The notes beneath the pieces are model-generated. The model had not been told where the DNA came from, did not search any database, and worked only from the letters and a program-made list of their open reading frames with translations. Shown piece by piece: positions 1-64,000 of a stretch of 64,000 nt of DNA (position 1 is its first letter; each line of letters begins with the position of its first letter). The stretch is from NCBI RefSeq assembly GCF_900115785.1, contig NZ_FOYS01000003.1, forward strand, positions 1 through 64,000, in the 5' to 3' direction. The DNA is from Halogeometricum limi. GTDB taxonomy: Archaea; Halobacteriota; Halobacteria; Halobacteriales; Haloferacaceae. A program made the translations under genes and the position numbers.

Positions 1-1237
1 CGATATCGCTGTCTTCCTGCATGGCTTCGGCGACGTCGCGGGTCTGGAACGCGATGGATTCGAGCGTCGCGCGGACGACGTGCTCGCGTCGGGTGCCGCG
101 TGTCATGCCGACGATGGTGCCGCGTGCGCGCTGGTCCCAGTGAGGCGCGCCGAGGCCGGCGAAGGCGGGGACGAAGTAGACGCCGTCGGTGGAGTCGACC
201 GAGCGGGCGAGTTCCTCTGTCTCGGCGGCGTCCTCGATGAGGGTCATATCTTCGAGCCACTCGATAGCGGCGCCGGTGATGAAGATGGAGCCTTCGAGGG
301 CGTACTGGACGGGTTCGCCGGAGCGCTGGAAGCCCACCGTCGTCAGGAGGCCGTTCTCGCTCATGACGGCTTCGTCGCCGGTGTTCATGAGCATGAACGA
401 CCCCGTACCGTAGGTGTTCTTGGCGTCGCCGGCGTCGAAGCAGGTCTGGCCGAACAGAGCGGCCTGTTGGTCGCCGAGTGCGCCGGCGACGGGGATTTCG
501 GCGCCGAGGAAGCCGTCGGCGTCGGTCGAGCCGTAGGTGTCCTCGTCCGACGAGGGTCGGACTTCGGGGAGAAGCGCCTCGGGGACGTTGAACTCGTCTA
601 AGAGTTCGTCGTCCCAGTCCATGTCGTGGATGTTGAACAACATGGTTCGGGAGGCGTTGGTGACGTCGGTGATGTGGTTGCCGGTGAGGTTGTAGATGAC
701 CCACGAGTCGATGGTACCCATCATCAACTCGCCGTCCTCGGCGCGGTCACGGACGTCGTCGGGACGCATGCGCGCGAGTTTGATCTGGTCGGTGTTGTCG
801 AGGAGCCACTCTGCTTTGGTCGCGGAGAAGTACGCGTCGGGCTCGAGACCGGTTTTCTCACGGACCCACTCTTCTTTGCCTTCGTCTTGGAGTTTCTCGA
901 TGCGGTCGGTGGTGCGCCGGTCCTGCCAGACGATGGCGTTGGCGATTGGTTTGCCGGTTTCGCGGTCCCAGATGAGGGTGGTTTCGCGCTGGTTGGTGAT
1001 GCCGATAGCCTCGAGTTGCTCTGCGTCGAGGTCGGCTTCGTCGAGAGCGTCGAGGATGACGGCCTCGGTGTTCTCCCAAATCTCTTCGGGGTCGTGTTCG
1101 ACCCAGCCGGGTTCGGGGTAGATCTGTTCGTGTTTTCGGTACGCGTTGGCGACGACTCGCCCGTCGTGGTCGAAGACCATGAAACGGGTTCCGGTGGTGC
1201 CTTGGTCGATAGCACCGACGTATGTGTCTTGGCTCAT
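1..1237 (-). CDS. glpK: Glycerol kinase, C-terminus cut off by window edge
   Basis: Phosphorylates glycerol with ATP to glycerol 3-phosphate, the entry step of glycerol use in haloarchaea. The ATG at 1235-1237 opens a protein whose first 411 residues are in the window. The usual length is about 510, so roughly 100 C-terminal residues lie beyond base 1. FGGY-kinase signatures are clear: GAIDQGTTGTR at residues 8-18 (phosphate-binding loop), NQRETT near 82-87 (glycerol-binding Arg-Glu) and GDQQAALFG near 245 (catalytic Asp region). The next gene to the right points the other way, so this gene has its own promoter, probably the TATA-like site at 1305-1310. Downstream partners such as glpABC would lie outside the window. 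Confidence 0.95.
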   Translation of the reverse strand, partial: MSQDTYVGAIDQGTTGTRFMVFDHDGRVVANAYRKHEQIYPEPGWVEHDPEEIWENTEAVILDALDEADLDAEQLEAIGITNQRETTLIWDRETGKPIANAIVWQDRRTTDRIEKLQDEGKEEWVREKTGLEPDAYFSATKAEWLLDNTDQIKLARMRPDDVRDRAEDGELMMGTIDSWVIYNLTGNHITDVTNASRTMLFNIHDMDWDDELLDEFNVPEALLPEVRPSSDEDTYGSTDADGFLGAEIPVAGALGDQQAALFGQTCFDAGDAKNTYGTGSFMLMNTGDEAVMSENGLLTTVGFQRSGEPVQYALEGSIFITGAAIEWLEDMTLIEDAAETEELARSVDSTDGVYFVPAFAGLGAPHWDQRARGTIVGMTRGTRREHVVRATLESIAFQTRDVAEAMQEDSDI

Positions 1238-1291
1238 TGTGGATCAGTCACGGCACAACTTTACTCTCGGTGCCGCGCTCTGAATAAGAAT

Positions 1292-1310
1292 ATCATATGT
1301 TCATGATAAA
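1292..1310 (-). promoter_or_regulatory. TATA-like element and overlapping palindrome upstream of glpK
   Basis: On the minus strand TTTATC (1305-1310) lies about 70 bases before the glpK ATG. A palindrome with arms ATCAT/ATGAT (1292-1296 and 1303-1307) overlaps it on the downstream side. A repressor bound there would block the pre-initiation complex. No regulator can be named from the sequence; the arms do not match the TrmB-type TACT/GAGTA pattern. Confidence 0.4.
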
Positions 1311-1319
1311 TCTTTCTGT

Positions 1320-1755
1320 CTGAGGCAGGTGGTCTCACACCACTCGGGGGACCAGTTCCTCTGGAGAACGGGTGTGGTGGCGGGTGAATCCGGAGTTCGC
1401 GACACGAACGCCGACTTCTCGCGTCCGCCGTTCGAGTTCACGTCCTGTTACGTGACTATCACGAACGGCGTACACGTCTGATATTCATCGATTGGGTATC
1501 GGTACTGGTAGAAAAAACCGAACGGTCGACGGCGGCGCCGATTCCCGCTATCGGTCCCGTACTGTCGCGAACCTCGGACGACAGAGTCTCGCTCGCGTGC
1601 CACCGTTCGGCCCCACCCGGGGCACGGTACCCGTCGGTACGAACCAACTCGACGGTCGTTCGACCCGCTCTGCGGCCGGATTCTCTCCGCTTCCGCGGCT
1701 TCCTCTTCCACCGCACCCCTTTCAATATCGTTATTGATACTGAGAACCCTAGAGT
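1320..1755. other. Non-coding stretch between glpK and archaellin gene
   Basis: I see no convincing gene here. The open frames on both strands give Arg/Pro-rich translations without family features. A small hairpin (GTGGT/ACCAC, 1329-1343) lies at the left. An AT-rich patch at 1721-1740, containing TTATTGATA, is a plausible TATA region for the archaellin gene about 25-40 bases further on. Confidence 0.5.
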
Positions 1756-1763
1756 AATGATGA

Positions 1764-2447
1764 ATGAATGTCTACTGTTGCGATATGGACTTGGTCTGTG
1801 GCGGGGAGTCGTCCGAGGAGAGGGGGAGTCGCGGACAGGTTGGTATCGGTACGCTCATCGTGTTCATCGCGATGGTTCTGGTCTCTGCGGTCGCCGCGGG
1901 CGTCCTCATCAACACGGCCGCATCGCTTCAAGCGACGGCCGAGAACGTCGGCAAAGAGAGCATGGACAGAGTCGTCAACGGCGTGGAAGTCGTCACGGCG
2001 GCCGCACACATCACTCCCGAGGTGGATAACGACGTCGAGAACGGTACCGTCGACACCATTCGCCTCTGGGTCCGGCCCCGTCCCGCCGCGGGCGACATCA
2101 ACGTGTCTCGACTGACCGTCAAGTGGGTCGGCGACGAGGCCGGGACGACGCTCACGTTCGCGGGAGAGACGCCTACTGCACCCTCCACGGCCAGCGACGC
2201 ACACACCACGTTCAACGCCAGCGAGAGTATCGGCGACGGCGACCACATTCTCGAACGCGGCGAGGAGTTCATCCTCTATCTGAACGTCTCGCAGATCGAG
2301 AGCCAAGACTCCGACCCGACGAACCTGGTCACGCTTCGTCCGGGTGACCGCGCCACGGCCGAACTCACCGTCGCGACGGGGAGTACGTCCGCCACGTACC
2401 TCACCGTACCGGATTACACCGGCAACGCGACGTACGTCCCTCTCTGA
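1764..2447 (+). CDS. Archaellin (archaeal flagellin), stand-alone
   Basis: Structural subunit of the archaellum filament, exported with a class III (type IV pilin-like) signal peptide. The mark is RGQVGIGTLIVFIAMVLVSA: a short charged leader ending in Gly-Gln before a long hydrophobic helix that packs the filament core. The rest (about residues 60-227) is an acidic beta-rich outer domain with several Asn-X-Ser/Thr sites. At 227 residues it is of normal archaellin size. A second in-frame ATG at 1785 would give a more typical short leader, so the true start could be either. No other archaellum or chemotaxis genes are nearby, so this is an orphan copy, possibly a minor or alternative filament subunit. 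Confidence 0.85.
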   Translation: MNVYCCDMDLVCGGESSEERGSRGQVGIGTLIVFIAMVLVSAVAAGVLINTAASLQATAENVGKESMDRVVNGVEVVTAAAHITPEVDNDVENGTVDTIRLWVRPRPAAGDINVSRLTVKWVGDEAGTTLTFAGETPTAPSTASDAHTTFNASESIGDGDHILERGEEFILYLNVSQIESQDSDPTNLVTLRPGDRATAELTVATGSTSATYLTVPDYTGNATYVPL

Positions 2448-2537
2448 CCCGTTTGCGCCGGCACTACGTCGTCTCCTCTCTCTTCTCTCCGGACCGTCGC
2501 GCAACGCTCCGCGTTCGGGCTTGACGCGACTCCGTCC

Positions 2538-3131
2538 TCACTCGCTTCCGGCGCTGAGTCGTTCGTACTGCTCGCGGAACCGAGACGCACAGGACGAACA
2601 GCAGAAGTGGTACTGTTTGTCGCCGATTCGCTCGGACTCGCCTTCGCTCGTCACGGTGTTTCCGCACTCCGCGCAGGTGAGTGCGAACTCCGTCCCGCCG
2701 ACGCTGGGTGTCCACTCCGTCTCCGAGACGAGTGTCACCTCGTAGTCGGCGACGCGCGTGAGGTCGACGACGTCACCCAAGTGGCCGCGGACGTCGTCCG
2801 CCCGGAGTCGCGCGGAGAAGACCACGTCGCCCTCGACGGTGACGAACACGTGTTCGACGGCGTCGGATGCGCGAAGTGCGTCTCGAATCGCCGCCGTCTC
2901 CGTCGCGGAGACGTCGAGGCGGACGAGGACGGGGACGCCGGAGCGGAGTTGTGAGCGGTCTATCTCGACGGTGAACCGCTGTATCACGCCCGATTCTTTG
3001 AGTTTATCCACCCGGTCGGAGACGGCGGGCGGCGAGAGTCCGACTCGTTCTGCGATGTCGCTGAACGGCCGTCTCGCGTCTTCGGTGAGGAGTTCGAGTA
3101 TCTGTACGTCCGTCTCGTCCAACTCGCGCAT
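2538..3131 (-). CDS. Lrp/AsnC-type regulator with C-terminal TRASH metal-sensing domain
   Basis: Transcription regulator likely responding to copper or a similar metal. Residues 1-60 are a winged helix of the Lrp/AsnC type (MRELDETDVQILELLTEDAR, then GLSPPAVSDRVDKLKESGVI). Residues 60-140 resemble the Lrp ligand/oligomer domain. Residues 150-197 are a TRASH domain with CAEC followed by HFCCSSC, a Cys-rich metal site. Haloarchaeal Lrp-TRASH proteins are known to control copper export genes. A CopZ-like HMA protein lies 1.6 kb away (4688-4891), which fits a metal role, although no copper ATPase is in the window. The ATG at 3131 is the only good start; the gene is monocistronic. Confidence 0.9.
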   Translation of the reverse strand: MRELDETDVQILELLTEDARRPFSDIAERVGLSPPAVSDRVDKLKESGVIQRFTVEIDRSQLRSGVPVLVRLDVSATETAAIRDALRASDAVEHVFVTVEGDVVFSARLRADDVRGHLGDVVDLTRVADYEVTLVSETEWTPSVGGTEFALTCAECGNTVTSEGESERIGDKQYHFCCSSCASRFREQYERLSAGSE

Positions 3132-3375
3132 ACGAGACTAGTCCGTTTTGTTCCACATAGCGTTTGGCCTCGATTACCAGTGTATTATGCCGTCTGTACT
3201 CGCGGAAACTTTTCTTTCGAAGGCCCGTCGGATTCGAGTCGCCGTTCGTCGCTTCTCGCTCGTGTTCGAGTGAATCTACGAACCGTCAGTTACACGACTG
3301 CTACCGTCGTTCTTCGGTGGTCTATAACGAAACCGGTCGAACGTCCTCGTATTCGTAGAGGTCACGGAAATCATA

Positions 3376-4578
3376 ATGAATCGCCAACTGACAGTCGCGC
3401 TCGTCGCCGTCGTCGCCGTCGTCGCCGCCGCGGGTGGTGCCGTCCTCTTTACCGACCAGTCCGGTGGAGAAGACGTCTCCCCCGCGGCGGCCGACGAGGC
3501 CGCGGCGGTCGAGCAGTCGACGCCGACACCGCAGTCGAGCCAACAGACCGAACAACCGACGCAGACGTCCGCAGAGACGGACTCGTCGTCCGAAGAGACG
3601 TCGACCGAGGAGTCCGACGACGACTCCTCCGTCGAGCGAGCGAACGACCCCCCGACGGCCGACGCCGGTGAGAACCGGACCGTCCGCGAGTGGGTCCGCG
3701 TGACGCTCGACGCCTCGCAGTCGGCCGACGCCGACTCCGACGGCGACCTGACGTACCGATGGTCGCAGGTCGCGGGCCCGTCGGTCGACCTGGCCGAGTC
3801 CGACACGGCGACACCGAACTTCCTCGCACCCGACGTGAGAGAACGGACCAACCTCACCTTCGCCGTCACCGTCACCGACGCCGACGGTGCGACGGCGACG
3901 GACACGGTGACCATCACCGTCCGTCTGCCCAAGACGTCCAGCGACACCGCGAAGAAGACGGAGACGCCCACGGACGAGAACAACTCGACCGACGAGGGCG
4001 ACTCGACGGATAGCGACGACTCGTCCGACGACGGCGACACCGCGAACGACGGTGACTCGTCGACCGACGACGACGCCGCGAACTCCGGCACGACGAAAGA
4101 AGACATCGCGCAGGCGAAATTCGGCTCCGACTACGAGAGCCTGAACGCCGCCGAAGCGGCCACCGTCTACGAGATTCACTTCCGCCACTCCGAGGGCGAC
4201 TGGGACCCCGAGAGCGTCCAGACTCGCGACGAACTCGCACGGAGCGAGTACGGCACGGAGTTCGAGAACCTCGAATTCGACGCCCGCGTGGACGTCCAAT
4301 CGACGTTCGACGCCCAGTTCGGCGACACCGGCGGGGCCATCTCGAAAGACGAGATTTCGCAGGCCAAGTGGGACCACGACTTCGACGAACTCAGCAACGA
4401 GTCCGCCGGTCAGATCACCGAACTGTACGACCGACAACCGTGGGAGTCCCGCGAGACGTCGAAGATACGCACCCGCGAGCAGTGGGCCAACAGCCTCTAC
4501 CGCTCCGAACTCTCGGACCTGACCCGCGACGCGCGACTCGAAGTCGAACGCCGCTACAACAACCAGTTCGCGGACTGA
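3376..4578 (+). CDS. Secreted/anchored PKD-domain protein with four C-terminal repeats
   Basis: Extracellular protein of unknown role. Residues 5-25 are a hydrophobic signal or anchor helix, then an acidic Ser/Thr/Glu linker (30-90). Residues 90-185 are one PKD-type beta domain (PPTADAGENRTV, then LTYRWSQVAGPSV and FAVTVTDADGATATDTVT), usually an adhesion or spacer fold outside the cell. A second acidic linker follows. Residues about 240-400 hold four related helical units of 35-40 residues, each with the pattern [DE]-x-[AI]-x-x-x-[YF/W]-x-x-[ED]-[FY/L]-x-x-L ending near a Tyr/Phe-x-x-Gln; examples are AQAKFGSDYESLN and ARSEYGTEFENLE. No C-terminal sorting signal is seen. It lies between two metal-linked genes, but nothing in the protein suggests metal binding. 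Confidence 0.75.
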   Translation: MNRQLTVALVAVVAVVAAAGGAVLFTDQSGGEDVSPAAADEAAAVEQSTPTPQSSQQTEQPTQTSAETDSSSEETSTEESDDDSSVERANDPPTADAGENRTVREWVRVTLDASQSADADSDGDLTYRWSQVAGPSVDLAESDTATPNFLAPDVRERTNLTFAVTVTDADGATATDTVTITVRLPKTSSDTAKKTETPTDENNSTDEGDSTDSDDSSDDGDTANDGDSSTDDDAANSGTTKEDIAQAKFGSDYESLNAAEAATVYEIHFRHSEGDWDPESVQTRDELARSEYGTEFENLEFDARVDVQSTFDAQFGDTGGAISKDEISQAKWDHDFDELSNESAGQITELYDRQPWESRETSKIRTREQWANSLYRSELSDLTRDARLEVERRYNNQFAD

Positions 4579-4687
4579 CCGTCGTCGGCCACCCCGCGAA
4601 CCCGACTCACTTTCGTTTCTTCGGTTCTCTGACCGGTCGGACTGTGGTTTCACAAGAGAAAGGAGCATAAGACTGGAACCACAAACG

Positions 4688-4891
4688 ATGCGTATGGGTC
4701 AGACACTCACCGTCGAAGGGATGAGCTGTGGACACTGCGAACAGACCGTCGAAGACGCGCTCTCGGGCGTCTCCGGCGTCGAATCCGCCTCCGCGGACCA
4801 CGAGTCGTCCTCGGTCACCGTCGAAGGCGACGCCGACGCGGCCGAACTCGTCTCCGCCGTCGAAGAGGCCGGCTACGACGCCTCGGCGTAG
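4688..4891 (+). CDS. Heavy-metal-associated (HMA) domain protein, CopZ-like
   Basis: Small cytoplasmic metal carrier, probably for Cu(I). Its 67 residues are a single ferredoxin-like HMA domain with the metal site MSCGHC at residues 12-17 (the classical MxCxxC) and the usual ending EEAGYDA. Such proteins pass copper to P-type ATPases or buffer it. The Lrp-TRASH regulator 1.6 kb upstream is a plausible controller; in other haloarchaea this regulator type and HMA carriers belong to one copper response. The ATG at 4694 (third codon) is an alternative start. The acidic face is typical of a halophile. Confidence 0.92.
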   Translation: MRMGQTLTVEGMSCGHCEQTVEDALSGVSGVESASADHESSSVTVEGDADAAELVSAVEEAGYDASA

Positions 4892-4963
4892 TCGTCCAGT
4901 ATTACGATTTTCTCGCGACGTACTAACGAAGCGTAGATACGTGGAGTCTGCCACCGTCGGACC

Positions 4964-6190
4964 GTGTCACGGTCCGTCGACTCCGCCCGGACGCGAAGCG
5001 TCCTGAAGTACTACGTCTACAAGGCGACGACGGCGGTGGAGTTCTACCGCCCCGTGATGTATCTGTACTTCTACTCGTCGGGCCTCTCGTTCGTTCAAAT
5101 CGCGCTGTTGGAGGCCATCTACAACGTCACGACCGTCTTGGGGGAAGTGCCGACGGGGTATCTCGGAGACAGGGTCGGGCGGCGGAACAGCCTCCTCCTC
5201 GGGACGACGCTCATCACGTTCACGCTCGTCGGGTTGGGTCTCGCGGCGTCGTTCCCGGCGTTCGCCGTCCTCTACGCCTGCTGGTCGCTCGGCTACGCGT
5301 TCCGCTCGGGAACCGAAGACGCGTGGGTGTACGAGACGCTCGGCGACGCCGCCTCCGAGGGAGCGTTCACGCACGTCCGCGGACGCGGACAGTCCGTCGC
5401 CCTCGTCGTCGGCGTCGGTGCGTCGCTCCTCGGGGGCTACCTCGGCGCGGTGAACCTCGCGTACCCGTTCTTCGTCGCCGCCGCCGTCACCGCCCTCGGC
5501 GTCGCCGTCCTCCTCACGCTGTCGGACCCCGACGAGTACGCGTCCAGACAGACGCTCGGCGTCCGCGAGTCGCTCCGAATCACTCGCGAGGTGCTCTCGC
5601 GTCCGACGCTTCGGGCGTTCGTCGTCTACTACTACGTCCTGTTCTCCGCCGTCTCGTACCTCGTGTTCATCTTCCTGCAACCGGTGTTCGAGTCCGTCGT
5701 CTCCGACTACGCCCTCCCGTTCCGCGTCGAGACGCTCCTCGGCGGGTTCTACGCGCTGTCGAACCTCCTGTCTGCGGCCGTGAGCTACCGCCTCGAACGG
5801 ATACGCGAGGTCGTCGGGGTGCGCCGGTGGTTCCTCGCGCTTCCCTTCGTCGTCGGCGGCGGCCTCGCCACCGCCTCCGTCACACCCGCGCTCTTGGTCC
5901 CCGTGCTCTTTCTCACGCGCGTCGTCGTCGAACCGACGCGCTCGCTCGCCGGGCAGTACGTCAACGACCGCATCGAGACGCTCGGCCGCGCGACGGTGTT
6001 GAGCGCGATGGCGATGGCCGGTGGTCTCACCGTGATACCGTTTCAACTCGCCGGTGGCGCGGTCTCAGACGCTGCCTCGCCGAGTCTCGCACTCGCCCTC
6101 GCCGGCGGCGTCCTCGTCGTCGGGTCGGCGCTCGTCCTCCTCTGGGAGTCGCCGCTTCGGACTCCGGCCGAGTCGACGACGGAAGCGTGA
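4964..6190 (+). CDS. Major facilitator superfamily transporter
   Basis: Integral membrane transporter of about 408 residues with roughly 12 hydrophobic helices. The MFS loop 2-3 signature GYLGDRVGRRN is at residues 65-75, and a related pattern (RSGTEDAWVYETLGD) follows helix 4, as in drug/unknown-substrate MFS families. The chosen start is the GTG at 4964. No substrate can be given. Only 72 bases separate it from the HMA gene, so cotranscription is possible, but the family does not imply copper transport. It has no binding-protein or soluble partner. Confidence 0.88.
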   Translation: MSRSVDSARTRSVLKYYVYKATTAVEFYRPVMYLYFYSSGLSFVQIALLEAIYNVTTVLGEVPTGYLGDRVGRRNSLLLGTTLITFTLVGLGLAASFPAFAVLYACWSLGYAFRSGTEDAWVYETLGDAASEGAFTHVRGRGQSVALVVGVGASLLGGYLGAVNLAYPFFVAAAVTALGVAVLLTLSDPDEYASRQTLGVRESLRITREVLSRPTLRAFVVYYYVLFSAVSYLVFIFLQPVFESVVSDYALPFRVETLLGGFYALSNLLSAAVSYRLERIREVVGVRRWFLALPFVVGGGLATASVTPALLVPVLFLTRVVVEPTRSLAGQYVNDRIETLGRATVLSAMAMAGGLTVIPFQLAGGAVSDAASPSLALALAGGVLVVGSALVLLWESPLRTPAESTTEA

Positions 6191-6243
6191 CTCTCGCTCT
6201 CGGTCGAAGCGACTACCCGTCGGCCGCCCGTGGCTCCCGTACC

Positions 6244-6432
6244 GTGACCGGTCTCGGAACGCTTCCACTTCGGAGAATAGCACGTTACACGGTGGTCACG
6301 GCGCTGTTCGCGAGCGTAATCGGATTCGTCCGCGAGGGCAGCGTTGGCGGTGGCGTCGCCCTCGGCGTCGCCGCCGGAGTCGGAGCAGCTGTCGGTCTCC
6401 TCGGGTTCGAAATCGTGCAGGGCTACCGATAG
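6244..6432 (+). CDS. Small two-helix membrane protein, unknown
   Basis: A 62-residue frame from GTG 6244, 53 bases after the MFS gene on the same strand. It has a basic N-terminus and two hydrophobic segments, one near residues 15-30 (VVTALFASVIGF) and one Gly/Ala-rich near 35-55 (VALGVAAGVGAAVGLLGFE). I do not recognise a family. Hydrophobicity, spacing and lack of a better frame support it, but it could be non-coding; the same frame is open much further upstream inside the MFS gene. Confidence 0.5.
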   Translation: MTGLGTLPLRRIARYTVVTALFASVIGFVREGSVGGGVALGVAAGVGAAVGLLGFEIVQGYR

Positions 6433-6444
6433 CGAGTCTGAGAA

Positions 6445-6530
6445 CTATAGTAGCGTCTGCAACTGTCTACTCACCCGGCCGCACGCCGTCGTACGGTCGA
6501 GTGAGTGATGACTTGCAAACGCTACTATAG
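6445..6530. repeat. 86-bp MITE-like element with 30-bp terminal inverted repeats
   Basis: The left arm 6445-6474 begins CTATAGTAGCGTCTGCAA; the right arm 6501-6530 ends TTGCAAACGCTACTATAG. The outer 12 bases match perfectly (CTATAGTAGCGT) and the arms match at about 24 of 30 positions, around a 26-base centre. No coding capacity and no obvious target duplication are seen. The form is that of a miniature inverted-repeat element moved by a transposase encoded elsewhere. It sits just before the methyltransferase start and could add a hairpin to that leader. Confidence 0.7.
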
Positions 6531-6582
6531 CCGAGACGGCCGTCACCGACGCCTTTTACGACGCGCCCGACGGAGAGGGACC

Positions 6583-7236
6583 GTGACTCGCGAGAAGCGT
6601 GGCCGACGCGTCTACGACTGGTGGAGCGACCATCAGCGCCTGTTCGGCGTCCTCTCGCGACTGCTCCTGTTCGGGAAGGGCGACGCCGCGCGCGCCCGGG
6701 GCGTGGCTTCGCTCGCGCTCTCGCCGGGCGACGCCGTCCTCGACGTGGGGTGCGGTCCCGGCGTCAACTTCCCGGCGCTCCGCGAGGACGTCGGCCCCGC
6801 GGGAGCCGTCGTCGGCGTCGACGACAGCGAGGGGATGTGCCGACGCGCGCGCACGCGAATCGCCGAGAACGGGTGGCAGAACGTCCACGTCGTCCGCGCG
6901 GACGCCGCTCGCGTGCCGGTCGGTGGCCCGAACGCGCCGTTCGATGCCGCCTACGCGACGCTCTCGCTCACCGCGATGCCGGACGCCGAACGCGTGGTTC
7001 GCGCCGTTCACGACGCGCTTCGCCCGGGTGGGCGGTTCGTCGTCGTGGACACGCGACCGATTCAGGACGCGCCCTGGGACCGACTCAATCCGCTTTTCAC
7101 GCCGCTGTCGGAGTTCGCGACCAACTGGCACCCCGACGCGGACGTGGTCGGCGCACTGGACGACGCGTTCGCGTCGTGTTCCGTCACCGAGTACAACGGC
7201 GGGACGCTGTACGTGGCGACGGCGACGAAGTCCTGA
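6583..7236 (+). CDS. Class I SAM-dependent methyltransferase
   Basis: Cytoplasmic methyltransferase of 217 residues, substrate unknown. The SAM-binding motif I, VLDVGCGPGVN, is near residues 47-57. An acidic residue for the ribose (VVGVDDSEGM) follows, then motif DAARVPV and PFDAAYATLSLTAMPD as the post-motif region, and RPGGRFVVVDTRP as motif III. The layout is that of small UbiE/ArsM-like enzymes. The GTG at 6583 is chosen because it follows the MITE and begins the conserved N-terminus; the frame stays open upstream into the inverted repeat, but that part does not look coding. No operon partner. Confidence 0.85.
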   Translation: MTREKRGRRVYDWWSDHQRLFGVLSRLLLFGKGDAARARGVASLALSPGDAVLDVGCGPGVNFPALREDVGPAGAVVGVDDSEGMCRRARTRIAENGWQNVHVVRADAARVPVGGPNAPFDAAYATLSLTAMPDAERVVRAVHDALRPGGRFVVVDTRPIQDAPWDRLNPLFTPLSEFATNWHPDADVVGALDDAFASCSVTEYNGGTLYVATATKS

Positions 7237-7242
7237 GGGGAG

Positions 7243-7983
7243 TCAGTCTGCGCCCTGCGCGTTCGACGCGTCGGTGTCGTCACCCATCTCCGCGGGGTTA
7301 CTCATTCCCTCTTTGACGCCCGCGACGATGAGGCCGACGTTCACCGGGTACGCCGCGAGGAACCCGACCGACAGGGAGAACGCGAGACCGCCCCAGAACA
7401 GCGGTTCGGTGATTTTCGCGCCGCCGGCGAGGAGCAGGTCGGTTCCGATGGCGGCTATCTCCATGATGGTGATACTCGGCGTCTCGCTGTAGAGCGCGTC
7501 CATCACGGCTTCCGAGAAGCCGACGCCGTCCTGCATTAGCGGTCCGACGGTGAGCGCGAACCCGAAGAGGTACGCGAGCGAGAACGTGGCCGCCGCCGTC
7601 AGGAGCGTACTCTCGACGGCGAGGACACCAATCATGAGAACGAACCCGGTCACCTCGCCCGCCCCGCATCCGGAGTAACAGTGGGCGGTCGACCGGAATC
7701 CGCGTCGCCAGATGGAGTCGTGCGGTATCTGCGTCCGGCCGGTGTACCAGTACACCGCGAGGCCGAACGGCCCGGAGTAGAGGACGACGAGCGTCCAGAC
7801 GGCCTTCATCAGCGACCCGAGTTCCTCGTTGCGGTTCCAGAGGTCCCACCAGAGGACGCCCAGCGTGACGGCGACGAGAACCGCCCACCCGGTCAGCACC
7901 GCCGGGTCGGACAGTATCGGCACCAGTAGCTCTCGGGCCGGTTCGAACGCTTGCTCTACGCTTCGCACGAACTGGTCGAGCAT
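7243..7983 (-). CDS. DUF4396-like multi-pass membrane protein
   Basis: A 246-residue membrane protein with an N-terminal amphipathic stretch and about six hydrophobic segments. The conserved patch HCYSGCGAGEVTG, followed by a helix, is typical of the DUF4396 family, whose members have a His/Cys motif suggestive of metal or copper transfer but no proven function. A second conserved loop is GPLMQDGVGF. The ATG at 7981-7983 is chosen; the frame runs further upstream, but those residues are Arg-rich and lack support. It converges on the methyltransferase gene with 6 bases between stops and diverges from the next gene. Confidence 0.75.
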   Translation of the reverse strand: MLDQFVRSVEQAFEPARELLVPILSDPAVLTGWAVLVAVTLGVLWWDLWNRNEELGSLMKAVWTLVVLYSGPFGLAVYWYTGRTQIPHDSIWRRGFRSTAHCYSGCGAGEVTGFVLMIGVLAVESTLLTAAATFSLAYLFGFALTVGPLMQDGVGFSEAVMDALYSETPSITIMEIAAIGTDLLLAGGAKITEPLFWGGLAFSLSVGFLAAYPVNVGLIVAGVKEGMSNPAEMGDDTDASNAQGAD

Positions 7984-8096
7984 GTCGACAGGCAGTCCGA
8001 ACGGGAGGACCAAAGACTCGTTGGCCGCCGCAGTGCGAGTACCCCGGGAACGAAGCCGTCGCTCGACACGCGGGTCGAGACGCCGCCGACAACGGT

Positions 8097-8540
8097 ATGT
8101 CACGACGAAACGAGGTATTCCGTATGGACGACGACCATCCGACGCCGTCGCGCCCGGACGTCGACCTGACCGACGAGGAACTCGACGCGCTTCACAACCT
8201 CCAACTCGCCGTCGAACACGTCTATCAGGCGTACGGCGACCTTCTCCGATTTCACCACGAAATCGGTCACGCGATGGACCAGATGAACGACGCCGAGACG
8301 GCCCTCCGCGAGGCCGGGCACGAGGCGTGGGCGAACCGACTCCGCGACCACCTCCTCCCGTCGGGTGCCATCGACGACGCCTGGACGTACGAACTGGTCG
8401 ACGCGTTCCGAGACGGACTCCTCGCCGACGCCACCGACCTCGAATCGGACGTCAGAGAGGACCTCGCCGACGGCGTCGACCACGTTACCGAACGACGACA
8501 GCAGGCCCGGTGGCGCGAACGCGCCGGGTGGGACGAGTGA
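8097..8540 (+). CDS. Conserved-looking haloarchaeal helical protein, unknown
   Basis: A 147-residue, strongly acidic, mostly helical soluble protein with no signal peptide or membrane segment. Recognisable features are a His-rich helix (LLRFHHEIGHAMDQMNDAE) and a C-terminal charged helix (ERRQQARWRERAGW). The ATG at 8124 (MDDDHPTPSRPD) may be the real start. I know no function; the His/Asp/Glu pattern could be structural or bind a metal, but nothing proves it. It is divergent from the DUF4396 gene across a 113-base gap. Confidence 0.65.
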   Translation: MSRRNEVFRMDDDHPTPSRPDVDLTDEELDALHNLQLAVEHVYQAYGDLLRFHHEIGHAMDQMNDAETALREAGHEAWANRLRDHLLPSGAIDDAWTYELVDAFRDGLLADATDLESDVREDLADGVDHVTERRQQARWRERAGWDE

Positions 8541-8843
8541 CGTAGATTCTTCTCTCACGTTAATTACATTCTTTTGTGAATGTAGGGATACAAGACACGT
8601 TTGTGTTGGTTATATGTACGTCGAGTCCGTAGAAAAGGTCGCGCGTCGAAGATGGCACCCACCATTCGCGGCGGTGTTCCATCCCCCCGGAACTCCCCAC
8701 CCACCCCCCCACCTTCCGTCGCGACTTTCGACGCGGCACTTTCCTGCGCTCGCAGCCCGACCGTTTCGGGTGTGGGCGCTTTCGGACACTGAGTCACCGT
8801 CAGCGACGGTGTCGCTCGGCGGTGCCGTCTCTCCCGGGAGTCG
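8541..8843. other. Intergenic: hairpin and C-rich (G-quadruplex-prone) tract
   Basis: No gene is supported. A perfect hairpin TACATTC/GAATGTA (8565-8571 and 8578-8584, 6-base loop) follows the upstream gene by 24 bases and could act in transcript ending or as an operator. At 8683-8710 the minus strand has four runs of three or more G separated by short loops, the form of a G-quadruplex. Convergent genes flank the region. Confidence 0.5.
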
Positions 8844-9149
8844 CTACTCGTCGTCGCCGTTCGCCGCGTCGCTCTGTGCCGCTTCGACGTTCTCCGCGTA
8901 CGATACTAACTCGTCGGCGAGGGTGCGCGCTTCCTCGGCCGAGAGCGTTACTTTGTCCGCGTGCGGCGGCAGGTGTTCGAGTTGGCCGTTGTCGAGTTCG
9001 AGTTCGAGTCGGACGTGGTCGGGGTTCTTCCGCGGCGCGGTGACGTTGAGGACGGCGAACGCCTCCTCGGTGAAGTCGTGTCCGACCGCCTCTGCGTCGA
9101 GCATGTCGAACGTCGTGTACGCGTTCACGCGGAGCAGTCTGTTGGGCAT
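8844..9149 (-). CDS. Small conserved haloarchaeal protein (possibly DUF6360)
   Basis: A 101-residue acidic soluble protein. The N-terminus MPNRLLRVNAYTTFDMLDAE and the pattern VLNVTAPRKNPDHVRLELEL look like a widespread haloarchaeal family of unknown role, from memory DUF6360. It is predicted to be beta-rich with a C-terminal helix (LSAEEARTLADELVSYAENV). It sits 66 bases downstream of the nitrite/sulfite reductase on the same strand, so it could be cotranscribed, but no functional link is known. Confidence 0.75.
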   Translation of the reverse strand: MPNRLLRVNAYTTFDMLDAEAVGHDFTEEAFAVLNVTAPRKNPDHVRLELELDNGQLEHLPPHADKVTLSAEEARTLADELVSYAENVEAAQSDAANGDDE

Positions 9150-9215
9150 ATCTCTCTCTTACCGTCGCTCGGCCATGTGCGTGACGCCCGTGACAGAAGG
9201 GGTGACGACCGCGTC

Positions 9216-10961
9216 TCAGTCGTCGGCGGGCGACGGACTCGCGTCCATCGAGTCGTCCTCGGCGTAGGGGTACCACGTCATCTTCGTGTTGTGCATCATC
9301 GGGTCGTCGTAGTCCGTCTCCTCGGGTTCGACGAACGCGTCGAGTTCCTCGTCGTCGTGTCGGGCGACGAACTCGCGGAACGACTCCTCGCCCTCGCGGT
9401 TCTCCGCGAAGCGGCCGACGAGGTTCCGAATCGCGCCGGGCACCTCGTCGACGGGGACGCGTTGGGTGACCCAGCGAGCGAACTGCGGTTCGTCGCCGAG
9501 GCCGCCCCCGAGGCCGACGTCGAGGGCCTCGACGGGTTCGCCGTCCTTCCGCGTCTTCATGCCCCGGAGGCTCACGTCGGCTATCTGTGGCTGTGCGCAC
9601 GAGGCCGTGCACCCGGAGAGGTGGATGTGGAACTGGTCGACGTCCTCGGGGAGTTCGACGTTCTGTTTCAGCCACCGCGCGAACCGGACCTGCCGGTTCT
9701 TCGTCTCCACGATGGAGAGCGAGCAGAACTCGGTTCCCGTGCAGGCGACGGACCCACGCATGAACGGCGACGGGTCGGGCGAGTAGTCGTCCAACAGGTC
9801 TTCCGCGAGGAAGTCGTCGAGGTTCTCTTCGGGCACGTCGGTGACGATGACGTTCTGTCGCTGCGAGAGACGCACCTCGCCGCTCCCGTACTCGTCCGCC
9901 AAGTCCGCGAGTTCGAGGACGTCCTCGGCACCCATGCGGCCGACGAGGACGTTCAGGCCGACGAAGTAGTTGCCGTCCTTCTGCTCGTGGACGCCGATGA
10001 GGTCGTTTCTGTCGCCTTTGCCGGTGTTGTACGTGTACTCCTCGCGCACGTCGCGGCCCGCGGTGTGCATCTCGAAGTCGACGTACTCGTCTTGGAGAAC
10101 GTTCCGGACCTTCTCGGGACCCCACTCGTCGACGAGGAACTTGATGCGGGCGTTGTAGCGGTTCTCGCGGTCGCCGTAGTCGCGGAACAGTGCGGAGAGA
10201 CCGCCGGCGACGGCGGAGACGTTCTCGGGGGCGACCCAGACGTCGATGTCGCGGGCGAATCGCTCCTCGTTGCGGGCGAGGCCGCCGCCGACGCGGACGT
10301 TGAAGCCGACCTGTTCGTCGCCGTCGACGTCCTTGTACGCCGGTTCGAACGCGAGGTCGTTGATGTCGCCCTGCCCGGACCCGTCCGCCGACCCGGTGAC
10401 CGACACCTTCCACTTGCGCGGGAGGTTCGAGTGGTCGTCGTCGCCTTTGAACGTCTCGTTCAGTTCGCGGATGACGGGCCACGCGTCGACGACTTCCTGG
10501 GCGTCCTTCCCGGCGACGGGGTTGCCGACGATGTTCCGCCAGGAGTCACCGCAGGCCTGTTGGGTGGACATCCCGTTCTCCTCCAGTTTCTCGAAGATGG
10601 CCGGGACGTCTTCGAGGCGAATCCAGTGCAGTTGGATGGACTGCCGCGTCGTCCAGTCGGCGTAGGCGTCGCCGAAGATGGGGTTGGTCCCCGGTCCGCG
10701 CGCGAACTCGTCGGCTATCTCGCCGACGACGCGGAGTTGCCCCGGTTCGAGCACGCCGTTCGGCGTCCCGATGCGCATCATGAAGTACGACTCCTGGCCG
10801 TTCCGCTGGTGGTACAGCCCCCACCACTTGAAGCGCTCGAACCAGGCGTCGTGTTCGTCCTCCGGGATGCTCTCCCATCCTTCTTCGGCGAACTCGAACA
10901 GATGTTCGCGAATCTCGTTCCCGTACACCGCTGACTTCCACCGCTCTACGTCCGTGGGCAT
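9216..10961 (-). CDS. Ferredoxin-dependent nitrite/sulfite reductase
   Basis: Assimilatory sirohaem enzyme reducing nitrite to ammonia or sulfite to sulfide with six electrons from ferredoxin. It has 581 residues, the usual size. The Fe4S4-sirohaem ligands are clear: C407-x5-C413 (CTGTEFC) and C451-x3-C455 (CTASC). Both ferredoxin-like half domains are visible (residues about 60-130 with FMMRIGTPNG and 330-400 with YFVGLNVLVGR). The RQSIQLHW stretch near 106-113 is typical of the haloarchaeal NasD/NirA group. No nitrate reductase or transporter is adjacent, so nitrite versus sulfite cannot be settled by context; the absence of nas genes nearby makes sulfite assimilation a real possibility. 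Confidence 0.85.
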   Translation of the reverse strand: MPTDVERWKSAVYGNEIREHLFEFAEEGWESIPEDEHDAWFERFKWWGLYHQRNGQESYFMMRIGTPNGVLEPGQLRVVGEIADEFARGPGTNPIFGDAYADWTTRQSIQLHWIRLEDVPAIFEKLEENGMSTQQACGDSWRNIVGNPVAGKDAQEVVDAWPVIRELNETFKGDDDHSNLPRKWKVSVTGSADGSGQGDINDLAFEPAYKDVDGDEQVGFNVRVGGGLARNEERFARDIDVWVAPENVSAVAGGLSALFRDYGDRENRYNARIKFLVDEWGPEKVRNVLQDEYVDFEMHTAGRDVREEYTYNTGKGDRNDLIGVHEQKDGNYFVGLNVLVGRMGAEDVLELADLADEYGSGEVRLSQRQNVIVTDVPEENLDDFLAEDLLDDYSPDPSPFMRGSVACTGTEFCSLSIVETKNRQVRFARWLKQNVELPEDVDQFHIHLSGCTASCAQPQIADVSLRGMKTRKDGEPVEALDVGLGGGLGDEPQFARWVTQRVPVDEVPGAIRNLVGRFAENREGEESFREFVARHDDEELDAFVEPEETDYDDPMMHNTKMTWYPYAEDDSMDASPSPADD

Positions 10962-11052
10962 GGTCTTACTTCGAACTGCACGCCCATCTTCAAAGAACGC
11001 CGTCTGCCGTCAACCCTTCCCGGTGCTTCCGTGTAGCGGATGTTGTTGCCGG

Positions 11053-11364
11053 TTATTCCCGAACCGTCGGTGTGAGAACGCTCTCGCGGTCGATATCGTG
11101 GAACGACCCGTCGACGACGCGTCCGACGGGGAGCCATTTCGTCGTCGCCGACGCCCCGCACGCGATGCACTGCCCGTACGCTCGCACCTCTATCGTCCGC
11201 CCGTCGACACCCACTTCGACGAAGCCCTCGACGACCATGTCGGTCAGGTCGCATCCGCAGAATTCCGGGTCCGGAAAGCGCCAGAGTTCGCTCACGCTCA
11301 CTTTCCGGTCGTCGTTGACGGACACCCACGCGCCGTCGTCGAGGATGCGGAGAGCAACTGTCAT
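11053..11364 (-). CDS. Small four-cysteine protein, unknown
   Basis: A 103-residue acidic protein. It contains CGC near residues 37-39 and C-x2-C (CIACG) near residues 67-70, a spacing that could bind zinc. The core is beta-rich with TRP-containing strands (AWVSVNDDRKVSVSELWRF; ASATTKWLPVGRVVDG). It appears to be a haloarchaeal family I cannot name with confidence. It lies 91 bases upstream of the reductase gene on the same strand, possibly as the first gene of that unit, but separate promoters are as likely. Confidence 0.65.
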   Translation of the reverse strand: MTVALRILDDGAWVSVNDDRKVSVSELWRFPDPEFCGCDLTDMVVEGFVEVGVDGRTIEVRAYGQCIACGASATTKWLPVGRVVDGSFHDIDRESVLTPTVRE

Positions 11365-11581
11365 ACGTCTCCCTAGGACGCCCCGCTACCCCACTCTGGC
11401 GGCGCGAGCAAACCGCGACACTGTCGGTGACGCCGCCTCGTCTCTCGAATCCGGTGCCGTCCCCCGATTGTTCGAAAATTCCGCGTCGAAGATACCGGAA
11501 ATCGGTTCTGGTACCCCGGAGTGGAGGAGCGAATTACACCTGCAGCGTCCCTTATCCGCCGGGCGTCCGTGGGTGTATCCG

Positions 11582-11680
11582 ATGACCGATACGACTCCCC
11601 GACGCCAGGGTCACAGACAACACGTCTCGGCGGACGTCGCGCCCGAACTGTACATCCCCGACGCCCACAGAGACGAATGA
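11582..11680 (+). CDS. 32-residue mini-protein
   Basis: A very short frame, MTDTTPRRQGHRQHVSADVA then PELYIPDAHRDE, whose TGA overlaps the ATG of the next gene (ATGA). The tight overlap is the main reason to believe both are translated as a pair. The C-terminal VAPELYIPDAHRDE looks like a short recognition tail. No function is known to me. The region upstream (11365-11581) shows no other gene. Confidence 0.5.
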   Translation: MTDTTPRRQGHRQHVSADVAPELYIPDAHRDE

Positions 11681-11844
11681 GCCCCGGCGAACGCGAGACC
11701 ACGCGACAGACGACGACCGACGAACCAACCGAATCCCACGAAGACGACGACGCCGACGCCGTCGACGACCACCTCCAGTCGCTGGACGACGGCGCGGGCT
11801 GTACCGAAATCTGGGAGCATCTCTCCGAGAGCCGAGAGGAGTAG
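11677..11844 (+). CDS. 55-residue acidic mini-protein
   Basis: It starts inside the stop of the preceding mini-gene (ATGA overlap) and codes for 55 residues. An acidic linker leads to a conserved-looking tail, LDDGAGCTEIWEHLSESREE. The CTEIWEHLSE helix is reminiscent of small haloarchaeal proteins with one Cys, but I cannot name a family. It is probably translated together with the 32-residue frame. Confidence 0.6.
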   Translation: MSPGERETTRQTTTDEPTESHEDDDADAVDDHLQSLDDGAGCTEIWEHLSESREE

Positions 11845-11964
11845 TCGCGTGCCGGACGCGACGCTTCGTTCTCCGCGCCGACAGACTGCGCTCTCCCCCT
11901 CGCTCGCAGACCGCACGGCGCAGGGAGACGCTTTTGTCTCCTCGTCTGTTACCCTCCGACACGA

Positions 11965-12708
11965 ATGACGGAGGACGACCCGGTATCCGACGCCGACCAC
12001 GTCGACGATGAGCGCGTGGCTTCGTCGGACCACCGTTCGGACGGCGGTCGCCGACGGGGTTCGTTCGCCGCCGACCGCGTGGAACCGGTCGGTGAGCCAG
12101 TAGTCCGCGCCGACCCCGCCGTCACCGGCGAACGCGCCCGCGAGGCCGTCGGGTTCGACCCGGACGACCCCGAGAGCGTCGCCCGCGCGGCCGAGACGGT
12201 CCGCGCGTTCTCCGAGAACACCGTCGGCTCCGAGGACAACGTCTACATGCTCCGCGGTGCCGCGGCGTGCGCCGCGCTCGTTCGCGGCGTCGGGTCGTAC
12301 AAGGAAGCCGCCGAGCGCGCCGGCGGCGACGTCTCCGTCTCCTTCATCCGCAAGTGGGCGCGCGTCCACGACCTCCCGCAGGCCGTCCGCCGACACGTCG
12401 CCCGCGGACGCATCGCGCCCACGGCCGCAAAGCACATCGCCCGGGTCTCCGGCCCGGACCGATTCGACCTCGCGTGGGCGGTCTTGGACGGCGACCTGAC
12501 CGTCAGAGAGGTGCGCCGCGTCGCGAGCGAGGTGAACGACGGCCGACCCGTCGCGGAGGCACTCGCCGAACGCGACGTCACACTCGGTCGACTCGACCTC
12601 TCGTTGTCACACCACCAGTACCGGGAACTCCGTCGCCGGGCCTCCGTCGAGAACCGGCCTCCCGGCGACGTCGTCGACGAGGCACTGGACGCCTACTTCG
12701 AGGACTGA
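11965..12708 (+). CDS. ParB-like HTH protein (DUF7119-like)
   Basis: A 247-residue probable DNA-binding protein. The first 45 residues are disordered and acidic. Residues 60-110 are helical. Residues 110-185 resemble the ParB/KorB helix-turn-helix block (SYKEAAERAGGDVSVSFIRK, then LPQAVRRHVARGRIAPTAAK, then LTVREVRRVASEV). The C-terminus (205-247, LSLSHHQYRELRRRASVENR) resembles a ribbon-helix-helix domain. The order matches a haloarchaeal family I recall as DUF7119. It has no ParA partner and no ParB CTP-binding motif, so a regulator role is more likely than chromosome partition. It overlaps the end of the opposing M20 gene by 16 bases. Confidence 0.75.
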   Translation: MTEDDPVSDADHVDDERVASSDHRSDGGRRRGSFAADRVEPVGEPVVRADPAVTGERAREAVGFDPDDPESVARAAETVRAFSENTVGSEDNVYMLRGAAACAALVRGVGSYKEAAERAGGDVSVSFIRKWARVHDLPQAVRRHVARGRIAPTAAKHIARVSGPDRFDLAWAVLDGDLTVREVRRVASEVNDGRPVAEALAERDVTLGRLDLSLSHHQYRELRRRASVENRPPGDVVDEALDAYFED

Positions 12709-13961
12709 AGGAACCGCGTCGCCGCGTCGACGTACGTCTCTCGCGCCGTCTCCACCTCCTCCCACCGGATGGTCTCGTTCGGGAAGTGCGCCTGGTCGAT
12801 AGAGCCGGGTCCGTACAGCACGGTCGGAATCCCGGCGGCCACGTAGTGCCGCGAGTCGGCGCCGTACGTCGCCCCCACGGGGTCGGTGTCGTCGTGTCCC
12901 GTCTCCGCCATCGCCGCTTGGAGCGACCGAACCACCGGTTCGTCGGTGTCTATCTCGGCCGACTCGAACTGCACGGTGAACCGGTCGAACGACGGCGGGT
13001 GCTCCGAGAGCCACTCGCTCTCTGCGACCACCTCCGCGAGACGCTCCTCGTACGCCGCCTCGACTTCGTCCACCGTCTCGCCGGGCGCGACGCCGAAGCG
13101 CCACTCGGCGGTGAGCGTCCCGGCCACCGACGAGGACCACGACCCGGCGCGGACGATGCCGACGCAGATGGGCCACGGGATGGGGTACTCCTCGTACAGG
13201 GGGTGCGACACCGACTCGCCGCGTTCGGTCTCCAACTCGAAGAACGCCTGTCGGATTCGCTCGAAGTGCGGCAGTACGTCCTCGCCCTTCCACCGCGACG
13301 CCGCGTGCGCCGCCCGGCCGCGGATTTCGAGACGCTTCATCACCGTTCCTTCCGTCGCCGTCACGCAGCGCAGCTCGGTCGGTTCGGCGACGATTGCGGC
13401 GTCTCGTTCGAACGGGTAGGGGTTGTCCAACGCGGCGGCCGCCGCGCCGACGCCGCCCTCCTCCTCGCCGACGACGCTCTCGACGACGACGCGCCCGTCG
13501 AGGTCGACCTCGCCCGCGTCCGCGCGTTCGCGCAGGTCCTGTACGGCGAACACGCACGCGCCGACGGCCGCCTTCATGTCCACCGCGCCGCGGGCGGTGA
13601 GTTCGCCGTCGTCCCAGACCGGTTCGAACGGGTCCGACGACCAGTTCTCCCTGTCGGCGGGAACCACGTCGGTGTGGCCGTTCAGGACGAGCGTCGGCCC
13701 CGCGTCGGGGTCGCCGAACTCCGCGACGCCCGCGACGCTCGGCCTGTCGGCGACGGCTATCTCTTCTGGGTCGTCCGGGAACGATGGATGCGAGGCGAGT
13801 CTGTCGGCGTCGGCGGTCCACTCGTAGACGTCGAAGCCGAACGATTCGAACCGGTCCCGAAGCCACGCCTGCGCGTCGGCTTCGTTCCCGTCCGTCGTGT
13901 CGAATCGGAGGAATCTGTCGGTGAACACGCCGAGGGGCGTTTCGCTCGGTGTCTCTGACAT
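12693..13961 (-). CDS. M20 family metallopeptidase/deacylase (ArgE/DapE type)
   Basis: Cytoplasmic zinc hydrolase of 422 residues that removes acyl or amino-acid groups from small substrates such as N-acylated amino acids. Metal ligands and catalytic residues are visible: H96-T-D98 in NGHTDVVPA, D128 in RGAVDMKA, and the Glu pair in ESVVGEEEGG (166-168); AAHAASRW is the dimerisation-domain site and YGADSRHY a C-terminal block. The ATG at 13959-13961 gives MSETPSETP; upstream codons in the same frame look non-coding. The substrate is not set by context. Convergent overlap with the HTH gene. Confidence 0.88.
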   Translation of the reverse strand: MSETPSETPLGVFTDRFLRFDTTDGNEADAQAWLRDRFESFGFDVYEWTADADRLASHPSFPDDPEEIAVADRPSVAGVAEFGDPDAGPTLVLNGHTDVVPADRENWSSDPFEPVWDDGELTARGAVDMKAAVGACVFAVQDLRERADAGEVDLDGRVVVESVVGEEEGGVGAAAAALDNPYPFERDAAIVAEPTELRCVTATEGTVMKRLEIRGRAAHAASRWKGEDVLPHFERIRQAFFELETERGESVSHPLYEEYPIPWPICVGIVRAGSWSSSVAGTLTAEWRFGVAPGETVDEVEAAYEERLAEVVAESEWLSEHPPSFDRFTVQFESAEIDTDEPVVRSLQAAMAETGHDDTDPVGATYGADSRHYVAAGIPTVLYGPGSIDQAHFPNETIRWEEVETARETYVDAATRFLQSSK

Positions 13962-14041
13962 AGTTCGACCGACGGCGGGGGGGTACAAGAGCCTACGCGA
14001 GAGTAAACGCTTATCACTACCCACCAGTTATGAACGTTCGA

Positions 14042-14093
<52 letters not shown>

Positions 14094-14115
<22 letters not shown>

Positions 14116-14140
14116 TTTTCAGACCCGCGAGCGACAGCGA
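14094..14140 (+). repeat. 47-bp direct repeat, copy 1 (tRNA-Lys T-arm and 3' flank)
   Basis: This stretch covers the T-arm, 3' acceptor and 25 flanking bases of tRNA-Lys. It is repeated without mismatch at 14192-14238. A repeat that includes a tRNA 3' end is the usual form of an attachment site. Confidence 0.85.
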
Positions 14141-14191
14141 GCGGTGTCGTCACTACGCCGAAGGAGTTGAATCAGGGAGCGAAGCGACCGT

Positions 14192-14238
14192 GGTTCAAGT
14201 CCCTTCCGGCCCGTTTTCAGACCCGCGAGCGACAGCGA
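14192..14238 (+). repeat. 47-bp direct repeat, copy 2 (tRNA-Lys tail, not a full tRNA)
   Basis: An exact second copy of 14094-14140. The bases before it do not supply an anticodon arm or a 5' acceptor, so it is not a tRNA gene. The 51 bases between the copies hold no gene. Confidence 0.85.
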
Positions 14239-14417
14239 CGGCGACGTGTCGGGACGCGTCGACGCGGGAGGATTGGCCTTATGATTTCTTGACCGGCGTA
14301 CAAAAATGAGGAGAATCCGAATCACAAACAATCTCTGAAACACCAGAATTAGAGACTCTCAGGCTTCGACTGCCAGAATAGATTAATGCGGGCCGAGAGA
14401 AGCGCCTACAGAGCAAC

Positions 14418-15185
14418 ATGAGCGACGCTTCCACCCGCACAGACGACAGTCGCGAGGACTCGACTCCGCTACAGACGATGCAGACGCCGGACGAGCGTCT
14501 CCTCCGAACCGACGGTGGAGAAGAGGAGTCGGAGAGTTCGGGCGAGGCCACCGACGGCGGCGAGGAGTCGACGAGCGACTCGGAGTCCGACGAATCAGGC
14601 AACGGGGACGACTCGGAGTCGGCCGACGGCGAGGACGAGGAGGCCTCGGCGGAGGCGGACGGTGCCGCGGACGCCTCGGACGAAGCCGACGAAGACCACG
14701 AGGACGAAGCGGGCGAGGAAGCGTCGGAGGACGAGGGGACGACGGTGCTCTTCTTGGACCTCGAAGGGTTGTTCCTCGACGTCCTCGGTCTCGAAGTCGA
14801 CCTCGACGAGGTCGAACTCGACGTGTCCGCGGTGAGCGGTCCGGGTCGTCTCCTCGGCAACCTCCTCGACGGCGTCTCAGGACTGCTCGGGTCCGGCGAC
14901 GGCGGAATGCTAATGGATTTCCTCGGTGGGAGTCTGTTCGAGGGTCTGACGGGCGACGAGGACGAGGACGGACTCCTCGGCGGCGGCGACGACGAAGAGG
15001 GTGAAGAGGGCGACGGCGAGGGACGACTCGCCGCCGCGGCCGACTCGGCGAAAGAGTCGCTGAGTAGCGCTCTCGAAGACGTCCCGATGCAGGAGATTCT
15101 CACCTCGGTCCTGAAGGAACTGATCGACCAGATGTTCGACGACTCCGACGACGGTTCCGAGTCGGGGTCCGGGTCGGAGTCATGA
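14418..15185 (+). CDS. Acidic operon protein A, unknown
   Basis: First gene of a four-gene unit. It has 255 residues, extremely acidic. Residues 1-105 are a disordered Asp/Glu/Ser/Gly linker. The ordered core (about 107-175) includes VLFLDLEGLFLDVLGLEVDL and SGPGRLLGNLLDGVSGLLG; the LLGLxV...GPGxLLGNLL pattern resembles a motif seen in various bacterial exported proteins of unknown role. A C-terminal helix pair (LAAAADSAKESLSSALEDV, then MQEILTSVLKELIDQM) ends the protein. There is no signal peptide, so it is probably cytoplasmic. An AT-rich TAGATTAAT near 14380-14390 is a plausible promoter. Its stop overlaps the next start (ATGA). Confidence 0.75.
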   Translation: MSDASTRTDDSREDSTPLQTMQTPDERLLRTDGGEEESESSGEATDGGEESTSDSESDESGNGDDSESADGEDEEASAEADGAADASDEADEDHEDEAGEEASEDEGTTVLFLDLEGLFLDVLGLEVDLDEVELDVSAVSGPGRLLGNLLDGVSGLLGSGDGGMLMDFLGGSLFEGLTGDEDEDGLLGGGDDEEGEEGDGEGRLAAAADSAKESLSSALEDVPMQEILTSVLKELIDQMFDDSDDGSESGSGSES

Positions 15186-15508
15186 GCGACGACAGCACCT
15201 CGATTGCGGGCGCGTTCGAGAACGTCGACTTCGCGGCAGCGTTCGCCGACACGCCGTTGGCCGACGAGTTCGACGACGAGTCGTCGTTCGGCGAGACGGT
15301 CGGCGCGTTCGCCGGCCGCCACCTCGGTGGGTGGGTCGGCGGCGTCCTCGGCGCGACGGTGCTGACGCCACTTCTCTCGGACGGCGGGGGCGGTGACGGC
15401 GATGACGACGGGGAGGGCGACGCGTCGGAAGACGGCGACGAGGCGTCGGACGACGGCGACGACGCGGCCGGCAACTCCGGCGGCGACGGCGGAGGTGAGG
15501 AGTCGTGA
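15182..15508 (+). CDS. Acidic operon protein B, glycine-zipper-like helix
   Basis: It has 108 residues and starts within the stop of gene A. Residues 1-40 carry two Phe/Asp-rich short motifs (AFENVDFAAAFADTPLADEF). Residues 40-65 form one Gly-spaced hydrophobic helix, VGAFAGRHLGGWVGGVLGAT, with the Gly every three to four residues typical of glycine zippers that pack helices in membranes or assemblies. The last 45 residues are a low-complexity Asp/Gly/Glu tail. Function unknown; the ATGA/GTGA overlaps on both sides suggest coupled translation with A and C. Confidence 0.75.
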   Translation: MSDDSTSIAGAFENVDFAAAFADTPLADEFDDESSFGETVGAFAGRHLGGWVGGVLGATVLTPLLSDGGGGDGDDDGEGDASEDGDEASDDGDDAAGNSGGDGGGEES

Positions 15509-16245
15509 GCGACTCGCCGAACCTCGCCAGAGACGTGGCGAACGACGTCGTCGACGAGATAGACGTCGGGTCGGTCGTGACCGGTGACGGCGACGTCGCG
15601 GACGAGCTAGACGGCGAGTCGCTGGGCCGGTCCGTCGGCGAGACGCTCGGCGAAGCGCTCGGCCGACTCGTCGGGGGGAACGTGGTTCGGTGGCTCCTGT
15701 CGAAACTGTCGTTCTGGAACGACGACGACCCGTCGCTGGCCGCTCGCTTCGGGAAGTCGCTTCTCGTCGCCGTCGGTCGGACGCTGGCCAAGCCCGAGTT
15801 CAAAGAGCCTATCGGCGACGCGCTTCGGGGCTTCGTCGACCGACTCGAAGAGAAACAGCAGGCCGCCGCGGACGCCGCATCGGAGGCGAGCGACGAGGCG
15901 ACGGACGCCGCCGCGGACGCCGCAGACGCCGCATCTGACGCCGCGGAAGACGCGTCCGACGCCGTCTCCGAGAACGCGAGCGAGGCCGCCGAGGCGCTCG
16001 AATCCACCGAGATGGACGAACTCCGAAAGGAGACGTACCGCGACCTGTTGGAGATGATGGACTACTCGAAACTGCAGTCCATCGCCAAGGAGTCGGGCGT
16101 GAAGGCGAACCTCTCGCGGGACGAGATGATAGACGCCATCGTCGAGGAGTTCGACGCCGAGGCAGAGGCCAACGAGACGGCCGACGACGGCGAGGAGAGC
16201 GCGAACGGCGACGAAGAGAGCGACGACTCCGACGACGGAGCGTAA
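15505..16245 (+). CDS. Acidic operon protein C, glycine-zipper helix plus SAP-like end
   Basis: It has 246 residues, with a GTG start (15505) overlapping the stop of B. The N-terminal third has a Gly-spaced helix (GRSVGETLGEALGRLVGGNV) followed by a Trp-containing segment (VRWLLSKLSFWND), similar in plan to protein B. A long Ala/Asp/Ser heptad-like helix (about 115-165) may form a coiled coil. Near residues 172-215, YRDLLEMMDYSKLQSIAKES then GVKANLSRDEMIDAIVEEFD looks like a SAP/Rho-N-like helix-extended-helix motif, often used to bind nucleic acid. The remainder is acidic tail. I cannot name a family. Confidence 0.75.
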   Translation: MSDSPNLARDVANDVVDEIDVGSVVTGDGDVADELDGESLGRSVGETLGEALGRLVGGNVVRWLLSKLSFWNDDDPSLAARFGKSLLVAVGRTLAKPEFKEPIGDALRGFVDRLEEKQQAAADAASEASDEATDAAADAADAASDAAEDASDAVSENASEAAEALESTEMDELRKETYRDLLEMMDYSKLQSIAKESGVKANLSRDEMIDAIVEEFDAEAEANETADDGEESANGDEESDDSDDGA

Positions 16246-16251
16246 CGACCG

Positions 16252-17043
16252 ATGACGGACACCGACCTCTCGGCGGCGTTCGAGGACGCGCGGACGACGG
16301 CCGAGCGAGTGCAGGCCGACGTCGACGGTGAGTCGCTTCCCGACGACGGGGCGGACGAACTGCGCGAGTCGACGGAACGAGTCGCGACGGCCGTCTCCGA
16401 GGCGTCGCTGTCGGAACTCCTCTCGGTCGCCGGGTTCGACGACGTCCCCGACGACGCGTCGCCGACGGACCTCCCGACCGTCATCCGCGACGCCGACCCG
16501 GAGGCTATCGTCCGGTTGCGGACGCTCCTCCAACTGGCCGACTTGGGCGACGCGTGGGACGAACTCGACGAGACCGAACGCGTCGCTCGGTTGGACGACG
16601 CCGTCGCCGACGAGGCGGAGAGCGGCGGGTTCGACCAACTGAAAGAGTATCTCGGCCGTCTCGGTGGCTTCGGCGAGGACGAGTCGGCGGCGGAGTCAGA
16701 GGGGACGGAAGACGGCGCTGACGAAACCGGCGACGACGTAGACGAAACCGGCGACGACGTAGACGAAACCGGCGACGACGCCGGCGACGGAGACGACGAA
16801 CTCCTCGAACTGCAGGACCACCTCGGCCGCCTGCGACAGTTCCTCGAAGACGACTCGGCGTCCGCCGACGCGGATGCGGCCGAGAGCGACGACGGAGCGG
16901 ACGACGAACCGGCCGCCGACGCGGACGACGAACGGCCGCGCCAATCGACTGCGGGGTCGGGCGGCCGGTTGTCGACGGTCCCCGGTTCCCGGTCGGACAT
17001 GGGCAAGTCGACGCGGTTCTCTTCGATTCGCGGGCGGAAGTAG
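16252..17043 (+). CDS. Acidic operon protein D, unknown
   Basis: Last gene of the unit, 6 bases after C, 263 residues. Residues 1-130 are an ordered helical domain (LSELLSVAGFDDVPDDASP, then DPEAIVRLRTLLQLADLGDA, then FDQLKEYLGRLGGFGED). A linker holds three tandem copies of DETGDDV/A made by an exact 21-base repeat (16720-16779). A second helix, LLELQDHLGRLRQFLEDDS, echoes the earlier KEYLGRLGGF motif. The C-terminal 20 residues switch to a basic Ser/Arg tail (STRFSSIRGRK), unusual in such an acidic protein and possibly a nucleic-acid or membrane contact. Function unknown. Confidence 0.75.
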   Translation: MTDTDLSAAFEDARTTAERVQADVDGESLPDDGADELRESTERVATAVSEASLSELLSVAGFDDVPDDASPTDLPTVIRDADPEAIVRLRTLLQLADLGDAWDELDETERVARLDDAVADEAESGGFDQLKEYLGRLGGFGEDESAAESEGTEDGADETGDDVDETGDDVDETGDDAGDGDDELLELQDHLGRLRQFLEDDSASADADAAESDDGADDEPAADADDERPRQSTAGSGGRLSTVPGSRSDMGKSTRFSSIRGRK

Positions 17044-17067
17044 GGCCACCGACCGCGCCGTCGTCGC

Positions 17068-18867
17068 TTATTCCAGGTCCAGCAACGCCGCAACCTCGTC
17101 TAAGTACTCGCCGTACACAGAGAGCGCGGACTCGATGGGTTCCGGCGAGGACATGTCGACGCCCGCGGTTTCGAGCACGTCGATGGGATACTCCGACCCG
17201 CCGAGGGCGAGTGCGTCGCGGTAGTCCGCCGCGGCGTCTTCTCCCTCGTTCAGAATTCGCTCGACGATGGCGACGGCGGCGGAGATGCCCGTCGAGTACT
17301 GGTAGACGTAGTAGTTGTAGTAGAAGTGGGGGATACGCATCCACTCGCGGGCGATTCGGTCGTCCACGTTCGCCGGCGCGTAGAACTCCTGTTTCAGGTC
17401 GCCGTACAGCGCGTCGAGGCGGTCCGGCGTGAGTGCGCCGCCGTCCTCGCTGATGGTGTGCATCTGGTGTTCGAAGTCGGCGAACATCGTCTGGCGGTAG
17501 AGCGTCGACCGGAACCGTTCGAGGTACTCGTCGAGCACGTGGGTCCGGAACTCGTCGTCCTCGACGTTCTCCAAGAGGTACTGCGTGAGGAGCGTCTCGT
17601 TCACCGTCGAAGCGACTTCCGCGACGAAGATGGTGTAGTCGGCGTACTGCCACGGCTGTTCGTCCTTCGCCAACTCCGAGTGCAGCGAGTGGCCGAGTTC
17701 GTGGGCCAAGGTGAACATCGAGGCGATGTCGTCCTGATAGTTCATCAGGATGAACGGCTGGGTGTCGTACGTCCCCGAGGAAAACGCCCCGGAGCGCTTG
17801 CCTCTGTTCTCGTACACGTCGACCCAGCGGTCTTCGAGTCCGGCTTCGACCTGCGCTTGGTACTCCTCGCCGAGGGGGGCGACGGCGTCGACGATGTACT
17901 CTTTCGCCTCCTCGTAGGTGACCTCCGGCCCTTCCTCACCCGTCAGCGACATGTAGAGGTCCCACATCTCCACCTCTTCGACGCCGAGGGCTTCGCGCTT
18001 CAGTTCCGTGTGCCGGTGGAGGTAGTCGAGGTTGTCGCGGACGGTTTCGACGAGGTTGTCGTAGACGTCGACGGGGACGTTCGGGCCGTCGAGTGCGGCT
18101 TCGCGGGCCGTGTCGTAGTTCCGCGCGTTCGCGTACTTCACGTCCTTCTTGACGCTGTTCTTCAGCGCGGTGCCGACGGTGTTGCGCACGTCGCCCCACT
18201 CGTCGTAGAACTGTTCGTACACCTCGCGGCGGAACTCGCGGTTCGGGTGCTTCTGAAGCTTCGTGAAGTTTCCCTGCGAGATTTCGACGGACTCGCCCTC
18301 GGGGTTCTCCACGGTGGGGAACGTCATATCGGCGTTCGAGAGCATGCCGTAGATGTCGCTCGGGGCACCGGCGACTTCGCTCAACTCCGCGAGGAGTTCT
18401 TCGACCTCTGCGGAACGGGTGTGCGGTTTCATCCGAAGCACGTCGTCGAAGTAGTGTTCGTACTCCGCCAGTTCGGGTTCGGCCTCGACGAACGACGCCA
18501 CCTCCTCTTCGGAGAGTTCCTGCAGTTCCGGTTCGACGAAACTCGCCGTCGACTGCGCCTCGGAGGCCAGCGACTCGGCTTTCGCCTGTAGCGCTTGGTA
18601 CTCCTGGTTCCGGGTGTCCTCTGCGCTCCGGAGGCTGGCGTAGTTGGCCACCTTCGACACCTCGCGCATGACCGCCTCTTCGAGTCGGAGGAGTTCGAAA
18701 AGCGTCTCGGCGTCTTCGGTCACTCGCCCCTCGTAGGCGGCGATATCCGACAGGCGCGATTGGACGTCCTCGAACGCCTCCTCCCAGTCGTCGTCGCTGG
18801 CGTAGATGCTCGCCAAATCCCACTTGTACTCGGTGTCGATGTCGCTCCGTTCGGGAACCGAACTCAT
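17068..18867 (-). CDS. pepF: Oligoendopeptidase F (M3 family)
   Basis: Cytoplasmic zinc peptidase that cuts short peptides. It has 599 residues, the usual size. The zinc motif HELGHSLHSE begins at residue 389, with the third ligand Glu in the following helix (FVAEVASTVNE). The C-terminal substrate-binding block IPHFYYNYYVYQYSTGI is typical of M3B enzymes. The ATG at 18865-18867 gives MSSVPERSDIDTEYKWDL, the conserved N-terminus; an upstream in-frame Met would add residues with no match to the family. The gene is single and converges on the acidic operon with 24 bases between stops. Confidence 0.93.
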   Translation of the reverse strand: MSSVPERSDIDTEYKWDLASIYASDDDWEEAFEDVQSRLSDIAAYEGRVTEDAETLFELLRLEEAVMREVSKVANYASLRSAEDTRNQEYQALQAKAESLASEAQSTASFVEPELQELSEEEVASFVEAEPELAEYEHYFDDVLRMKPHTRSAEVEELLAELSEVAGAPSDIYGMLSNADMTFPTVENPEGESVEISQGNFTKLQKHPNREFRREVYEQFYDEWGDVRNTVGTALKNSVKKDVKYANARNYDTAREAALDGPNVPVDVYDNLVETVRDNLDYLHRHTELKREALGVEEVEMWDLYMSLTGEEGPEVTYEEAKEYIVDAVAPLGEEYQAQVEAGLEDRWVDVYENRGKRSGAFSSGTYDTQPFILMNYQDDIASMFTLAHELGHSLHSELAKDEQPWQYADYTIFVAEVASTVNETLLTQYLLENVEDDEFRTHVLDEYLERFRSTLYRQTMFADFEHQMHTISEDGGALTPDRLDALYGDLKQEFYAPANVDDRIAREWMRIPHFYYNYYVYQYSTGISAAVAIVERILNEGEDAAADYRDALALGGSEYPIDVLETAGVDMSSPEPIESALSVYGEYLDEVAALLDLE

Positions 18868-19397
18868 ACCTCGTGAGAACCGCGGTGTCGTGGTAAGCCT
18901 TGCCAATTGTCGCCGTGTCTATCGGTCGTCGTGGCGTCGCCGTCCGCGACTCCGCTGGTATCTCTCCGCACCAGTCGCTACTGGGTGTGAGCTTCGAAGG
19001 GGGGTGAGGGGGGTGAGGAGGGACGGCAGTAGGCCGGTAGCCGGTGCCGCGGTGGGGGGGACGGCACCGCACTACTCGGCTTCGGGGGAGCAGGGCGTGG
19101 GTGGGGTGGGTGGGTGGGGGTGGATGGTGGGGGTGCCTACCCGCGAACTCCGCCTGACGAGGGCGGTCGTTCGCGTGCACCGACGAAACGTCGGTCCATG
19201 CGGGACACGAACGTCGACTCGCCCGTGCCGCACTTACTGGTACCGGTGCGAGGGACGTATCAGTGCTGCCTAAGTGGTTTGGGTTCGTGAAGAACGATGA
19301 TGGACGACGACATCGAACGCCGTCGCTTTCGGTCTCCGTCGACGTCGTTCAGAAGAAGCGGTCGCGGTTCGGGGTGAGGCGGAGGGGGGCAGGCCGG
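18868..19397. other. 530-bp gene desert with G-rich, quadruplex-prone zone
   Basis: No gene is supported on either strand. Between 18997 and 19135 the plus strand is unusually rich in G-runs; at 19093-19133 there are seven runs of three or more G with loops of one to eight bases. Open frames across it give Pro/His- or Gly/Trp-rich translations that reflect base composition, not protein. Confidence 0.6.
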
Positions 19398-19553
19398 TCA
19401 GTGTCTCGTCGCGCGGGCGTCCCGTACGCCACCACCGTCTCTGACTTTGTCTTCGCAACTCGGGCACACACGTGGGTTGTCCATTCCTTCGGGAGCGAAT
19501 ACGCGTACGTACTCCGTGGTCACGAACGAACTGCAGTTTTCACACTTCGGCAT
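19398..19553 (-). CDS. 51-residue zinc-finger protein (DUF7563-like)
   Basis: A short gene below normal length cut-offs. It begins MPKCENCSSFVTTEYVRVFA and continues with NPRVCPSCEDKVRDG. Two CxxC pairs (C4/C7 and C30/C33) form a likely four-Cys zinc site. The spacing and wording match a small haloarchaeal family I recall as DUF7563, often found alone. Such one-finger proteins may bind nucleic acid or protein; no role is established. An AT-rich patch (19572-19590, TTTTAT on the minus strand) about 25-35 bases upstream is a good TATA box. Confidence 0.85.
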   Translation of the reverse strand: MPKCENCSSFVTTEYVRVFAPEGMDNPRVCPSCEDKVRDGGGVRDARATRH

Positions 19554-19697
19554 CGACCTGTTTTTCACCCTTTCTAAGCATAAAATTTAGGGCCAAACGC
19601 GTAACGAGATGTACGTCTCGCCGAGCGCGACTGTCCGATTCCCGGCGTCGTCCGCCGTCTCCCCAACCTCTTTCGCGTTCTCCGGTGACGCCGTGGT

Positions 19698-21020
19698 ATG
19701 GACGACGAGACGAAGATGGCGGCGGCACTGGGGTCGACGTGGACGGCGGCCCATCCGTGGGACTTTCTGAGTCGACTGACGCGACTCGGAAACCGTATGG
19801 GTGGCAGCGAGGGCGAACGCCGGGCCGCGGGCGTCGTCGCCGACGCCTTCCGCGAGGCCGGCGTCGACGACGTACACGAGGAGTCCTTCGAGATGCAGGC
19901 GTGGTCTCGCGGGTCGTCGTCGCTCTCCCTCGTCGACGACGAGCGAGCGTTCGAGACGGTTGCGCTCCCGTACTCGCCGTCGGGGGACGTGACCGGGGAA
20001 CTCGTCGACGTGGGGCACGGAACGCCGGACGAGATAGACGACTGCGACATCGACGGGAAGATAGCCGTCGCCTCCACGACGACGCCGCCCGGCGGTCGGT
20101 TCGTCCACCGCATGGAGAAGTTCGGCTACGCCGTCGAACGGGGCGCGGAGGCGTTCGTGTTCGTCAACCACGTTCCCGGGCAACTCCCGCCGACGGGGTC
20201 GCTGACGTTCGACGAGGAGGCCGTCGCCCCGGCCGTCGGCGTCAGCAAGGAGTCGGGCGCGTGGCTGACCGACTACGCCGACGAAGGGGCCGTCGCCCGT
20301 CTGACCGTCGACGCGGAGACGACGGACGGCGAGAGCCAGAACGTCGTCGGCCACGTCGGGCCGGACACCGACGAAGAACTGCTCGTGGTCGCACACTACG
20401 ACGCGCACGACATCGCCGAAGGTGCCCTCGACAACGGGTGCGGTATCGCCGTCGTCGTCACCGCCGCACGAATCCTCGCGCGACTCGACCTCCCCGTCGG
20501 CGTCCGCGTCGCCGCCGTCGGTTGCGAGGAGACGGGACTGACCGGCGCGGAGAATCTCGCCGACGAACTCGACCACGACGCGGTGAAAGCCGTCGTCAAC
20601 GTCGACGGCGCGGGCCGGTTCCGTGACCTCGTCGCGATATCGCACACCTCGGAGGCGACGGCCCGCGTCGCCCGCGAGATGGCCGCGGAGACGCGCCACC
20701 CCGTCCACGTGAAGACCGAACCGCACCCGTTCAGCGACCAGTGGCCGTTCGTCCGCGCGGGCGTCCCCTCGCTGCAACTCCACAGCGACAGCGGCGAACG
20801 CGGCCGCGGATGGGGGCACACCCACGCCGACACCCGGGACAAAGTGGACGACCGAAACATCCGCGAACACGGGATGCTCGCGGCGATGCTCGTGAAGCGA
20901 CTCGCCGACGAGGACGAGGTTCCGCGACTCGACACGGACGAACTCGCCGACGCCTTCAGAGCCGAGGACTTCGAGACGGGGATGCGCGCGGCGAACCTCT
21001 GGCCCGCCGACTGGGAGTGA
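19698..21020 (+). CDS. M28 family zinc aminopeptidase-like protein with PA insert
   Basis: A 440-residue metallopeptidase-like protein without a visible signal peptide. Residues 100-215 form a PA-type insert (DIDGKIAVASTTTPPGGRF, then GAEAFVFVNHVPGQLPPTG). The M28 catalytic part follows with zinc ligands in VVAHYDAHD, the bridging Asp in EGALDNGCG, the Glu pair in VGCEETGLTG, an Asp in VNVDGAGR and the last His in WGHTHADTRDK. This is the complete ligand set, so it should be active. The substrate is unknown. Convergent with truA, 14 bases between stops. Confidence 0.88.
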   Translation: MDDETKMAAALGSTWTAAHPWDFLSRLTRLGNRMGGSEGERRAAGVVADAFREAGVDDVHEESFEMQAWSRGSSSLSLVDDERAFETVALPYSPSGDVTGELVDVGHGTPDEIDDCDIDGKIAVASTTTPPGGRFVHRMEKFGYAVERGAEAFVFVNHVPGQLPPTGSLTFDEEAVAPAVGVSKESGAWLTDYADEGAVARLTVDAETTDGESQNVVGHVGPDTDEELLVVAHYDAHDIAEGALDNGCGIAVVVTAARILARLDLPVGVRVAAVGCEETGLTGAENLADELDHDAVKAVVNVDGAGRFRDLVAISHTSEATARVAREMAAETRHPVHVKTEPHPFSDQWPFVRAGVPSLQLHSDSGERGRGWGHTHADTRDKVDDRNIREHGMLAAMLVKRLADEDEVPRLDTDELADAFRAEDFETGMRAANLWPADWE

Positions 21021-21034
21021 CCGCGTCGCCGTCG

Positions 21035-21874
21035 TCACCGAACGTCTCGGGCGGCCGAACCCGCGGGCTCCTCGCCCGCGACGCCGCGTCGAATCCGCTC
21101 TGCACCGCGAGCGCGGACGAGTCCGTCCCGCCGTCGCTCCTCGAAGACGGCGAGCGTGCTCTCGACGGCGTCTGAGTCGCGTTCGAACGCGACGCCGGGG
21201 TAGTCCACCCGGACGAGCGTGAGCGGTTCCGGCGCGGCGGTGGCGACGGCGTCCCGCCCGGTCAACGGCTCGGCTCCGAGAATCCGCCCGACGCTGTCGA
21301 GCGACCGGTCGCCGGTGGCGACGCCGTGGACGACGCTCACCAGACGACGGACGAGGTTGTAGCAGAACCCACCGGCGGCGACGCGGAGGACGAGGAAGTC
21401 GCCGTCCGGTTCGACGGAGACGGAGAGGTCTCTCTCTGTTCCGGTGTCGTCCGGCGTGAGGTTGTGGTAGTCGTGTTCGCCCGAGAGTTCGGCCGCCGCG
21501 GCCCGCGCCAGCGACTCGTCCGCGCCCGGCGCGTACAGGTCGTAGACGTACTCCCGGCGGACGGCGTCGTGCGTCGCGTGGAACGTCTCCGTCACGTCGG
21601 CGGCGGCCCACGCGCGGACGCTCCCCGGGAGTTCGGCGTTGAGCGCCCGCGGCGTGCACCACTTCGGGCAGTCGAACGCGACGGTCTGGCAGAGCGCGGA
21701 GACGCCGGCGTCCGTCCGCCCGGCGGGGGTGTATCGCGGCGGTTTCCGCTCGTCGTCGAACACGCCGAGTGCGCGGAGGGCGTCGAACAACGCGTCTTCG
21801 ACCGTCGGGACGGAGGGCTGACGCTGGTAGCCGTAGAACGGTCGGCCGTCGTAGGCGAGACGGAAGGCGCGCAC
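21035..21874 (-). CDS. truA: tRNA pseudouridine synthase A
   Basis: Makes pseudouridine at positions 38-40 in the anticodon arm of tRNAs. It has 279 residues. The catalytic Asp is D55 in AGRTDAGVSA, with N-terminal RLAYDGRPFYGYQRQP typical of TruA and the later block GFCYNLVRRLVSVVHGVATG for the second substrate loop. The ATG at 21874 fits the family start. In several haloarchaea truA lies next to hisS; here two sulfatase-like genes (22051-24992) stand between them, which suggests later insertion. Confidence 0.93.
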   Translation of the reverse strand: MRAFRLAYDGRPFYGYQRQPSVPTVEDALFDALRALGVFDDERKPPRYTPAGRTDAGVSALCQTVAFDCPKWCTPRALNAELPGSVRAWAAADVTETFHATHDAVRREYVYDLYAPGADESLARAAAAELSGEHDYHNLTPDDTGTERDLSVSVEPDGDFLVLRVAAGGFCYNLVRRLVSVVHGVATGDRSLDSVGRILGAEPLTGRDAVATAAPEPLTLVRVDYPGVAFERDSDAVESTLAVFEERRRDGLVRARGAERIRRGVAGEEPAGSAARDVR

Positions 21875-22050
21875 ACGTCGTCTTCGCCGGTCTCTCGACT
21901 TATGGCCCGCGGTTTCGCCCGACGAACTGTATATACAGCCCGAAGGACGAAACGAGTAGCGGGTAGTTTTCTGACTATGATTGGTTGGAAGTTAGTCTCC
22001 GGTCGGCCTTCCGCTGCCGGGCGCGCGGACCCGACGGGAGGCGACCGACG

Positions 22051-23499
22051 GTGAGTCGTCCGAACGTCGTCGTCACGGTTCTCGACACGGTTCGCGCCCG
22101 CGACACCGTCCCGGCGTCCACGTCGCCGATGTCGACGCTGGCCGACGTGGCCGCCTCGGGGACGGAGTTCACGAACGCGTTCTCCCCGGCCCCGTGGACG
22201 CTCCCCTCTCACGCGTCGATTTTCACCGGGACGTATCCGTCGCGGCACGGTGCTCACGGCGGTCACACGTTCCTCGACGACTCGCTTCGCACGCTGGCCG
22301 AGGCGTTCCGCGCCGACGGCTACGAGACGGTCGGCGTCTCGAACAACACGTGGGTGACCGACGAGTTCGGGTTCGACCGCGGATTCGGCACGTTCAGAAA
22401 GGGGTGGCAGTACGTCCAGTCCGACACCGACCTCGGAACCGTCACCCGAGCGGAGCATCCCGGCGCGAAACTCCGCGCCGCCTGCGACCGACTGTTCGAC
22501 GGCAACCCGTTGGTGAACGCGGCCAACCTCGTCTACGACGAGTTCGCGACGGGCGACGGGGCGGAACGGACCACTTCGTGGGTCGACTCGTGGCTGGGTG
22601 ACCGCAGCGACGAGGACCCGTTCTTCCTCTTTTTGAACTACGTCGAACCGCACGTGGAGTACCGCCCGCCGCGCGAGTACGCCGAACGCTACCTGCCGCC
22701 CGACACGACGTACGACGAGGCGACGACGCTTCGGCAGGACCCCCGGGCGTACGACGCCGGAGACTACGGCTTGAACGAACGGGAGTTCCGCGCCTTGCAC
22801 GCGCTCTACCGCGGCGAACTCGCCTACCTCGACGACCAACTCGCCCGCCTGCGCGACGCACTCGTCTCCGCCGGGGAGTGGGACGATACCGTCTTCGTCG
22901 TCCTCGGAGACCACGGCGAGAACATCGGCGACCACGGCTTCTTCGGTCACCAGTACAACCTCTACGACACGCTCTTACACGTGCCGATGGTCGCGCACGG
23001 CGGTCCGTTCGACGGCGGTCAGCGAACGGAACTCGTTCAGACGCTCGACGTCGCGCCGACGCTCCTCGATGCGGCGGGAATCGACGACGACGGCTTCCGA
23101 GAACAGACGCAGGGACGGTCGCTCCACCCTGACGCGGACGCCGACTCCCGACAGGCGGTGTTCGCGGAGTACCTCTCCCCGCAACCGTCGCCGGAGTCGT
23201 TGACGGGGAGGTTCGGCGACCTGCCGGACCGGTTCCTCTCGTACGACCGGTCGCTCCGGGCGGTTCGGACGGCCGACGAAAAGTACGTCCGCGCCTCCGA
23301 CGGCAGCGAGTGGTTGTACGACGTGGGGAGCGACCCGGACGAACTGTGGAACCGCGCGGACGGCGACCACGACCGGACGCGACTGCTGTCGGACCGCCTC
23401 GACCAGTGGCTGGATTCGTTCGAACACGCGACGACCACCGGCGAGGTTCCGATGACCGACTCGACGCGCGAACGACTCTCCGACCTCGGCTACCTCTGA
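22051..23499 (+). CDS. Sulfatase/alkaline-phosphatase-superfamily hydrolase, Thr at nucleophile position
   Basis: A 482-residue hydrolase, start GTG 22051 (MSRPNVVVTVLDTVRA, metal Asp in VLDTVR). The nucleophile loop reads APWTLPSHASIFTGTYPSRHG: a Thr stands where true sulfatases have Cys or Ser before Pro-x-Arg, so formylglycine cannot form. Metal ligands return in VVLGDHGENIGDHG. In the superfamily a Thr nucleophile is usual for phosphatases, phosphodiesterases and phosphoglycerol transferases. It is a typical haloarchaeal subgroup, often near surface-glycan genes. It converges on the next sulfatase-like gene with 59 bases between stops; no export signal is seen. Confidence 0.82.
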   Translation: MSRPNVVVTVLDTVRARDTVPASTSPMSTLADVAASGTEFTNAFSPAPWTLPSHASIFTGTYPSRHGAHGGHTFLDDSLRTLAEAFRADGYETVGVSNNTWVTDEFGFDRGFGTFRKGWQYVQSDTDLGTVTRAEHPGAKLRAACDRLFDGNPLVNAANLVYDEFATGDGAERTTSWVDSWLGDRSDEDPFFLFLNYVEPHVEYRPPREYAERYLPPDTTYDEATTLRQDPRAYDAGDYGLNEREFRALHALYRGELAYLDDQLARLRDALVSAGEWDDTVFVVLGDHGENIGDHGFFGHQYNLYDTLLHVPMVAHGGPFDGGQRTELVQTLDVAPTLLDAAGIDDDGFREQTQGRSLHPDADADSRQAVFAEYLSPQPSPESLTGRFGDLPDRFLSYDRSLRAVRTADEKYVRASDGSEWLYDVGSDPDELWNRADGDHDRTRLLSDRLDQWLDSFEHATTTGEVPMTDSTRERLSDLGYL

Positions 23500-23558
23500 G
23501 CGCCGGGTCCTCTCGTCGGCCGCTTCCCGTGGGTCGCTCCCCCGACTCACCGCCTGCG

Positions 23559-24992
23559 CTATTCGAACGTCTTCGGTGCCCATCCGCGAAGCGAGTCGTC
23601 CACCTCGTCCATCCAGTCGGCCATCGTCGCCTGCAACTCCCGTCTCGTCTCCGCGTAGTGGGGGTGCTCGGCGAGGTTCCGGAGTTCGTGGGGGTCCTCG
23701 CGAAGGTCGTACAGTTCGTCTCTGTCGGGACCGTTGTAGACGTACTTGTAGCGCTCCGTGCGGACCATCCGCTGCGAGTAGAGGCCGAACTCGTCGCCGT
23801 GGTACTGCGCGTACACCGAGTCGGGCCAGTCGGCGGGTTCGTCGCCCGCGAGGACAGGCAGGAGACTGCGCGCGTGCGTCCGGTCGGGAACCTCGGCGTC
23901 GGCCCAGTCGAGGAACGTCGGCATGAGGTCGTGGAGGCGGACGAACGCCGCCGACTCGGACACCGTCTCCCGCGTCGGGTCGCGGACGACGAGCGGAATC
24001 CGATAGGTCTGTTCGTACATCAGCGGTCCCTTGTTGAACTGGCGGTGCGACCCGGTGAAGTCGCCGTGGTCGGCGGCGTGAACCACCACCGTCTCCTCGT
24101 CCAGTCCGGTCCGTTCGAGGGCGTCGAGTATCCGGCCCATCTGCTCGTCGACGAACGTGACGAAGCCGAAGTACTTCGCGACGAGTTCGGCCCACGTCTC
24201 CCAGTCGAAGTCGTCGACGCCGCGGTAGCGGTGGTAGTTCTCGTGCGCCCGCGGTTTCCCCTCGAACGTCTCGGCGTAGGAGGGCCACGGGTCGATGTCT
24301 GCGGGGTCGTACATCGACGCGTACGGTTCGGGGACGACGTAGGGGTGGTGCGGCCCGAGGAAGTCCGTCCGGTGGAAGAACGGCGCGTCTCCCCCCTCCG
24401 CCCGGCGTTCGATGGCGTCGACCGTGAGTTCCGCGAGGAAGTACGTCCGCGTCGCCTCCGGCGGGAGCGACGTCGTCCCCGAGACGAGCATCTCCTCGTC
24501 GCCGTCGTCGGCGTACACCGCATCCTCGATGGTCTCTGACCCGACGTCCGCGTCCAGCGACTCGCGGTAGCGACGGTAGCGTTCGTCCAACTCGTCGTGG
24601 TGGTCGTCGCTCCCGCCGAAGTACTCGAAGCCGAACGCCTCCGGCCCCTTCGTCTGTCCGACGTGCCACTTGCCGACGTAGCCGTTCTCGTACCCGGCGT
24701 CGGCGAGCAGTTCGCCGAACGTCGGCAGTCCCGCCGGCAACTCCGTGCGGACGGCGTCGGCCTCGTGGCTGTTGTTCAACATCCCGTGGCCGTGGGGGTA
24801 CAGTCCCGTGAGAAGCGAGGCGCGCGCACTCGTGCAGATGCTCGTCGGCGTGTACGCGCGGTCGAACCACGTCCCCGACTCGCGCAGTCGGTCGACGTTC
24901 GGCGTCTCGACCGGGAGGCCGCCGGGTTCGACGAGGTCGGCTCGCTCCTGGTCGGTGAGGAGAAACAGCACGTTGGGCCTCGTGTCGGTCAT
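23559..24992 (-). CDS. Sulfatase (formylglycine type motif C-T-S-A-R)
   Basis: A 477-residue sulfatase-family enzyme. NVLFLLTDQERAD provides the first metal Asp, and ICTSARASLLTGLYPHGHG the nucleophile loop, with Cys followed by T-S-A-R. Maturation to formylglycine classically uses C-x-P-x-R; here Pro is replaced by Ser, which some family members tolerate. VVHAADHGDFTGSH provides the second Asp-His metal pair, and GKWHVGQ is the usual Lys/His site. No signal peptide is seen, so it probably acts in the cytoplasm. With its neighbour it forms a tail-to-tail pair of related hydrolases between truA and hisS. Substrate unknown. Confidence 0.85.
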   Translation of the reverse strand: MTDTRPNVLFLLTDQERADLVEPGGLPVETPNVDRLRESGTWFDRAYTPTSICTSARASLLTGLYPHGHGMLNNSHEADAVRTELPAGLPTFGELLADAGYENGYVGKWHVGQTKGPEAFGFEYFGGSDDHHDELDERYRRYRESLDADVGSETIEDAVYADDGDEEMLVSGTTSLPPEATRTYFLAELTVDAIERRAEGGDAPFFHRTDFLGPHHPYVVPEPYASMYDPADIDPWPSYAETFEGKPRAHENYHRYRGVDDFDWETWAELVAKYFGFVTFVDEQMGRILDALERTGLDEETVVVHAADHGDFTGSHRQFNKGPLMYEQTYRIPLVVRDPTRETVSESAAFVRLHDLMPTFLDWADAEVPDRTHARSLLPVLAGDEPADWPDSVYAQYHGDEFGLYSQRMVRTERYKYVYNGPDRDELYDLREDPHELRNLAEHPHYAETRRELQATMADWMDEVDDSLRGWAPKTFE

Positions 24993-25058
24993 ACGAGGTG
25001 ACCGCGCGGGGCGTCCGTAGCTCTAATGGCCGCGACGAGTGCCGACGCGATGTCCGCG

Positions 25059-26357
25059 TTACTCGGCGAAGTCGTCGTACGTCGGTCGGTCGGCGTCGCC
25101 GGGGAACTCCTCGACGGGAGCGGTCGTCTGGTCGCCGCTCTCCATGTCTTTCACCGTCACCTCGCCGTTCGCTAAGTCCTGTTCGCCGACGATGACCACC
25201 GTCTCCGCGTTGATGGAGTCGGCGTAGTTCATCTGCGCGCCGAAGCTTCGGTCGGCGACGTCGGACTCGACGACGTTGCCGCGTTCGCGGAGGTCACGGG
25301 CGACCCGAGAGGCGACAGAACGAGTGTCGCCGACGCTGAGGACGTAGTAGTCGGTCTGCAGTTCCTCCTCGGGCCACACGCCGGCGCGCTGACAGAGCAG
25401 TTGGAGCGTCGCGTCGCCGAGGGCGACGCCGACGGCGGGCGTCGGTTGGCCGCCGAACTCCTCGATGAGGTCGTCGTAGCGACCGCCGCCGAACGCCGCG
25501 CGCGACACGTCGCCGGTCGAGTCGAAGCACTCGAAGACGACGCCGGTGTAGTAGTCGAGGCCGCGGGCCGTCGTGAGAGAGAGGTCGCAGTACTCGCGCG
25601 CGCCGAAGTCCTCGGCCGCCGAGAGGACGGCGCGGAGGTTCTCGACGGCGTCGGTCACGTCGTCGCCGCCGAACTCGCTTATCTCGTCTAAGTCGCCGCC
25701 GACGATGAGGTCGTCGAACCGGCGGGCTTGGTCGTACGAGAGGCCCGCGTCCGAGAGCAGTCCGAGGTACTCCTCGTCTTCGACCTTCGCGCGTTTGTCG
25801 ACGGCGCGGATTGCCTCGCGACTGTCCACATCGGCGTCGAACGAGTCCAGCAACCCGCCGAGGATGTCGCGGTGGCTGACGCGGAACTCGAAGTCGTCGG
25901 CCGTGAGGCCCAGCGAGGTGAGCGCGTCGGCGGCGAACGCCAGAATCTCGGCGTCGGCCTCGGGTTCCGACGACCCGAAGATGTCCACGTTCGTCTGGTA
26001 GAACTCGCGGAAGCGACCCTGCTGGACCTGTTCGAAGCGCCAGAACGGACGCGACGACACCCACTTGATGGGCTTCGAGAGCGCCTGCTGTTTGGCGACG
26101 ACCATCCGGGCGACGGTCGGCGTCAGTTCGGGCGTCATCGACACCTCGCGGCCGCCCTTGTCCTCGAAGGCGTACAGTTCGTCGACGATCTCCTCGCCGC
26201 TCTTGTCGACGTACATCTGCGTGCGTTCGAGCGTCGGTGTCCCTATCTCGCGGAAGCCGTAGCGCGCCGCCGCGTCCTCGACGGCGTCGAACACCTGCCG
26301 CCGGGCGGACATCTCGTCGGGGTAGAAGTCACGAAATCCCTTGAGTCGGTCGTACAT
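25059..26357 (-). CDS. hisS: Histidine--tRNA ligase
   Basis: Charges tRNA-His in the cytoplasm. It has 432 residues, class II synthetase. Motif 1 region RDFYPDEMSARRQVFD and motif 2 WRFEQVQQGRFREFYQ are clear. The HisRS-specific blocks GLDYYTGVVFECF and FGGGRYDDLIEEFGG bind histidine and act in catalysis, and the C-terminal anticodon domain begins near residue 335 (YYVLSVGD). The ATG at 26357 opens MYDRLKGFRDFYPDE, the family start. The downstream 65 bases separate it from the sulfatase gene. Confidence 0.96.
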   Translation of the reverse strand: MYDRLKGFRDFYPDEMSARRQVFDAVEDAAARYGFREIGTPTLERTQMYVDKSGEEIVDELYAFEDKGGREVSMTPELTPTVARMVVAKQQALSKPIKWVSSRPFWRFEQVQQGRFREFYQTNVDIFGSSEPEADAEILAFAADALTSLGLTADDFEFRVSHRDILGGLLDSFDADVDSREAIRAVDKRAKVEDEEYLGLLSDAGLSYDQARRFDDLIVGGDLDEISEFGGDDVTDAVENLRAVLSAAEDFGAREYCDLSLTTARGLDYYTGVVFECFDSTGDVSRAAFGGGRYDDLIEEFGGQPTPAVGVALGDATLQLLCQRAGVWPEEELQTDYYVLSVGDTRSVASRVARDLRERGNVVESDVADRSFGAQMNYADSINAETVVIVGEQDLANGEVTVKDMESGDQTTAPVEEFPGDADRPTYDDFAE

Positions 26358-26457
26358 GGGCGGGGATTCGGCGTAACCGCGCTTGAAACTGTTGAAGCCG
26401 ACTCTCGACTACGGCGCTCTCGCTCTCGTCCTCGCCGTCGCGTTCGTCGGCGTCTCC

Positions 26458-27657
26458 TCACAGGTCGCGCACGCCGAACCGCCGCGTCCACCAGTTCGTC
26501 GAGACGGTCAGCCGTTCGCCTTCGAGCACGGCGCTTCGCACGAATCTGCGGTCCGGCCGCCACTCGCAGCGGTCGCCTCGCGTCTCGACCAGTCCGACGT
26601 GCTGTCGTCGCTCGCCGTCGTCGGTCAGGGCGTGAAGCCGTCCCGAGTGGTCGACGACGAACACGCCCGCCTCGCCCGCCGCGATTGCGCCCACCGGGAC
26701 GCCGGTGTCGAACGTCCACCTGACGGGCCACTCGGACGCCGCGGGTGCGGACGTGAGTGCGACGACGCGACCGGACTGGCCGCCGACGTACACCGTTCCG
26801 CGATGGGACGCGACGGCCGTCGCCGCACGGCGTTCGCCCGCCGTCTCGACGGCGCGTGTCGAGTCACGCTTCGCGCCCGTCGCGGCGTCGACGGAGGTCA
26901 CCGTCCCGTCTCCGGTCACGACGGTCACCGTATCGCCGACGACGACGGGTCGTCTCCGGACGGTCCCGGGGAGCGTGGCGGTCCACCTGACGTCGCCGCT
27001 CTCGGGGTCGAACCCGCGAAGAACGCCGCCGACGGAGCCGACTACGACGACGCCCGCGACGCCGACCGGTCCGGTCCACACCTGCGTCGTCACTTCGTGA
27101 CTCCACCGCTCGCCGCCGTCGTCCGCGTCGAGTGCGACGACGCGGTGCGTGAACGCGTCGCCGTCGGTCGGGTCCGCGTCCGGATTCGCGGCGTGCGAGA
27201 CGCCGGCGTAGACGCGACCGTCGGTCACGAGCGGTCGACCCCACGCACCGCCGCCGTGTTCTTCGACGCCGCCGGCGTCGTACTCCCAGCGAAGTCGCCC
27301 GGTCGTCGCGTCGTGCGCGCGGACGGTGTCGACGCCGGTGCCGACGTACACCGTCCCCTCGTGGACGGCCGGAACGCCGAATCCGCCCCCGCGAGCGACC
27401 GTCGCCCAGCGGGCCTGTCCCCGACTTCGGTCGAGGGCGACGAGTCGGTACGGACCGCCGCCGGTGGCCGAGTAGCCCTCCGGAACGAGGAGGCCGTACT
27501 CGCTGGCGACGGCCGGCCCCCAGTACTCGCCGTCGTAGGTCCACTGCGGGTCGTGGCGGGGACGGCAGAACGGGCGTTCCGCGAGGTAGTAGCCGCCGCC
27601 GAGCGTCGCGGCGGCACCGAACCCGACGACGACGTCTCGGCGGGACCAATCTGGCAT
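26458..27657 (-). CDS. PQQ-type beta-propeller protein, Tat-like/anchored N-terminus
   Basis: A 399-residue eight-bladed-propeller-type protein. The N-terminus MPDWSRRDVVVGFGAAATLGG has a twin-arginine-like SRRDVV followed by a hydrophobic stretch, so it is probably exported or anchored outside the cell. Repeated blades carry the tryptophan-docking pattern, for example GRLRWEYDAGG, GGERWSHEV and GDVRWTATLPG. Haloarchaeal relatives are often annotated as PQQ-binding-like; cofactor binding is not shown by the sequence. An alternative ATG nine codons upstream (27684) exists. It is followed downstream by hisS, with a 100-base gap. Confidence 0.82.
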   Translation of the reverse strand: MPDWSRRDVVVGFGAAATLGGGYYLAERPFCRPRHDPQWTYDGEYWGPAVASEYGLLVPEGYSATGGGPYRLVALDRSRGQARWATVARGGGFGVPAVHEGTVYVGTGVDTVRAHDATTGRLRWEYDAGGVEEHGGGAWGRPLVTDGRVYAGVSHAANPDADPTDGDAFTHRVVALDADDGGERWSHEVTTQVWTGPVGVAGVVVVGSVGGVLRGFDPESGDVRWTATLPGTVRRRPVVVGDTVTVVTGDGTVTSVDAATGAKRDSTRAVETAGERRAATAVASHRGTVYVGGQSGRVVALTSAPAASEWPVRWTFDTGVPVGAIAAGEAGVFVVDHSGRLHALTDDGERRQHVGLVETRGDRCEWRPDRRFVRSAVLEGERLTVSTNWWTRRFGVRDL

Positions 27658-27698
27658 CGGCAGTGCTCGTGACCGCGATGGCATCTGTCTTTTGGAGT

Positions 27699-28610
27699 TC
27701 AGAGCGCGATGAGACCCACGCCCGCGACGGCGAGTGCGGCGGCGACGAGGCGGACGCCGAACGCCTCCTCGCGCAGGACCAGGCCGCCGAGGAGGACGGC
27801 GACGACGGCCTGCGTGTTGATGACCGGCGAAGCGATGCTCGCGGGGGCGGCGGCGAACGCCAGCGAGGTGACGTGTTCGCCGAGGGCGACGCCCGCGCCC
27901 GCGAGGACGAACTTCGGTAGGTCCTCGCGGACGGGAACCCAGTCGCGGACGACGAACGGGAGGAGGACGGCGACGACGCCCGCGAGCAACGTCGGCACCC
28001 ACAGCGACGGCGGCACCCCCATCTCCTGGAGGACGAGTCGCTTCCCCACGTCGCTGACGGCGTAACACATCGCGCTGAACAGCGCCAACTGCGCGGGCCG
28101 GGCGGTGACGGCCTTCTTCACTGGTTCGAGGAGGCGGCCGCGGCGGTAGTTCGCGACGTAGACGGCCAGCGTCGTGACGACGACGCCGACGAGTTGAATC
28201 GGCGCGAGTCGCTCGTGGAGCAACAGCACCTCGATGGGGAGGACGAACGCCGGGACGACTTTGTTTATCGGCGCGACGTACGAAACCTCCCCGGCGTCGA
28301 GGGCGGCGAGGAAGACGAGGAACGCGGCGGCGGTGGTGACGACGGTGAGGAGGACGACGCCCGCGTCTCCGAGGCCTACGGCTCCGGGGTCGAACGCGGC
28401 CGCGGCGGGCGTCGTGAGCGTGACGGGGAGGTACCACAGGATGGCCGTCGTGTTGACGACGACGGTGAGGACGGTGCCGGGGTAGTCGGCGAAGTAGCGT
28501 TTGAGCGCGAAGATGTACGTCCCCCAGACGAACGCGGCGACGACGGCGTACGCGACGCCGGGCGGGAGCGAGAGGCTGAGAAACTGGAGGACGACCGGGG
28601 AGAAGTCCAT
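27699..28610 (-). CDS. EamA/DMT-family transporter
   Basis: A 303-residue membrane protein with ten predicted helices in two EamA repeats, the drug/metabolite transporter plan. The first repeat begins PPGVAYAVVAAFVWGTYIFA and the second ALFSAMCYAVSDVGKRLVL; loops with conserved Pro/Asn in APINKVVPAFVLP and SPVINTQAVVAVLLGG mark the ends of each repeat. Substrate cannot be inferred. The ATG at 28610 is well placed. 41 bases separate it from the propeller gene on the same strand, so the two may share a transcript. Confidence 0.88.
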   Translation of the reverse strand: MDFSPVVLQFLSLSLPPGVAYAVVAAFVWGTYIFALKRYFADYPGTVLTVVVNTTAILWYLPVTLTTPAAAAFDPGAVGLGDAGVVLLTVVTTAAAFLVFLAALDAGEVSYVAPINKVVPAFVLPIEVLLLHERLAPIQLVGVVVTTLAVYVANYRRGRLLEPVKKAVTARPAQLALFSAMCYAVSDVGKRLVLQEMGVPPSLWVPTLLAGVVAVLLPFVVRDWVPVREDLPKFVLAGAGVALGEHVTSLAFAAAPASIASPVINTQAVVAVLLGGLVLREEAFGVRLVAAALAVAGVGLIAL

Positions 28611-28684
28611 CTGGTCTGTGACTGTCTACGTCGACGGAAAGCCGTTCGGATTACGGCACGTCGCCGCCCGACGTTCGTTTGCCG

Positions 28685-29275
28685 TCACTTCAGACCGCGG
28701 ACGTAGGTCTGTTCGTGTTCGGGAAACACCCGTTCGACCGTCTCGGGACCATGTCGTTCGGCGACGAGTGCGCGCAGTTCGCCCTCGTAATCTCCCTTGG
28801 AGATTCGCTCCGACGGACCGCTCTCGACGTCGAGGTTCGTCTCGACCAGTCGGTCGACGGCCCGTCGGCCGAACCCCGAGAGGGGGGCGAGGTAGTCCAC
28901 GTCGTGTCTGTCTTCGAGGCTCTGCGCCTGCGCGCGCGAGACGGTCGGAACCCTGTCGTCGCGGCGCGTCCCGTCGGCGATGGCGGCCACGTCCAACTCG
29001 GCGACCCGTTCGAGTGCGTGTTCGTGGACGCGTTGGATGCCGTTCCGCGGGTAGCCGTCGTCGACCATCCGCGCGACGGCTTCGTCGGCCACCTTCGTCT
29101 CCAACTCGACGGTGTCGAAGGCGTACCCGAGTTGTTCGGCGGCGTCGCGGGCGTGTTCCCAGTCTTCCGTGACGCCGAATCGGGCCGTCACGAGGGTCAC
29201 GTCGTAGAACGAATCGAGCAAGAGCGCGGCGAGCGTCGAGTCTTTCCCGCCGCTGTAGAGGAGCGCTAAATCCAC
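28685..29275 (-). CDS. PP-loop ATP pyrophosphatase-type protein (alpha hydrolase)
   Basis: A 196-residue adenine-nucleotide alpha-hydrolase fold protein. The PP-loop SGGKDST at residues 8-14 binds ATP, and later blocks (AAIADGTRRDDRVPTVSRAQ, LAPLSGFGRRAVDRLV) resemble tRNA-thiolation and related ligases. It lacks Cys pairs of TtuA-type enzymes. It lies 5 bases downstream of the PDCD5 gene and in the same unit as rps19e, a translation-linked cluster conserved in haloarchaea, so a tRNA or ribosome modification role is the best guess; it is not proven. Confidence 0.8.
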   Translation of the reverse strand: MDLALLYSGGKDSTLAALLLDSFYDVTLVTARFGVTEDWEHARDAAEQLGYAFDTVELETKVADEAVARMVDDGYPRNGIQRVHEHALERVAELDVAAIADGTRRDDRVPTVSRAQAQSLEDRHDVDYLAPLSGFGRRAVDRLVETNLDVESGPSERISKGDYEGELRALVAERHGPETVERVFPEHEQTYVRGLK

Positions 29276-29280
29276 GTCGG

Positions 29281-29646
29281 CTATCGCCGCCGGATGTCGA
29301 AGCTCTTCGAGTCGGGACGGAGCTCTCGAAGGAGGTCTTTCATCTGGTCTTCGTCGATGCGGTCCTGGATTCGGCCGCTCTGCGCGAGGGCGACGAGTTG
29401 CTGTTTCACTTTCTCGGCGAAGTCGGGCTTGGACATCTCGACGGCGTTGAGACGCTGTCGCGCGCCGTCGGTGAGGTACTGCTTGAGAAGCGCGTCCTGT
29501 TGCGCCTCCGCCTGTTCGCGGGCGGCTTCCTGCGCGGCCTCGTTGCCCTGTTGTTGGCCACCCTGTCCTTCTGCGCGGTTCTGTAACTCCTGCATCTTCT
29601 CCTGTCGAAGCTTCTCCAGTCGCTCGTCGTCGGGATTCCCGCTCAT
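29281..29646 (-). CDS. PDCD5-family DNA-binding protein
   Basis: A 121-residue protein of the archaeal/eukaryotic PDCD5 (TFAR19) family, a three-helix bundle with a flexible helical N-terminus. The conserved core is seen in [20 protein letters not shown], then [20 protein letters not shown] and [10 protein letters not shown]. Archaeal members are annotated as DNA-binding, but their real role is unclear and their position beside rps19e suggests a ribosome or translation link. The N-terminal Gln/Glu-rich region (25-50) is low complexity. The ATG at 29646 gives the usual start. Confidence 0.93.
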
Positions 29647-29751
29647 ACCCCTAGTTCTCCCGCAATTTTGAAAACGATTACGGACGCTTCGGCGCGGCGG
29701 CGTCGCTCTCGAATCGCGGTGTCGAGAAACTGAATCGAGTCGAAAACGCGT

Positions 29752-30207
29752 CTACGCGTAGCGCTCGAGTTCCGGGCGGTCGAGTGCTTCGAACACGTCG
29801 GCGCCGGCGTTGTCGAGGAAGCTACGACCCTCGTCGGTGATGAGTCGGCCTTCGCCCTTGGCCGTTCGAATGAGGCCCTCCTCTTCGAGCTGCTGGAGGA
29901 TGGTTCGGATGATGTTCTTGCTGCCCGTGTCGGAGTGTTTGCCCGACACGACGTAGCGGTTCGACCCGCGCTTGCGGCCGCCGTACTCCGTGGAGAGTCG
30001 GTCGACGCCGACGGGGCCGTTCATCGCGACCTTTCGCAGGAGCGACGCCGCGCGGATGAACCAGAAGTTGTCCTGCTGGGGCGGAAGCTCTCGCGTCTGT
30101 CCCGTCTTGACGAATGCCATCCACTCAGGCTGCTCGATGCGGTCTTCTAGGCGTTCGGCGACTTCCTCGATGAGGGCGTCGGCCGGAACGTCGTAGAGGG
30201 TTACCAT
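29752..30207 (-). CDS. rps19e: 30S ribosomal protein S19e
   Basis: Component of the small ribosomal subunit in archaea and eukaryotes. It has 151 residues. Family blocks are clear: TLYDVPADALIEEVAERLED at the start, PPQQDNFWFIRAASLLRKVA, then VGVDRLSTEYGGRKRGSNR and the C-terminal winged-helix part IIRTILQQLEEEGLI. The downstream gene is PDCD5 after 105 bases, the normal archaeal arrangement. Expression should be high; the start ATG at 30207 is followed by the conserved N-terminus. Confidence 0.97.
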   Translation of the reverse strand: MVTLYDVPADALIEEVAERLEDRIEQPEWMAFVKTGQTRELPPQQDNFWFIRAASLLRKVAMNGPVGVDRLSTEYGGRKRGSNRYVVSGKHSDTGSKNIIRTILQQLEEEGLIRTAKGEGRLITDEGRSFLDNAGADVFEALDRPELERYA

Positions 30208-30275
30208 GTTGAGTGTGTGTTCTTGATGGCGTCGTTTAAAGCCATCGTATCGCCGCTACGAGGGGTGAGACCCTC

Positions 30276-31313
30276 TCACGACCTCGAACCGACGAAGCTC
30301 ACCCACGCCATCACGCCGCCGCCGAGGAGCGTCGGCACCCAGTACACCGCCCCGCGGAAGATGACGATGGCGGCGACGGCGATAGAGCGCGTCACCGTCG
30401 GGAGCGGCGCGGCGAGCAAGAGGGCGACGAGCACCGTCTCGATGCCGCCCGCGCCGCCCGGTAGCGGCGTCACCCCGGCGATAGCCCCGATGGGGACGAC
30501 GAGCATCGCGATGGAGAGCGGGATGTCGATGCCGATGGCCCGAAACGAGAGCCACAGGCCGAGCATCTGGCAGAACCATCCGAACGCGGAGGCGCCGAGC
30601 GCTATCGCGAGGCCGCGCGGGTTCGTCGCGACGCGCTCGATGGCGCGAAAGAAGCCGTCGATACGCCGCTCGACGCCCGTCTCCGTCGGTACCGGTGCCC
30701 GCGGGACGTACCGCGCCACCGTCCGAATCGCCGGCGTGAGCGCCGAGACGATTCGGTCTTCGAGCTGATACCGATACTGCCACGTCGTGTATCCGAGCGC
30801 CGGGACGGCGACGGCGAGGACGACGACGGCGGCGAGCGCCAACACGAGGTTGCGGTTCGTTCCGAGCGTCACCTCGGTGGCGTAGTAGGCCGCCCCGACG
30901 AGCGCGATAGTGATGGAGGGGACGAAGTTCAGCGTGTCCACGCTGGCTATCGCCGCGAGACTCGTCTCGTACTCGGCGTCGGCCGACTGCGAGATGAGGT
31001 AGGCGGTGACCGGTTCGCCGCCCGCCTGCCCAAACGGGGTGATGTTGTTCGAGAACATCGCGCCCGAGAAGATGAAGAACGACTTCGCGAGCGAGAGGTC
31101 GACGCCGAGGACGCCGAGGACGGTTCTGAGCGCGAGACTCCACGCCGCCAACCACGCGAGCGTCGTGAGGACGACGAGGCCGACGGTGCCGACGTCGGCC
31201 ATCTGGAGCGTGTCGACCAACTCCTCGACGCCCGCGAAGTAGAAGAGGAGCGCAAACACCGCGAACGCGCCGAGGAAACCGAGTACCGTGGCGCGGAGGT
31301 TCTCGCGAGCCAT
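30276..31313 (-). CDS. Flippase-like membrane protein (UPF0104/LPG synthase TM family)
   Basis: A 345-residue integral membrane protein with about eight helices. The conserved block FSNNITPFGQAGGEPVTAYL and the C-terminal GVTPLPGGAGGIETVLVALL are typical of the lysylphosphatidylglycerol-synthase transmembrane/UPF0104 family, which in archaea often accompanies glycosyltransferases and is thought to move lipid-linked molecules; the soluble synthase domain is absent. The ATG at 31311-31313 (MARENLRATVLG) is chosen; upstream codons in frame look non-coding. It lies 68 bases upstream of rps19e on the same strand and diverges from thiL. Confidence 0.85.
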   Translation of the reverse strand: MARENLRATVLGFLGAFAVFALLFYFAGVEELVDTLQMADVGTVGLVVLTTLAWLAAWSLALRTVLGVLGVDLSLAKSFFIFSGAMFSNNITPFGQAGGEPVTAYLISQSADAEYETSLAAIASVDTLNFVPSITIALVGAAYYATEVTLGTNRNLVLALAAVVVLAVAVPALGYTTWQYRYQLEDRIVSALTPAIRTVARYVPRAPVPTETGVERRIDGFFRAIERVATNPRGLAIALGASAFGWFCQMLGLWLSFRAIGIDIPLSIAMLVVPIGAIAGVTPLPGGAGGIETVLVALLLAAPLPTVTRSIAVAAIVIFRGAVYWVPTLLGGGVMAWVSFVGSRS

Positions 31314-31437
31314 GTCTTCGGCGTCGAACGTCGGCGCAATCAACCCATCGAAACCGGGGGGCCGTGCCACGTGGTGGCGTCCGCGACGCCGACGCCGGAC
31401 GGCGAGGTTTTTGTCGGTCCGCCGGGGAGTGTGTGTC

Positions 31438-32316
31438 ATGGACGAACGCTCGGCGCTTCGCCTCCTCGCCTCGGACCTCCCGGACGCGGGCGACGACGCC
31501 GCCGTCGTGGACGGACTCGTGGTGACGACTGACATGCTCCACGAGTCCACCGACTTCCCGGCGGGGACGACCCGCTACACCGCCGGGTGGCGCGCCGTCG
31601 CCGCCTCGCTCTCGGACGTGGCCGCGATGGGTGCGCAGGCGACGGCCGCCGTCGCCGCCTACGGCGCGCCCACGTTGGAGGAGTCCGAGTTACGCGACTT
31701 CGTCCGGGGCGCGCGCGACGTCTGCGAATCGGTCGACGCTCGGTACGTCGGCGGCGACCTCGACACCCACGGCGAGTTCACCACGGCGACGACGGCGCTC
31801 GGCGAGACGGACGCGCCCGTCACCCGGTCCGGGGCCACGCCCGGCGACGCCGTCTGCGTCACGGGCGTCCTCGGACGCAGTGCGGCGGCGCTCAGAGCGT
31901 TCGAATCCGGGGACGTCGAGACCGGTAACGACCTGTTTCGGTTCCCGCCGCGCGTCGCCGCGGGCGTCGCAGTCCGCCCTCACGCCACCGCGATGATGGA
32001 CTCCTCGGACGGCCTCGCACGCTCGCTCCACCAACTCTCGGAGGCGTCGGACTGCGGGTTCGCGTTCGAGTGGGACGCTCTCCCGGTCCACGACGCCGTC
32101 GCCGACTACGCCCGCGACGCCGCGGACGAACGCGAGATGGCGGCGTTCTTCGGCGAGGACTTCGAACTCGTGTTCACCGTTCCCGAAGACGGCCTCGGCG
32201 CGGTTCGAGACGCCGTCTCGGTCCCGGTGTCGGTGCTCGGCCGGGTCACGGAGACGGACGTCGTCGCCGACGGTGACGCCGTCCCGGACGAGGGCTACAC
32301 GCACGCGGACGACTGA
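31438..32316 (+). CDS. thiL: Thiamine-monophosphate kinase
   Basis: Phosphorylates thiamine monophosphate to the cofactor thiamine diphosphate. It has 292 residues. ThiL/AIR-synthase fold motifs are visible: GDDAAVVDG and TTDMLHESTDFP at the N-terminus (Mg and ATP site), DVAAMGAQATAAVAAYG, the central VGGDLDTHGEFTTATTALGE, MMDSSDGLARSLHQL and FGEDFELVFTVP. The ATG at 31438 begins MDERSALRLLASDLPD, the usual haloarchaeal start. It is single, divergent from the flippase-like gene, and near rps19e as in other archaea. Confidence 0.94.
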   Translation: MDERSALRLLASDLPDAGDDAAVVDGLVVTTDMLHESTDFPAGTTRYTAGWRAVAASLSDVAAMGAQATAAVAAYGAPTLEESELRDFVRGARDVCESVDARYVGGDLDTHGEFTTATTALGETDAPVTRSGATPGDAVCVTGVLGRSAAALRAFESGDVETGNDLFRFPPRVAAGVAVRPHATAMMDSSDGLARSLHQLSEASDCGFAFEWDALPVHDAVADYARDAADEREMAAFFGEDFELVFTVPEDGLGAVRDAVSVPVSVLGRVTETDVVADGDAVPDEGYTHADD

Positions 32317-32349
32317 TTCGTTCCCGCGACGGGATTCGTTCTCGCGGCG

Positions 32350-33156
32350 CTACTTCTTGCTGTTCCCGCGCGCCTCGAAGTTGTACCGCGTCGTCTTCCC
32401 GTCGACGCCGATTCTGAGGTCGTCGACGTTGCCGACGAACGACGGTGCCGACCACCCCGACCCGACGCCCACGCCGAATCCGAACCTGATGGTCGCGTCC
32501 GGGTAGAGTTCGAGGAGTCGCGTCCACGTCACGGGGTCCGAGATGCTCCCTTCGCCCGAGGTACCGCTCAACCACACGCCTGCGTTCGCGGTCAGCACGT
32601 CCCACGTCTGCCACGTTCCGGGCGTCACGGTGTTGTTGTAGTAGGGCTCGAAGTTGAGCGTCGCGTAGTCGTCGACGCCGGACGTTCCGGGCCCGTCGGG
32701 GTCTATCTCCATTTTCAACGCCGGGACCAACGTGGTGTCGTTCGTGTACGTGCTGTACGAGAGTTCGGTGATGGCCGCGAGCGGAACCCCGTCGTTCGAT
32801 TCGGTGCCCGTCGATACGTCGAACGTCCCGTAGTCGTAGTTGTAGAGGAACAGTCTGTCTCCCGGACCGTTCGTCGTGAGTTCGACGCTCCCCGACCCGA
32901 ACGGGGCCTTCTCCGGTCCCTTCACGAAGTCGTCGGCCGCCGTCCCCGCCTGCGCGACCCGGTAGAACGTCTTGCCCGCCTCGCCCGGGTCGCCGACGTC
33001 GCTCTCGAACACCGGAACGGTTCCCGGTCTCCGTTTCTTTCCTTTCGCCACCGCTGTCCCCGCTACCGTCGGTAGTCCGACCGCCGCCACGGCCGTCGCC
33101 AGTACGCCTCCCCTGAGGAACGACCGTCGGGTCGTCCCGTCGCCTGTGTATCGCAT
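32350..33156 (-). CDS. Tat-exported beta-sandwich protein, unknown
   Basis: A 268-residue secreted protein. The signal TTRRSFLRGGVLATAVAAVG is a clean twin-arginine signal with a following hydrophobic helix and AGTAVAKG cleavage region. The mature part is beta-rich with many Gly/Thr/Asn: GSVELTTNGPGDRLFLYNYD, ITELSYSTYTNDTTLVPALK and NVDDLRIGVDGKTTRYNFEA, a pattern similar to carbohydrate-binding or concanavalin-like domains in exported proteins. No catalytic residue can be pointed out. The ATG at 33156 is chosen because it puts the RR motif at residue 9-10. Single gene. Confidence 0.8.
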   Translation of the reverse strand: MRYTGDGTTRRSFLRGGVLATAVAAVGLPTVAGTAVAKGKKRRPGTVPVFESDVGDPGEAGKTFYRVAQAGTAADDFVKGPEKAPFGSGSVELTTNGPGDRLFLYNYDYGTFDVSTGTESNDGVPLAAITELSYSTYTNDTTLVPALKMEIDPDGPGTSGVDDYATLNFEPYYNNTVTPGTWQTWDVLTANAGVWLSGTSGEGSISDPVTWTRLLELYPDATIRFGFGVGVGSGWSAPSFVGNVDDLRIGVDGKTTRYNFEARGNSKK

Positions 33157-33251
33157 AGGATTTACCTCGCTCTCGGCAGGCGAGAGCGTTCGAAGTCGTG
33201 TCACGAGAGAGATATAGTTAACTCAGCGCCGAGAGACTGTCAGCGAACGGC

Positions 33252-34391
33252 TCACACCGTGATGACCTCGATGGGGACGAGGAGGAAACAGAGCGCTCCG
33301 AGCGCGAACGTCAGTACGCCGACGGCCATCCGGACGGGTCCGATGGGAGAGTCGTCGATGGGGTTCGCCGGGCCGCGGTAGGCGACGAACGCGGAGAGGA
33401 GTCCCCAGAACGCCCAGAGACCGACCGACTCGTTGAACGCGTAGCCGAGGACGTAGTGGAGGTACGCCGCGAGGCCGAACAGGACGACGGGGACGAACGC
33501 GGCGAGTCGTTCCTGGGCCTCGCCGAGCATCGCGCGGACGATGTGCCCCCCGTCGAGTTGTCCCACCGGAAGCAGGTTGAGGACGGTGAAGAACATCCCC
33601 ACCCACCCGCCGATGATGACGGGGTGGACGGTCACCGTCGGGTCGGCGTAGTTCGCGGGTTGGCCGAGCACCGTCGCGATGAGATTCAAAAGCGGGGGGT
33701 TGTTGAAGACGATGACCTGCCCGCTCCCCCGTACCAGCGACTCGGGGACGTTCATCGGCGGGAGCGACAGACCGACGGCGGTGACGACGACGGTTGCGAC
33801 GAGGCCCGCCAGTGGCCCCGCGACGCCGATGTCGAACAGGGCCTCCCTGTCGGGCATCTGCCCGCGCATCTGGATGATGGCCCCGAGGGTGCCGAACGGG
33901 ACGACGAACGGGATGACGTACGGCAACGACACGTCGACGCCGTGGTACCGACTGGCGACGTAGTGGCCGAGTTCGTGCACCGTCAGGACGCCGAGGACGG
34001 CGGCGGTGAACGGCCACGCTTCGAGGACGGCGAGCGGGTTCGCTCGTATCTCGGCGAACGGAACGTAGTACCAGACGAGTGCGCCGACGACCATCGTCGA
34101 GACGACGGTGGCGAGAAACAGCACGATGTTCTTCCACGGGACGCCGTCGACGCCGTTCGTCACGGGACGCGCGACGACGACGTCTTCGCGGCCCGAGGGA
34201 GTCGTCGCCACCTGAATCTCGTAGCCCGCCTGTCGAAAGGAGGGCCACACCTCGCGGACGAGCATCTGCTCGGGTACCAACGACTCCCCGTAGTAGACCA
34301 CGCGTTCGCCGTCGCGGCGCGTCTCGTGGAGTCTGAAGACCGAGTGGAGGGCTTCGACCGGCGGGACGTCCGCCGAATCGACTGTGTCCAT
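33252..34391 (-). CDS. Site-2 protease-type M50 metalloprotease
   Basis: A 379-residue intramembrane zinc protease. A soluble N-terminal domain (about 80 residues) is followed by seven or so helices. The zinc motif HELGHYVASR is at about residue 139, and the third-ligand motif NLLPVGQLDGGHIVRAML lies later, as in the S2P/FtsH-associated archaeal family; GPLAGLVAT is also conserved. No PDZ domain is seen, unlike the second S2P at 39.6 kb. A GTG two codons upstream (34397) is an alternative start. Substrates are unknown, usually membrane-tethered regulators. Confidence 0.92.
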   Translation of the reverse strand: MDTVDSADVPPVEALHSVFRLHETRRDGERVVYYGESLVPEQMLVREVWPSFRQAGYEIQVATTPSGREDVVVARPVTNGVDGVPWKNIVLFLATVVSTMVVGALVWYYVPFAEIRANPLAVLEAWPFTAAVLGVLTVHELGHYVASRYHGVDVSLPYVIPFVVPFGTLGAIIQMRGQMPDREALFDIGVAGPLAGLVATVVVTAVGLSLPPMNVPESLVRGSGQVIVFNNPPLLNLIATVLGQPANYADPTVTVHPVIIGGWVGMFFTVLNLLPVGQLDGGHIVRAMLGEAQERLAAFVPVVLFGLAAYLHYVLGYAFNESVGLWAFWGLLSAFVAYRGPANPIDDSPIGPVRMAVGVLTFALGALCFLLVPIEVITV

Positions 34392-34583
34392 CGACACGAC
34401 GTAGGCTACACGCGGCTATAAAACTCGTGTCGTCGCGAAGATGGAAGGATGGGTGACGGTGGGGACCGTCGAGTGACGACGTCGAACGGGGGAGGTCGAC
34501 GGCGTCAGGTGTCGCCGGTCGCATGGAGCGTCGACCGAACGACAGCGGCTATCTGGGACTACTCGTCAGGGCGGACAGTCCGC

Positions 34584-34844
34584 TCACGCCGACGGTTCGA
34601 TGCGCCAGGTCGTCGCACTCGTGTACGACCACTTCTCGACGGTGAGTTCCGTCGCGGAGTCGCGGAGTTTCACCATCAGCGCGCCGATCTCCTTGGGCGA
34701 GAGTCCGACCTCGTCCGCGATGAACTTCGATTTGAAGTACATCTCTCCGTCCTGTGCTCTGTCGACGAGGTACTGCTTCAGGCGTTCCTCTTTCGACAGG
34801 TCGTTCGCGGCGGGTTCGGTGGAGGGGTTTGCGGTTGCGCTCAT
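34584..34844 (-). CDS. Small winged-helix protein (DUF7123-like)
   Basis: An 86-residue cytoplasmic protein. EERLKQYLVDRAQDGEMYFK followed by IADEVGLSPKEIGALMVKLR is a winged helix, and VEKWSYTSATTWRIE is the wing and last strand. It matches a haloarchaeal family I recall as DUF7123; the fold suggests DNA binding or a regulator of transcription. It has a very good TATA box 40 bases upstream (34884-34891), so it is likely well expressed as a single gene. No partner is evident. Confidence 0.85.
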   Translation of the reverse strand: MSATANPSTEPAANDLSKEERLKQYLVDRAQDGEMYFKSKFIADEVGLSPKEIGALMVKLRDSATELTVEKWSYTSATTWRIEPSA

Positions 34845-35168
34845 CTCTGTGTCACCTCGATTCTGGCTAAGTCGCCGGGACAGTATATAAAGGGGTGAAC
34901 GTTAGGGGTAATTCGCCCCCTTTCAGCCGTAAACCGACGAAAACCGTTCGTTTCAAAATCTTCTCAGAATGCTTTAGATATTTTAGAAAGGCCTCTAACG
35001 TTTTGTTTCGGGAGGTAATTTTTGAATAGATGGTGGTTCTAAAACCGCCCTCGGACCGGTCAGAGTCACCGAGAGTGGGGTTCGCTGACCGATTAGTCGC
35101 GCGGCGAGGCCGGCGCGCGTGCCGCGGGTCGGCCGCGCGTCAGACGCACGCGGGAACGCGTGCGGCCC
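34845..35168. other. Intergenic with strong TATA box and AT-rich stretch
   Basis: The first 50 bases are the promoter of the winged-helix gene. Beyond it, 34940-35040 is AT-rich with repeated T/A runs (TTTCAAAATC, TTTAGATATTTTAG) and no open frame of note. I see no RNA gene. The right end is the terminator side of the moaE fusion gene. Confidence 0.5.
34884..34891 (-). promoter_or_regulatory. TATA box for the winged-helix gene
   Basis: On the minus strand the sequence reads TTTATATA, a near-ideal haloarchaeal TATA box, 40 bases before the ATG at 34844. Transcription would start about 25 bases downstream, giving a leader of roughly 15 bases. Confidence 0.75.
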
Positions 35169-35948
35169 TTACTCGCGGTCGTGGACCCAGAAATCTTCCG
35201 TGACCGTGGTCTCTTTTTTGAAAAGCGGCACCTCGTCCTTCAATCGGTCGATACCGTCTTCGACGGCGCGGAACGACTCCCCGCGGTGACCGGCGAGGAC
35301 GACGACGAACACGATGTCCTCGCCGTCCTCGATGACGCCCGTCCGGTGGAACATCGCCACCTCCTCGACGCCGTCGCGGGCCGCCAGTTCCGACTCGATG
35401 GTCCGCATCTTCGCCTCGGCGACGCCCTCGTACTTCTCGAACGTCAACTGCGTCGTTCGGTCGTCGTCGTCCTCCTCCTTCGCGCGGACGCGTCCGGTGA
35501 ACGTCGCTATCGCGCCGGCCCGTTCCGCACGCGGTGACTGCTTGACCCGTTCGACGAGCGTCGAGAGCGTCACGTGCGGTTCGGCGGACTCCGCCGCCGC
35601 CACGGCGTCGTCGACGCTCGCCTCGTCTGCGTCGGCCGCTTCGAGGACGACGTTCGCGGCGTCCGCCTCCCCGAGGGCGACGGTCGGAACGGTCGCTTCG
35701 GGAAAGCCCGCGAGGAGCGCGTAGTCGTGGTCCGCCGAGAGGTCGTCCAACACCGCTTCGAGAGACGAGTCGCCACCCGCCGCCCGCCACCCGCCGTCGC
35801 CGAGCGTGTACGCCGTGTCGACGCCCTCGCGCCGCGTCGGCCCCCGTCCGTCGACCGCTTCCACCGTCGCGACGCGTCCGTCGAGGCGCGGCGCGACCCG
35901 TTCGAGAAGTGCCGTCGCCCCTGGTCCGACGGCGCCGAGTACGTGCAT
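35169..35948 (-). CDS. moaE: MobB-like/MoaE fusion: molybdopterin synthase large subunit
   Basis: Converts precursor Z to molybdopterin together with MoaD. It has 259 residues, almost twice a normal MoaE, because an N-terminal domain (1-115) resembles MobB; its P-loop region is degenerate (GAVGPGATALLE lacks GKS/T). The MoaE part starts near residue 120 (HVTLSTLVERVKQSPRAERA) and has FTGRVRAKEE, LTFEKYEGVAEAKM, VAMFHRTGVIEDGEDIVFVV and the active-site Lys region PLFKKETTVTEDFWV. Haloarchaea often show this fusion. The ATG at 35946-35948 is chosen. Divergent from pyrH; moaD is not in the window. Confidence 0.9.
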   Translation of the reverse strand: MHVLGAVGPGATALLERVAPRLDGRVATVEAVDGRGPTRREGVDTAYTLGDGGWRAAGGDSSLEAVLDDLSADHDYALLAGFPEATVPTVALGEADAANVVLEAADADEASVDDAVAAAESAEPHVTLSTLVERVKQSPRAERAGAIATFTGRVRAKEEDDDDRTTQLTFEKYEGVAEAKMRTIESELAARDGVEEVAMFHRTGVIEDGEDIVFVVVLAGHRGESFRAVEDGIDRLKDEVPLFKKETTVTEDFWVHDRE

Positions 35949-36122
35949 ATCCTGCAATCCGGGGAGCGACCGGCTTTACGTTATCGGCTGAACCGTCTCG
36001 ACGAACGCTCACCGCCGACGTCGGCCGCGCCGCCGACTCGCGTCGCTTCCGGAGACGTACCGCACGGCCGACATGGAGACGGTTGATAACCCTTAAGCCC
36101 GGTTCGTGGCAACCACGCTGCA

Positions 36123-36842
36123 ATGAGAGTCGTCGTTTCTATCGGAGGGAGTGTGCTCGCGCCCGACCTGGACGCGAGACGGGTCGAAGGTCACGCCGCG
36201 GTCGTCGAGAGACTCGCCCGCGAAGGGGTCGAACTCGGCGCCGTCGTCGGCGGCGGCGGCGTCGCGCGCGACTACATCACCGCGGCGCGTGACCTCGGCG
36301 CGAACGAAGTCCAACTGGACCAGATCGGAATCGACGTGACGCGCATCAACGCACGCCTCCTCATCGCCGCCCTCGGACCGAAAGTCGACCCGAAGGTGGC
36401 GCACGACTACGAGGAGGCGGGCGACTCCATCCGCCGCGGCGACATCTCCGTCATGGGCGGCGTCATGCCCGGACAGACGACGGACGCCGTCGCCGCCGCC
36501 CTCGCCGAGTACGTCGACGCCGACTTGCTCGTCTACGGCACGAGCGCGGACGGCGTGTTCGACGCCGACCCGAGCACGGACGCCGACGCGACGAAGTTCG
36601 AGGAGCTCTCGGCCTCCGAACTCGTCGACGTCATCGCGCCGATGAGCCGAGACGCGGGCGCGTCCGCGCCGGTGGACCTCCTCGCGGCGAAACTCATCGA
36701 ACGCTCCGGGATGCGAACCATCGTCTTGGACGGCACCGACCCCGAGCGCATCGAACACGCCGTCATGCGCGGCGAGCACTCGGGCACCGACATCATCCCC
36801 GAGGGAACCGACGACGAACCGAGCTACTGGGCCCAGCGATAG
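36123..36842 (+). CDS. pyrH: UMP kinase (archaeal PyrH)
   Basis: Makes UDP from UMP in pyrimidine nucleotide synthesis. It has 239 residues of the amino-acid-kinase fold. MRVVVSIGGSVLAPDLD holds the ATP-binding Gly loop, AVVGGGGVARDYI binds the phosphates, GGVMPGQTTDAVAAALAEY is the UMP site and VYGTSADGVFDADP the ATP side. Its TGA or TAG stop is followed directly by the lysS ATG (36843), so the two form one unit. A TATA-like TTGATAAC near 36084 precedes the gene. Confidence 0.94.
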   Translation: MRVVVSIGGSVLAPDLDARRVEGHAAVVERLAREGVELGAVVGGGGVARDYITAARDLGANEVQLDQIGIDVTRINARLLIAALGPKVDPKVAHDYEEAGDSIRRGDISVMGGVMPGQTTDAVAAALAEYVDADLLVYGTSADGVFDADPSTDADATKFEELSASELVDVIAPMSRDAGASAPVDLLAAKLIERSGMRTIVLDGTDPERIEHAVMRGEHSGTDIIPEGTDDEPSYWAQR

Positions 36843-38522
36843 ATGAGCGACGCAGACCCCTCCTCCGACGTGGCCACCGGCGACTACCGCACTGACGACC
36901 CGGACGGACCCGAGGGTCGGCCGACCCACCACGCCTTCTGGGCCGACGCCGTCGCCGACGAGATAGAAGCGCGAGACCCCGAGGAACCGGTCGTCATCAA
37001 AGGCGGCGTCTCGCCGTCCGGCGTCGCCCACCTCGGCAACTTCAACGAGATAATGCGCGGCTACTTCGTCGCCGAAGTGCTCCGCGAACGCGGCTACGAC
37101 GTCCGTCAGGTGTTCACGAGCGACGACAAGGACCCGCTCCGAAAGCTCCCCCGAAAACTCGCCGACCCCGACGGCAACATCGTCGGTCTCGGCGACGTGG
37201 ACGCCGGCGCTCTCGGGCGCAACCTCGGCAAGCCCTACACCTCGATTCCCGACCCGTTCGGCGAGGCCGATTCCTACGCCGCGCACTTCGCGAACCTGCT
37301 GAAGGCCGACGCGGACCGTCTCGGCGTCCCGGTCGAGATGCTCTCGAACACCGACCTCTACGCGGACGGCACGTTCGACCCCGTCGTCGAACGCGTCCTC
37401 TCGGACGTCGAGAACGCCCGTGAGGTCCTCTCGAAGTACCAGAACAAGGTCGACGAGGAGTACGTCCCGTTCAACCCCGTCTGCGAGGAGTGTGGCAAAG
37501 TGACCGAGACGGTGACGGACATCGACCTCGACTCGAAGACGGTCGACTACGTCTGCACGGACCTGACCGTCGGCGACCAGACCATCGACGGCTGTGGCCA
37601 CGAGGGGACGGCGACGTTCAGAGAGGGCAAACTCCCGTGGCGGTTCGAGTGGCCCGGCCAGTGGCAGGTGCTCGGCGTCGACTTCGAACCGTTCGGCAAG
37701 GACCACGCCGAAGGTTCGTGGCCGTCCGGCGAGGACATCGCGCGCAACGTCCTCGAAATCGAACCGCCCGTCCCGATGACGTACGAGTGGTTCACGCTGA
37801 ACGGCGAGGCACTGTCGTCGTCGGCGGGGAACATCGTCACTGTCCCGGAGATTCTCGAACTCCTCGAACCCGAAGTCCTGCGCTACTTCTTCAGTCTGGA
37901 CCCGCGGAAGGCCCGGAATCTGGACCTCTCGCGCCTGGACCAACTCGTCGACGACTTCGACCGCTTCGAACGCGCGTACTTCGGCGAGGTGGAAGACGAG
38001 ACGCTCACGGCCGTCGCCGAACGCGCATACCCGTTCGTCGTCGACGAGGTACGCGAGGACCGCGTTCGCCTCCCGTACACGTTCGCGGCCGTCCTCGGGA
38101 TGACCGACGACAGGGACCTCAGAGTGCAGATGGCGTACAACGAGGGCCACTTCACCGACGAGACGCCCGAATGGGCCATCGAAGAGGCGCTCGAACGCGT
38201 CGAGAAAGCCCGCGCGTGGGCCGAGCAGATGGACAACGCGTACAACTACCGCTTGCAGGTCGAGATGCCCGAGACCGACTTCGGAGACGACGTCGCCGCT
38301 GCTCTGGAGGACCTCGCAACGTTCGTCGAGGACGGACACGACGGCGAGGAGATTCAAGGCGAGATATACGAGACGGCCAAACGCCACGACATCGACGTGA
38401 GCGACCTGTTCGGCGCGGGCTACCGCCTGTTCTTCGACCAGACGCAGGGGCCGCGTCTCGGCGAGTTCCTCGGCGACTTAGACCAGCAGTTCGTCGTGAA
38501 GCGGTTGCGGCGCGAAGAGTAG
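36843..38522 (+). CDS. lysS: Lysine--tRNA ligase, class I
   Basis: Charges tRNA-Lys; class I LysRS is the form found in most Euryarchaeota. It has 559 residues. Signature 1 (HIGH-like) is GVAHLGNFNE and signature 2 (KMSKS-like) is ALSSSAGN. A zinc-binding insert is seen in CEECGKVTETV and later DGCGHEG. The C-terminal helical anticodon domain fills residues 400-559. The ATG follows the pyrH stop without a gap, giving a pyrH-lysS operon. The substrate tRNA-Lys(TTT) gene lies at 14042-14115 in this window. Confidence 0.96.
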   Translation: MSDADPSSDVATGDYRTDDPDGPEGRPTHHAFWADAVADEIEARDPEEPVVIKGGVSPSGVAHLGNFNEIMRGYFVAEVLRERGYDVRQVFTSDDKDPLRKLPRKLADPDGNIVGLGDVDAGALGRNLGKPYTSIPDPFGEADSYAAHFANLLKADADRLGVPVEMLSNTDLYADGTFDPVVERVLSDVENAREVLSKYQNKVDEEYVPFNPVCEECGKVTETVTDIDLDSKTVDYVCTDLTVGDQTIDGCGHEGTATFREGKLPWRFEWPGQWQVLGVDFEPFGKDHAEGSWPSGEDIARNVLEIEPPVPMTYEWFTLNGEALSSSAGNIVTVPEILELLEPEVLRYFFSLDPRKARNLDLSRLDQLVDDFDRFERAYFGEVEDETLTAVAERAYPFVVDEVREDRVRLPYTFAAVLGMTDDRDLRVQMAYNEGHFTDETPEWAIEEALERVEKARAWAEQMDNAYNYRLQVEMPETDFGDDVAAALEDLATFVEDGHDGEEIQGEIYETAKRHDIDVSDLFGAGYRLFFDQTQGPRLGEFLGDLDQQFVVKRLRREE

Positions 38523-38538
38523 TCGGTCGCGGACCGAC

Positions 38539-39075
38539 TCAGTTCTCCTCGATGGCGTCGATGACGACCATCCCGACGACGGCGAGTCGGGGGTCGACGT
38601 CACCCGTCAGGTCTATCTGGTACTTGTCCCGGAAGGAGAACGCCTCGGAGACGTCGCCCAGTTTCTCGCCCGACGGCGAGACGATGTCGTAGTTGAACGG
38701 GATGAACGTCGTCACGTGGCGGCGAAGCAACGCCATCAGCGTGCTGTCCTCTCGGACCGTCGCCACCGTCTGCCCGTCGGGACCGAGCAGTTCGTACTCG
38801 TGTTTGAAGAAGGACATCACGCTGCGCTTGACCGACCCGATTCGGTCGCCCGTCTCCGAGTCGACGATGTCGTACGCGGCGGCCACGTCGAGGACGCTGT
38901 CGGCCTTCACGCGGAACCGTTCCTCGCCCGTGTCGGGGTCGGTAAAGCGGAAGTCCTCTTTCAGTTTGAACCTCTTCTGCTTGGACTCCAGAATCGCCGT
39001 GTCGCCCTCGTAGACGCGGTATTTGTTCCCGATGCGTATCTTCTGTCGGACCTCGTAGTGGCTCCCGTCGAACAT
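38539..39075 (-). CDS. LURP-one-related/scramblase-like protein
   Basis: A 178-residue beta-barrel-type protein. SHYEVRQKIRIGNKYRVYEG at the start, KLKEDFRFTDPDTGEERFRV, YDIVDSETGDRIGSVKRSV and the ending YQIDLTGDVDPRLAVVGMV match the tubby-like LURP-one fold shared with phospholipid scramblases. The last hydrophobic helix may contact the membrane. Archaeal members have no settled function. The ATG at 39073-39075 is chosen as the start of the conserved region. It converges on lysS with 16 bases between stops. Confidence 0.82.
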   Translation of the reverse strand: MFDGSHYEVRQKIRIGNKYRVYEGDTAILESKQKRFKLKEDFRFTDPDTGEERFRVKADSVLDVAAAYDIVDSETGDRIGSVKRSVMSFFKHEYELLGPDGQTVATVREDSTLMALLRRHVTTFIPFNYDIVSPSGEKLGDVSEAFSFRDKYQIDLTGDVDPRLAVVGMVVIDAIEEN

Positions 39076-39232
39076 CGTTCTCGGGCGAGCGTTCTTCGCT
39101 CTCACGGATAGTGTTTCGGGCGACGCGGGCAGATTTATGTCACCGTCTCGCGTACCCCTCATCTACGTTAGACGGGCCACAGACGCCGACCCGGCGTACT
39201 CTTCCCGTGTCACCCGTCGTGCGGAGGTCACA

Positions 39233-39499
39233 ATGGCACTCATCGAACTCAACTTCGGGCGCGGACGAACCGACGACGACTCCACCGACGACGCCGTCGA
39301 GATTCCGATTCACGACGACGAGACGGAGTCGTCTTCGAGGGGACGAACGCTCCTGCGCGTCCTCCTCGTCGTCGCCACCGTCGCCGCGGCGGCGTATCTC
39401 TTCTCTCGCCGCGCGAGTGCGCCCGACGACTCGGAGTTCGCCGAGATTCCGCTGGACGACGACAAGGCGGAGGCGGGCGTCGAACCGACCGACGAGTGA
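39233..39499 (+). CDS. Small single-helix membrane protein, unknown
   Basis: An 88-residue acidic protein with one central hydrophobic helix (LLRVLLVVATVAAAAYLFS, about residues 41-59) and charged tails; MALIELNFGRGRTDDDS begins it. The C-terminal tail IPLDDDKAEAGVEPTDE mirrors an N-terminal IPIHDDETES motif. I do not recognise a family. It precedes the PDZ-containing S2P by 52 bases on the same strand and could be a partner or substrate of it; this is only positional inference. Confidence 0.65.
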   Translation: MALIELNFGRGRTDDDSTDDAVEIPIHDDETESSSRGRTLLRVLLVVATVAAAAYLFSRRASAPDDSEFAEIPLDDDKAEAGVEPTDE

Positions 39500-39551
39500 G
39501 CGTCCGCGGCAACCCGAACGTCTTTCAGCGCTGACCCCCTCCTTTCCGACG

Positions 39552-41366
39552 ATGAACACCCTACTGTGGGTTCTCGTCGGTCTACTGGCGTACTCTCTCG
39601 TCGCCCTCCTCCTGCGTCGATACGGCCTCCTCCCGTCGTCGATTCGCGTGCAAGGTCCGTTCACGACCGTTCACACGAAACGGGGGCGCGACTTCATCGA
39701 CTGGGTCGCGAGACCCAAGCGGTTCTGGCGAGCGTGGACCAACCTCGGCCTCGGTGCGGCACTCGTCATCATGGTCGGGATGTTCCTGTTCCTCCTCGTA
39801 CAGGGGATATTCATCCTCCGGAACCCGCCCGCGCCCTCGGCGGTCAACCAGCCGCAGAACTTCCTCGTCATCCCGGGCGTCAACGACTTCCTGCCGCTCT
39901 CGGTGGCTCCCGAAATCGTCCTCGGCCTCCTCGTCGGACTCGTCGTCCACGAGGGGGGTCACGGCATCCTCTGTCGCGTCGAGGGTATCGACATCGAGTC
40001 GATGGGTCTCTTCCTGTTCACCATCATCCCGCTCGGGGCGTTCGTCGAACCCGACGAGGAGAGCCAGCGAAACGCCTCCCGCGGCGGCAAGTCGCGGATG
40101 TTCGCCGCAGGTGTGACGAACAACTTCGCGGTCACCATCGTCGCGTTCGCTCTCCTGTTCGGTCCCGTCATCGGTTCTATCGCCGTCGCACCCGGGATGG
40201 CCGTCGCGGGGTCGTACGACGGGTCGCCCGCCGCCGCCGCCGGTATCGGTCAGGGCGACCGGATAACGGCCGTCGGCGGCGTCGCCGTCGACAACGAGAC
40301 GACGCTGGAGTCGGCGCTCCAGTCGACCGACGACCGCTCGGTCGAAGTCGAACTCAACGGCGGTGAGAGCGCCGCAGACCCCGACGAGCGGACGGTCACC
40401 GTCGAGCGGTCGCTCATCGTCGCCGGGTCCGTCGCGGGAAACCCGGCGAACCTCTCGGTCGGTGACGACCCGATAGCCGTCACCGCGGTGAACGGGACGC
40501 CCGTGAACACCCAGACCGGGTTCGTCGAAGCCGTCGGCGAGGACCGGTTCGCCACGGTGACCACCTCTCGCGGCGACGTGACCATCCCCGTCGGCGCGTA
40601 CATCACTCGCGTCGCCGAGGACGGGCCGCTCGCCAGTGCGGGTGCACCCACAGACGGGAGCGTCATCGTCACGGCCATCGACGGCGAACGCGTCGCGTCC
40701 GCCACCGACCTCGACCGCGTCTTAGACGGGACGCGCCCCGGCGAGACGGTCCCGGTCGAACTCTACGACGACGGCGAACTGCGGACGTACGACGTGACGC
40801 TCGGCGAGAACCCCTCCGACGGCGGTGGCTTCCTCGGCGTCAACCTCTTCCCCGGGTCGAGCGGCCTCCTCCTCACGGACTTCGGCGTGCAGTCGTACCC
40901 CGCGGGCACGTACGTCGCCCTTCTCGGCGGCGACGGCGGGTCCGACGCCCTCGGCATCTCCGGCGCTATCGCGGACTCGCCGCTCAGCGCCGTCTACGTC
41001 GCGCTCATCCTCCCTCTCGCGTCGCTCGTCCTCGGTATCCCGAACTTCCCGGGCTTCACGGGTAACGTCGCCAACTTCTACAGCATCGCGGGGCCGCTCG
41101 ACTTCCTCGGTTCGGGGGTGTTCCTCCTCGCGAACGTCTGCTTCTGGATGGCGTGGATAAACCTCCAGCTGGCGATGTTCAACTGCATCCCCGGCTACCC
41201 GCTGGACGGCGGACGCATCCTCCGGACGAGTACGGAGGCGGTCGTCTCGCGCCTCCCGGTGTCCGAACCGTACACCGTCGTCCGAACCATCACGACGGGC
41301 GTCGGACTGACGATGCTGCTGTCGCTCATGTTGCTCGTGTTCGGGCCGACGATTCTCGGCGGCTAG
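39552..41366 (+). CDS. Site-2 protease with two PDZ domains (M50)
   Basis: A 604-residue intramembrane zinc protease. Several helices precede the zinc motif HEGGHGIL (H133, E134, H137). PDZ-like domains occupy about residues 215-300 (GSPAAAAGIGQGDRITAVGG) and 340-425 (DGPLASAGAPTDGSVIVTAI). The last-ligand motif is NCIPGYPLDGGRI near residue 555. Tandem PDZ domains between the two catalytic halves match the RseP/EcfE-like plan, which releases membrane-bound regulators. The ATG at 39552 begins the first helix (MNTLLWVLVGLLAY). No target is evident nearby except perhaps the small membrane protein upstream. Confidence 0.9.
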   Translation: MNTLLWVLVGLLAYSLVALLLRRYGLLPSSIRVQGPFTTVHTKRGRDFIDWVARPKRFWRAWTNLGLGAALVIMVGMFLFLLVQGIFILRNPPAPSAVNQPQNFLVIPGVNDFLPLSVAPEIVLGLLVGLVVHEGGHGILCRVEGIDIESMGLFLFTIIPLGAFVEPDEESQRNASRGGKSRMFAAGVTNNFAVTIVAFALLFGPVIGSIAVAPGMAVAGSYDGSPAAAAGIGQGDRITAVGGVAVDNETTLESALQSTDDRSVEVELNGGESAADPDERTVTVERSLIVAGSVAGNPANLSVGDDPIAVTAVNGTPVNTQTGFVEAVGEDRFATVTTSRGDVTIPVGAYITRVAEDGPLASAGAPTDGSVIVTAIDGERVASATDLDRVLDGTRPGETVPVELYDDGELRTYDVTLGENPSDGGGFLGVNLFPGSSGLLLTDFGVQSYPAGTYVALLGGDGGSDALGISGAIADSPLSAVYVALILPLASLVLGIPNFPGFTGNVANFYSIAGPLDFLGSGVFLLANVCFWMAWINLQLAMFNCIPGYPLDGGRILRTSTEAVVSRLPVSEPYTVVRTITTGVGLTMLLSLMLLVFGPTILGG

Positions 41367-41416
41367 ACGCTGCGGCGGGCGGCGGCTGAGGCGAGGGGCG
41401 ACGGACTCCTCCGGCG

Positions 41417-41941
41417 TCAGTCGTCGTCGGGTTCGACGCCTTCTCGCTCGTAGAACGCTTCGGGCGTCGCGTCGATTCGCTCGAACGTGCCGAAGTCTCG
41501 CTCGTGGTGTCGGATGAGCTGTTCGATGATCCACGAACTGAACGTCTCGTCGAACCGGAACAGTCCCTCCGGCGTCTCCACCTCGAACCGGTCGTCCGTC
41601 GCGAAGGCGACGTAGACGTGGTAGAACCCGAGGATGACGTCGACGAAGTCGGCCGCTTTCGACCCGGAATCGCGGCGTTTCTCCGCGAGTTCGTCGCGGC
41701 CGGCGTCCGTGAGTTCGAAGTACTTTCTGTCCGACTCTTCTTCGCGTTCGACTCGGGTGGTCCAGCCCTTGTCCTCGAACTTGTAGAGGATGGGGTAGAC
41801 GGACCCGTAGGAGGGCTCCCAGTGGCCACCGCTGATGTCGTTTATCTCCTTCAGTATCTCGTAGCCGTACCGCGGCTTCTCGTCTAAGAGTTCGAGCACG
41901 AGGTACGAGATGAGTCCCTTCGGGGGGCCACTCTTCCGCAT
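41417..41941 (-). CDS. PadR-family transcription regulator
   Basis: A 174-residue winged-helix regulator. PPKGLISYLVLELLDEKPRY then GYEILKEINDISGGHWEPSY and GSVYPILYKFEDKGW form the PadR DNA-binding domain. The C-terminal half is helical and dimerising, with Phe/Tyr-rich stretch VILGFYHVYVAFATDD that could form a ligand pocket. The ATG at 41939-41941 gives MRKSGPPKG. It is divergent from pitA across 133 bases, so it may control itself or pitA. Such regulators often govern efflux or phenolic stress genes; the signal is unknown. Confidence 0.88.
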   Translation of the reverse strand: MRKSGPPKGLISYLVLELLDEKPRYGYEILKEINDISGGHWEPSYGSVYPILYKFEDKGWTTRVEREEESDRKYFELTDAGRDELAEKRRDSGSKAADFVDVILGFYHVYVAFATDDRFEVETPEGLFRFDETFSSWIIEQLIRHHERDFGTFERIDATPEAFYEREGVEPDDD

Positions 41942-42074
41942 CGGACGTGAGTTCCTATCCACTCCGTGAAAGGGTTTCGGTCGTCGCGGGAATTTCTGCA
42001 TGTTCGTCAGGTTCGTTCACGAACGACGCACCGGACTCGCAACTCCCATACGGGAGGGATTCTAACCCTCTCCC

Positions 42075-43607
42075 ATGCCAGAAGCCCCACCGACCGACGA
42101 GGGTTGGTTCGTCCTGCACGACTTCAGAACCGTGGACTGGGACGCGTGGCGCGCCGCGCCCGAACACGAACGGGACCGCGCCGTCGGCGAGGGCGTCGAG
42201 TACCTCCGCACGCACGAGAACGTCGAAGACGCCGACGAGGGTGCCTCGGCCGTCTTCTCCGTCCTGGGACACAAAGCGGACCTCCTCGTCGTCCACTTCC
42301 GACCGACGTTAGACGACCTCTCGCGCGCGGAACGGCAGTTCGAGCGAACGTCGCTCGCGAACTTCACCGAACAGACCAGTTCCTACGTCTCTGTCACCGA
42401 GATTTCGGGCTACGTCTCGCAGGACTACTTCGAGGACGAGGACGCCGACGTCGACGAGGGTCTCCGTCGGTACATGGAGGGGAAACTCCACCCCGAGATT
42501 CCCGACGACCAGTACGTCTCGTTCTATCCGATGTCGAAGCGCCGCGGCGAGACGCACAACTGGTACGACCTGCCGTTCGACGACCGCGCGGAGATGATGT
42601 CCGAACACGGCGACACCGGCCGGGAGTTCGCCGGGAAAATAAAGCAGGTCATCGCCTCCTCCGTCGGCTTCGACGACCACGAGTGGGGCGTGACGCTGTT
42701 CGCCGACGACCCGACGGACATCAAAGACATCGTCTACGAGATGCGCTTCGACGAGGCGTCCTCGAAGTACGGCGAGTTCGGCGAGTTCTACGTCGGACGC
42801 CGGTTCCCGCCCGCAGACTTGGGCGCGTACCTCGCGGGCGAGTCCGTCCCGACGGACGAGGGAGACTCCGCACACGCCGAACACGGCGCGCACGGGTCGG
42901 CACACGGCCACGCGCACGGCGACTCTCCCCACGGTGGCGGCGGCCATGGTGGCTCCGCCGGCGGCGGCAGCGGACACGCTCACGGCGACGCACCGCACGG
43001 CGACTCCGGCGAGGGCGACGAGACCGAGAGCATTCGCGGCGAACTCGAAGACCTGAACATCTACGCGGGCAAGCCGCACGGCGAGGACGTGTACGCCACC
43101 GTCCTCTACTCCGAGGCGGATGCAGACGAGTTGTTCGAGGAAGTCGAGGGACTGCGCGGCAACTTCGAACACTACGGCACGCACGTCAAGACGGCCGTCT
43201 ACACCGCGAACGAGCGCGACCGGTCGGCCGTCGTGAGCATCTGGGAGACGCAGTCCGCCGCGGAGACGGCGGCGGGGTTCCTCTCGGAACTCCCCGGAAT
43301 CGTCTCGCGTGCGGGTGAAGAGTCCGGATTCGGGACGATGGGGATGTTCTACACGGTCAAACCCGACTACCGCGAGGAGTTCGTCGAGAAGTTCGCGACG
43401 GTCGGAGAACTCCTCTCGGACATCGACGGCCACCAGGACACGGACCTGATGGTAAACACCGAAGACGAGAACGACATGTTCATCGCCAGCCAGTGGGACG
43501 CCCGCGAGGACGCGATGGGCTTCTTCCGCTCGGACGCCTTCCGCGACACGGTCCAGTGGGGTCGCGACGTTCTCGCTGACCGCCCGCGACACGTGTTCTT
43601 AGCGTAG
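42075..43607 (+). CDS. pitA: PitA-type fusion: chlorite-dismutase-like (HemQ) plus antibiotic monooxygenase domain
   Basis: Haloarchaeal haem protein of 510 residues. Residues 1-235 are a chlorite dismutase/HemQ-type domain (GWFVLHDFRTVDWDAWR, then YVSFYPMSKRRGETHNWYDL, with the conserved Tyr/Lys/His used for coproporphyrin handling). A His/Gly-rich linker at 255-315 (AHGSAHGHAHGDSPHGGGG) may bind metal. Residues 325-510 contain ABM-type ferredoxin folds (YATVLYSEADADELFEEVEG; GMFYTVKPDYREEFVEKFA). The same architecture was described as PitA in Haloferax volcanii. It probably acts in haem synthesis as a coprohaem decarboxylase; the second domain's job is unclear. The neighbour PadR gene may regulate it. 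Confidence 0.92.
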   Translation: MPEAPPTDEGWFVLHDFRTVDWDAWRAAPEHERDRAVGEGVEYLRTHENVEDADEGASAVFSVLGHKADLLVVHFRPTLDDLSRAERQFERTSLANFTEQTSSYVSVTEISGYVSQDYFEDEDADVDEGLRRYMEGKLHPEIPDDQYVSFYPMSKRRGETHNWYDLPFDDRAEMMSEHGDTGREFAGKIKQVIASSVGFDDHEWGVTLFADDPTDIKDIVYEMRFDEASSKYGEFGEFYVGRRFPPADLGAYLAGESVPTDEGDSAHAEHGAHGSAHGHAHGDSPHGGGGHGGSAGGGSGHAHGDAPHGDSGEGDETESIRGELEDLNIYAGKPHGEDVYATVLYSEADADELFEEVEGLRGNFEHYGTHVKTAVYTANERDRSAVVSIWETQSAAETAAGFLSELPGIVSRAGEESGFGTMGMFYTVKPDYREEFVEKFATVGELLSDIDGHQDTDLMVNTEDENDMFIASQWDAREDAMGFFRSDAFRDTVQWGRDVLADRPRHVFLA

Positions 43608-43633
43608 GTCCGCGAACGGAGTGAGCGGCTCTC

Positions 43634-44917
43634 TCAGTCGCTCGTCGCGCCCGTTCGTCGCGCCGGGCCCTGTTCCTGGAGCTTTCCGATGCGCCAGCGG
43701 AGTGCGAGGACCGTCACGAGGCCGACGACGAGAGCGCCGTTCACGACGTACAGTGCGGTCGTGTAGTTCCCCGTCGTCTCGAGGACGAACGACGCGAGTT
43801 GCGGCCCCGCGATGCCGGCGGCGCTCCACGCCGTCAGCGCGTAGCCGTGGATGGCGCTGACGTCCTCCGTGCCGAAGAGGTCACTGAGGTACGCGGGGAG
43901 GCAGGCGAACCCGCCACCGTAACAGGTGATGACGAGGAAGATGGCTGCCGAGAGTATCCAGACACCGGTGAGCGCGGGCATCACGAAGAACGCGGCTATC
44001 TGGATGACCATGAACGCGGCGTACGTCGTCGTCCGGCCGATGTAGTCCGACAGCGTCGACCAGAAGATGCGCCCGCCGCCGTTGAAGATGCCGATGTAGC
44101 CGGTGATGAACGCGGCCGTCGTCGCCGTCGCGCCGGCGATCTGTTGCAGCATCGGCGAGGCGAACGCGAGCAGCATGATGCCCGCCGAGACGTTGATGAA
44201 GATGATGAGCCACACCATCCAGAACCGGGGGGAGGTGCGCGCCTCGGTCGCGGAGAGATTGGTGAGTCCCGACAGCGCGCTCTTGGCCTTCTCCTGGGCG
44301 TTCTCCTCGTCCTCCATCCCGGCGGGGAGCCAGCCTTCCGGCGGTTTGGCGAGGTAGCTTGCCCCGGCCGCCATCAGGACGAGATAGAGGGCTCCGAGCG
44401 CGTAGAACGCCGGCGCGACGCCGAAGCTCTGGATGAGGAAGTTCCCCAGCGGTCCGGTCAGCAGCGCACCGGCCCCGAATCCCATGACCGCGAGGCCCGT
44501 CGCCATCCCGCGTCTGTCGGGGAACCACTCGACGAGCGTCCCGATGGGCGAGATATAGCCGAGTCCGATACCCATCCCGCCGACGACGCCGAACGTCGCG
44601 AGAAACAGCGGGAGACTGCCCAGTTGGACGCTGAGCCCCGACCCGACCATGCCGAGACCGTACAGGACGGCCGCGGCCAGACCGGACTTCCGCGGACCGT
44701 ACTTCTCGACGTACTTCCCGAGGAACGCCGCCGTGATTCCGAGCACGAACACGGCGATGGAGAACGCCAGCGTGACGCTCGACGTGCTCCACCCCTGCGT
44801 CTCGTTCAACGGAATCTGATAGATACTGTACGCGTAGATGCTCCCGATGGAGAGGTGAATGGCGACTGCGGACAGCGCGATCAGCCACCGATTTTTGTCG
44901 GCTTCTGTCGTGGACAT
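43634..44917 (-). CDS. MFS transporter, OFA (oxalate/formate-like) subgroup
   Basis: A 427-residue transporter with 12 helices. The motif of the oxalate:formate antiporter subgroup is visible (IYAYSIYQIPLNETQGWS; GLGYISPIGTLVEWFPDRRG; and GGGRIFWSTLSDYIGRTTTY as the second-half loop). The central loop is acidic. The ATG at 44915-44917 is chosen; a much longer frame runs upstream through the 24-bp repeats but begins nowhere sensible. TATA-like CTTAATCA sits at about 44942-44949, giving a near-leaderless transcript. Substrate unknown, probably a small organic acid. Confidence 0.9.
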   Translation of the reverse strand: MSTTEADKNRWLIALSAVAIHLSIGSIYAYSIYQIPLNETQGWSTSSVTLAFSIAVFVLGITAAFLGKYVEKYGPRKSGLAAAVLYGLGMVGSGLSVQLGSLPLFLATFGVVGGMGIGLGYISPIGTLVEWFPDRRGMATGLAVMGFGAGALLTGPLGNFLIQSFGVAPAFYALGALYLVLMAAGASYLAKPPEGWLPAGMEDEENAQEKAKSALSGLTNLSATEARTSPRFWMVWLIIFINVSAGIMLLAFASPMLQQIAGATATTAAFITGYIGIFNGGGRIFWSTLSDYIGRTTTYAAFMVIQIAAFFVMPALTGVWILSAAIFLVITCYGGGFACLPAYLSDLFGTEDVSAIHGYALTAWSAAGIAGPQLASFVLETTGNYTTALYVVNGALVVGLVTVLALRWRIGKLQEQGPARRTGATSD

Positions 44918-44988
44918 TACCCGACGTAGCGGTACAAAGATGATTAAGTACTGTTCTACCACGAGGCCACCTCTGCTTTCCAAACGTA

Positions 44989-45006
44989 AGTTAGCGATAG
45001 CTAACT
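44989..45006. promoter_or_regulatory. Operator-like palindrome upstream of the MFS gene
   Basis: Perfect 7-base arms, AGTTAGC and GCTAACT, flank GATA. The site lies about 40 bases upstream of the TATA-like element of the MFS gene, a place where archaeal activators bind. No regulator is known. Confidence 0.45.
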
Positions 45007-45275
45007 CTGTACTGAAGTGAGAGCTGTGCCGACGAAGCGGCGACGCCCTCGGCGGCGAACTCGTACGACTCGGTGTCGCCGAGAGCAGTACGCGACTCAG
45101 GACGCTCTCGCCCGACGAAACGGGGGTCTGTTCACGACAGTCGAAGTGAGTTCCGCTCCGACTAGTCACGTAGGGAGACACTACCACTGCAGCATCCTCG
45201 AACTCTCGTCGTGCGGTTTCGAATGGAAACGGAGGGGTCTCTCGGGCGCTCGAACCTGCGTAAGAATATCGAACC

Positions 45276-45513
45276 GAACCGCACCGCGTGCCTACCGCCG
45301 AACCGCACCGCGTGCCTACCGCCGAACCGCACCGCGTGCCTACCGCCGAACCGCACCGCGTGCCTACCGCCGAACCGCACCGCGTGCCTACCGCCGAACC
45401 GCACCGCGTGCCTACCGCCGAACCGCACTGCATGCCTACCGCCGAACCGCACTGCATGCCTACCGCGCCTACCGCCGAACCGCACCGCGTGCCTACCGCC
45501 GAACCGCACTGCA
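45276..45513. repeat. 24-bp tandem minisatellite, about 9.5 copies
   Basis: The unit is GAACCGCACCGCGTGCCT followed by ACCGCC. Six perfect copies (45276-45419) are followed by copies with ACTGCATGCC in place of ACCGCGTGCC (45420-45466), a 10-base insertion (45467-45476), one more standard copy (45477-45500) and a partial copy. The repeats are head to tail with no spacers, so this is not a CRISPR array. Confidence 0.95.
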
Positions 45514-45832
45514 ACTGGAACCGCTTCGGACCGCCCGCAACCGTCCGCTGCCGACTGCAACTGGAGTCGTCAACCATGTTCGGTCGCCGACGGATTCTTC
45601 CCGTTTTCGGAAGTTCCGCCGTCCGACCTGCGCGCCGACCCGCCGGCCGTCGCCGACTGCTTTGCGCAGTTTCCTCTCTGATTGGTGACTACTTAGGTAT
45701 GATTCGATTGTGGCGAGGTAAACCGTCGCTTTCGTTCGGTAAGCCGACCGTTCCCGGAACGTAATCGGTCGTTATACCCGCCGAGAAGCCCCGAGAACGC
45801 GGTCGTTCGAACGGACAGGGTCGTGCCGGCCG

Positions 45833-46615
45833 TCAGCGCAGGGACGCGCCGTCGGGCGTGATTCGCGTCTCTCGTTCGAGGACGCCGTCGACGCCGACGG
45901 CCAGAACCGTCTCGCCGACCATCGCCATCGTCGCCGCCCCGCCCGCCTCGCGTACTCGGTCGACGGACGCCCGCACGGACGCCGTCGGCAACCCGGTTCG
46001 GTCGGCGAACGTCCACGCCGTCTCGAACCACCTCGACAGGGGCGTGTCGGGGTCGAACGCGGCGAGTGCGTCGGTTCCGGCGGTCTTCACCTTCCGCATC
46101 GACGCGGGGTCGCCGAGCACGGACTCGGTCGCGATACCGCCCGTCGAGACGTACTCGACGCGGTCGGTCCGGTCCATCCGCTCTCTGCCGTCGCCCGTGT
46201 TCCAGACGAGGCCGCCGCGGTCCTGGACGAAGACGTCGCCCAGACCGGTTCCGGCGGCGACTTCGGCGCGGTGTGCGGCTTCGACGACGTCGTCCCGCGT
46301 CAGGCCGAGGTCGAAGGCGGCGTCGGCGGCGAGGGCCGTCGAAAGCGTCGCCGCGCCGCTCGCGCCGAAGCCACACCCGATGGGAACGTCGGCGGAGAGG
46401 CTCACGGCGGCGCTGACGCCGAGCGAACCGAGGACGCCCTCGACGGGTTCGAATTCGGTCGGTTCTCCGTCGAGTCGAACGGTCGTCTCGTCGGCGGGTT
46501 CGACCGTCGCACCGACGCCGTCTTCGACGGTGAAACTGACGCCGAAAGAGCCCTCGCCGTCGTCTCGGGGTGCGAAGACGGTGGTGACGCTGCCGGGTGC
46601 GTACGCTGTCGGCAT
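45833..46615 (-). CDS. Pantoate kinase (GHMP family)
   Basis: Archaeal coenzyme A synthesis: phosphorylates pantoate to 4-phosphopantoate, replacing the bacterial PanC/PanK order. It has 260 residues. GHMP signatures: APGSVTTVF at the N-terminus (motif 1) and IGCGFGASGAATLSTALAAD (motif 2, ATP binding). GGIATESVLGDPASMRKV and GGAATMAMVGETV follow. The second enzyme of the route, phosphopantothenate synthetase, is not in the window. The ATG at 46615 gives MPTAYAPGSVT. Its downstream side faces the gene desert. Confidence 0.9.
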   Translation of the reverse strand: MPTAYAPGSVTTVFAPRDDGEGSFGVSFTVEDGVGATVEPADETTVRLDGEPTEFEPVEGVLGSLGVSAAVSLSADVPIGCGFGASGAATLSTALAADAAFDLGLTRDDVVEAAHRAEVAAGTGLGDVFVQDRGGLVWNTGDGRERMDRTDRVEYVSTGGIATESVLGDPASMRKVKTAGTDALAAFDPDTPLSRWFETAWTFADRTGLPTASVRASVDRVREAGGAATMAMVGETVLAVGVDGVLERETRITPDGASLR

Positions 46616-46663
46616 AGGTCGACGCAGGAGGCCGAGACGGGTAAGCGTGCCGCCGTCCGTGGA

Positions 46664-47062
46664 TTAGGACGCTCGTTCTTCGAGGTACGTCTCGCGCGTC
46701 GTCTCCTCGTCTTCCGTCCGAAGCAACGTCTCCACCCGTCGCTCGAACTCCTCCTCGTCGATTCGCCCCTCGGCGTATCGCTCTCGGAGGCGGGCGAGCG
46801 CTTGGTCGTCTTCCGTCTCGACGCGCGTTTGCTCGCCACGTTCGCTTCTGTGACCTCTGCTCGACTCGGTGTCGTCGGTGAAGCGGCCGTACGCGAGCGT
46901 CAGGAGCGCGGTGACGAGAAAGAAGGAGACGAACGAACCGACGGCGGACCCGCCGTTGACGAGCGCGAACAGTCCGAGGAGGGCGGCGACGACGAACGAG
47001 AACGCCCACGGGTGGTCGCGGACGAATCGCTCGAAGTCGAATCCGTCGTCTGTGAACGGCAT
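46664..47062 (-). CDS. Membrane protein with C-terminal SHOCT motif
   Basis: A 132-residue protein. Two adjacent hydrophobic helices (residues 18-60; AFSFVVAALLGLFALVNGG, VGSFVSFFLVTALLTLAYG) are followed by a charged linker and a SHOCT motif (ALARLRERYAEGRIDEEEF, then ERRVETLL), a short helical tail found on many membrane proteins and thought to help oligomerisation. Function unknown. It lies 48 bases upstream of the pantoate kinase gene on the same strand, and 51 bases downstream of another small membrane gene. Confidence 0.85.
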   Translation of the reverse strand: MPFTDDGFDFERFVRDHPWAFSFVVAALLGLFALVNGGSAVGSFVSFFLVTALLTLAYGRFTDDTESSRGHRSERGEQTRVETEDDQALARLRERYAEGRIDEEEFERRVETLLRTEDEETTRETYLEERAS

Positions 47063-47113
47063 CGTCCGATTGTTATCACCGGGTTGAAAAAACAGTTCGG
47101 TCGTCGCCGTCGG

Positions 47114-47287
47114 TCAGTTCTCGCGTGACCGCCGGTAGCCGACGACGCCGAGAACGCCGCCGACGAGAGCCACGGCGTCCCACGGCGAGGGGTCGATTCC
47201 GCGCCGGCCCGCGTCGCGCCGAATCCACGCCGCCAGCGCGACGTGGACGACGGCGGTCAGTCCGACGAACGTCGTTCTCTTTCTCAT
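47114..47287 (-). CDS. 57-residue membrane protein
   Basis: Too short for ordinary cut-offs but well supported: ATG at 47285-47287, MRKRTTFVGLTAVVHVALAA and a second hydrophobic segment DAVALVGGVLGVVGYRRS, ending in RSREN. Basic ends and two helices suggest a hairpin in the membrane. It follows the aldo/keto reductase gene by one base, and the SHOCT protein gene comes next on the same strand, so these three may share a transcript. Function unknown. Confidence 0.7.
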   Translation of the reverse strand: MRKRTTFVGLTAVVHVALAAWIRRDAGRRGIDPSPWDAVALVGGVLGVVGYRRSREN

Positions 47288-47288
47288 C

Positions 47289-48365
47289 TCAGTCCGCGGA
47301 GTTTCGCGGCCCCGCGGAGGGCCGTTTGTCGATACCGGCGGCGGCGATGTCGTCGCCGTCGACGGAGGAGCGAAGCGAGTCCATCCCGTCGTCGCGTTCG
47401 ATGCCGAAGTTGTCCGCGTACAGGTCCTTCACGCGCGTCAGTTCCTCGTCCGTGAGTTTCGGCACGTCGCTGGCGGCGGCCCACTCGGTGATGTCCGCCT
47501 TCGTGTGGAACGTCGGCGTCACCGTCGCGACGGCGTCGTGGCTGAGGAGGAACGCGATGGCGGCCTGTCCCATCGTTCGCTCTCCCTCCCGCTCTAAGAA
47601 CCGGAGCGTCTCCAACTTCTCCCATCCGGTCTCGTACCAGGCGTCGGGCCGGAAGCCGCGGTGGTCGTCCAAGTCGTGTCCCGTCTCGGGCGTCACCTGT
47701 TCGTTCAGGAGGCCCGAGGAGTGCGGGACGCGAGGGACGAGACTCGTCGAGGAGCCAGTGTGCTCGATTGTCTCTAAGAAGTGTTCGCCGACCTCCTGTT
47801 CGAAGAGGTTCCAGACGAGTTGCACCGAGTCGAACTCCTCTGTGATGGCCATGTCGCCCTCGGCCAGCCAGCCGATAGAGGGGCCGAGCGCCCACCCGAC
47901 GGCGTCGACGAGGCCCTCCTCTCTCAGTTCGTCGAGCGCTTCCAGGACGTCCTCGTCCACCTCGTCGACGTTCGCGTTGTGGAGTTGGAGCAGTTCCACG
48001 TGGTCGACGCCGAGGCGGTCGAGGCTCTTCTCGGTCGCTGACCTGACCCACTCGCCCGTCATCTCCTTCGGGAGTTCGCCGTGGCCCGCCTGCGGGTTGT
48101 TGTAGAAGTCGTAGCCGACTTTCGTCGCGAGCGTCACCTCGTCGCGGTACTCGGAGACGGCCTCGCCGACGACTCTCTCGCTCTCGCCGTGGCCGTACAC
48201 GTCGCCGGTGTCGAAGTACGTGATACCCTCTTCGATGGCGTGGTGGATGAGGTCGATAGAGTCCTGCGTCGTCCGGTCGCCCCACCAGTCGGTGCCGACG
48301 ACCCACGCACCGAAGCCGACTTCGCTGACCTCCACGTCGGAACCGCCCAGCGTCCGGTAGTTCAT
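47289..48365 (-). CDS. Aldo/keto reductase
   Basis: NADPH-dependent oxidoreductase of 358 residues with the TIM-barrel fold. Start MNYRTLGGSDVEVSEVGFGA; the catalytic tetrad residues are in YFDTGDVYGHGESER (Asp and Tyr), LATKVGYD (Lys), and LQLHNANVDE (His region). The ending DITEWAAASDVPKLTDEEL is the nucleotide-binding side. It resembles the AKR11/YajO-like group. Physiological substrate unknown. Downstream, one base separates it from the 57-residue membrane gene. Confidence 0.93.
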   Translation of the reverse strand: MNYRTLGGSDVEVSEVGFGAWVVGTDWWGDRTTQDSIDLIHHAIEEGITYFDTGDVYGHGESERVVGEAVSEYRDEVTLATKVGYDFYNNPQAGHGELPKEMTGEWVRSATEKSLDRLGVDHVELLQLHNANVDEVDEDVLEALDELREEGLVDAVGWALGPSIGWLAEGDMAITEEFDSVQLVWNLFEQEVGEHFLETIEHTGSSTSLVPRVPHSSGLLNEQVTPETGHDLDDHRGFRPDAWYETGWEKLETLRFLEREGERTMGQAAIAFLLSHDAVATVTPTFHTKADITEWAAASDVPKLTDEELTRVKDLYADNFGIERDDGMDSLRSSVDGDDIAAAGIDKRPSAGPRNSAD

Positions 48366-48419
48366 GTCTCTGGCTTGGGAGTCGGCTCACTTAGCCCGAA
48401 CGGTTCGAGAGTCGAACGG

Positions 48420-49313
48420 TCAGATGTACCCGAGGTCTTTGAGCTGTTGTTCGGGGACGTTCAGAGCCTCGTCACCCTCGTTGCTCTCGTGCGTGTGCGC
48501 TCTGATCCACTCGGCCACGTCGTACACGTCGCTCGGAACGGTGTCAGTCGTCGAGGCGACGAACGCGCGGAACGAGTGGGCCCCCGGTTCGTCGTCGCCG
48601 AGGAACGCCGTCTGCATCCCGTGGTCGCTCAACAGGAGGAGTTCGTCGTCTTCGCCCATCGCCGCGAGGTGTTCTTCGACGAACCCCTCGACTCGGCGGT
48701 ACGAGGCTTCGAGCGACGCCTCGTCTTCGGCGTACATGTGGCCCGCCGCGTCGGGGGTGTGGACGTGGACGCCCGCGAGCGAGACGTCGTGGTTCAGCAT
48801 CTCTCTGGCCCAGCCGAACTGCTCGGCGGCGACGCCGTACAGTCGGCGCTCGAACGGCGCTTTCCCGAGGCCGTCGTTCGCCTCGCTCATGAGGTCCCAG
48901 ACGTTCCGCAGGTCCTCGTCGGCGGTCACGCCCGGCCAGTTACGGACGACGGCGCCGGGGAGGTCGAACACCGACTCGGCGTCCGTTACGCCGATTTCGT
49001 CTCGGTCGCCCGTGGCGTCGCGTGCGACGTCGCCCAACAGTTTCCGCGTGGAGTTGGGGAGCGCGGCCGTGAACTTCGAGGCCAGTTCGAGCACCGGATT
49101 TCCCCACGTGGTCACTTCAGCGCCGCTGACGCCGTGTTCGTCGGGGGAGAGGCCGGTCGCGACGGTGGCCCACACCTCGGGCGTCAGGGGCACGTCCTTG
49201 GTGTGTGCGTACGTTCCCAACTCGCCGCTCGTCTCCAGCGTGAGTCCGTCCAACCCGAAGCGGTCGACCAAGGCCGCATCGAGTGCGTCGAGGGCGAAGA
49301 CCGTGAGAGCCAT
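48420..49313 (-). CDS. Alkaline-phosphatase-superfamily phosphodiesterase-like protein
   Basis: A 297-residue hydrolase. MALTVFALDALDAALVDRFG provides the first metal Asp, DVPLTPEVWATVATGLSPDE holds the Thr nucleophile region, and VHVHTPDAAGHMY with LLLLSDHGMQTAFLG give the remaining Asp/His metal ligands. The ending LNVPEQQLKDLGYI (Leu-Gly-Tyr at the end) resembles the tail of the sulfatase-like protein at 22-23.5 kb. It is shorter than sulfatases and fits nucleotide pyrophosphatase/phosphodiesterase relatives common in haloarchaea. A TATA box at 49336-49342 puts the transcript start near the ATG. Confidence 0.85.
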   Translation of the reverse strand: MALTVFALDALDAALVDRFGLDGLTLETSGELGTYAHTKDVPLTPEVWATVATGLSPDEHGVSGAEVTTWGNPVLELASKFTAALPNSTRKLLGDVARDATGDRDEIGVTDAESVFDLPGAVVRNWPGVTADEDLRNVWDLMSEANDGLGKAPFERRLYGVAAEQFGWAREMLNHDVSLAGVHVHTPDAAGHMYAEDEASLEASYRRVEGFVEEHLAAMGEDDELLLLSDHGMQTAFLGDDEPGAHSFRAFVASTTDTVPSDVYDVAEWIRAHTHESNEGDEALNVPEQQLKDLGYI

Positions 49314-49334
49314 ACGCCTGAGTTAGATGTGACC

Positions 49335-49343
49335 TGTATAAAT
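49335..49343 (-). promoter_or_regulatory. TATA box for the alkaline-phosphatase-type gene
   Basis: The minus strand reads GATTTATAC here, about 25 bases before the ATG at 49313, which fits a leaderless transcript. Confidence 0.6.
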
Positions 49344-49423
49344 CTGCGTGTCTCGGGGACGCACCGCTGGACGTGACGGCGCAACGAACGGTCTCGTCGC
49401 ACTCGCCCGAATCCGCGCGTTGA

Positions 49424-52917
<3,494 letters not shown>

Positions 52918-52968
52918 ACACCACCCTTCCGCGAACTGTGTAAAGTGTTCGTCGGTCTCGGACTCTTT

Positions 52969-52982
52969 ACTACGAGTGTAGT
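52969..52982. promoter_or_regulatory. Operator-like palindrome between GH68 and acyltransferase genes
   Basis: Arms ACTAC and GTAGT flank GAGT. The site lies about 25-35 bases upstream of the TATA-like element of the GH68 gene and could serve either divergent gene. The arms are short, so chance occurrence is possible. Confidence 0.35.
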
Positions 52983-53088
52983 GACTCGGTTCGGGACGGT
53001 ACGACGCACTTCCGAACGTCTCGGTGCGGTTACTCGATAGGCACACACAACCGAACGGATTAGTTCGTCGGGGACGAACGCGAATCCC

Positions 53089-54021
53089 ATGACGAAAGTC
53101 CACGTCTCTCTCCCCGCGGAGGCGGAACGGAACGTCCGAGCGTTCATCGACGAGGTGGACGACCGACTGTCCTCCGAGGAGGATACGTGCGAGGTGGTCA
53201 CCCAGACGCTCGTCGACCTTCATGGCGACCGAGAGGCGTACGAACGCTGGCAGTCCGGCGAGGACCTCTCGGCGGCAGAACGCGTCCGACTGCAGGGGTA
53301 CGACCCGTGTAACGCGACGCTGGAGTCGGAGTACTACGCCGAGAAAGACGAGTCTCGATTCACGGAGTCGAAGTACCTCCAGTGGCTCTGGCGACAGTTC
53401 GACGCCACGCCGATGGCCGACAACATCCACTTCGCGCTCCGGTTCCGGCAGATGCTCGCGAACCACCTGTTCGACGAGTGCGGCGAGGGCTGCCGGTTCT
53501 TCAAGGGAATCACGTTCACGTACGGTCACAACATCTCCGTCGGCGACAACACCGTGATTCACGACGACGTCCACCTCGACGACCGGGGGAAACTCACTAT
53601 CGGCGACCGCGTCTCCATCTCTGACGGCGTCCACCTGTACAGCCACGACCACGACGTGGTCGACCAGACGGCGATTCGCAACTTCCACACCGTCGTTGAG
53701 GACGACGCTCGCGTCACCTACGACGCGATGGTTCGCGCGGGCATTCGCGTCGGCGAGAACAGCGTCGTCGGCGCGCGTTCGGTCGTGCAAGGCGACGTTC
53801 CGAAGCACCACATCGTCGCCGGGACGCCCGCGAAGACCATCCGCGTCAAACCCGGGTGGGAGTCCGTCGCCGACCCGAAGCGTGACCGCCTCGTCAACCG
53901 CCAAGACGAGCGTGAGATTCCGTACGACCTCCCCGAGGGCCTCGACGCCTTCGACGAGTTCCAACGGACGCTCACCCCGCCGGACGACCCGGACGCGCCG
54001 AACGCCGACGCGGACGACTGA
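53089..54021 (+). CDS. Hexapeptide-repeat acyltransferase (LbH family)
   Basis: A 310-residue enzyme of the maltose/galactoside O-acetyltransferase type. After an N-terminal helical part (to about 110), residues 140-260 make a left-handed beta-helix of hexapeptide turns (GHNISVGDNTVIHDDVHLDD, then LTIGDRVSISDGVHLYSHDH), with the acetyl-CoA site near VGENSVVGARSVVQGDVPKH and the catalytic His in YSHDHD. The extended N- and C-terminal regions are larger than in bacterial relatives (about 185-200 residues). Acceptor unknown; its place beside the GH32/GH68 pair suggests a sugar or polysaccharide. Confidence 0.87.
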   Translation: MTKVHVSLPAEAERNVRAFIDEVDDRLSSEEDTCEVVTQTLVDLHGDREAYERWQSGEDLSAAERVRLQGYDPCNATLESEYYAEKDESRFTESKYLQWLWRQFDATPMADNIHFALRFRQMLANHLFDECGEGCRFFKGITFTYGHNISVGDNTVIHDDVHLDDRGKLTIGDRVSISDGVHLYSHDHDVVDQTAIRNFHTVVEDDARVTYDAMVRAGIRVGENSVVGARSVVQGDVPKHHIVAGTPAKTIRVKPGWESVADPKRDRLVNRQDEREIPYDLPEGLDAFDEFQRTLTPPDDPDAPNADADD

Positions 54022-54134
54022 CTCGCGACAGACTCCGACACCGACGGAGACGCGAACGCGACGGCTGACGCCCTCTTCGCCCGCGTTTCGACCTCGCCCG
54101 AACGATAAAGTAGTTTGGTAGCCAATGTCACAGT

Positions 54135-54464
54135 ATGGAGCCGTGGGGATGGATCCTCGTCTACGCCATCGGGCTCGCGATACTCCAGCTACTGGTGTAT
54201 CGGTATCTCCTGAACAGCGGCGACGAAGTGGGCTACGACGGCGTGTTCCGAGAGCGAGACGACCGCCCCGACGGACCGGTCGCACAGGGGACGGACAACG
54301 GCGGGCTGGTAGGACGGCCGGGCGTCGCCGTCTCCTCGCGGACCGCGGCGTCCGACCGGCCCGAGAGTTCGACCGAGGGCCGGTACTGTCCGCACTGCGG
54401 GACGATGAACGAACCGGACCGCGTCTTCGACCGGTGTTGGAACTGCACGAACCGACTCGCGTGA
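54135..54464 (+). CDS. Membrane-anchored zinc-ribbon protein (DUF7577-like)
   Basis: A 109-residue protein. One N-terminal helix (WGWILVYAIGLAILQLLVYR) is followed by a disordered acidic linker and a C-terminal four-Cys zinc ribbon, YCPHCGTMNEPDRVF then CWNCTNRLA. The order matches a haloarchaeal family I recall as DUF7577. It probably exposes the zinc ribbon to the cytoplasm; the role is unknown. It lies 113 bases after the acyltransferase gene and 46 bases before the next gene on the same strand. Confidence 0.82.
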   Translation: MEPWGWILVYAIGLAILQLLVYRYLLNSGDEVGYDGVFRERDDRPDGPVAQGTDNGGLVGRPGVAVSSRTAASDRPESSTEGRYCPHCGTMNEPDRVFDRCWNCTNRLA

Positions 54465-54510
54465 GACGCGAACGCACGCCCGAAGACGCGCGGAGACCGA
54501 CCGGAGCGCC

Positions 54511-55239
54511 GTGACCAGAGCGATCGCCGTCAACGTCGCCGCTAACTCGACGCTCCCGGGCGTCCGCGGACCCGTCTACGCCGACGGCACGTTTGCGTAC
54601 GTCCCCATCCCCGAACGCGAACCCACGCGACGGGACGCGTCGGTTCCGACGTACGCCGACCTCGACCCGCCCGTCGAGATTCCCGAGGCCGTCCGCGACG
54701 CCCCGGTCCACCTCGACCCGGAGTTCTCGTCGTACCCCTACTGCGAACGCGACACCTACGGCGACGACCACGGCGTCAAAGCCGGCCCCATCTCGACGCT
54801 CGACCCCGGCGACTGGCTGTTCTTCTACGCGACGCTGGACTACCATGGCGACGCCGCCTCGGCCGCGGACTACCTCGCTCCCGACTGGGGTGCGTACCTT
54901 GTCGGCGGTTTGGAGGTGGACGTCGTCGTCACCGGCGAGGACTACGAGTCGCTCTCGGCGGACGAACGCGCCCGTTTCGCGAACAACGCGCACGTGAAAC
55001 GCGAGACGTTCGACGCGCGGGTGCTCGTCGCCGGAACCGACCGCTCCGGGTTGTTCGACCGAGTCGTTCCGCTCTCGTCGCCGGAGGCGGGCGCGGACGC
55101 GAACCGACTCGTCACGGACCTCTCGAACGACTCCGGAAAGGGACCGTGGTGGCGTCGCGTCCTCCGATTCGACGCCGACGCGACGGCCGAACTCCTCGCG
55201 GTCCTCGACTCACGGGCGTTCGGGCCGTACCTCGACTGA
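54511..55239 (+). CDS. Nmad3-like protein (nucleotide-modification-associated domain)
   Basis: A 242-residue soluble protein. RGPVYADGTFAYVPIPER, then VPTYADLDPPV, VHLDPEF, YGDDHGVKAGPI and LDPGDWLFFYATLDY follow the order seen in Nmad3-type domains (nucleotide modification associated domain 3), a family linked by gene context to modified bases in phages and bacteria but not characterised. The GTG/ATG choice at 54511 is supported by the conserved first strand (TRAIAVNVAANSTLPG). No other modification gene lies nearby, so the role here is open. The family call is from memory of motif order. Confidence 0.6.
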   Translation: MTRAIAVNVAANSTLPGVRGPVYADGTFAYVPIPEREPTRRDASVPTYADLDPPVEIPEAVRDAPVHLDPEFSSYPYCERDTYGDDHGVKAGPISTLDPGDWLFFYATLDYHGDAASAADYLAPDWGAYLVGGLEVDVVVTGEDYESLSADERARFANNAHVKRETFDARVLVAGTDRSGLFDRVVPLSSPEAGADANRLVTDLSNDSGKGPWWRRVLRFDADATAELLAVLDSRAFGPYLD

Positions 55240-55311
55240 GCGCGTTCTATCTACCGAACGAGACACTCACGGACGCGAACGTTTTTGACCGATGCCGAGA
55301 GAGTCGCAGGC

Positions 55312-55791
55312 ATGGACGAAGGGGGTTCGCCGCTCTCTCGCCGTCGCTTCCTCGGGGCGAGCGTGGCGGGTATCGCGGCGCTCGCGGGGTGTGGAGGAGT
55401 CAACGCACAGAACGACCGACCGGACGACACCGCCAGTTTAGGCTACGTTCGTCTCTTGAACCGACACGAGGAGGCACACGTGGTCCACGTCCTCGTCGAA
55501 CGCGGCGACGAGGTGGTGTTCTGGTCGTCGTACGACCTGCCGGGCGCGGCAGGGGAGTTGACCACGACGAACGTCGACGGGCCGTGGGTGGACGAGACGG
55601 GCGAAGGGGCCTATCGGGTCTACTTCCGCGTCGACGACAGACAGGAGTGGAAGACGTTCAGCACGGCCGAGAGCGACCTCGACTGCTACGGTCTCGAAGC
55701 GCGCGTGAACGACGGCGCGGGACTGGGTCTGTGGGTCGAACACCAACCCGACGTGTGTACCGAGGCGACGACGACGGAGACGGAGTCGTAA
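55312..55791 (+). CDS. Tat-exported lipoprotein, unknown
   Basis: A 159-residue lipoprotein. LSRRRFLGASVAGIAALAGC is a Tat signal ending in a lipobox-like LAGC, so it is exported folded and lipid-anchored at the outer face of the membrane. The mature part is a small beta-rich domain (VRLLNRHEEAHVVHVLVER, VVFWSSYDLPGAAGELTTT) ending in a Thr/Glu tail. It resembles haloarchaeal lipoproteins of unknown role. The ATG at 55312 is chosen so that the RR motif falls near residue 10; an ATG at 55285 would add nine residues. It ends where the AT-rich accessory region starts. Confidence 0.78.
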   Translation: MDEGGSPLSRRRFLGASVAGIAALAGCGGVNAQNDRPDDTASLGYVRLLNRHEEAHVVHVLVERGDEVVFWSSYDLPGAAGELTTTNVDGPWVDETGEGAYRVYFRVDDRQEWKTFSTAESDLDCYGLEARVNDGAGLGLWVEHQPDVCTEATTTETES

Positions 55792-55900
55792 TATGTCTTC
55801 TGAGACATAATTTATATCTCGCAAATTTAACTAAAATTCAAACTTAATTGCTATCAGTGCCATCATTGGTGTATATCTGGGGTCCTGTAGTAGTGTAGGC

Positions 55901-56491
55901 ATGGTAACAAGCCACGGTGTGAAGTCGATCAATGAGTACAAGAAGTGGAGAGTACGGGCCGAGCACAGCACCGAGATCGCAAAACCGTTCCTAAGACATG
56001 ATGGAGAATTTGGCGGAAAAACAAAAATGGAGGTACACATAAAACTATTTTTAGAGGGATATAATAGCTTACAGGATGCTCACCAGATATTTAGCATACC
56101 AGACTTTGACAGATTCCTGAGAGAACTTGTCAAAAGAATATCTTACGTCGAACCCGAGTTAGTTGATATTCTAAAACCGTCGAAGGTCGCGTTAGGAATT
56201 CAGCATCCGGATCCTGTAAATGAAGCATACAAAAAAGGTGATTTAAGATTCGTAACACAATTTTCACCGTTCACGTTTTTTAGCGCAAAGCAACCCAGCT
56301 TTGATAGACCCACGCTTTGGTGGCCTGATGCTAAGCCTTGGGAGGTTCTTGATTTTGAGAAGCCAGAAACCACTATTGTTGAAGGTACCGTTGATCCAGA
56401 CCATTCCAGTTATAATACTAAGTTGGCTACTTTCATTGATCAAGCACCTCATCTAGAGTTGCCAGACAGATTCAAAAAACATCTTCTATAA
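55901..56491 (+). CDS. AT-rich accessory protein, unknown
   Basis: A 196-residue protein in sequence clearly lower in GC than its neighbours, with codons ending in A/T throughout, unlike the chromosome. The composition is also less acidic (many Lys: INEYKKWRVRAEHSTEIAKP). Predicted mixed alpha/beta; patches include FDRFLRELVKRISYVEPELV and PTLWWPDAKPWEVLDFEKPE. No signal peptide or membrane helix is seen. I do not recognise a family. Position next to a split tRNA-Gly and an integrase points to acquisition by transfer; it lies outside the tRNA halves and may be the remnant of an earlier insertion. Confidence 0.75.
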   Translation: MVTSHGVKSINEYKKWRVRAEHSTEIAKPFLRHDGEFGGKTKMEVHIKLFLEGYNSLQDAHQIFSIPDFDRFLRELVKRISYVEPELVDILKPSKVALGIQHPDPVNEAYKKGDLRFVTQFSPFTFFSAKQPSFDRPTLWWPDAKPWEVLDFEKPETTIVEGTVDPDHSSYNTKLATFIDQAPHLELPDRFKKHLL

Positions 56492-56666
56492 TAGTTTTGC
56501 TATGTTTGGATTAGTGATGCTAACCTCACAAGTGAAAAGCGATCTGTTGGCAGAAAACCCGAATTACGCTCGCTCTGTTCACTCGCTGATTCACTCCTTC
56601 TGGTCAGGGTCGCTTCGTTAACTATAGCTTGGTGACTTCGACTCTTCGTCTGGTCCCGTGAGAAAA

Positions 56667-56710
56667 TGCGCCGGCCGGGAATCGAACTCAGACTATTAGC
56701 TTGAAAGCTA
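56667..56710 (-). pseudogene. 3' half of a disrupted tRNA-Gly gene
   Basis: Read on the minus strand it starts with a degenerate anticodon arm (TAGCTTTCAAGCTA), then variable region, T-arm (TTCGATTCC) and the 3' acceptor strand CCGGCGC with discriminator A. The acceptor strand pairs exactly with GCGCCGG of the 5' fragment at 58323-58359. No 5' acceptor strand lies just upstream on this strand. Confidence 0.75.
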
Positions 56711-56762
56711 TCGACTATCTAGGGCAGTTAACTTAATTTACCCACGAATCCTCCTGAAGCCG

Positions 56763-57944
56763 ATGGTGGACATCAACGACCCGAAAGGGTACGAGGACAA
56801 AAAGGAGAAGGCTCTCTCCTTACTCAAACAAGCCGAAATCGACGACAGGGACAAACAGGCCATACTCGCGCTCTACGGACTGCGGGAGACGACCGGCGGT
56901 TACGAACCGAGTACGCAGAAAACTCTTCTCACTAACCTGAAGCGAGTCGCCGAACTCACCGAGAAGCCAATCACCGAATGGGAACACACCCCATACCACT
57001 CCGACCACACCGAGTTCTTCCAAGGCATCAGCGACGGGAGCAACCCGAACGCACCAGATGGTGGGTACTCCGATAGCTACGTCGGTAACCTCCGTCGTTC
57101 CGTGAGCGTGTTCCTCAACCATCTCGGTCGAGAGTGGAACGAGGATATAAAAGTCGGTCAGCCCTCCGACGGCAAAATCACCGAGGAAGACTGTTTCACC
57201 TCGGACGAGACGAGTCGCCTGTTCGCCATGACCGACGGTCGAGACTCCGCTATCATCGCCATGTGGCTCGCCACGGGGCAGCGCCTCGCGGCTATGGCGA
57301 GCATCCGTGCGGAAGACGTGACAATCAATGGAAACAGAGGAGGGTTCCATCTCAATCCGAAAGCTATCGGGCTCAAAGGAGCAGAAGGCTATCGGCCTCT
57401 TCTGTGGAGTGCTCCGTACATCGGACGCTGGCTCGACCAGCATCCGACATATCCTGACGTGGACCCAGACGCCGCCCTATTCGTGTGTGCCCGGAGCGGC
57501 CCCGAGTACGACCTCGGCGACCCCCTCGGACCTTCTGGGTTCACGAAACTACTCAAACGAGCATGTGAACGCGCGGGTATTAACCAATCTAAAGCACAGA
57601 CTCACCGTCTGCGCCACACCGCGATCCGCCGCATGATTCGAGACGGCCTCTCGGACCAGTGGATTAAGTACATGGTCGGATGGAGCGAGGACTCCCCGCA
57701 ACTCCAGCGATACGGGAGTCTGCGCGACAAGACGAAGGCGCGGGACATCGAAGCGCACTACGGACTGAATCCAGAGGACGACGAGGATGACCATCAGTTG
57801 TTCGAGAACTGCCCGGCGTGCGGCACTCCCATCTCTGAACTCATCAAAGCGTCTTACTGTCCTTCGTGCGGTCTCGCCCTCTCCCACGACACCGAACGCA
57901 TGGAAGCCGAGATAGAGAACCGTCTGTGGATAAGCAAGAAATGA
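56763..57944 (+). CDS. Tyrosine recombinase (integrase) with zinc ribbon, truncated by in-frame TGA
   Basis: A 393-residue integrase. A SAM-like core-binding domain (residues 45-130, STQKTLLTNLKRVAELTEKP) precedes the catalytic domain: R174 in ATGQRLAAM, H281-R284 in HRLRHTA, the GWSED block (306-310) and nucleophile Y317 in LQRYG. A C-terminal zinc ribbon follows (CPACGTPI and CPSCGLAL). The frame stops at TGA 57942-57944, but continues in the same frame to TAG 58077-58079 with 44 more plausible residues, including VKQILDSPAARTEVMEALKD. All catalytic residues precede the stop, so the product may still work. Confidence 0.88.
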   Translation: MVDINDPKGYEDKKEKALSLLKQAEIDDRDKQAILALYGLRETTGGYEPSTQKTLLTNLKRVAELTEKPITEWEHTPYHSDHTEFFQGISDGSNPNAPDGGYSDSYVGNLRRSVSVFLNHLGREWNEDIKVGQPSDGKITEEDCFTSDETSRLFAMTDGRDSAIIAMWLATGQRLAAMASIRAEDVTINGNRGGFHLNPKAIGLKGAEGYRPLLWSAPYIGRWLDQHPTYPDVDPDAALFVCARSGPEYDLGDPLGPSGFTKLLKRACERAGINQSKAQTHRLRHTAIRRMIRDGLSDQWIKYMVGWSEDSPQLQRYGSLRDKTKARDIEAHYGLNPEDDEDDHQLFENCPACGTPISELIKASYCPSCGLALSHDTERMEAEIENRLWISKK

Positions 57945-58079
57945 GGCGACCAAGAGAAGGCCGACCGTGGCGTTGATGTAGTGAAACAGATCCTCGATAG
58001 TCCAGCGGCGAGAACCGAGGTAATGGAGGCGCTGAAAGACGAACTCGTGTCTGAAATAGAAGGCGAACTCGGTTTGTAG
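57945..58079 (+). pseudogene. Detached C-terminal tail of integrase 1
   Basis: In frame with the integrase after the TGA: a charged helical stretch (GDQEKADRGVDVVKQIL, then ARTEVMEALKDELVSEIEGE) ending at TAG. It has the look of genuine coding sequence and of the helical tails on haloarchaeal integrases, so the TGA is read as a nonsense mutation. Without the stop the protein would be 438 residues. Confidence 0.65.
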
Positions 58080-58131
58080 CGACCGGTTACCATCTCCACG
58101 AACAACTAACCTCTCTCATCAATCTAGTATA

Positions 58132-58158
58132 TTTTGCCCAAATGCCATTTGGTCAAAA
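58132..58158. promoter_or_regulatory. 12-base inverted repeat in element 1
   Basis: TTTTGCCCAAAT (58132-58143) and ATTTGGTCAAAA (58147-58158) pair at 11 of 12 positions around a 3-base spacer. In an AT-rich setting between integrase and tRNA it could be an operator, a recombination-directionality or replication site, or a bidirectional terminator. Only the structure is seen. Confidence 0.55.
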
Positions 58159-58203
58159 TACAAGCAAACTATTGTTTTCAAGCAAAATTTGAGAAGTTGT
58201 AAG

Positions 58204-58274
58204 TGCGCCGACCGGGAATTGAACCCGGACCGCGGGCTTGGGAAGCCCGAGTCCTACCATTGGACCATCGGCGC
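58204..58274 (-). tRNA. tRNA-Gly(CCC), intact, carried inside element 1
   Basis: Full cloverleaf: acceptor GCGCCGA with TCGGCGC, D-arm with TGGTCCAATGGTAGGAC, anticodon stem CGGGC/GCCCG around TTCCCAA (anticodon CCC), T-arm GGTTCAATTCC, discriminator A. The acceptor, anticodon and T stems differ from those of the broken tRNA-Gly flanking the element, so it is a different gene and not a copy of it. Confidence 0.96.
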
Positions 58275-58322
58275 TTGGTGACCGTAGTCGTGGTAAGCTA
58301 ACTTTCCCACACGGGTTATGTG

Positions 58323-58359
58323 TTGGGAATCTAATGTCCTACCATTGGACCACCGGCGC
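58323..58359 (-). pseudogene. 5' half of a disrupted tRNA-Gly gene
   Basis: On the minus strand it reads GCGCCGGTGGTCCAATGGTA and goes on through the D-arm into TTAGATTCCCAA (anticodon CCC with loop TTCCCAA), then diverges (CACATAACC) where the 3' anticodon stem should be. The acceptor strand pairs with the fragment at 56667-56710. Confidence 0.8.
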
Positions 58360-58577
58360 GCTTCGTTTCACTCGCGCTTCTGGGTCGACCGCGCTTCGCT
58401 TGCTCGACCACTGGCGCTCACCTCGTTCGCACCGCGCACCTCAACCTAACCCCCCGACTGCACTTGAACGTAGCGTTTCGCAGACTTCGGCCGACTCGCT
58501 CCCGACGAAACTGGACGCGCGTCCATAGAAACGCGCCGAAGGGTGCCTATTAGTTCTCCGGCGCGTAACCATCTCGC
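58360..58577. other. Non-coding stretch right of element 1
   Basis: No gene. The stretch 58360-58440 holds several copies of GCGCTTCG-like words on an alternating purine/pyrimidine background. The last 40 bases are the probable promoter side of nadE. Confidence 0.4.
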
Positions 58578-59411
58578 ATGAGTTCGGAACCCACGATTCT
58601 CGCCGACACCGCCCCGTTGGACCTTCGCCTCTCGGACGACGAACTGGAACGGACGCACCAGCACATCCTCCAGTTCCTCCGCGACGTGGTCGACGACGCC
58701 GGTGCCGACGGCGCGGTATTGGGTCTGTCGGGCGGCATCGACAGCACGACGGTCGCCTACCTGGCCGCCGAAGCGTTCGGTCCGGAGAACCTCCACGGCC
58801 TGGTGATGCCGAGCGTGGTCAACACCGAGGAGAACATGAGTGACGCCGAACGCGTCGCCCAGGAGTTGGGAATCGAGTACGACGTCGTCGAGATTCAGCC
58901 CATCGCCGAGACGGTGTTCGACACGTTCCCCGAGGCGGCGGACGACAAGATGGCCGCGGGAAACGTCTACGTCCGCCTCCGCGGCGTCCTCAACTACTTC
59001 GTCGCCAACCACGAGGGGAAAGTCGTCCTCGGCACGGGCAACCGCGCCGAAGCGCTCTCGGGCTACTTCACGAAGTACGGCGACCAGGCGGTCGACTGCA
59101 ACCCCATCGGCAACCTCTACAAACAGCAGGTCCGCCAACTGGCCGCGCACGTCGGCGTCCCCGACGACCTCGTGACGAAGACGCCCTCCGCCGAGATGTG
59201 GTCGGGGCAGACCGACGAGGAGGAGATGGGCATGGACTACGACACTCTGGACGCCATCCTCGCGCTCCACGTCGACGGCCCCCTCTCGAAGTCGGCCACG
59301 ATAGACCACCTCGGCGTGACCGAATCGCAGGTCGACCGCGCGGTCGAACTGTACGAGAAGAGCGAGCACAAGCGCCACATGCCGCCCGCACCGGAACCGC
59401 TCGACCTGTAA
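58578..59411 (+). CDS. nadE: NAD+ synthetase, ammonia-type
   Basis: Last step of NAD synthesis: amidates deamido-NAD with ATP. It has 277 residues, no glutaminase domain, so it uses ammonia. The PP-loop is LGLSGGIDSTTVAYLAAEAF; the conserved blocks LGTGNRAEALSGYFTKYGD, CNPIGNLYKQQVRQLA and KTPSAEMWSGQTDEEEMGMD bind NaAD and ATP. The ATG at 58578 begins MSSEPTILADTAP. It is a core gene sitting between two integrative elements. Confidence 0.96.
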   Translation: MSSEPTILADTAPLDLRLSDDELERTHQHILQFLRDVVDDAGADGAVLGLSGGIDSTTVAYLAAEAFGPENLHGLVMPSVVNTEENMSDAERVAQELGIEYDVVEIQPIAETVFDTFPEAADDKMAAGNVYVRLRGVLNYFVANHEGKVVLGTGNRAEALSGYFTKYGDQAVDCNPIGNLYKQQVRQLAAHVGVPDDLVTKTPSAEMWSGQTDEEEMGMDYDTLDAILALHVDGPLSKSATIDHLGVTESQVDRAVELYEKSEHKRHMPPAPEPLDL

Positions 59412-59444
59412 CGCTCCGGTCGCCACTCCGCCTTCTTCCGCCTG

Positions 59445-60146
59445 TCACTCCCGCGAGCGTCTGATATCGTCGACGTAGCGCTCGTGAAGACGAGCGAACG
59501 CCTCCGCCTCCGCGGTTTCGCGCGCCTCGTCGCTCCCGTCGTCTCGGAGTCGCTCCTTCACGACGCCGAGTGCATCCGGACGGTTCCGCGCTATCTCTTC
59601 TGCGACGTGCCGCGGGTCGTCGGCGACACGGGAGACCAGCCCCATCCGGAGGGCTTCGTCGGCGTCGACGACCCGTCCGGAGAGCGCGAGGTCCATCGCC
59701 TCGCCCTCGCCGACGACTCGCGGGAGGCGAACGGTGCCGCCCCACGCGCCGAACAGTCCGAACTCGACGCCCGGTTCGGCGAACGTCGCCGTCGGCGTCG
59801 CGACGCGCAGGTCGCACGCCAGCGCCATCTCGACGCCGCCGCCGCGGGCCGCGCCGTCCACGCCCGCGACGACGACGGCGGGGGAGTCGGCGATGGCGTT
59901 CGCCGCCCGTTGACCCCGCCGCGCGAACGCTTCCGGGTCTGCGACCTCGGAGACGCTGTCTAAGTCCGCGCCCGCGCAGAAGTTCCCGCCCGCCCCGCGG
60001 AGGTAGACGACGGGCGTCTCTTCGGGGTCGACGTCGGTCACGGCGGTCGCCAGGTCGTCGAGGTCAGCGGGGCGCAACGCGTTCCGTCGGTCCGGCCGGT
60101 CGAGCGTGACGGTGCGCACCGACCCGTCCGCCGTCGTTCGAATCAT
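59445..60146 (-). CDS. Enoyl-CoA hydratase/isomerase family protein
   Basis: A 233-residue crotonase-fold protein, slightly shorter than the usual 255-260. VTLDRPDRRNALRPADLDDL is the N-terminus, the CoA/oxyanion segments are GAGGNFCAGADLDSV and AARGGGVEMALACDLRVA, and FGLFGAWGGTVRLPRVVGEG covers the second catalytic region; the usual Glu near GE(x)19E is represented by VEMA and the following loop. Exact reaction cannot be given; a role in acyl-CoA breakdown is likely. Convergent with nadE, 33 bases between stops. Confidence 0.9.
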   Translation of the reverse strand: MIRTTADGSVRTVTLDRPDRRNALRPADLDDLATAVTDVDPEETPVVYLRGAGGNFCAGADLDSVSEVADPEAFARRGQRAANAIADSPAVVVAGVDGAARGGGVEMALACDLRVATPTATFAEPGVEFGLFGAWGGTVRLPRVVGEGEAMDLALSGRVVDADEALRMGLVSRVADDPRHVAEEIARNRPDALGVVKERLRDDGSDEARETAEAEAFARLHERYVDDIRRSRE

Positions 60147-60206
60147 GCGCGTCTGTGCTACCCGTTTTCCAAAGGTCTTTGCCCTTCCCGCCGTAACTCT
60201 CGGCTA

Positions 60207-60896
60207 ATGGACGACGCCGTGCGGGCCCGTAATGCCGCACGAGAGGCGCTCGACGATATCGAGCCAGACCGCCTCCGTGAGGTGTTGTTCGACCGCCTCG
60301 ATGACGCCTCGATGACGCCAGGGGTGCTGACCGTCCTGAGTGCGCGCGCACTCGACCCCGGTGTAGACCCGGACGCGGACGGCATCGCCGAACGCGCCGC
60401 GGGCGTCCAACTCATCTACGAAGGTCTCAGACTCACGCGAACGCTGGCCGAGACGGAACCGTGGCTCGCGAGCGAGGAGGCCGACGACAGCGACATCGAG
60501 GGTGACCTCGACATTCTCGCCGCCGACGTCCTCGTCTCTCGCGGGTTCTACGTCCTCGCGCGAACCGACGCCGCCGAACGAGCGGTCGAAGTCGTCCGCG
60601 CGTTCGGACGCGACCAGACGCTCGCACGCGACCCGGAGGCCGCGGACGGACTCGACCGAAACCTCGAAGCAGACGTCTTCGCGCTCGCCGTCGTCGCCGG
60701 AACCTCCGCCGTCGGCGGCGACGCCCCGCCCGCACTCCTCGACTACGCCGCCGAACTCGCCCGCGAGTCCGACGGCGATAACCGACTCCAACCGGCGTCG
60801 ACGGCGTTCTCCGACACGACGACCGAACGCATCGCGTCGCTGTCGGTCACCGCCCAGACGGACGACCGCGTCCCGTCTTCGGCCACGGACCGATGA
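60207..60896 (+). CDS. Haloarchaeal helical protein (DUF7114-like)
   Basis: A 229-residue all-helical acidic protein. RNAAREALDDIEPDRLREVL, then MTPGVLTVLSARALDPGVDP and RAAGVQLIYEGLRLTRTLAE resemble a haloarchaeal family I recall as DUF7114; the helix pattern recalls trans-prenyltransferase/isoprenoid-synthase folds but the DDxxD motifs are absent (an EADDSDIEGDLDIL stretch lies at that place). So it may be a non-catalytic relative or regulatory partner; this is uncertain. It is the last core gene before element 2. Confidence 0.72.
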   Translation: MDDAVRARNAAREALDDIEPDRLREVLFDRLDDASMTPGVLTVLSARALDPGVDPDADGIAERAAGVQLIYEGLRLTRTLAETEPWLASEEADDSDIEGDLDILAADVLVSRGFYVLARTDAAERAVEVVRAFGRDQTLARDPEAADGLDRNLEADVFALAVVAGTSAVGGDAPPALLDYAAELARESDGDNRLQPASTAFSDTTTERIASLSVTAQTDDRVPSSATDR

Positions 60897-60980
60897 GCAC
60901 CCTCGTGCCGTGAAACTCGGTGACGCGGCGTCACCGAATCGAAACGCCTAAAGACGAATCCAGACAACGACAGTATGCGT

Positions 60981-61027
60981 GCCTGGGTAGCTTAGCGGTA
61001 AAGCGCGTCCTTGGTAAGGGCGAGAGC
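60981..61027 (+). pseudogene. 5'-half copy of tRNA-Thr (left boundary of element 2)
   Basis: It matches the first 47 bases of the intact tRNA-Thr at 63273-63344 with one difference (61020 G versus 63312 A), covering acceptor 5' strand, D-arm and whole anticodon arm. After it the sequence forms a different T-arm (ACGGTTCAACGCCGT) but no matching 3' acceptor strand, so it cannot give a functional tRNA. Confidence 0.88.
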
Positions 61028-61206
61028 GACGGTTCAACGCCGTTTGCTTAACCGACGGCTACAGGCTCTAACACCCCATTTTCCGCCTTCTCTCAACTCG
61101 AAAGAAGGTGTACCCAAGTGTACGATAACGCTAAGACACAAACAGGCTCCTGTACGACGATTAGTTCTACAACCGAGACGTTTCCCGCAAGTGATGAGGT
61201 GAGCGT

Positions 61207-62406
61207 ATGAACCACGGTGACCCGCTCGACAATATCCCTTCATCGAGCGTCGAAGACACTGAGGTTCTACCACCGGCTACCTCTGAGGTCGAATTTTCGT
61301 TCCCGCTCGTAAGTAAACGTACCAAGGATGACCTGGACAAGTTCGGCGTCAACATGCTCGGGGACTACGAGGACTTCAAAGAGGAGGTTCTGACGTGGTT
61401 CGCCAACTACGGTAAGAATCCAGAGAAGGGTGACGGATTAGCAGATAGTACACTCCAGTCGACTCATTACAAGCTCGAAACCGTGTTCCGCTGGCTGTGG
61501 GACTACGAGGAGGAGTACACTACGGACCTAACTCCAGCAAAAGCCGAACGGTTCATCCATCTGTTGAATATGTCGGATGGGATGATTGATTCGAGCGTCC
61601 TCCACCACGTGAAGGTCATCAAGCGGTTCTTCAAGTACCACAACCACGTCCACGGGACAGATTGGGAGTGGGACCCGGACGTCGAGTTGAGCCAAGCAAA
61701 CGGAGACGAGCGTGATTTCCTTCATCGAGCGGCGTTTCGGTCGCTTTACAAGGCCGCGTTAGACTTCGACTCGGTCAAGAGCTATCACAGTTCGTCGATG
61801 ACTCCCGAGGAGCGCGACCGAATCAAGACGTACCTTGCGCAGAGTGAGGGCGTGCCGAAAGAGAAAATCGGGGCTGAAGAGTTCAAGAACGCGAACTCGT
61901 GGAAAACACCCTCGCTTATCGCCGTCACCCTCGATACGGGGCTTCGACCCATCGAGGTGGGGCGAGCGACGGTTGATTGGGTGAATCTCGAATCGCACGA
62001 GCTGAACATCCCCAAAGAAGAGTCGACGAAGAACACCGAATACTGGAACTGCACGTTGAAGAACCGGACTGTGAAGGTGCTACGTCGATGGCTCGATGAA
62101 CGAGCTACCTACGACAAATACCAAGACCGAGACGAACTCTGGTTGACGAAGAAAGCGACACCCTACAGTTCCAAATCCTGTAACTATCTACTGAATCGAC
62201 TCATCGAGGCTGGTAACGTCCCGATTCCAGAACACAAGGATGTCACGTGGTACTCGATTCGACACGGTGTCGCGACGCATTGGGCGAACCACATCGGTCC
62301 TCACCACGCCAAGGAGCAACTTCGCCACAAGAGCGTGACGACGACGATGAAATACCTACACTCCGACCCGGAAATGCGGTCCACGGCGGTGGAACAAATC
62401 TGGTGA
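61207..62406 (+). CDS. Tyrosine recombinase (integrase), virus/plasmid type
   Basis: A 399-residue integrase starting 180 bases after the tRNA-Thr half copy. Residues 75-160 are the core-binding domain (STLQSTHYKLETVFRWLWDY). Catalytic residues: R247 in DTGLRPIEVGR, the second box TWYSIRHGVATHW (Y349, R352, H353), H374 in QLRHKSVTTT and nucleophile Y383 in MKYLHSD. The layout resembles the integrases of haloarchaeal pleolipoviruses and related plasmids. It lacks the zinc ribbon of integrase 1 and is not closely similar to it. GC is lower than in core genes. It appears intact. Confidence 0.9.
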   Translation: MNHGDPLDNIPSSSVEDTEVLPPATSEVEFSFPLVSKRTKDDLDKFGVNMLGDYEDFKEEVLTWFANYGKNPEKGDGLADSTLQSTHYKLETVFRWLWDYEEEYTTDLTPAKAERFIHLLNMSDGMIDSSVLHHVKVIKRFFKYHNHVHGTDWEWDPDVELSQANGDERDFLHRAAFRSLYKAALDFDSVKSYHSSSMTPEERDRIKTYLAQSEGVPKEKIGAEEFKNANSWKTPSLIAVTLDTGLRPIEVGRATVDWVNLESHELNIPKEESTKNTEYWNCTLKNRTVKVLRRWLDERATYDKYQDRDELWLTKKATPYSSKSCNYLLNRLIEAGNVPIPEHKDVTWYSIRHGVATHWANHIGPHHAKEQLRHKSVTTTMKYLHSDPEMRSTAVEQIW

Positions 62407-62420
62407 ATTGGCCAGTCGGC

Positions 62421-62786
62421 TTAGAATCTCCCCAATAGCGGCATGAGGGAATTCAAAAGTCCCATCATGTCGAATCCCAAGAGATGTCCGGTTATGAGGA
62501 CTGCTACTAACCCTATTACCACTTTTTTTATTTTATCAAATATCTCTATTATGATACCTCCGGCTAGTTTAAATCCTAGAAGAACTGTTGTAGCCAGTAT
62601 TCCCATCTGAGTCACGGGCGAATTGATAGCAGATTCGTACAACCCCCACCACAAAGTTCCAAAGTCAATAATCCCGACATCACCGTTTAGTTGGAGGTAG
62701 GAAACTATCGCCGCGGCTAGCATGATTATCCCAAACTGTTTGGCGAACCCATTGATGGACTCAGTTATCCTGTTGCGAATTCCCAT
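62421..62786 (-). CDS. AT-rich multi-helix membrane protein, unknown
   Basis: A 121-residue hydrophobic protein with three to four helices (FGIIMLAAAIVSYLQ; MGILATTVLLGFKLAGGIII; KKVVIGLVAVLITGHLLGF) and a basic N-terminus. ATG 62786 is chosen, two bases after the stop of the preceding gene; GTG 62795 is an alternative that would overlap it. Small multi-helix proteins like this occur as virion membrane proteins in haloarchaeal pleomorphic viruses, or as holin- or conjugation-like proteins; I cannot decide. Codon use is AT-rich. Confidence 0.75.
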   Translation of the reverse strand: MGIRNRITESINGFAKQFGIIMLAAAIVSYLQLNGDVGIIDFGTLWWGLYESAINSPVTQMGILATTVLLGFKLAGGIIIEIFDKIKKVVIGLVAVLITGHLLGFDMMGLLNSLMPLLGRF

Positions 62787-62788
62787 TT

Positions 62789-63037
62789 TCACCACCCCTG
62801 TCCGCCGTTGCGGAATACCCAGAGCAACAACCCCAGTATGATTACTGCGACGATAGTACCGACACTAGGTACTAGTACGTGTGCCATTCCGGTGATTAGT
62901 GATTCAAACTGACCTATTGCATCGAAATTTGAGTTATCAATGTTATTGACGAACGCTAATAATCCAAACATGATAGGAAAAAGGGCTAGTAAGGTGATAA
63001 TCTCATTAGCGTCCTCAAGTGTTTCTCCAAGCGACAT
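62789..63037 (-). CDS. AT-rich two-helix membrane protein, unknown
   Basis: An 82-residue protein from ATG 63037 (MSLGETLEDANEIITLLALF); a TTG at 63058 would add seven residues. Two hydrophobic helices (LLALFPIMFGLLAFV; VGTIVAVIILGLLLWVFR) and a short Gly/Trp end (NGGQGW). It forms a pair with the next gene (2-base spacing), so they are probably made together and may interact. I recognise no family. Confidence 0.72.
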   Translation of the reverse strand: MSLGETLEDANEIITLLALFPIMFGLLAFVNNIDNSNFDAIGQFESLITGMAHVLVPSVGTIVAVIILGLLLWVFRNGGQGW

Positions 63038-63204
63038 TAGTTGAATATATGGCAACAATATTGATAAGTCTGTTGTAGAAACTGGTTCTGGAGGGCGTTT
63101 CTAACTATTGTGCTTCAATTCATCGAGGTGGGATTACCGAAGAGAAACCAGTTCTCAACGATTTCGTGTGTTACCTTCAGACACAACCGATGCGATTCAC
63201 CACA

Positions 63205-63212
63205 TATATATA
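63205..63212 (+). promoter_or_regulatory. TATA box upstream of intact tRNA-Thr
   Basis: TATATATA stands 60 bases before the tRNA 5' end, inside element 2. It would give the rebuilt tRNA gene its own promoter, since the host promoter was left with the half copy at 60981. Confidence 0.55.
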
Positions 63213-63272
63213 CGTCAGGTTAGTAAATTCGGAATGCAGAAGCGGGAAATGGCCGTAGAACGGCTCATACCT

Positions 63273-63344
63273 GCCTGGGTAGCTTAGCGGTAAAGCGCGT
63301 CCTTGGTAAGGACGAGAGCCCGGGTTCAAATCCCGGCCTAGGCT
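63273..63344 (+). tRNA. tRNA-Thr(GGT)
   Basis: Full cloverleaf: acceptor GCCTGGG with CCTAGGC (one G-T pair), anticodon stem CGTCC/GGACG around TTGGTAA (anticodon GGT), T-arm GGTTCAAATCC, discriminator T. CCA is not encoded. Its 3' tail is repeated 97 bases downstream. Confidence 0.96.
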
Positions 63345-63346
63345 TT
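63324..63346 (+). repeat. 23-bp direct repeat, copy 1 (tRNA-Thr tail)
   Basis: GTTCAAATCCCGGCCTAGGC plus TTT, the T-loop to 3' end of tRNA-Thr, repeated exactly at 63421-63443. Confidence 0.85.
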
Positions 63347-63420
63347 CTGCGAAGAACATCGTGGCGAGCAGAAGCCGTAACCGGATTTGAGCAGCGAGCA
63401 AATCTCCGATTTGCGAGTGA

Positions 63421-63443
63421 GTTCAAATCCCGGCCTAGGCTTT
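63421..63443 (+). repeat. 23-bp direct repeat, copy 2 (tRNA-Thr tail, not a tRNA)
   Basis: Exact second copy, 97 bases after the first. The bases before it (GATTTGCGAGTGA) give no anticodon arm, so it is a tail fragment, as downstream of tRNA-Lys. Confidence 0.85.
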
Positions 63444-63558
63444 TTCCGAACTCGTCTTCTGAGCGACTGCTCTCACTTCCGAGGCGACGAACGGACTGTC
63501 GCTCGCGGTGAACGACTCGATGCCACCCCTTTTCAGTGTACAGACGCACCGTCCCAGT

Positions 63559-64000
63559 ATGACAGCAACTACCGGCGACGCGGTGACGTTCGAGTACACG
63601 GGTAAACTGGAAGACGGCACGGTCTTCGACACGACGCGCGAGTCGGTCGCAGAAGAGGCCGGACTGACCGAAGCGCAACCGGACCGCGAGTTCGCCCCGC
63701 TGACGGTCGAACTCGGTACGGGCGAGGTCATCGAAGGGATGGAAGAAGGCCTCGAAGGACTGGCGGAAGGAGAGACGGCGACGCTCACCATCCCGCCGGA
63801 GAAGGGCTACGGCGAGTGGGACGAGGCGAACGTGCAGGAGTACTCCACCGAGGAACTCCGAGAGATGCTCGGCGGCGAGACGCCCGAGGAGGGCGCGTTC
63901 CTCGAAGCGAACAACGGCCGACACGGCCAGATCACTCACGTCGACGACGAAGTCACCCGCGCGGACTTCAACCCCCGACTCGCGGGCGAGACGCTGGTGT
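63559..64000 (+). CDS. FKBP-type peptidyl-prolyl isomerase, cut by window end
   Basis: Protein-folding helper of the SlyD-like FKBP type. The ATG at 63559 opens MTATTGDAVTFEYTGKLEDG; 147 residues are visible. FKBP signatures are VFDTTRE, then LTVELGTGEVIEGMEEGLEG and LTIPPEKGYGEWDE, followed by the insert-in-flap region typical of archaeal long FKBPs. The ending NPRLAGETLV is the normal start of the last strand, so the protein continues past the window for perhaps 150 residues in the long archaeal form. Cytoplasmic. Confidence 0.94.
   Translation, partial: MTATTGDAVTFEYTGKLEDGTVFDTTRESVAEEAGLTEAQPDREFAPLTVELGTGEVIEGMEEGLEGLAEGETATLTIPPEKGYGEWDEANVQEYSTEELREMLGGETPEEGAFLEANNGRHGQITHVDDEVTRADFNPRLAGETLV

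Follow-up and report, generated by a model that had tools for sequence, protein, structure and literature searches.

Remnant of a haloarchaeal element that very probably split its host's tRNA-Gly(CCC) gene and carries the replacement

A stretch of 64,000 nucleotides from Halogeometricum limi (here called the window) contains a native tRNA-Gly(CCC) gene in two pieces, with an integrase gene and an intact tRNA-Gly(CCC) gene between them. We consider it very probable that this locus is the remnant of a haloarchaeal provirus-type element, whose integrase split the sole tRNA-Gly(CCC) gene by recombination between a 7-nt core and the gene's anticodon loop, and whose own tRNA replaces the lost function. 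One native gene is split, and the replacement is the only tRNA-Gly(CCC) gene of the genome (G000; 3.6 Mb in 8 contigs). The architecture is complete in a second genus (G412), and its left half is present in a third (G007). The features of the window are as follows, each with the evidence that defines it in parentheses.

58578-59411, plus strand: nadE, a host gene outside the element that serves as the anchor of the site in relatives (Pfam NAD_synthase, E 1e-83; synteny)
58323-58359, minus strand: 5' half of the native tRNA-Gly(CCC) gene, cut after the anticodon loop (match to the congeners' gene and upstream flank; flank alignment)
58323-58329, minus strand: attL core TTCCCAA, the 7-nt anticodon loop (sole sequence common to attL and attR in G412)
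58275-58322, minus strand: element-derived spacer of 48 bp, from the attL core to the replacement tRNA (comparison of three left ends)
58203-58274, minus strand: replacement tRNA-Gly(CCC) with anticodon stem TCGGGC/GCCCG (ARAGORN and genome scan)
56763-57944, plus strand: tyrosine integrase, 393 aa (Pfam Phage_integrase PF00589, E 2e-15)
56709-56762, minus strand: right attachment arm of the element, from the integrase start to the attR core (attR alignment of window, G412, and G432)
56667-56708, minus strand: attR core remnant and 3' half of the native tRNA-Gly(CCC) gene (match to the congeners' gene, 89% in G003)

The native gene and its empty site

The minus strand from 58359 to 58323 reads GCGCCGGTGGTCCAATGGTAGGACATTAGATTCCCAA, and the 3' piece reads ...CAAGCTAATAGTCTGAGTTCGATTCCCGGCCGGCGCA, with its last base at 56667. 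In four of four congeners, a single intact tRNA-Gly(CCC) gene with the sequence GCGCCGATGGTCCAATGGTAGGACATTAGCTTCCCAAGCTAATAGTCCGGGTTCRATTCCCGGTCGGCGCA lies just upstream of nadE and points away from it, and the same placement is found in many genomes of the family and the order. In BLAST searches, the 5' piece together with 41 bp of upstream DNA aligned to this gene on its nadE side (in G001, 94% over 78 bp, E 2e-26). The 3' piece matched the opposite end (89% in G003, E 1e-7). At the anticodon loop, ~11 bp are covered by both matches, and the flank GCGCGAGTGAAACGAAGC is common to the window, G001, and G003. Such matches are not due to chance, and the two pieces are therefore one native tRNA-Gly(CCC) gene cut at the loop. 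BLAST found the interior of the element in none of the congeners. A first-pass annotation of this DNA had proposed that integration broke a host tRNA-Gly(CCC) gene, and its proposal is borne out by these congeners, in which the nadE-adjacent site without the element holds one intact gene made of the two halves. An origin of the halves from tRNA-Gly(TCC), based on a G7-C66 pair and TTTC in the 3' piece, was dropped after the congeners' Gly(CCC) genes had been compared.

A genome-wide covariance-model scan of G000 gave 48 tRNA matches, of which ARAGORN called one as Gly(CCC), one as Gly(TCC), and two as Gly(GCC). The sole Gly(CCC) is the intact gene at 58203-58274 on the minus strand, which settles a question raised by the first-pass annotation, namely whether the genome has another. 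The tRNA-Gly(TCC) gene (L006/L094; G000:C6:516702-516772) is at the same place as in G001 and G002, with flanks that are 83 to 84% identical. The gene itself is only ~77% identical to theirs and has a different anticodon stem and a paired acceptor change; it is possibly another replaced tRNA-Gly gene.

Several parts of the window copy have decayed. The 5' half carries a C-to-A substitution at position 31, and in the attR core one base is missing and another is substituted (CTTCCCAAG has become CTTTCAAG). In the 3' half, the T-stem (CTGAG/CCCGG) contains an A-C mismatch and a G-U pair, whereas congeners have CCGGG/CCCGG; the T-arm had previously been described as intact. A second correction concerns the stretch TAGCTTT before the 3' half, which alignment with G412 and G432 places in the attachment arm of the element and not in the tRNA. 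When the two halves are joined, ARAGORN still calls a tRNA, so that they have likely, though not certainly, lost their function. A premature in-frame TGA at 57942 shortens the integrase by ~45 residues relative to the G412 and G432 integrases in an alignment, and the open frame runs on past this codon to 58079. Between the halves we found only the integrase and the tRNA, with no capsid or other viral gene, and it is only through its integrase and ends that a viral origin of the window copy is suggested. We read it as a fossil, a decayed remnant whose tRNA the host has retained.

Other traces of integration lie nearby. Many relatives have repeated tRNA-Gly(CCC) 3' ends downstream of the intact gene (L048 2645-2850, L055, L059, L064, and L069), apparently scars of earlier 3'-end integrations at a hot spot. 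Just outside the 3' half, window positions 55800-56666 are foreign, AT-rich DNA (~40% GC) with a 196-aa open reading frame that has no Pfam or PHROG match; G002 has a MOSC-type gene there that is missing in the window, and this suggests another insertion or exchange beside the element. A second integrated element occupies window positions 60981-63442 (plus strand) at a tRNA-Thr(GGT) gene. The host 5' part with its native upstream flank is at 60981, followed by an integrase (61207-62406), small membrane-type open reading frames (62421-63058), and an intact tRNA-Thr (63273-63344) that borders the native 3' flank. The arrangement looks as though this element supplied the 5' part in the manner of pTN3-type elements. 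A further tRNA-Thr 3' end is near 63420, and G002 has a similar repeat.

An undecayed copy in another genus and further cases

We screened 171 genomes of the family for the loop sequence followed within 50 bp by the start of a second tRNA-Gly. This split-plus-replacement pattern was found in only three, G000, G007, and G412, which is a small number of cases, and a reversed control pattern had no match in the 171 genomes. An order-wide search for the split architecture returned G000 only.

In G412, 37 bp separate the native 5' half (GCGCCGTTGGTCCAGTGGTAGGACATTGGCTTCCCAA) from an intact tRNA-Gly(CCC) gene downstream of it, which has exactly the rare anticodon stem of the window. Some 31 kb farther on is the native 3' half (CCCAAGCCAATAG...), with the same orientation. 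Joined at TTCCCAA, the halves make a 71-nt gene that is identical at 71 of 71 positions to that of its congener G419. The attL and attR of G412 have only TTCCCAA in common, and neither junction forms a tRNA. The G412 genome contains one Gly(CCC) pattern match. An inverted repeat around the core was not significant. The element has the following extent.

375230-406446 of contig C2 of G412 (L157, L158): provirus element of 31 kb (capsid and packaging genes)

Its packaging ATPase is 62 to 66% identical over the full length to those of PH1, SH1, HCIV-1, and HHIV-2. The cargo includes head-protein families, with a head protein at ~31% identity to SH1/PH1-type viruses, and a serine resolvase and an Eco57I-type restriction-methylase beside the capsid and packaging genes. 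We judged alphasphaerolipovirus affiliation on an SH1/PH1-related packaging ATPase and capsid proteins, rather than on gene order; the G412 element encodes these and the window remnant does not. The predicted proteins mark the G412 element as a sphaerolipovirus-like provirus, which resembles the alphasphaerolipoviruses and related proviruses in its size and packaging ATPase and, more weakly, in its head proteins. Sphaerolipovirus-like proviruses near integrase and tRNA genes were described in 2017, and the passages on them report no split tRNA or replacement (PMC5332951).

The G412 integrase is 57% identical to that of the window and, as in the window, starts ~50 bp inside attR and reads inward. 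The closest integrase, at 66% identity, is that of G432. In all three, the entire integrase frame is located inside the element, and the aligned right attachment arms share TAACTG..CTA..TAG. Invariant columns of the integrase alignment include R176, H283, R286, W309, and Y319 (G412 numbering), which we take to be catalytic-type residues.

G007 has a decayed native 5' half with the same end point (...ATTAGCTTCCCAAG, followed by ACTC). An intact tRNA-Gly(CCC) gene begins 38 bp after it, with the stem TCAGCC and a body identical to that of the window's replacement. The contig (C64) stops 220 bp past this tRNA, so the left half of the arrangement is what can be seen. Two congeners (G405 and G413) have kept the native gene.

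Other genomes may hold later stages. The G432 integrase adjoins a native-type tRNA-Gly(CCC) 3' half, and a complete tRNA (stem AAAGCC) is at the native position. Although its integrase is the closest, G432 retains no 5' half, and its history therefore needs an extra step. G436 has a TCGGGC-type gene at the native place, where we saw no element, and its 16 congeners lack the TCGGGC stem. Both genomes could reflect a later collapse between identical 5' parts. In G244, the tRNA-Gly(CCC) gene at the native place (L166; G244:C1:816432-816502) has the stem ATAGCC and a body (A7, CCAATGG) unlike that of most of its genus; it may be another replacement scar.

The replacement tRNA and alternative readings of the locus

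The first-pass annotation had also held that the element brought a distinct, full replacement, and this stands: the intact gene between the halves has a body that matches the congeners' gene, and its anticodon stem differs on both strands (TCGGGC/GCCCGCGG). Among the family genomes examined, this rare stem is otherwise found only in G412 and G436. Among 394 genomes of the order, a sample without those two, it is found only in G000. The replacement tRNAs of the three elements and the G436 gene have U26 and CGG after the stem, a combination absent from the other Gly(CCC) genes that we fetched. In all three cases (G000, G007, and G412), the replacement has TCGGGC or TCAGCC as its stem where the target has ATTRGC, and the rest of the gene differs little. 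The replacement follows attL in the same direction in all three genera, after 48 bp in the window, 37 bp in G412, and 38 bp in G007.

The recoded stem might confer immunity to the integrase. This conjecture fits the three cases, and it is offered as a hypothesis, as the anticodon stems of tRNA-Gly(CCC) vary between genera anyway. A broader version is somewhat doubtful in our view: the stem-loop would be the recognition site, and a differing stem would shield the replacement from the element's own integrase and from related elements. Repeated cycles in which a gene is split and replaced and the duplicated 5' part collapses (G436, G432, and perhaps G244 and the host tRNA-Gly(TCC)) would then drive a turnover of tRNA-Gly anticodon stems across haloarchaea.

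Could the intact tRNA be an incidental passenger, carried for instance for translation of element genes, with the split tolerated as Gly(UCC) reads GGG? Viruses often carry tRNAs, and Gly(UCC) is present in the genome. Even so, we think this unlikely, given that the anticodon is the same as that of the cut gene, and that place and direction are kept, 37 to 48 bp inside attL, across three genera with integrases down to 57% identity. Furthermore, 145 of 148 genomes of the family have a Gly(CCC)-type gene (by a pattern that also takes some Gly(TCC) genes). Gly(CCC) may not be essential, because Gly(UCC) could read GGG by wobble.

The usual archaeal outcome is an island that restores its target tRNA (PMC8371274), and the intact tRNA, integrase, and 3' fragment are all present here. 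On that reading, the element's own copy of the 3' end would have restored the host gene, now seen as the intact tRNA; the displaced end would be the 3' fragment, and the 5' fragment would be an unrelated duplication or an older scar. We regard this as very improbable. The congeners' upstream flank is on the 5' fragment and not on the intact tRNA, whose anticodon stem departs from the native one on both strands. No junction rebuilds the target; the intact gene is separate, 48 bp inside attL. The G412 locus already contradicts an island of this kind, since its native halves are complementary parts of one gene with a whole replacement between them. Certain other archaea have trans-spliced split tRNAs, and the gene is cut here at the anticodon loop, near the usual archaeal intron or split position. 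Separately transcribed and trans-spliced halves, with the intact gene as an extra, are nevertheless scarcely credible when the halves are mismatched in the window and decayed in G007, their extensions pair weakly in the window and in G412 reach a pairing that is not significant, being attained by 6.5% of random 20-mers, and an intact gene with the same anticodon is present every time.

Mechanism, excision, and relation to known systems

The preferred reading remains that of a host gene split by integration and functionally replaced by the element's tRNA. A tyrosine integrase would join the 7-nt core to the anticodon loop TTCCCAA, splitting the host's single tRNA-Gly(CCC) gene. Recombination at the loop would necessarily break the tRNA, and neither junction would rebuild it because the shared core is only seven bases. 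The element carries a complete tRNA-Gly(CCC) gene, oriented like the host gene, within a few dozen bases of its left end. After integration, the replacement would sit just downstream of the native promoter region and take over the lost function. In the window, the integrase presumably carried out the split. The replacement is presumably expressed, from the native promoter, and would be needed for survival while the element is integrated.

Precise excision of an intact element should restore the native gene. Loss of an undecayed element should be harmless and go unpunished, because excision rejoins the halves, and in G412 the join is exact and gives the G419 gene. The carried tRNA would thus make integration survivable rather than punish excision. 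The first-pass annotation had proposed addiction by an essential tRNA, which does not suit an undecayed element such as that of G412 and may describe the present state of the window copy. The window copy appears to have lost its cargo and the ability to excise. With the halves and one core mutated, its replacement is probably locked in, and its loss would now probably be costly.

The same logic is known from tRNA-dependent lysogeny in actinobacteriophages (Fionnbharth, LeBron, Gaia, and others), for which genetic experiments proved the need for the phage tRNA (Guerrero-Bustamante and Hatfull 2024; PMC10865867). As in those phages, the element encodes a tyrosine integrase (PF00589 in the window, with a homologue in G412), attB is within a host tRNA gene, and the core is too short to rebuild the tRNA (8 to 17 bp in the phages and 7 bp in G412). 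A tRNA-Gly(CCC) gene is inside the element in G000, G412, and G007, and the host gene is otherwise single copy (G000 has one Gly(CCC) gene, and G412 a single pattern match). However, the hosts here are archaeal, and the tRNA requirement, which has genetic proof in the phages, is one that we infer for the archaeal elements. In Fionnbharth, the tRNA gene is located elsewhere in the phage and has a promoter of its own, whereas the archaeal replacement is directly inside attL, downstream of the native promoter region.

Among archaeal elements, SSV1, pTN3, pT26-2, and SNJ2 also have a tyrosine integrase and an attachment site in a tRNA gene, and strand exchange around the anticodon loop is documented for the SSV1 integrase, as proposed here (PMC8371274). 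Those elements restore the tRNA at one junction, whereas neither junction does so in the present ones. In SSV-type elements the integrase gene is split by integration, whereas it is whole in the window, G412, and G432. The first-pass annotation had called carriage of a distinct full tRNA unusual. That holds for archaea, in which integrations restore an uninterrupted tRNA according to a 2021 review of archaeal tyrosine recombinases (PMC8371274), but the actinobacteriophages are a precedent (PMC10865867). We found no archaeal tRNA-dependent lysogeny in the openly licensed literature, where 18 papers use the term and no title listed is on archaea; this is not proof of absence. From these comparisons, the new features would be the archaeal host, the separate integrase, the loop-only core, the replacement behind the native promoter region, and the different anticodon stem.

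Database searches gave few relatives. IMG/VR had nothing for the tRNA pattern, the split architecture, or the integrase profile. Phage and plasmid collections had no similar tRNA, and their integrases were only ~25 to 30% identical. An integrase search of named genomes had one distant match. Near more distant integrases (42 to 52%), no tRNA was called in the stretches fetched.

The G412 element is undecayed, which makes both recombination and dependence directly testable. If the proposed mechanism is true, tRNA-dependent integration extends from actinobacterial phages to archaea, where the integrase has only distant similarity to the integrases of catalogued viruses and one of the elements is a sphaerolipovirus-like provirus. 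It would also explain concretely why a mobile element carries one particular tRNA, and show how a mobile copy can permanently take the place of a host tRNA gene.
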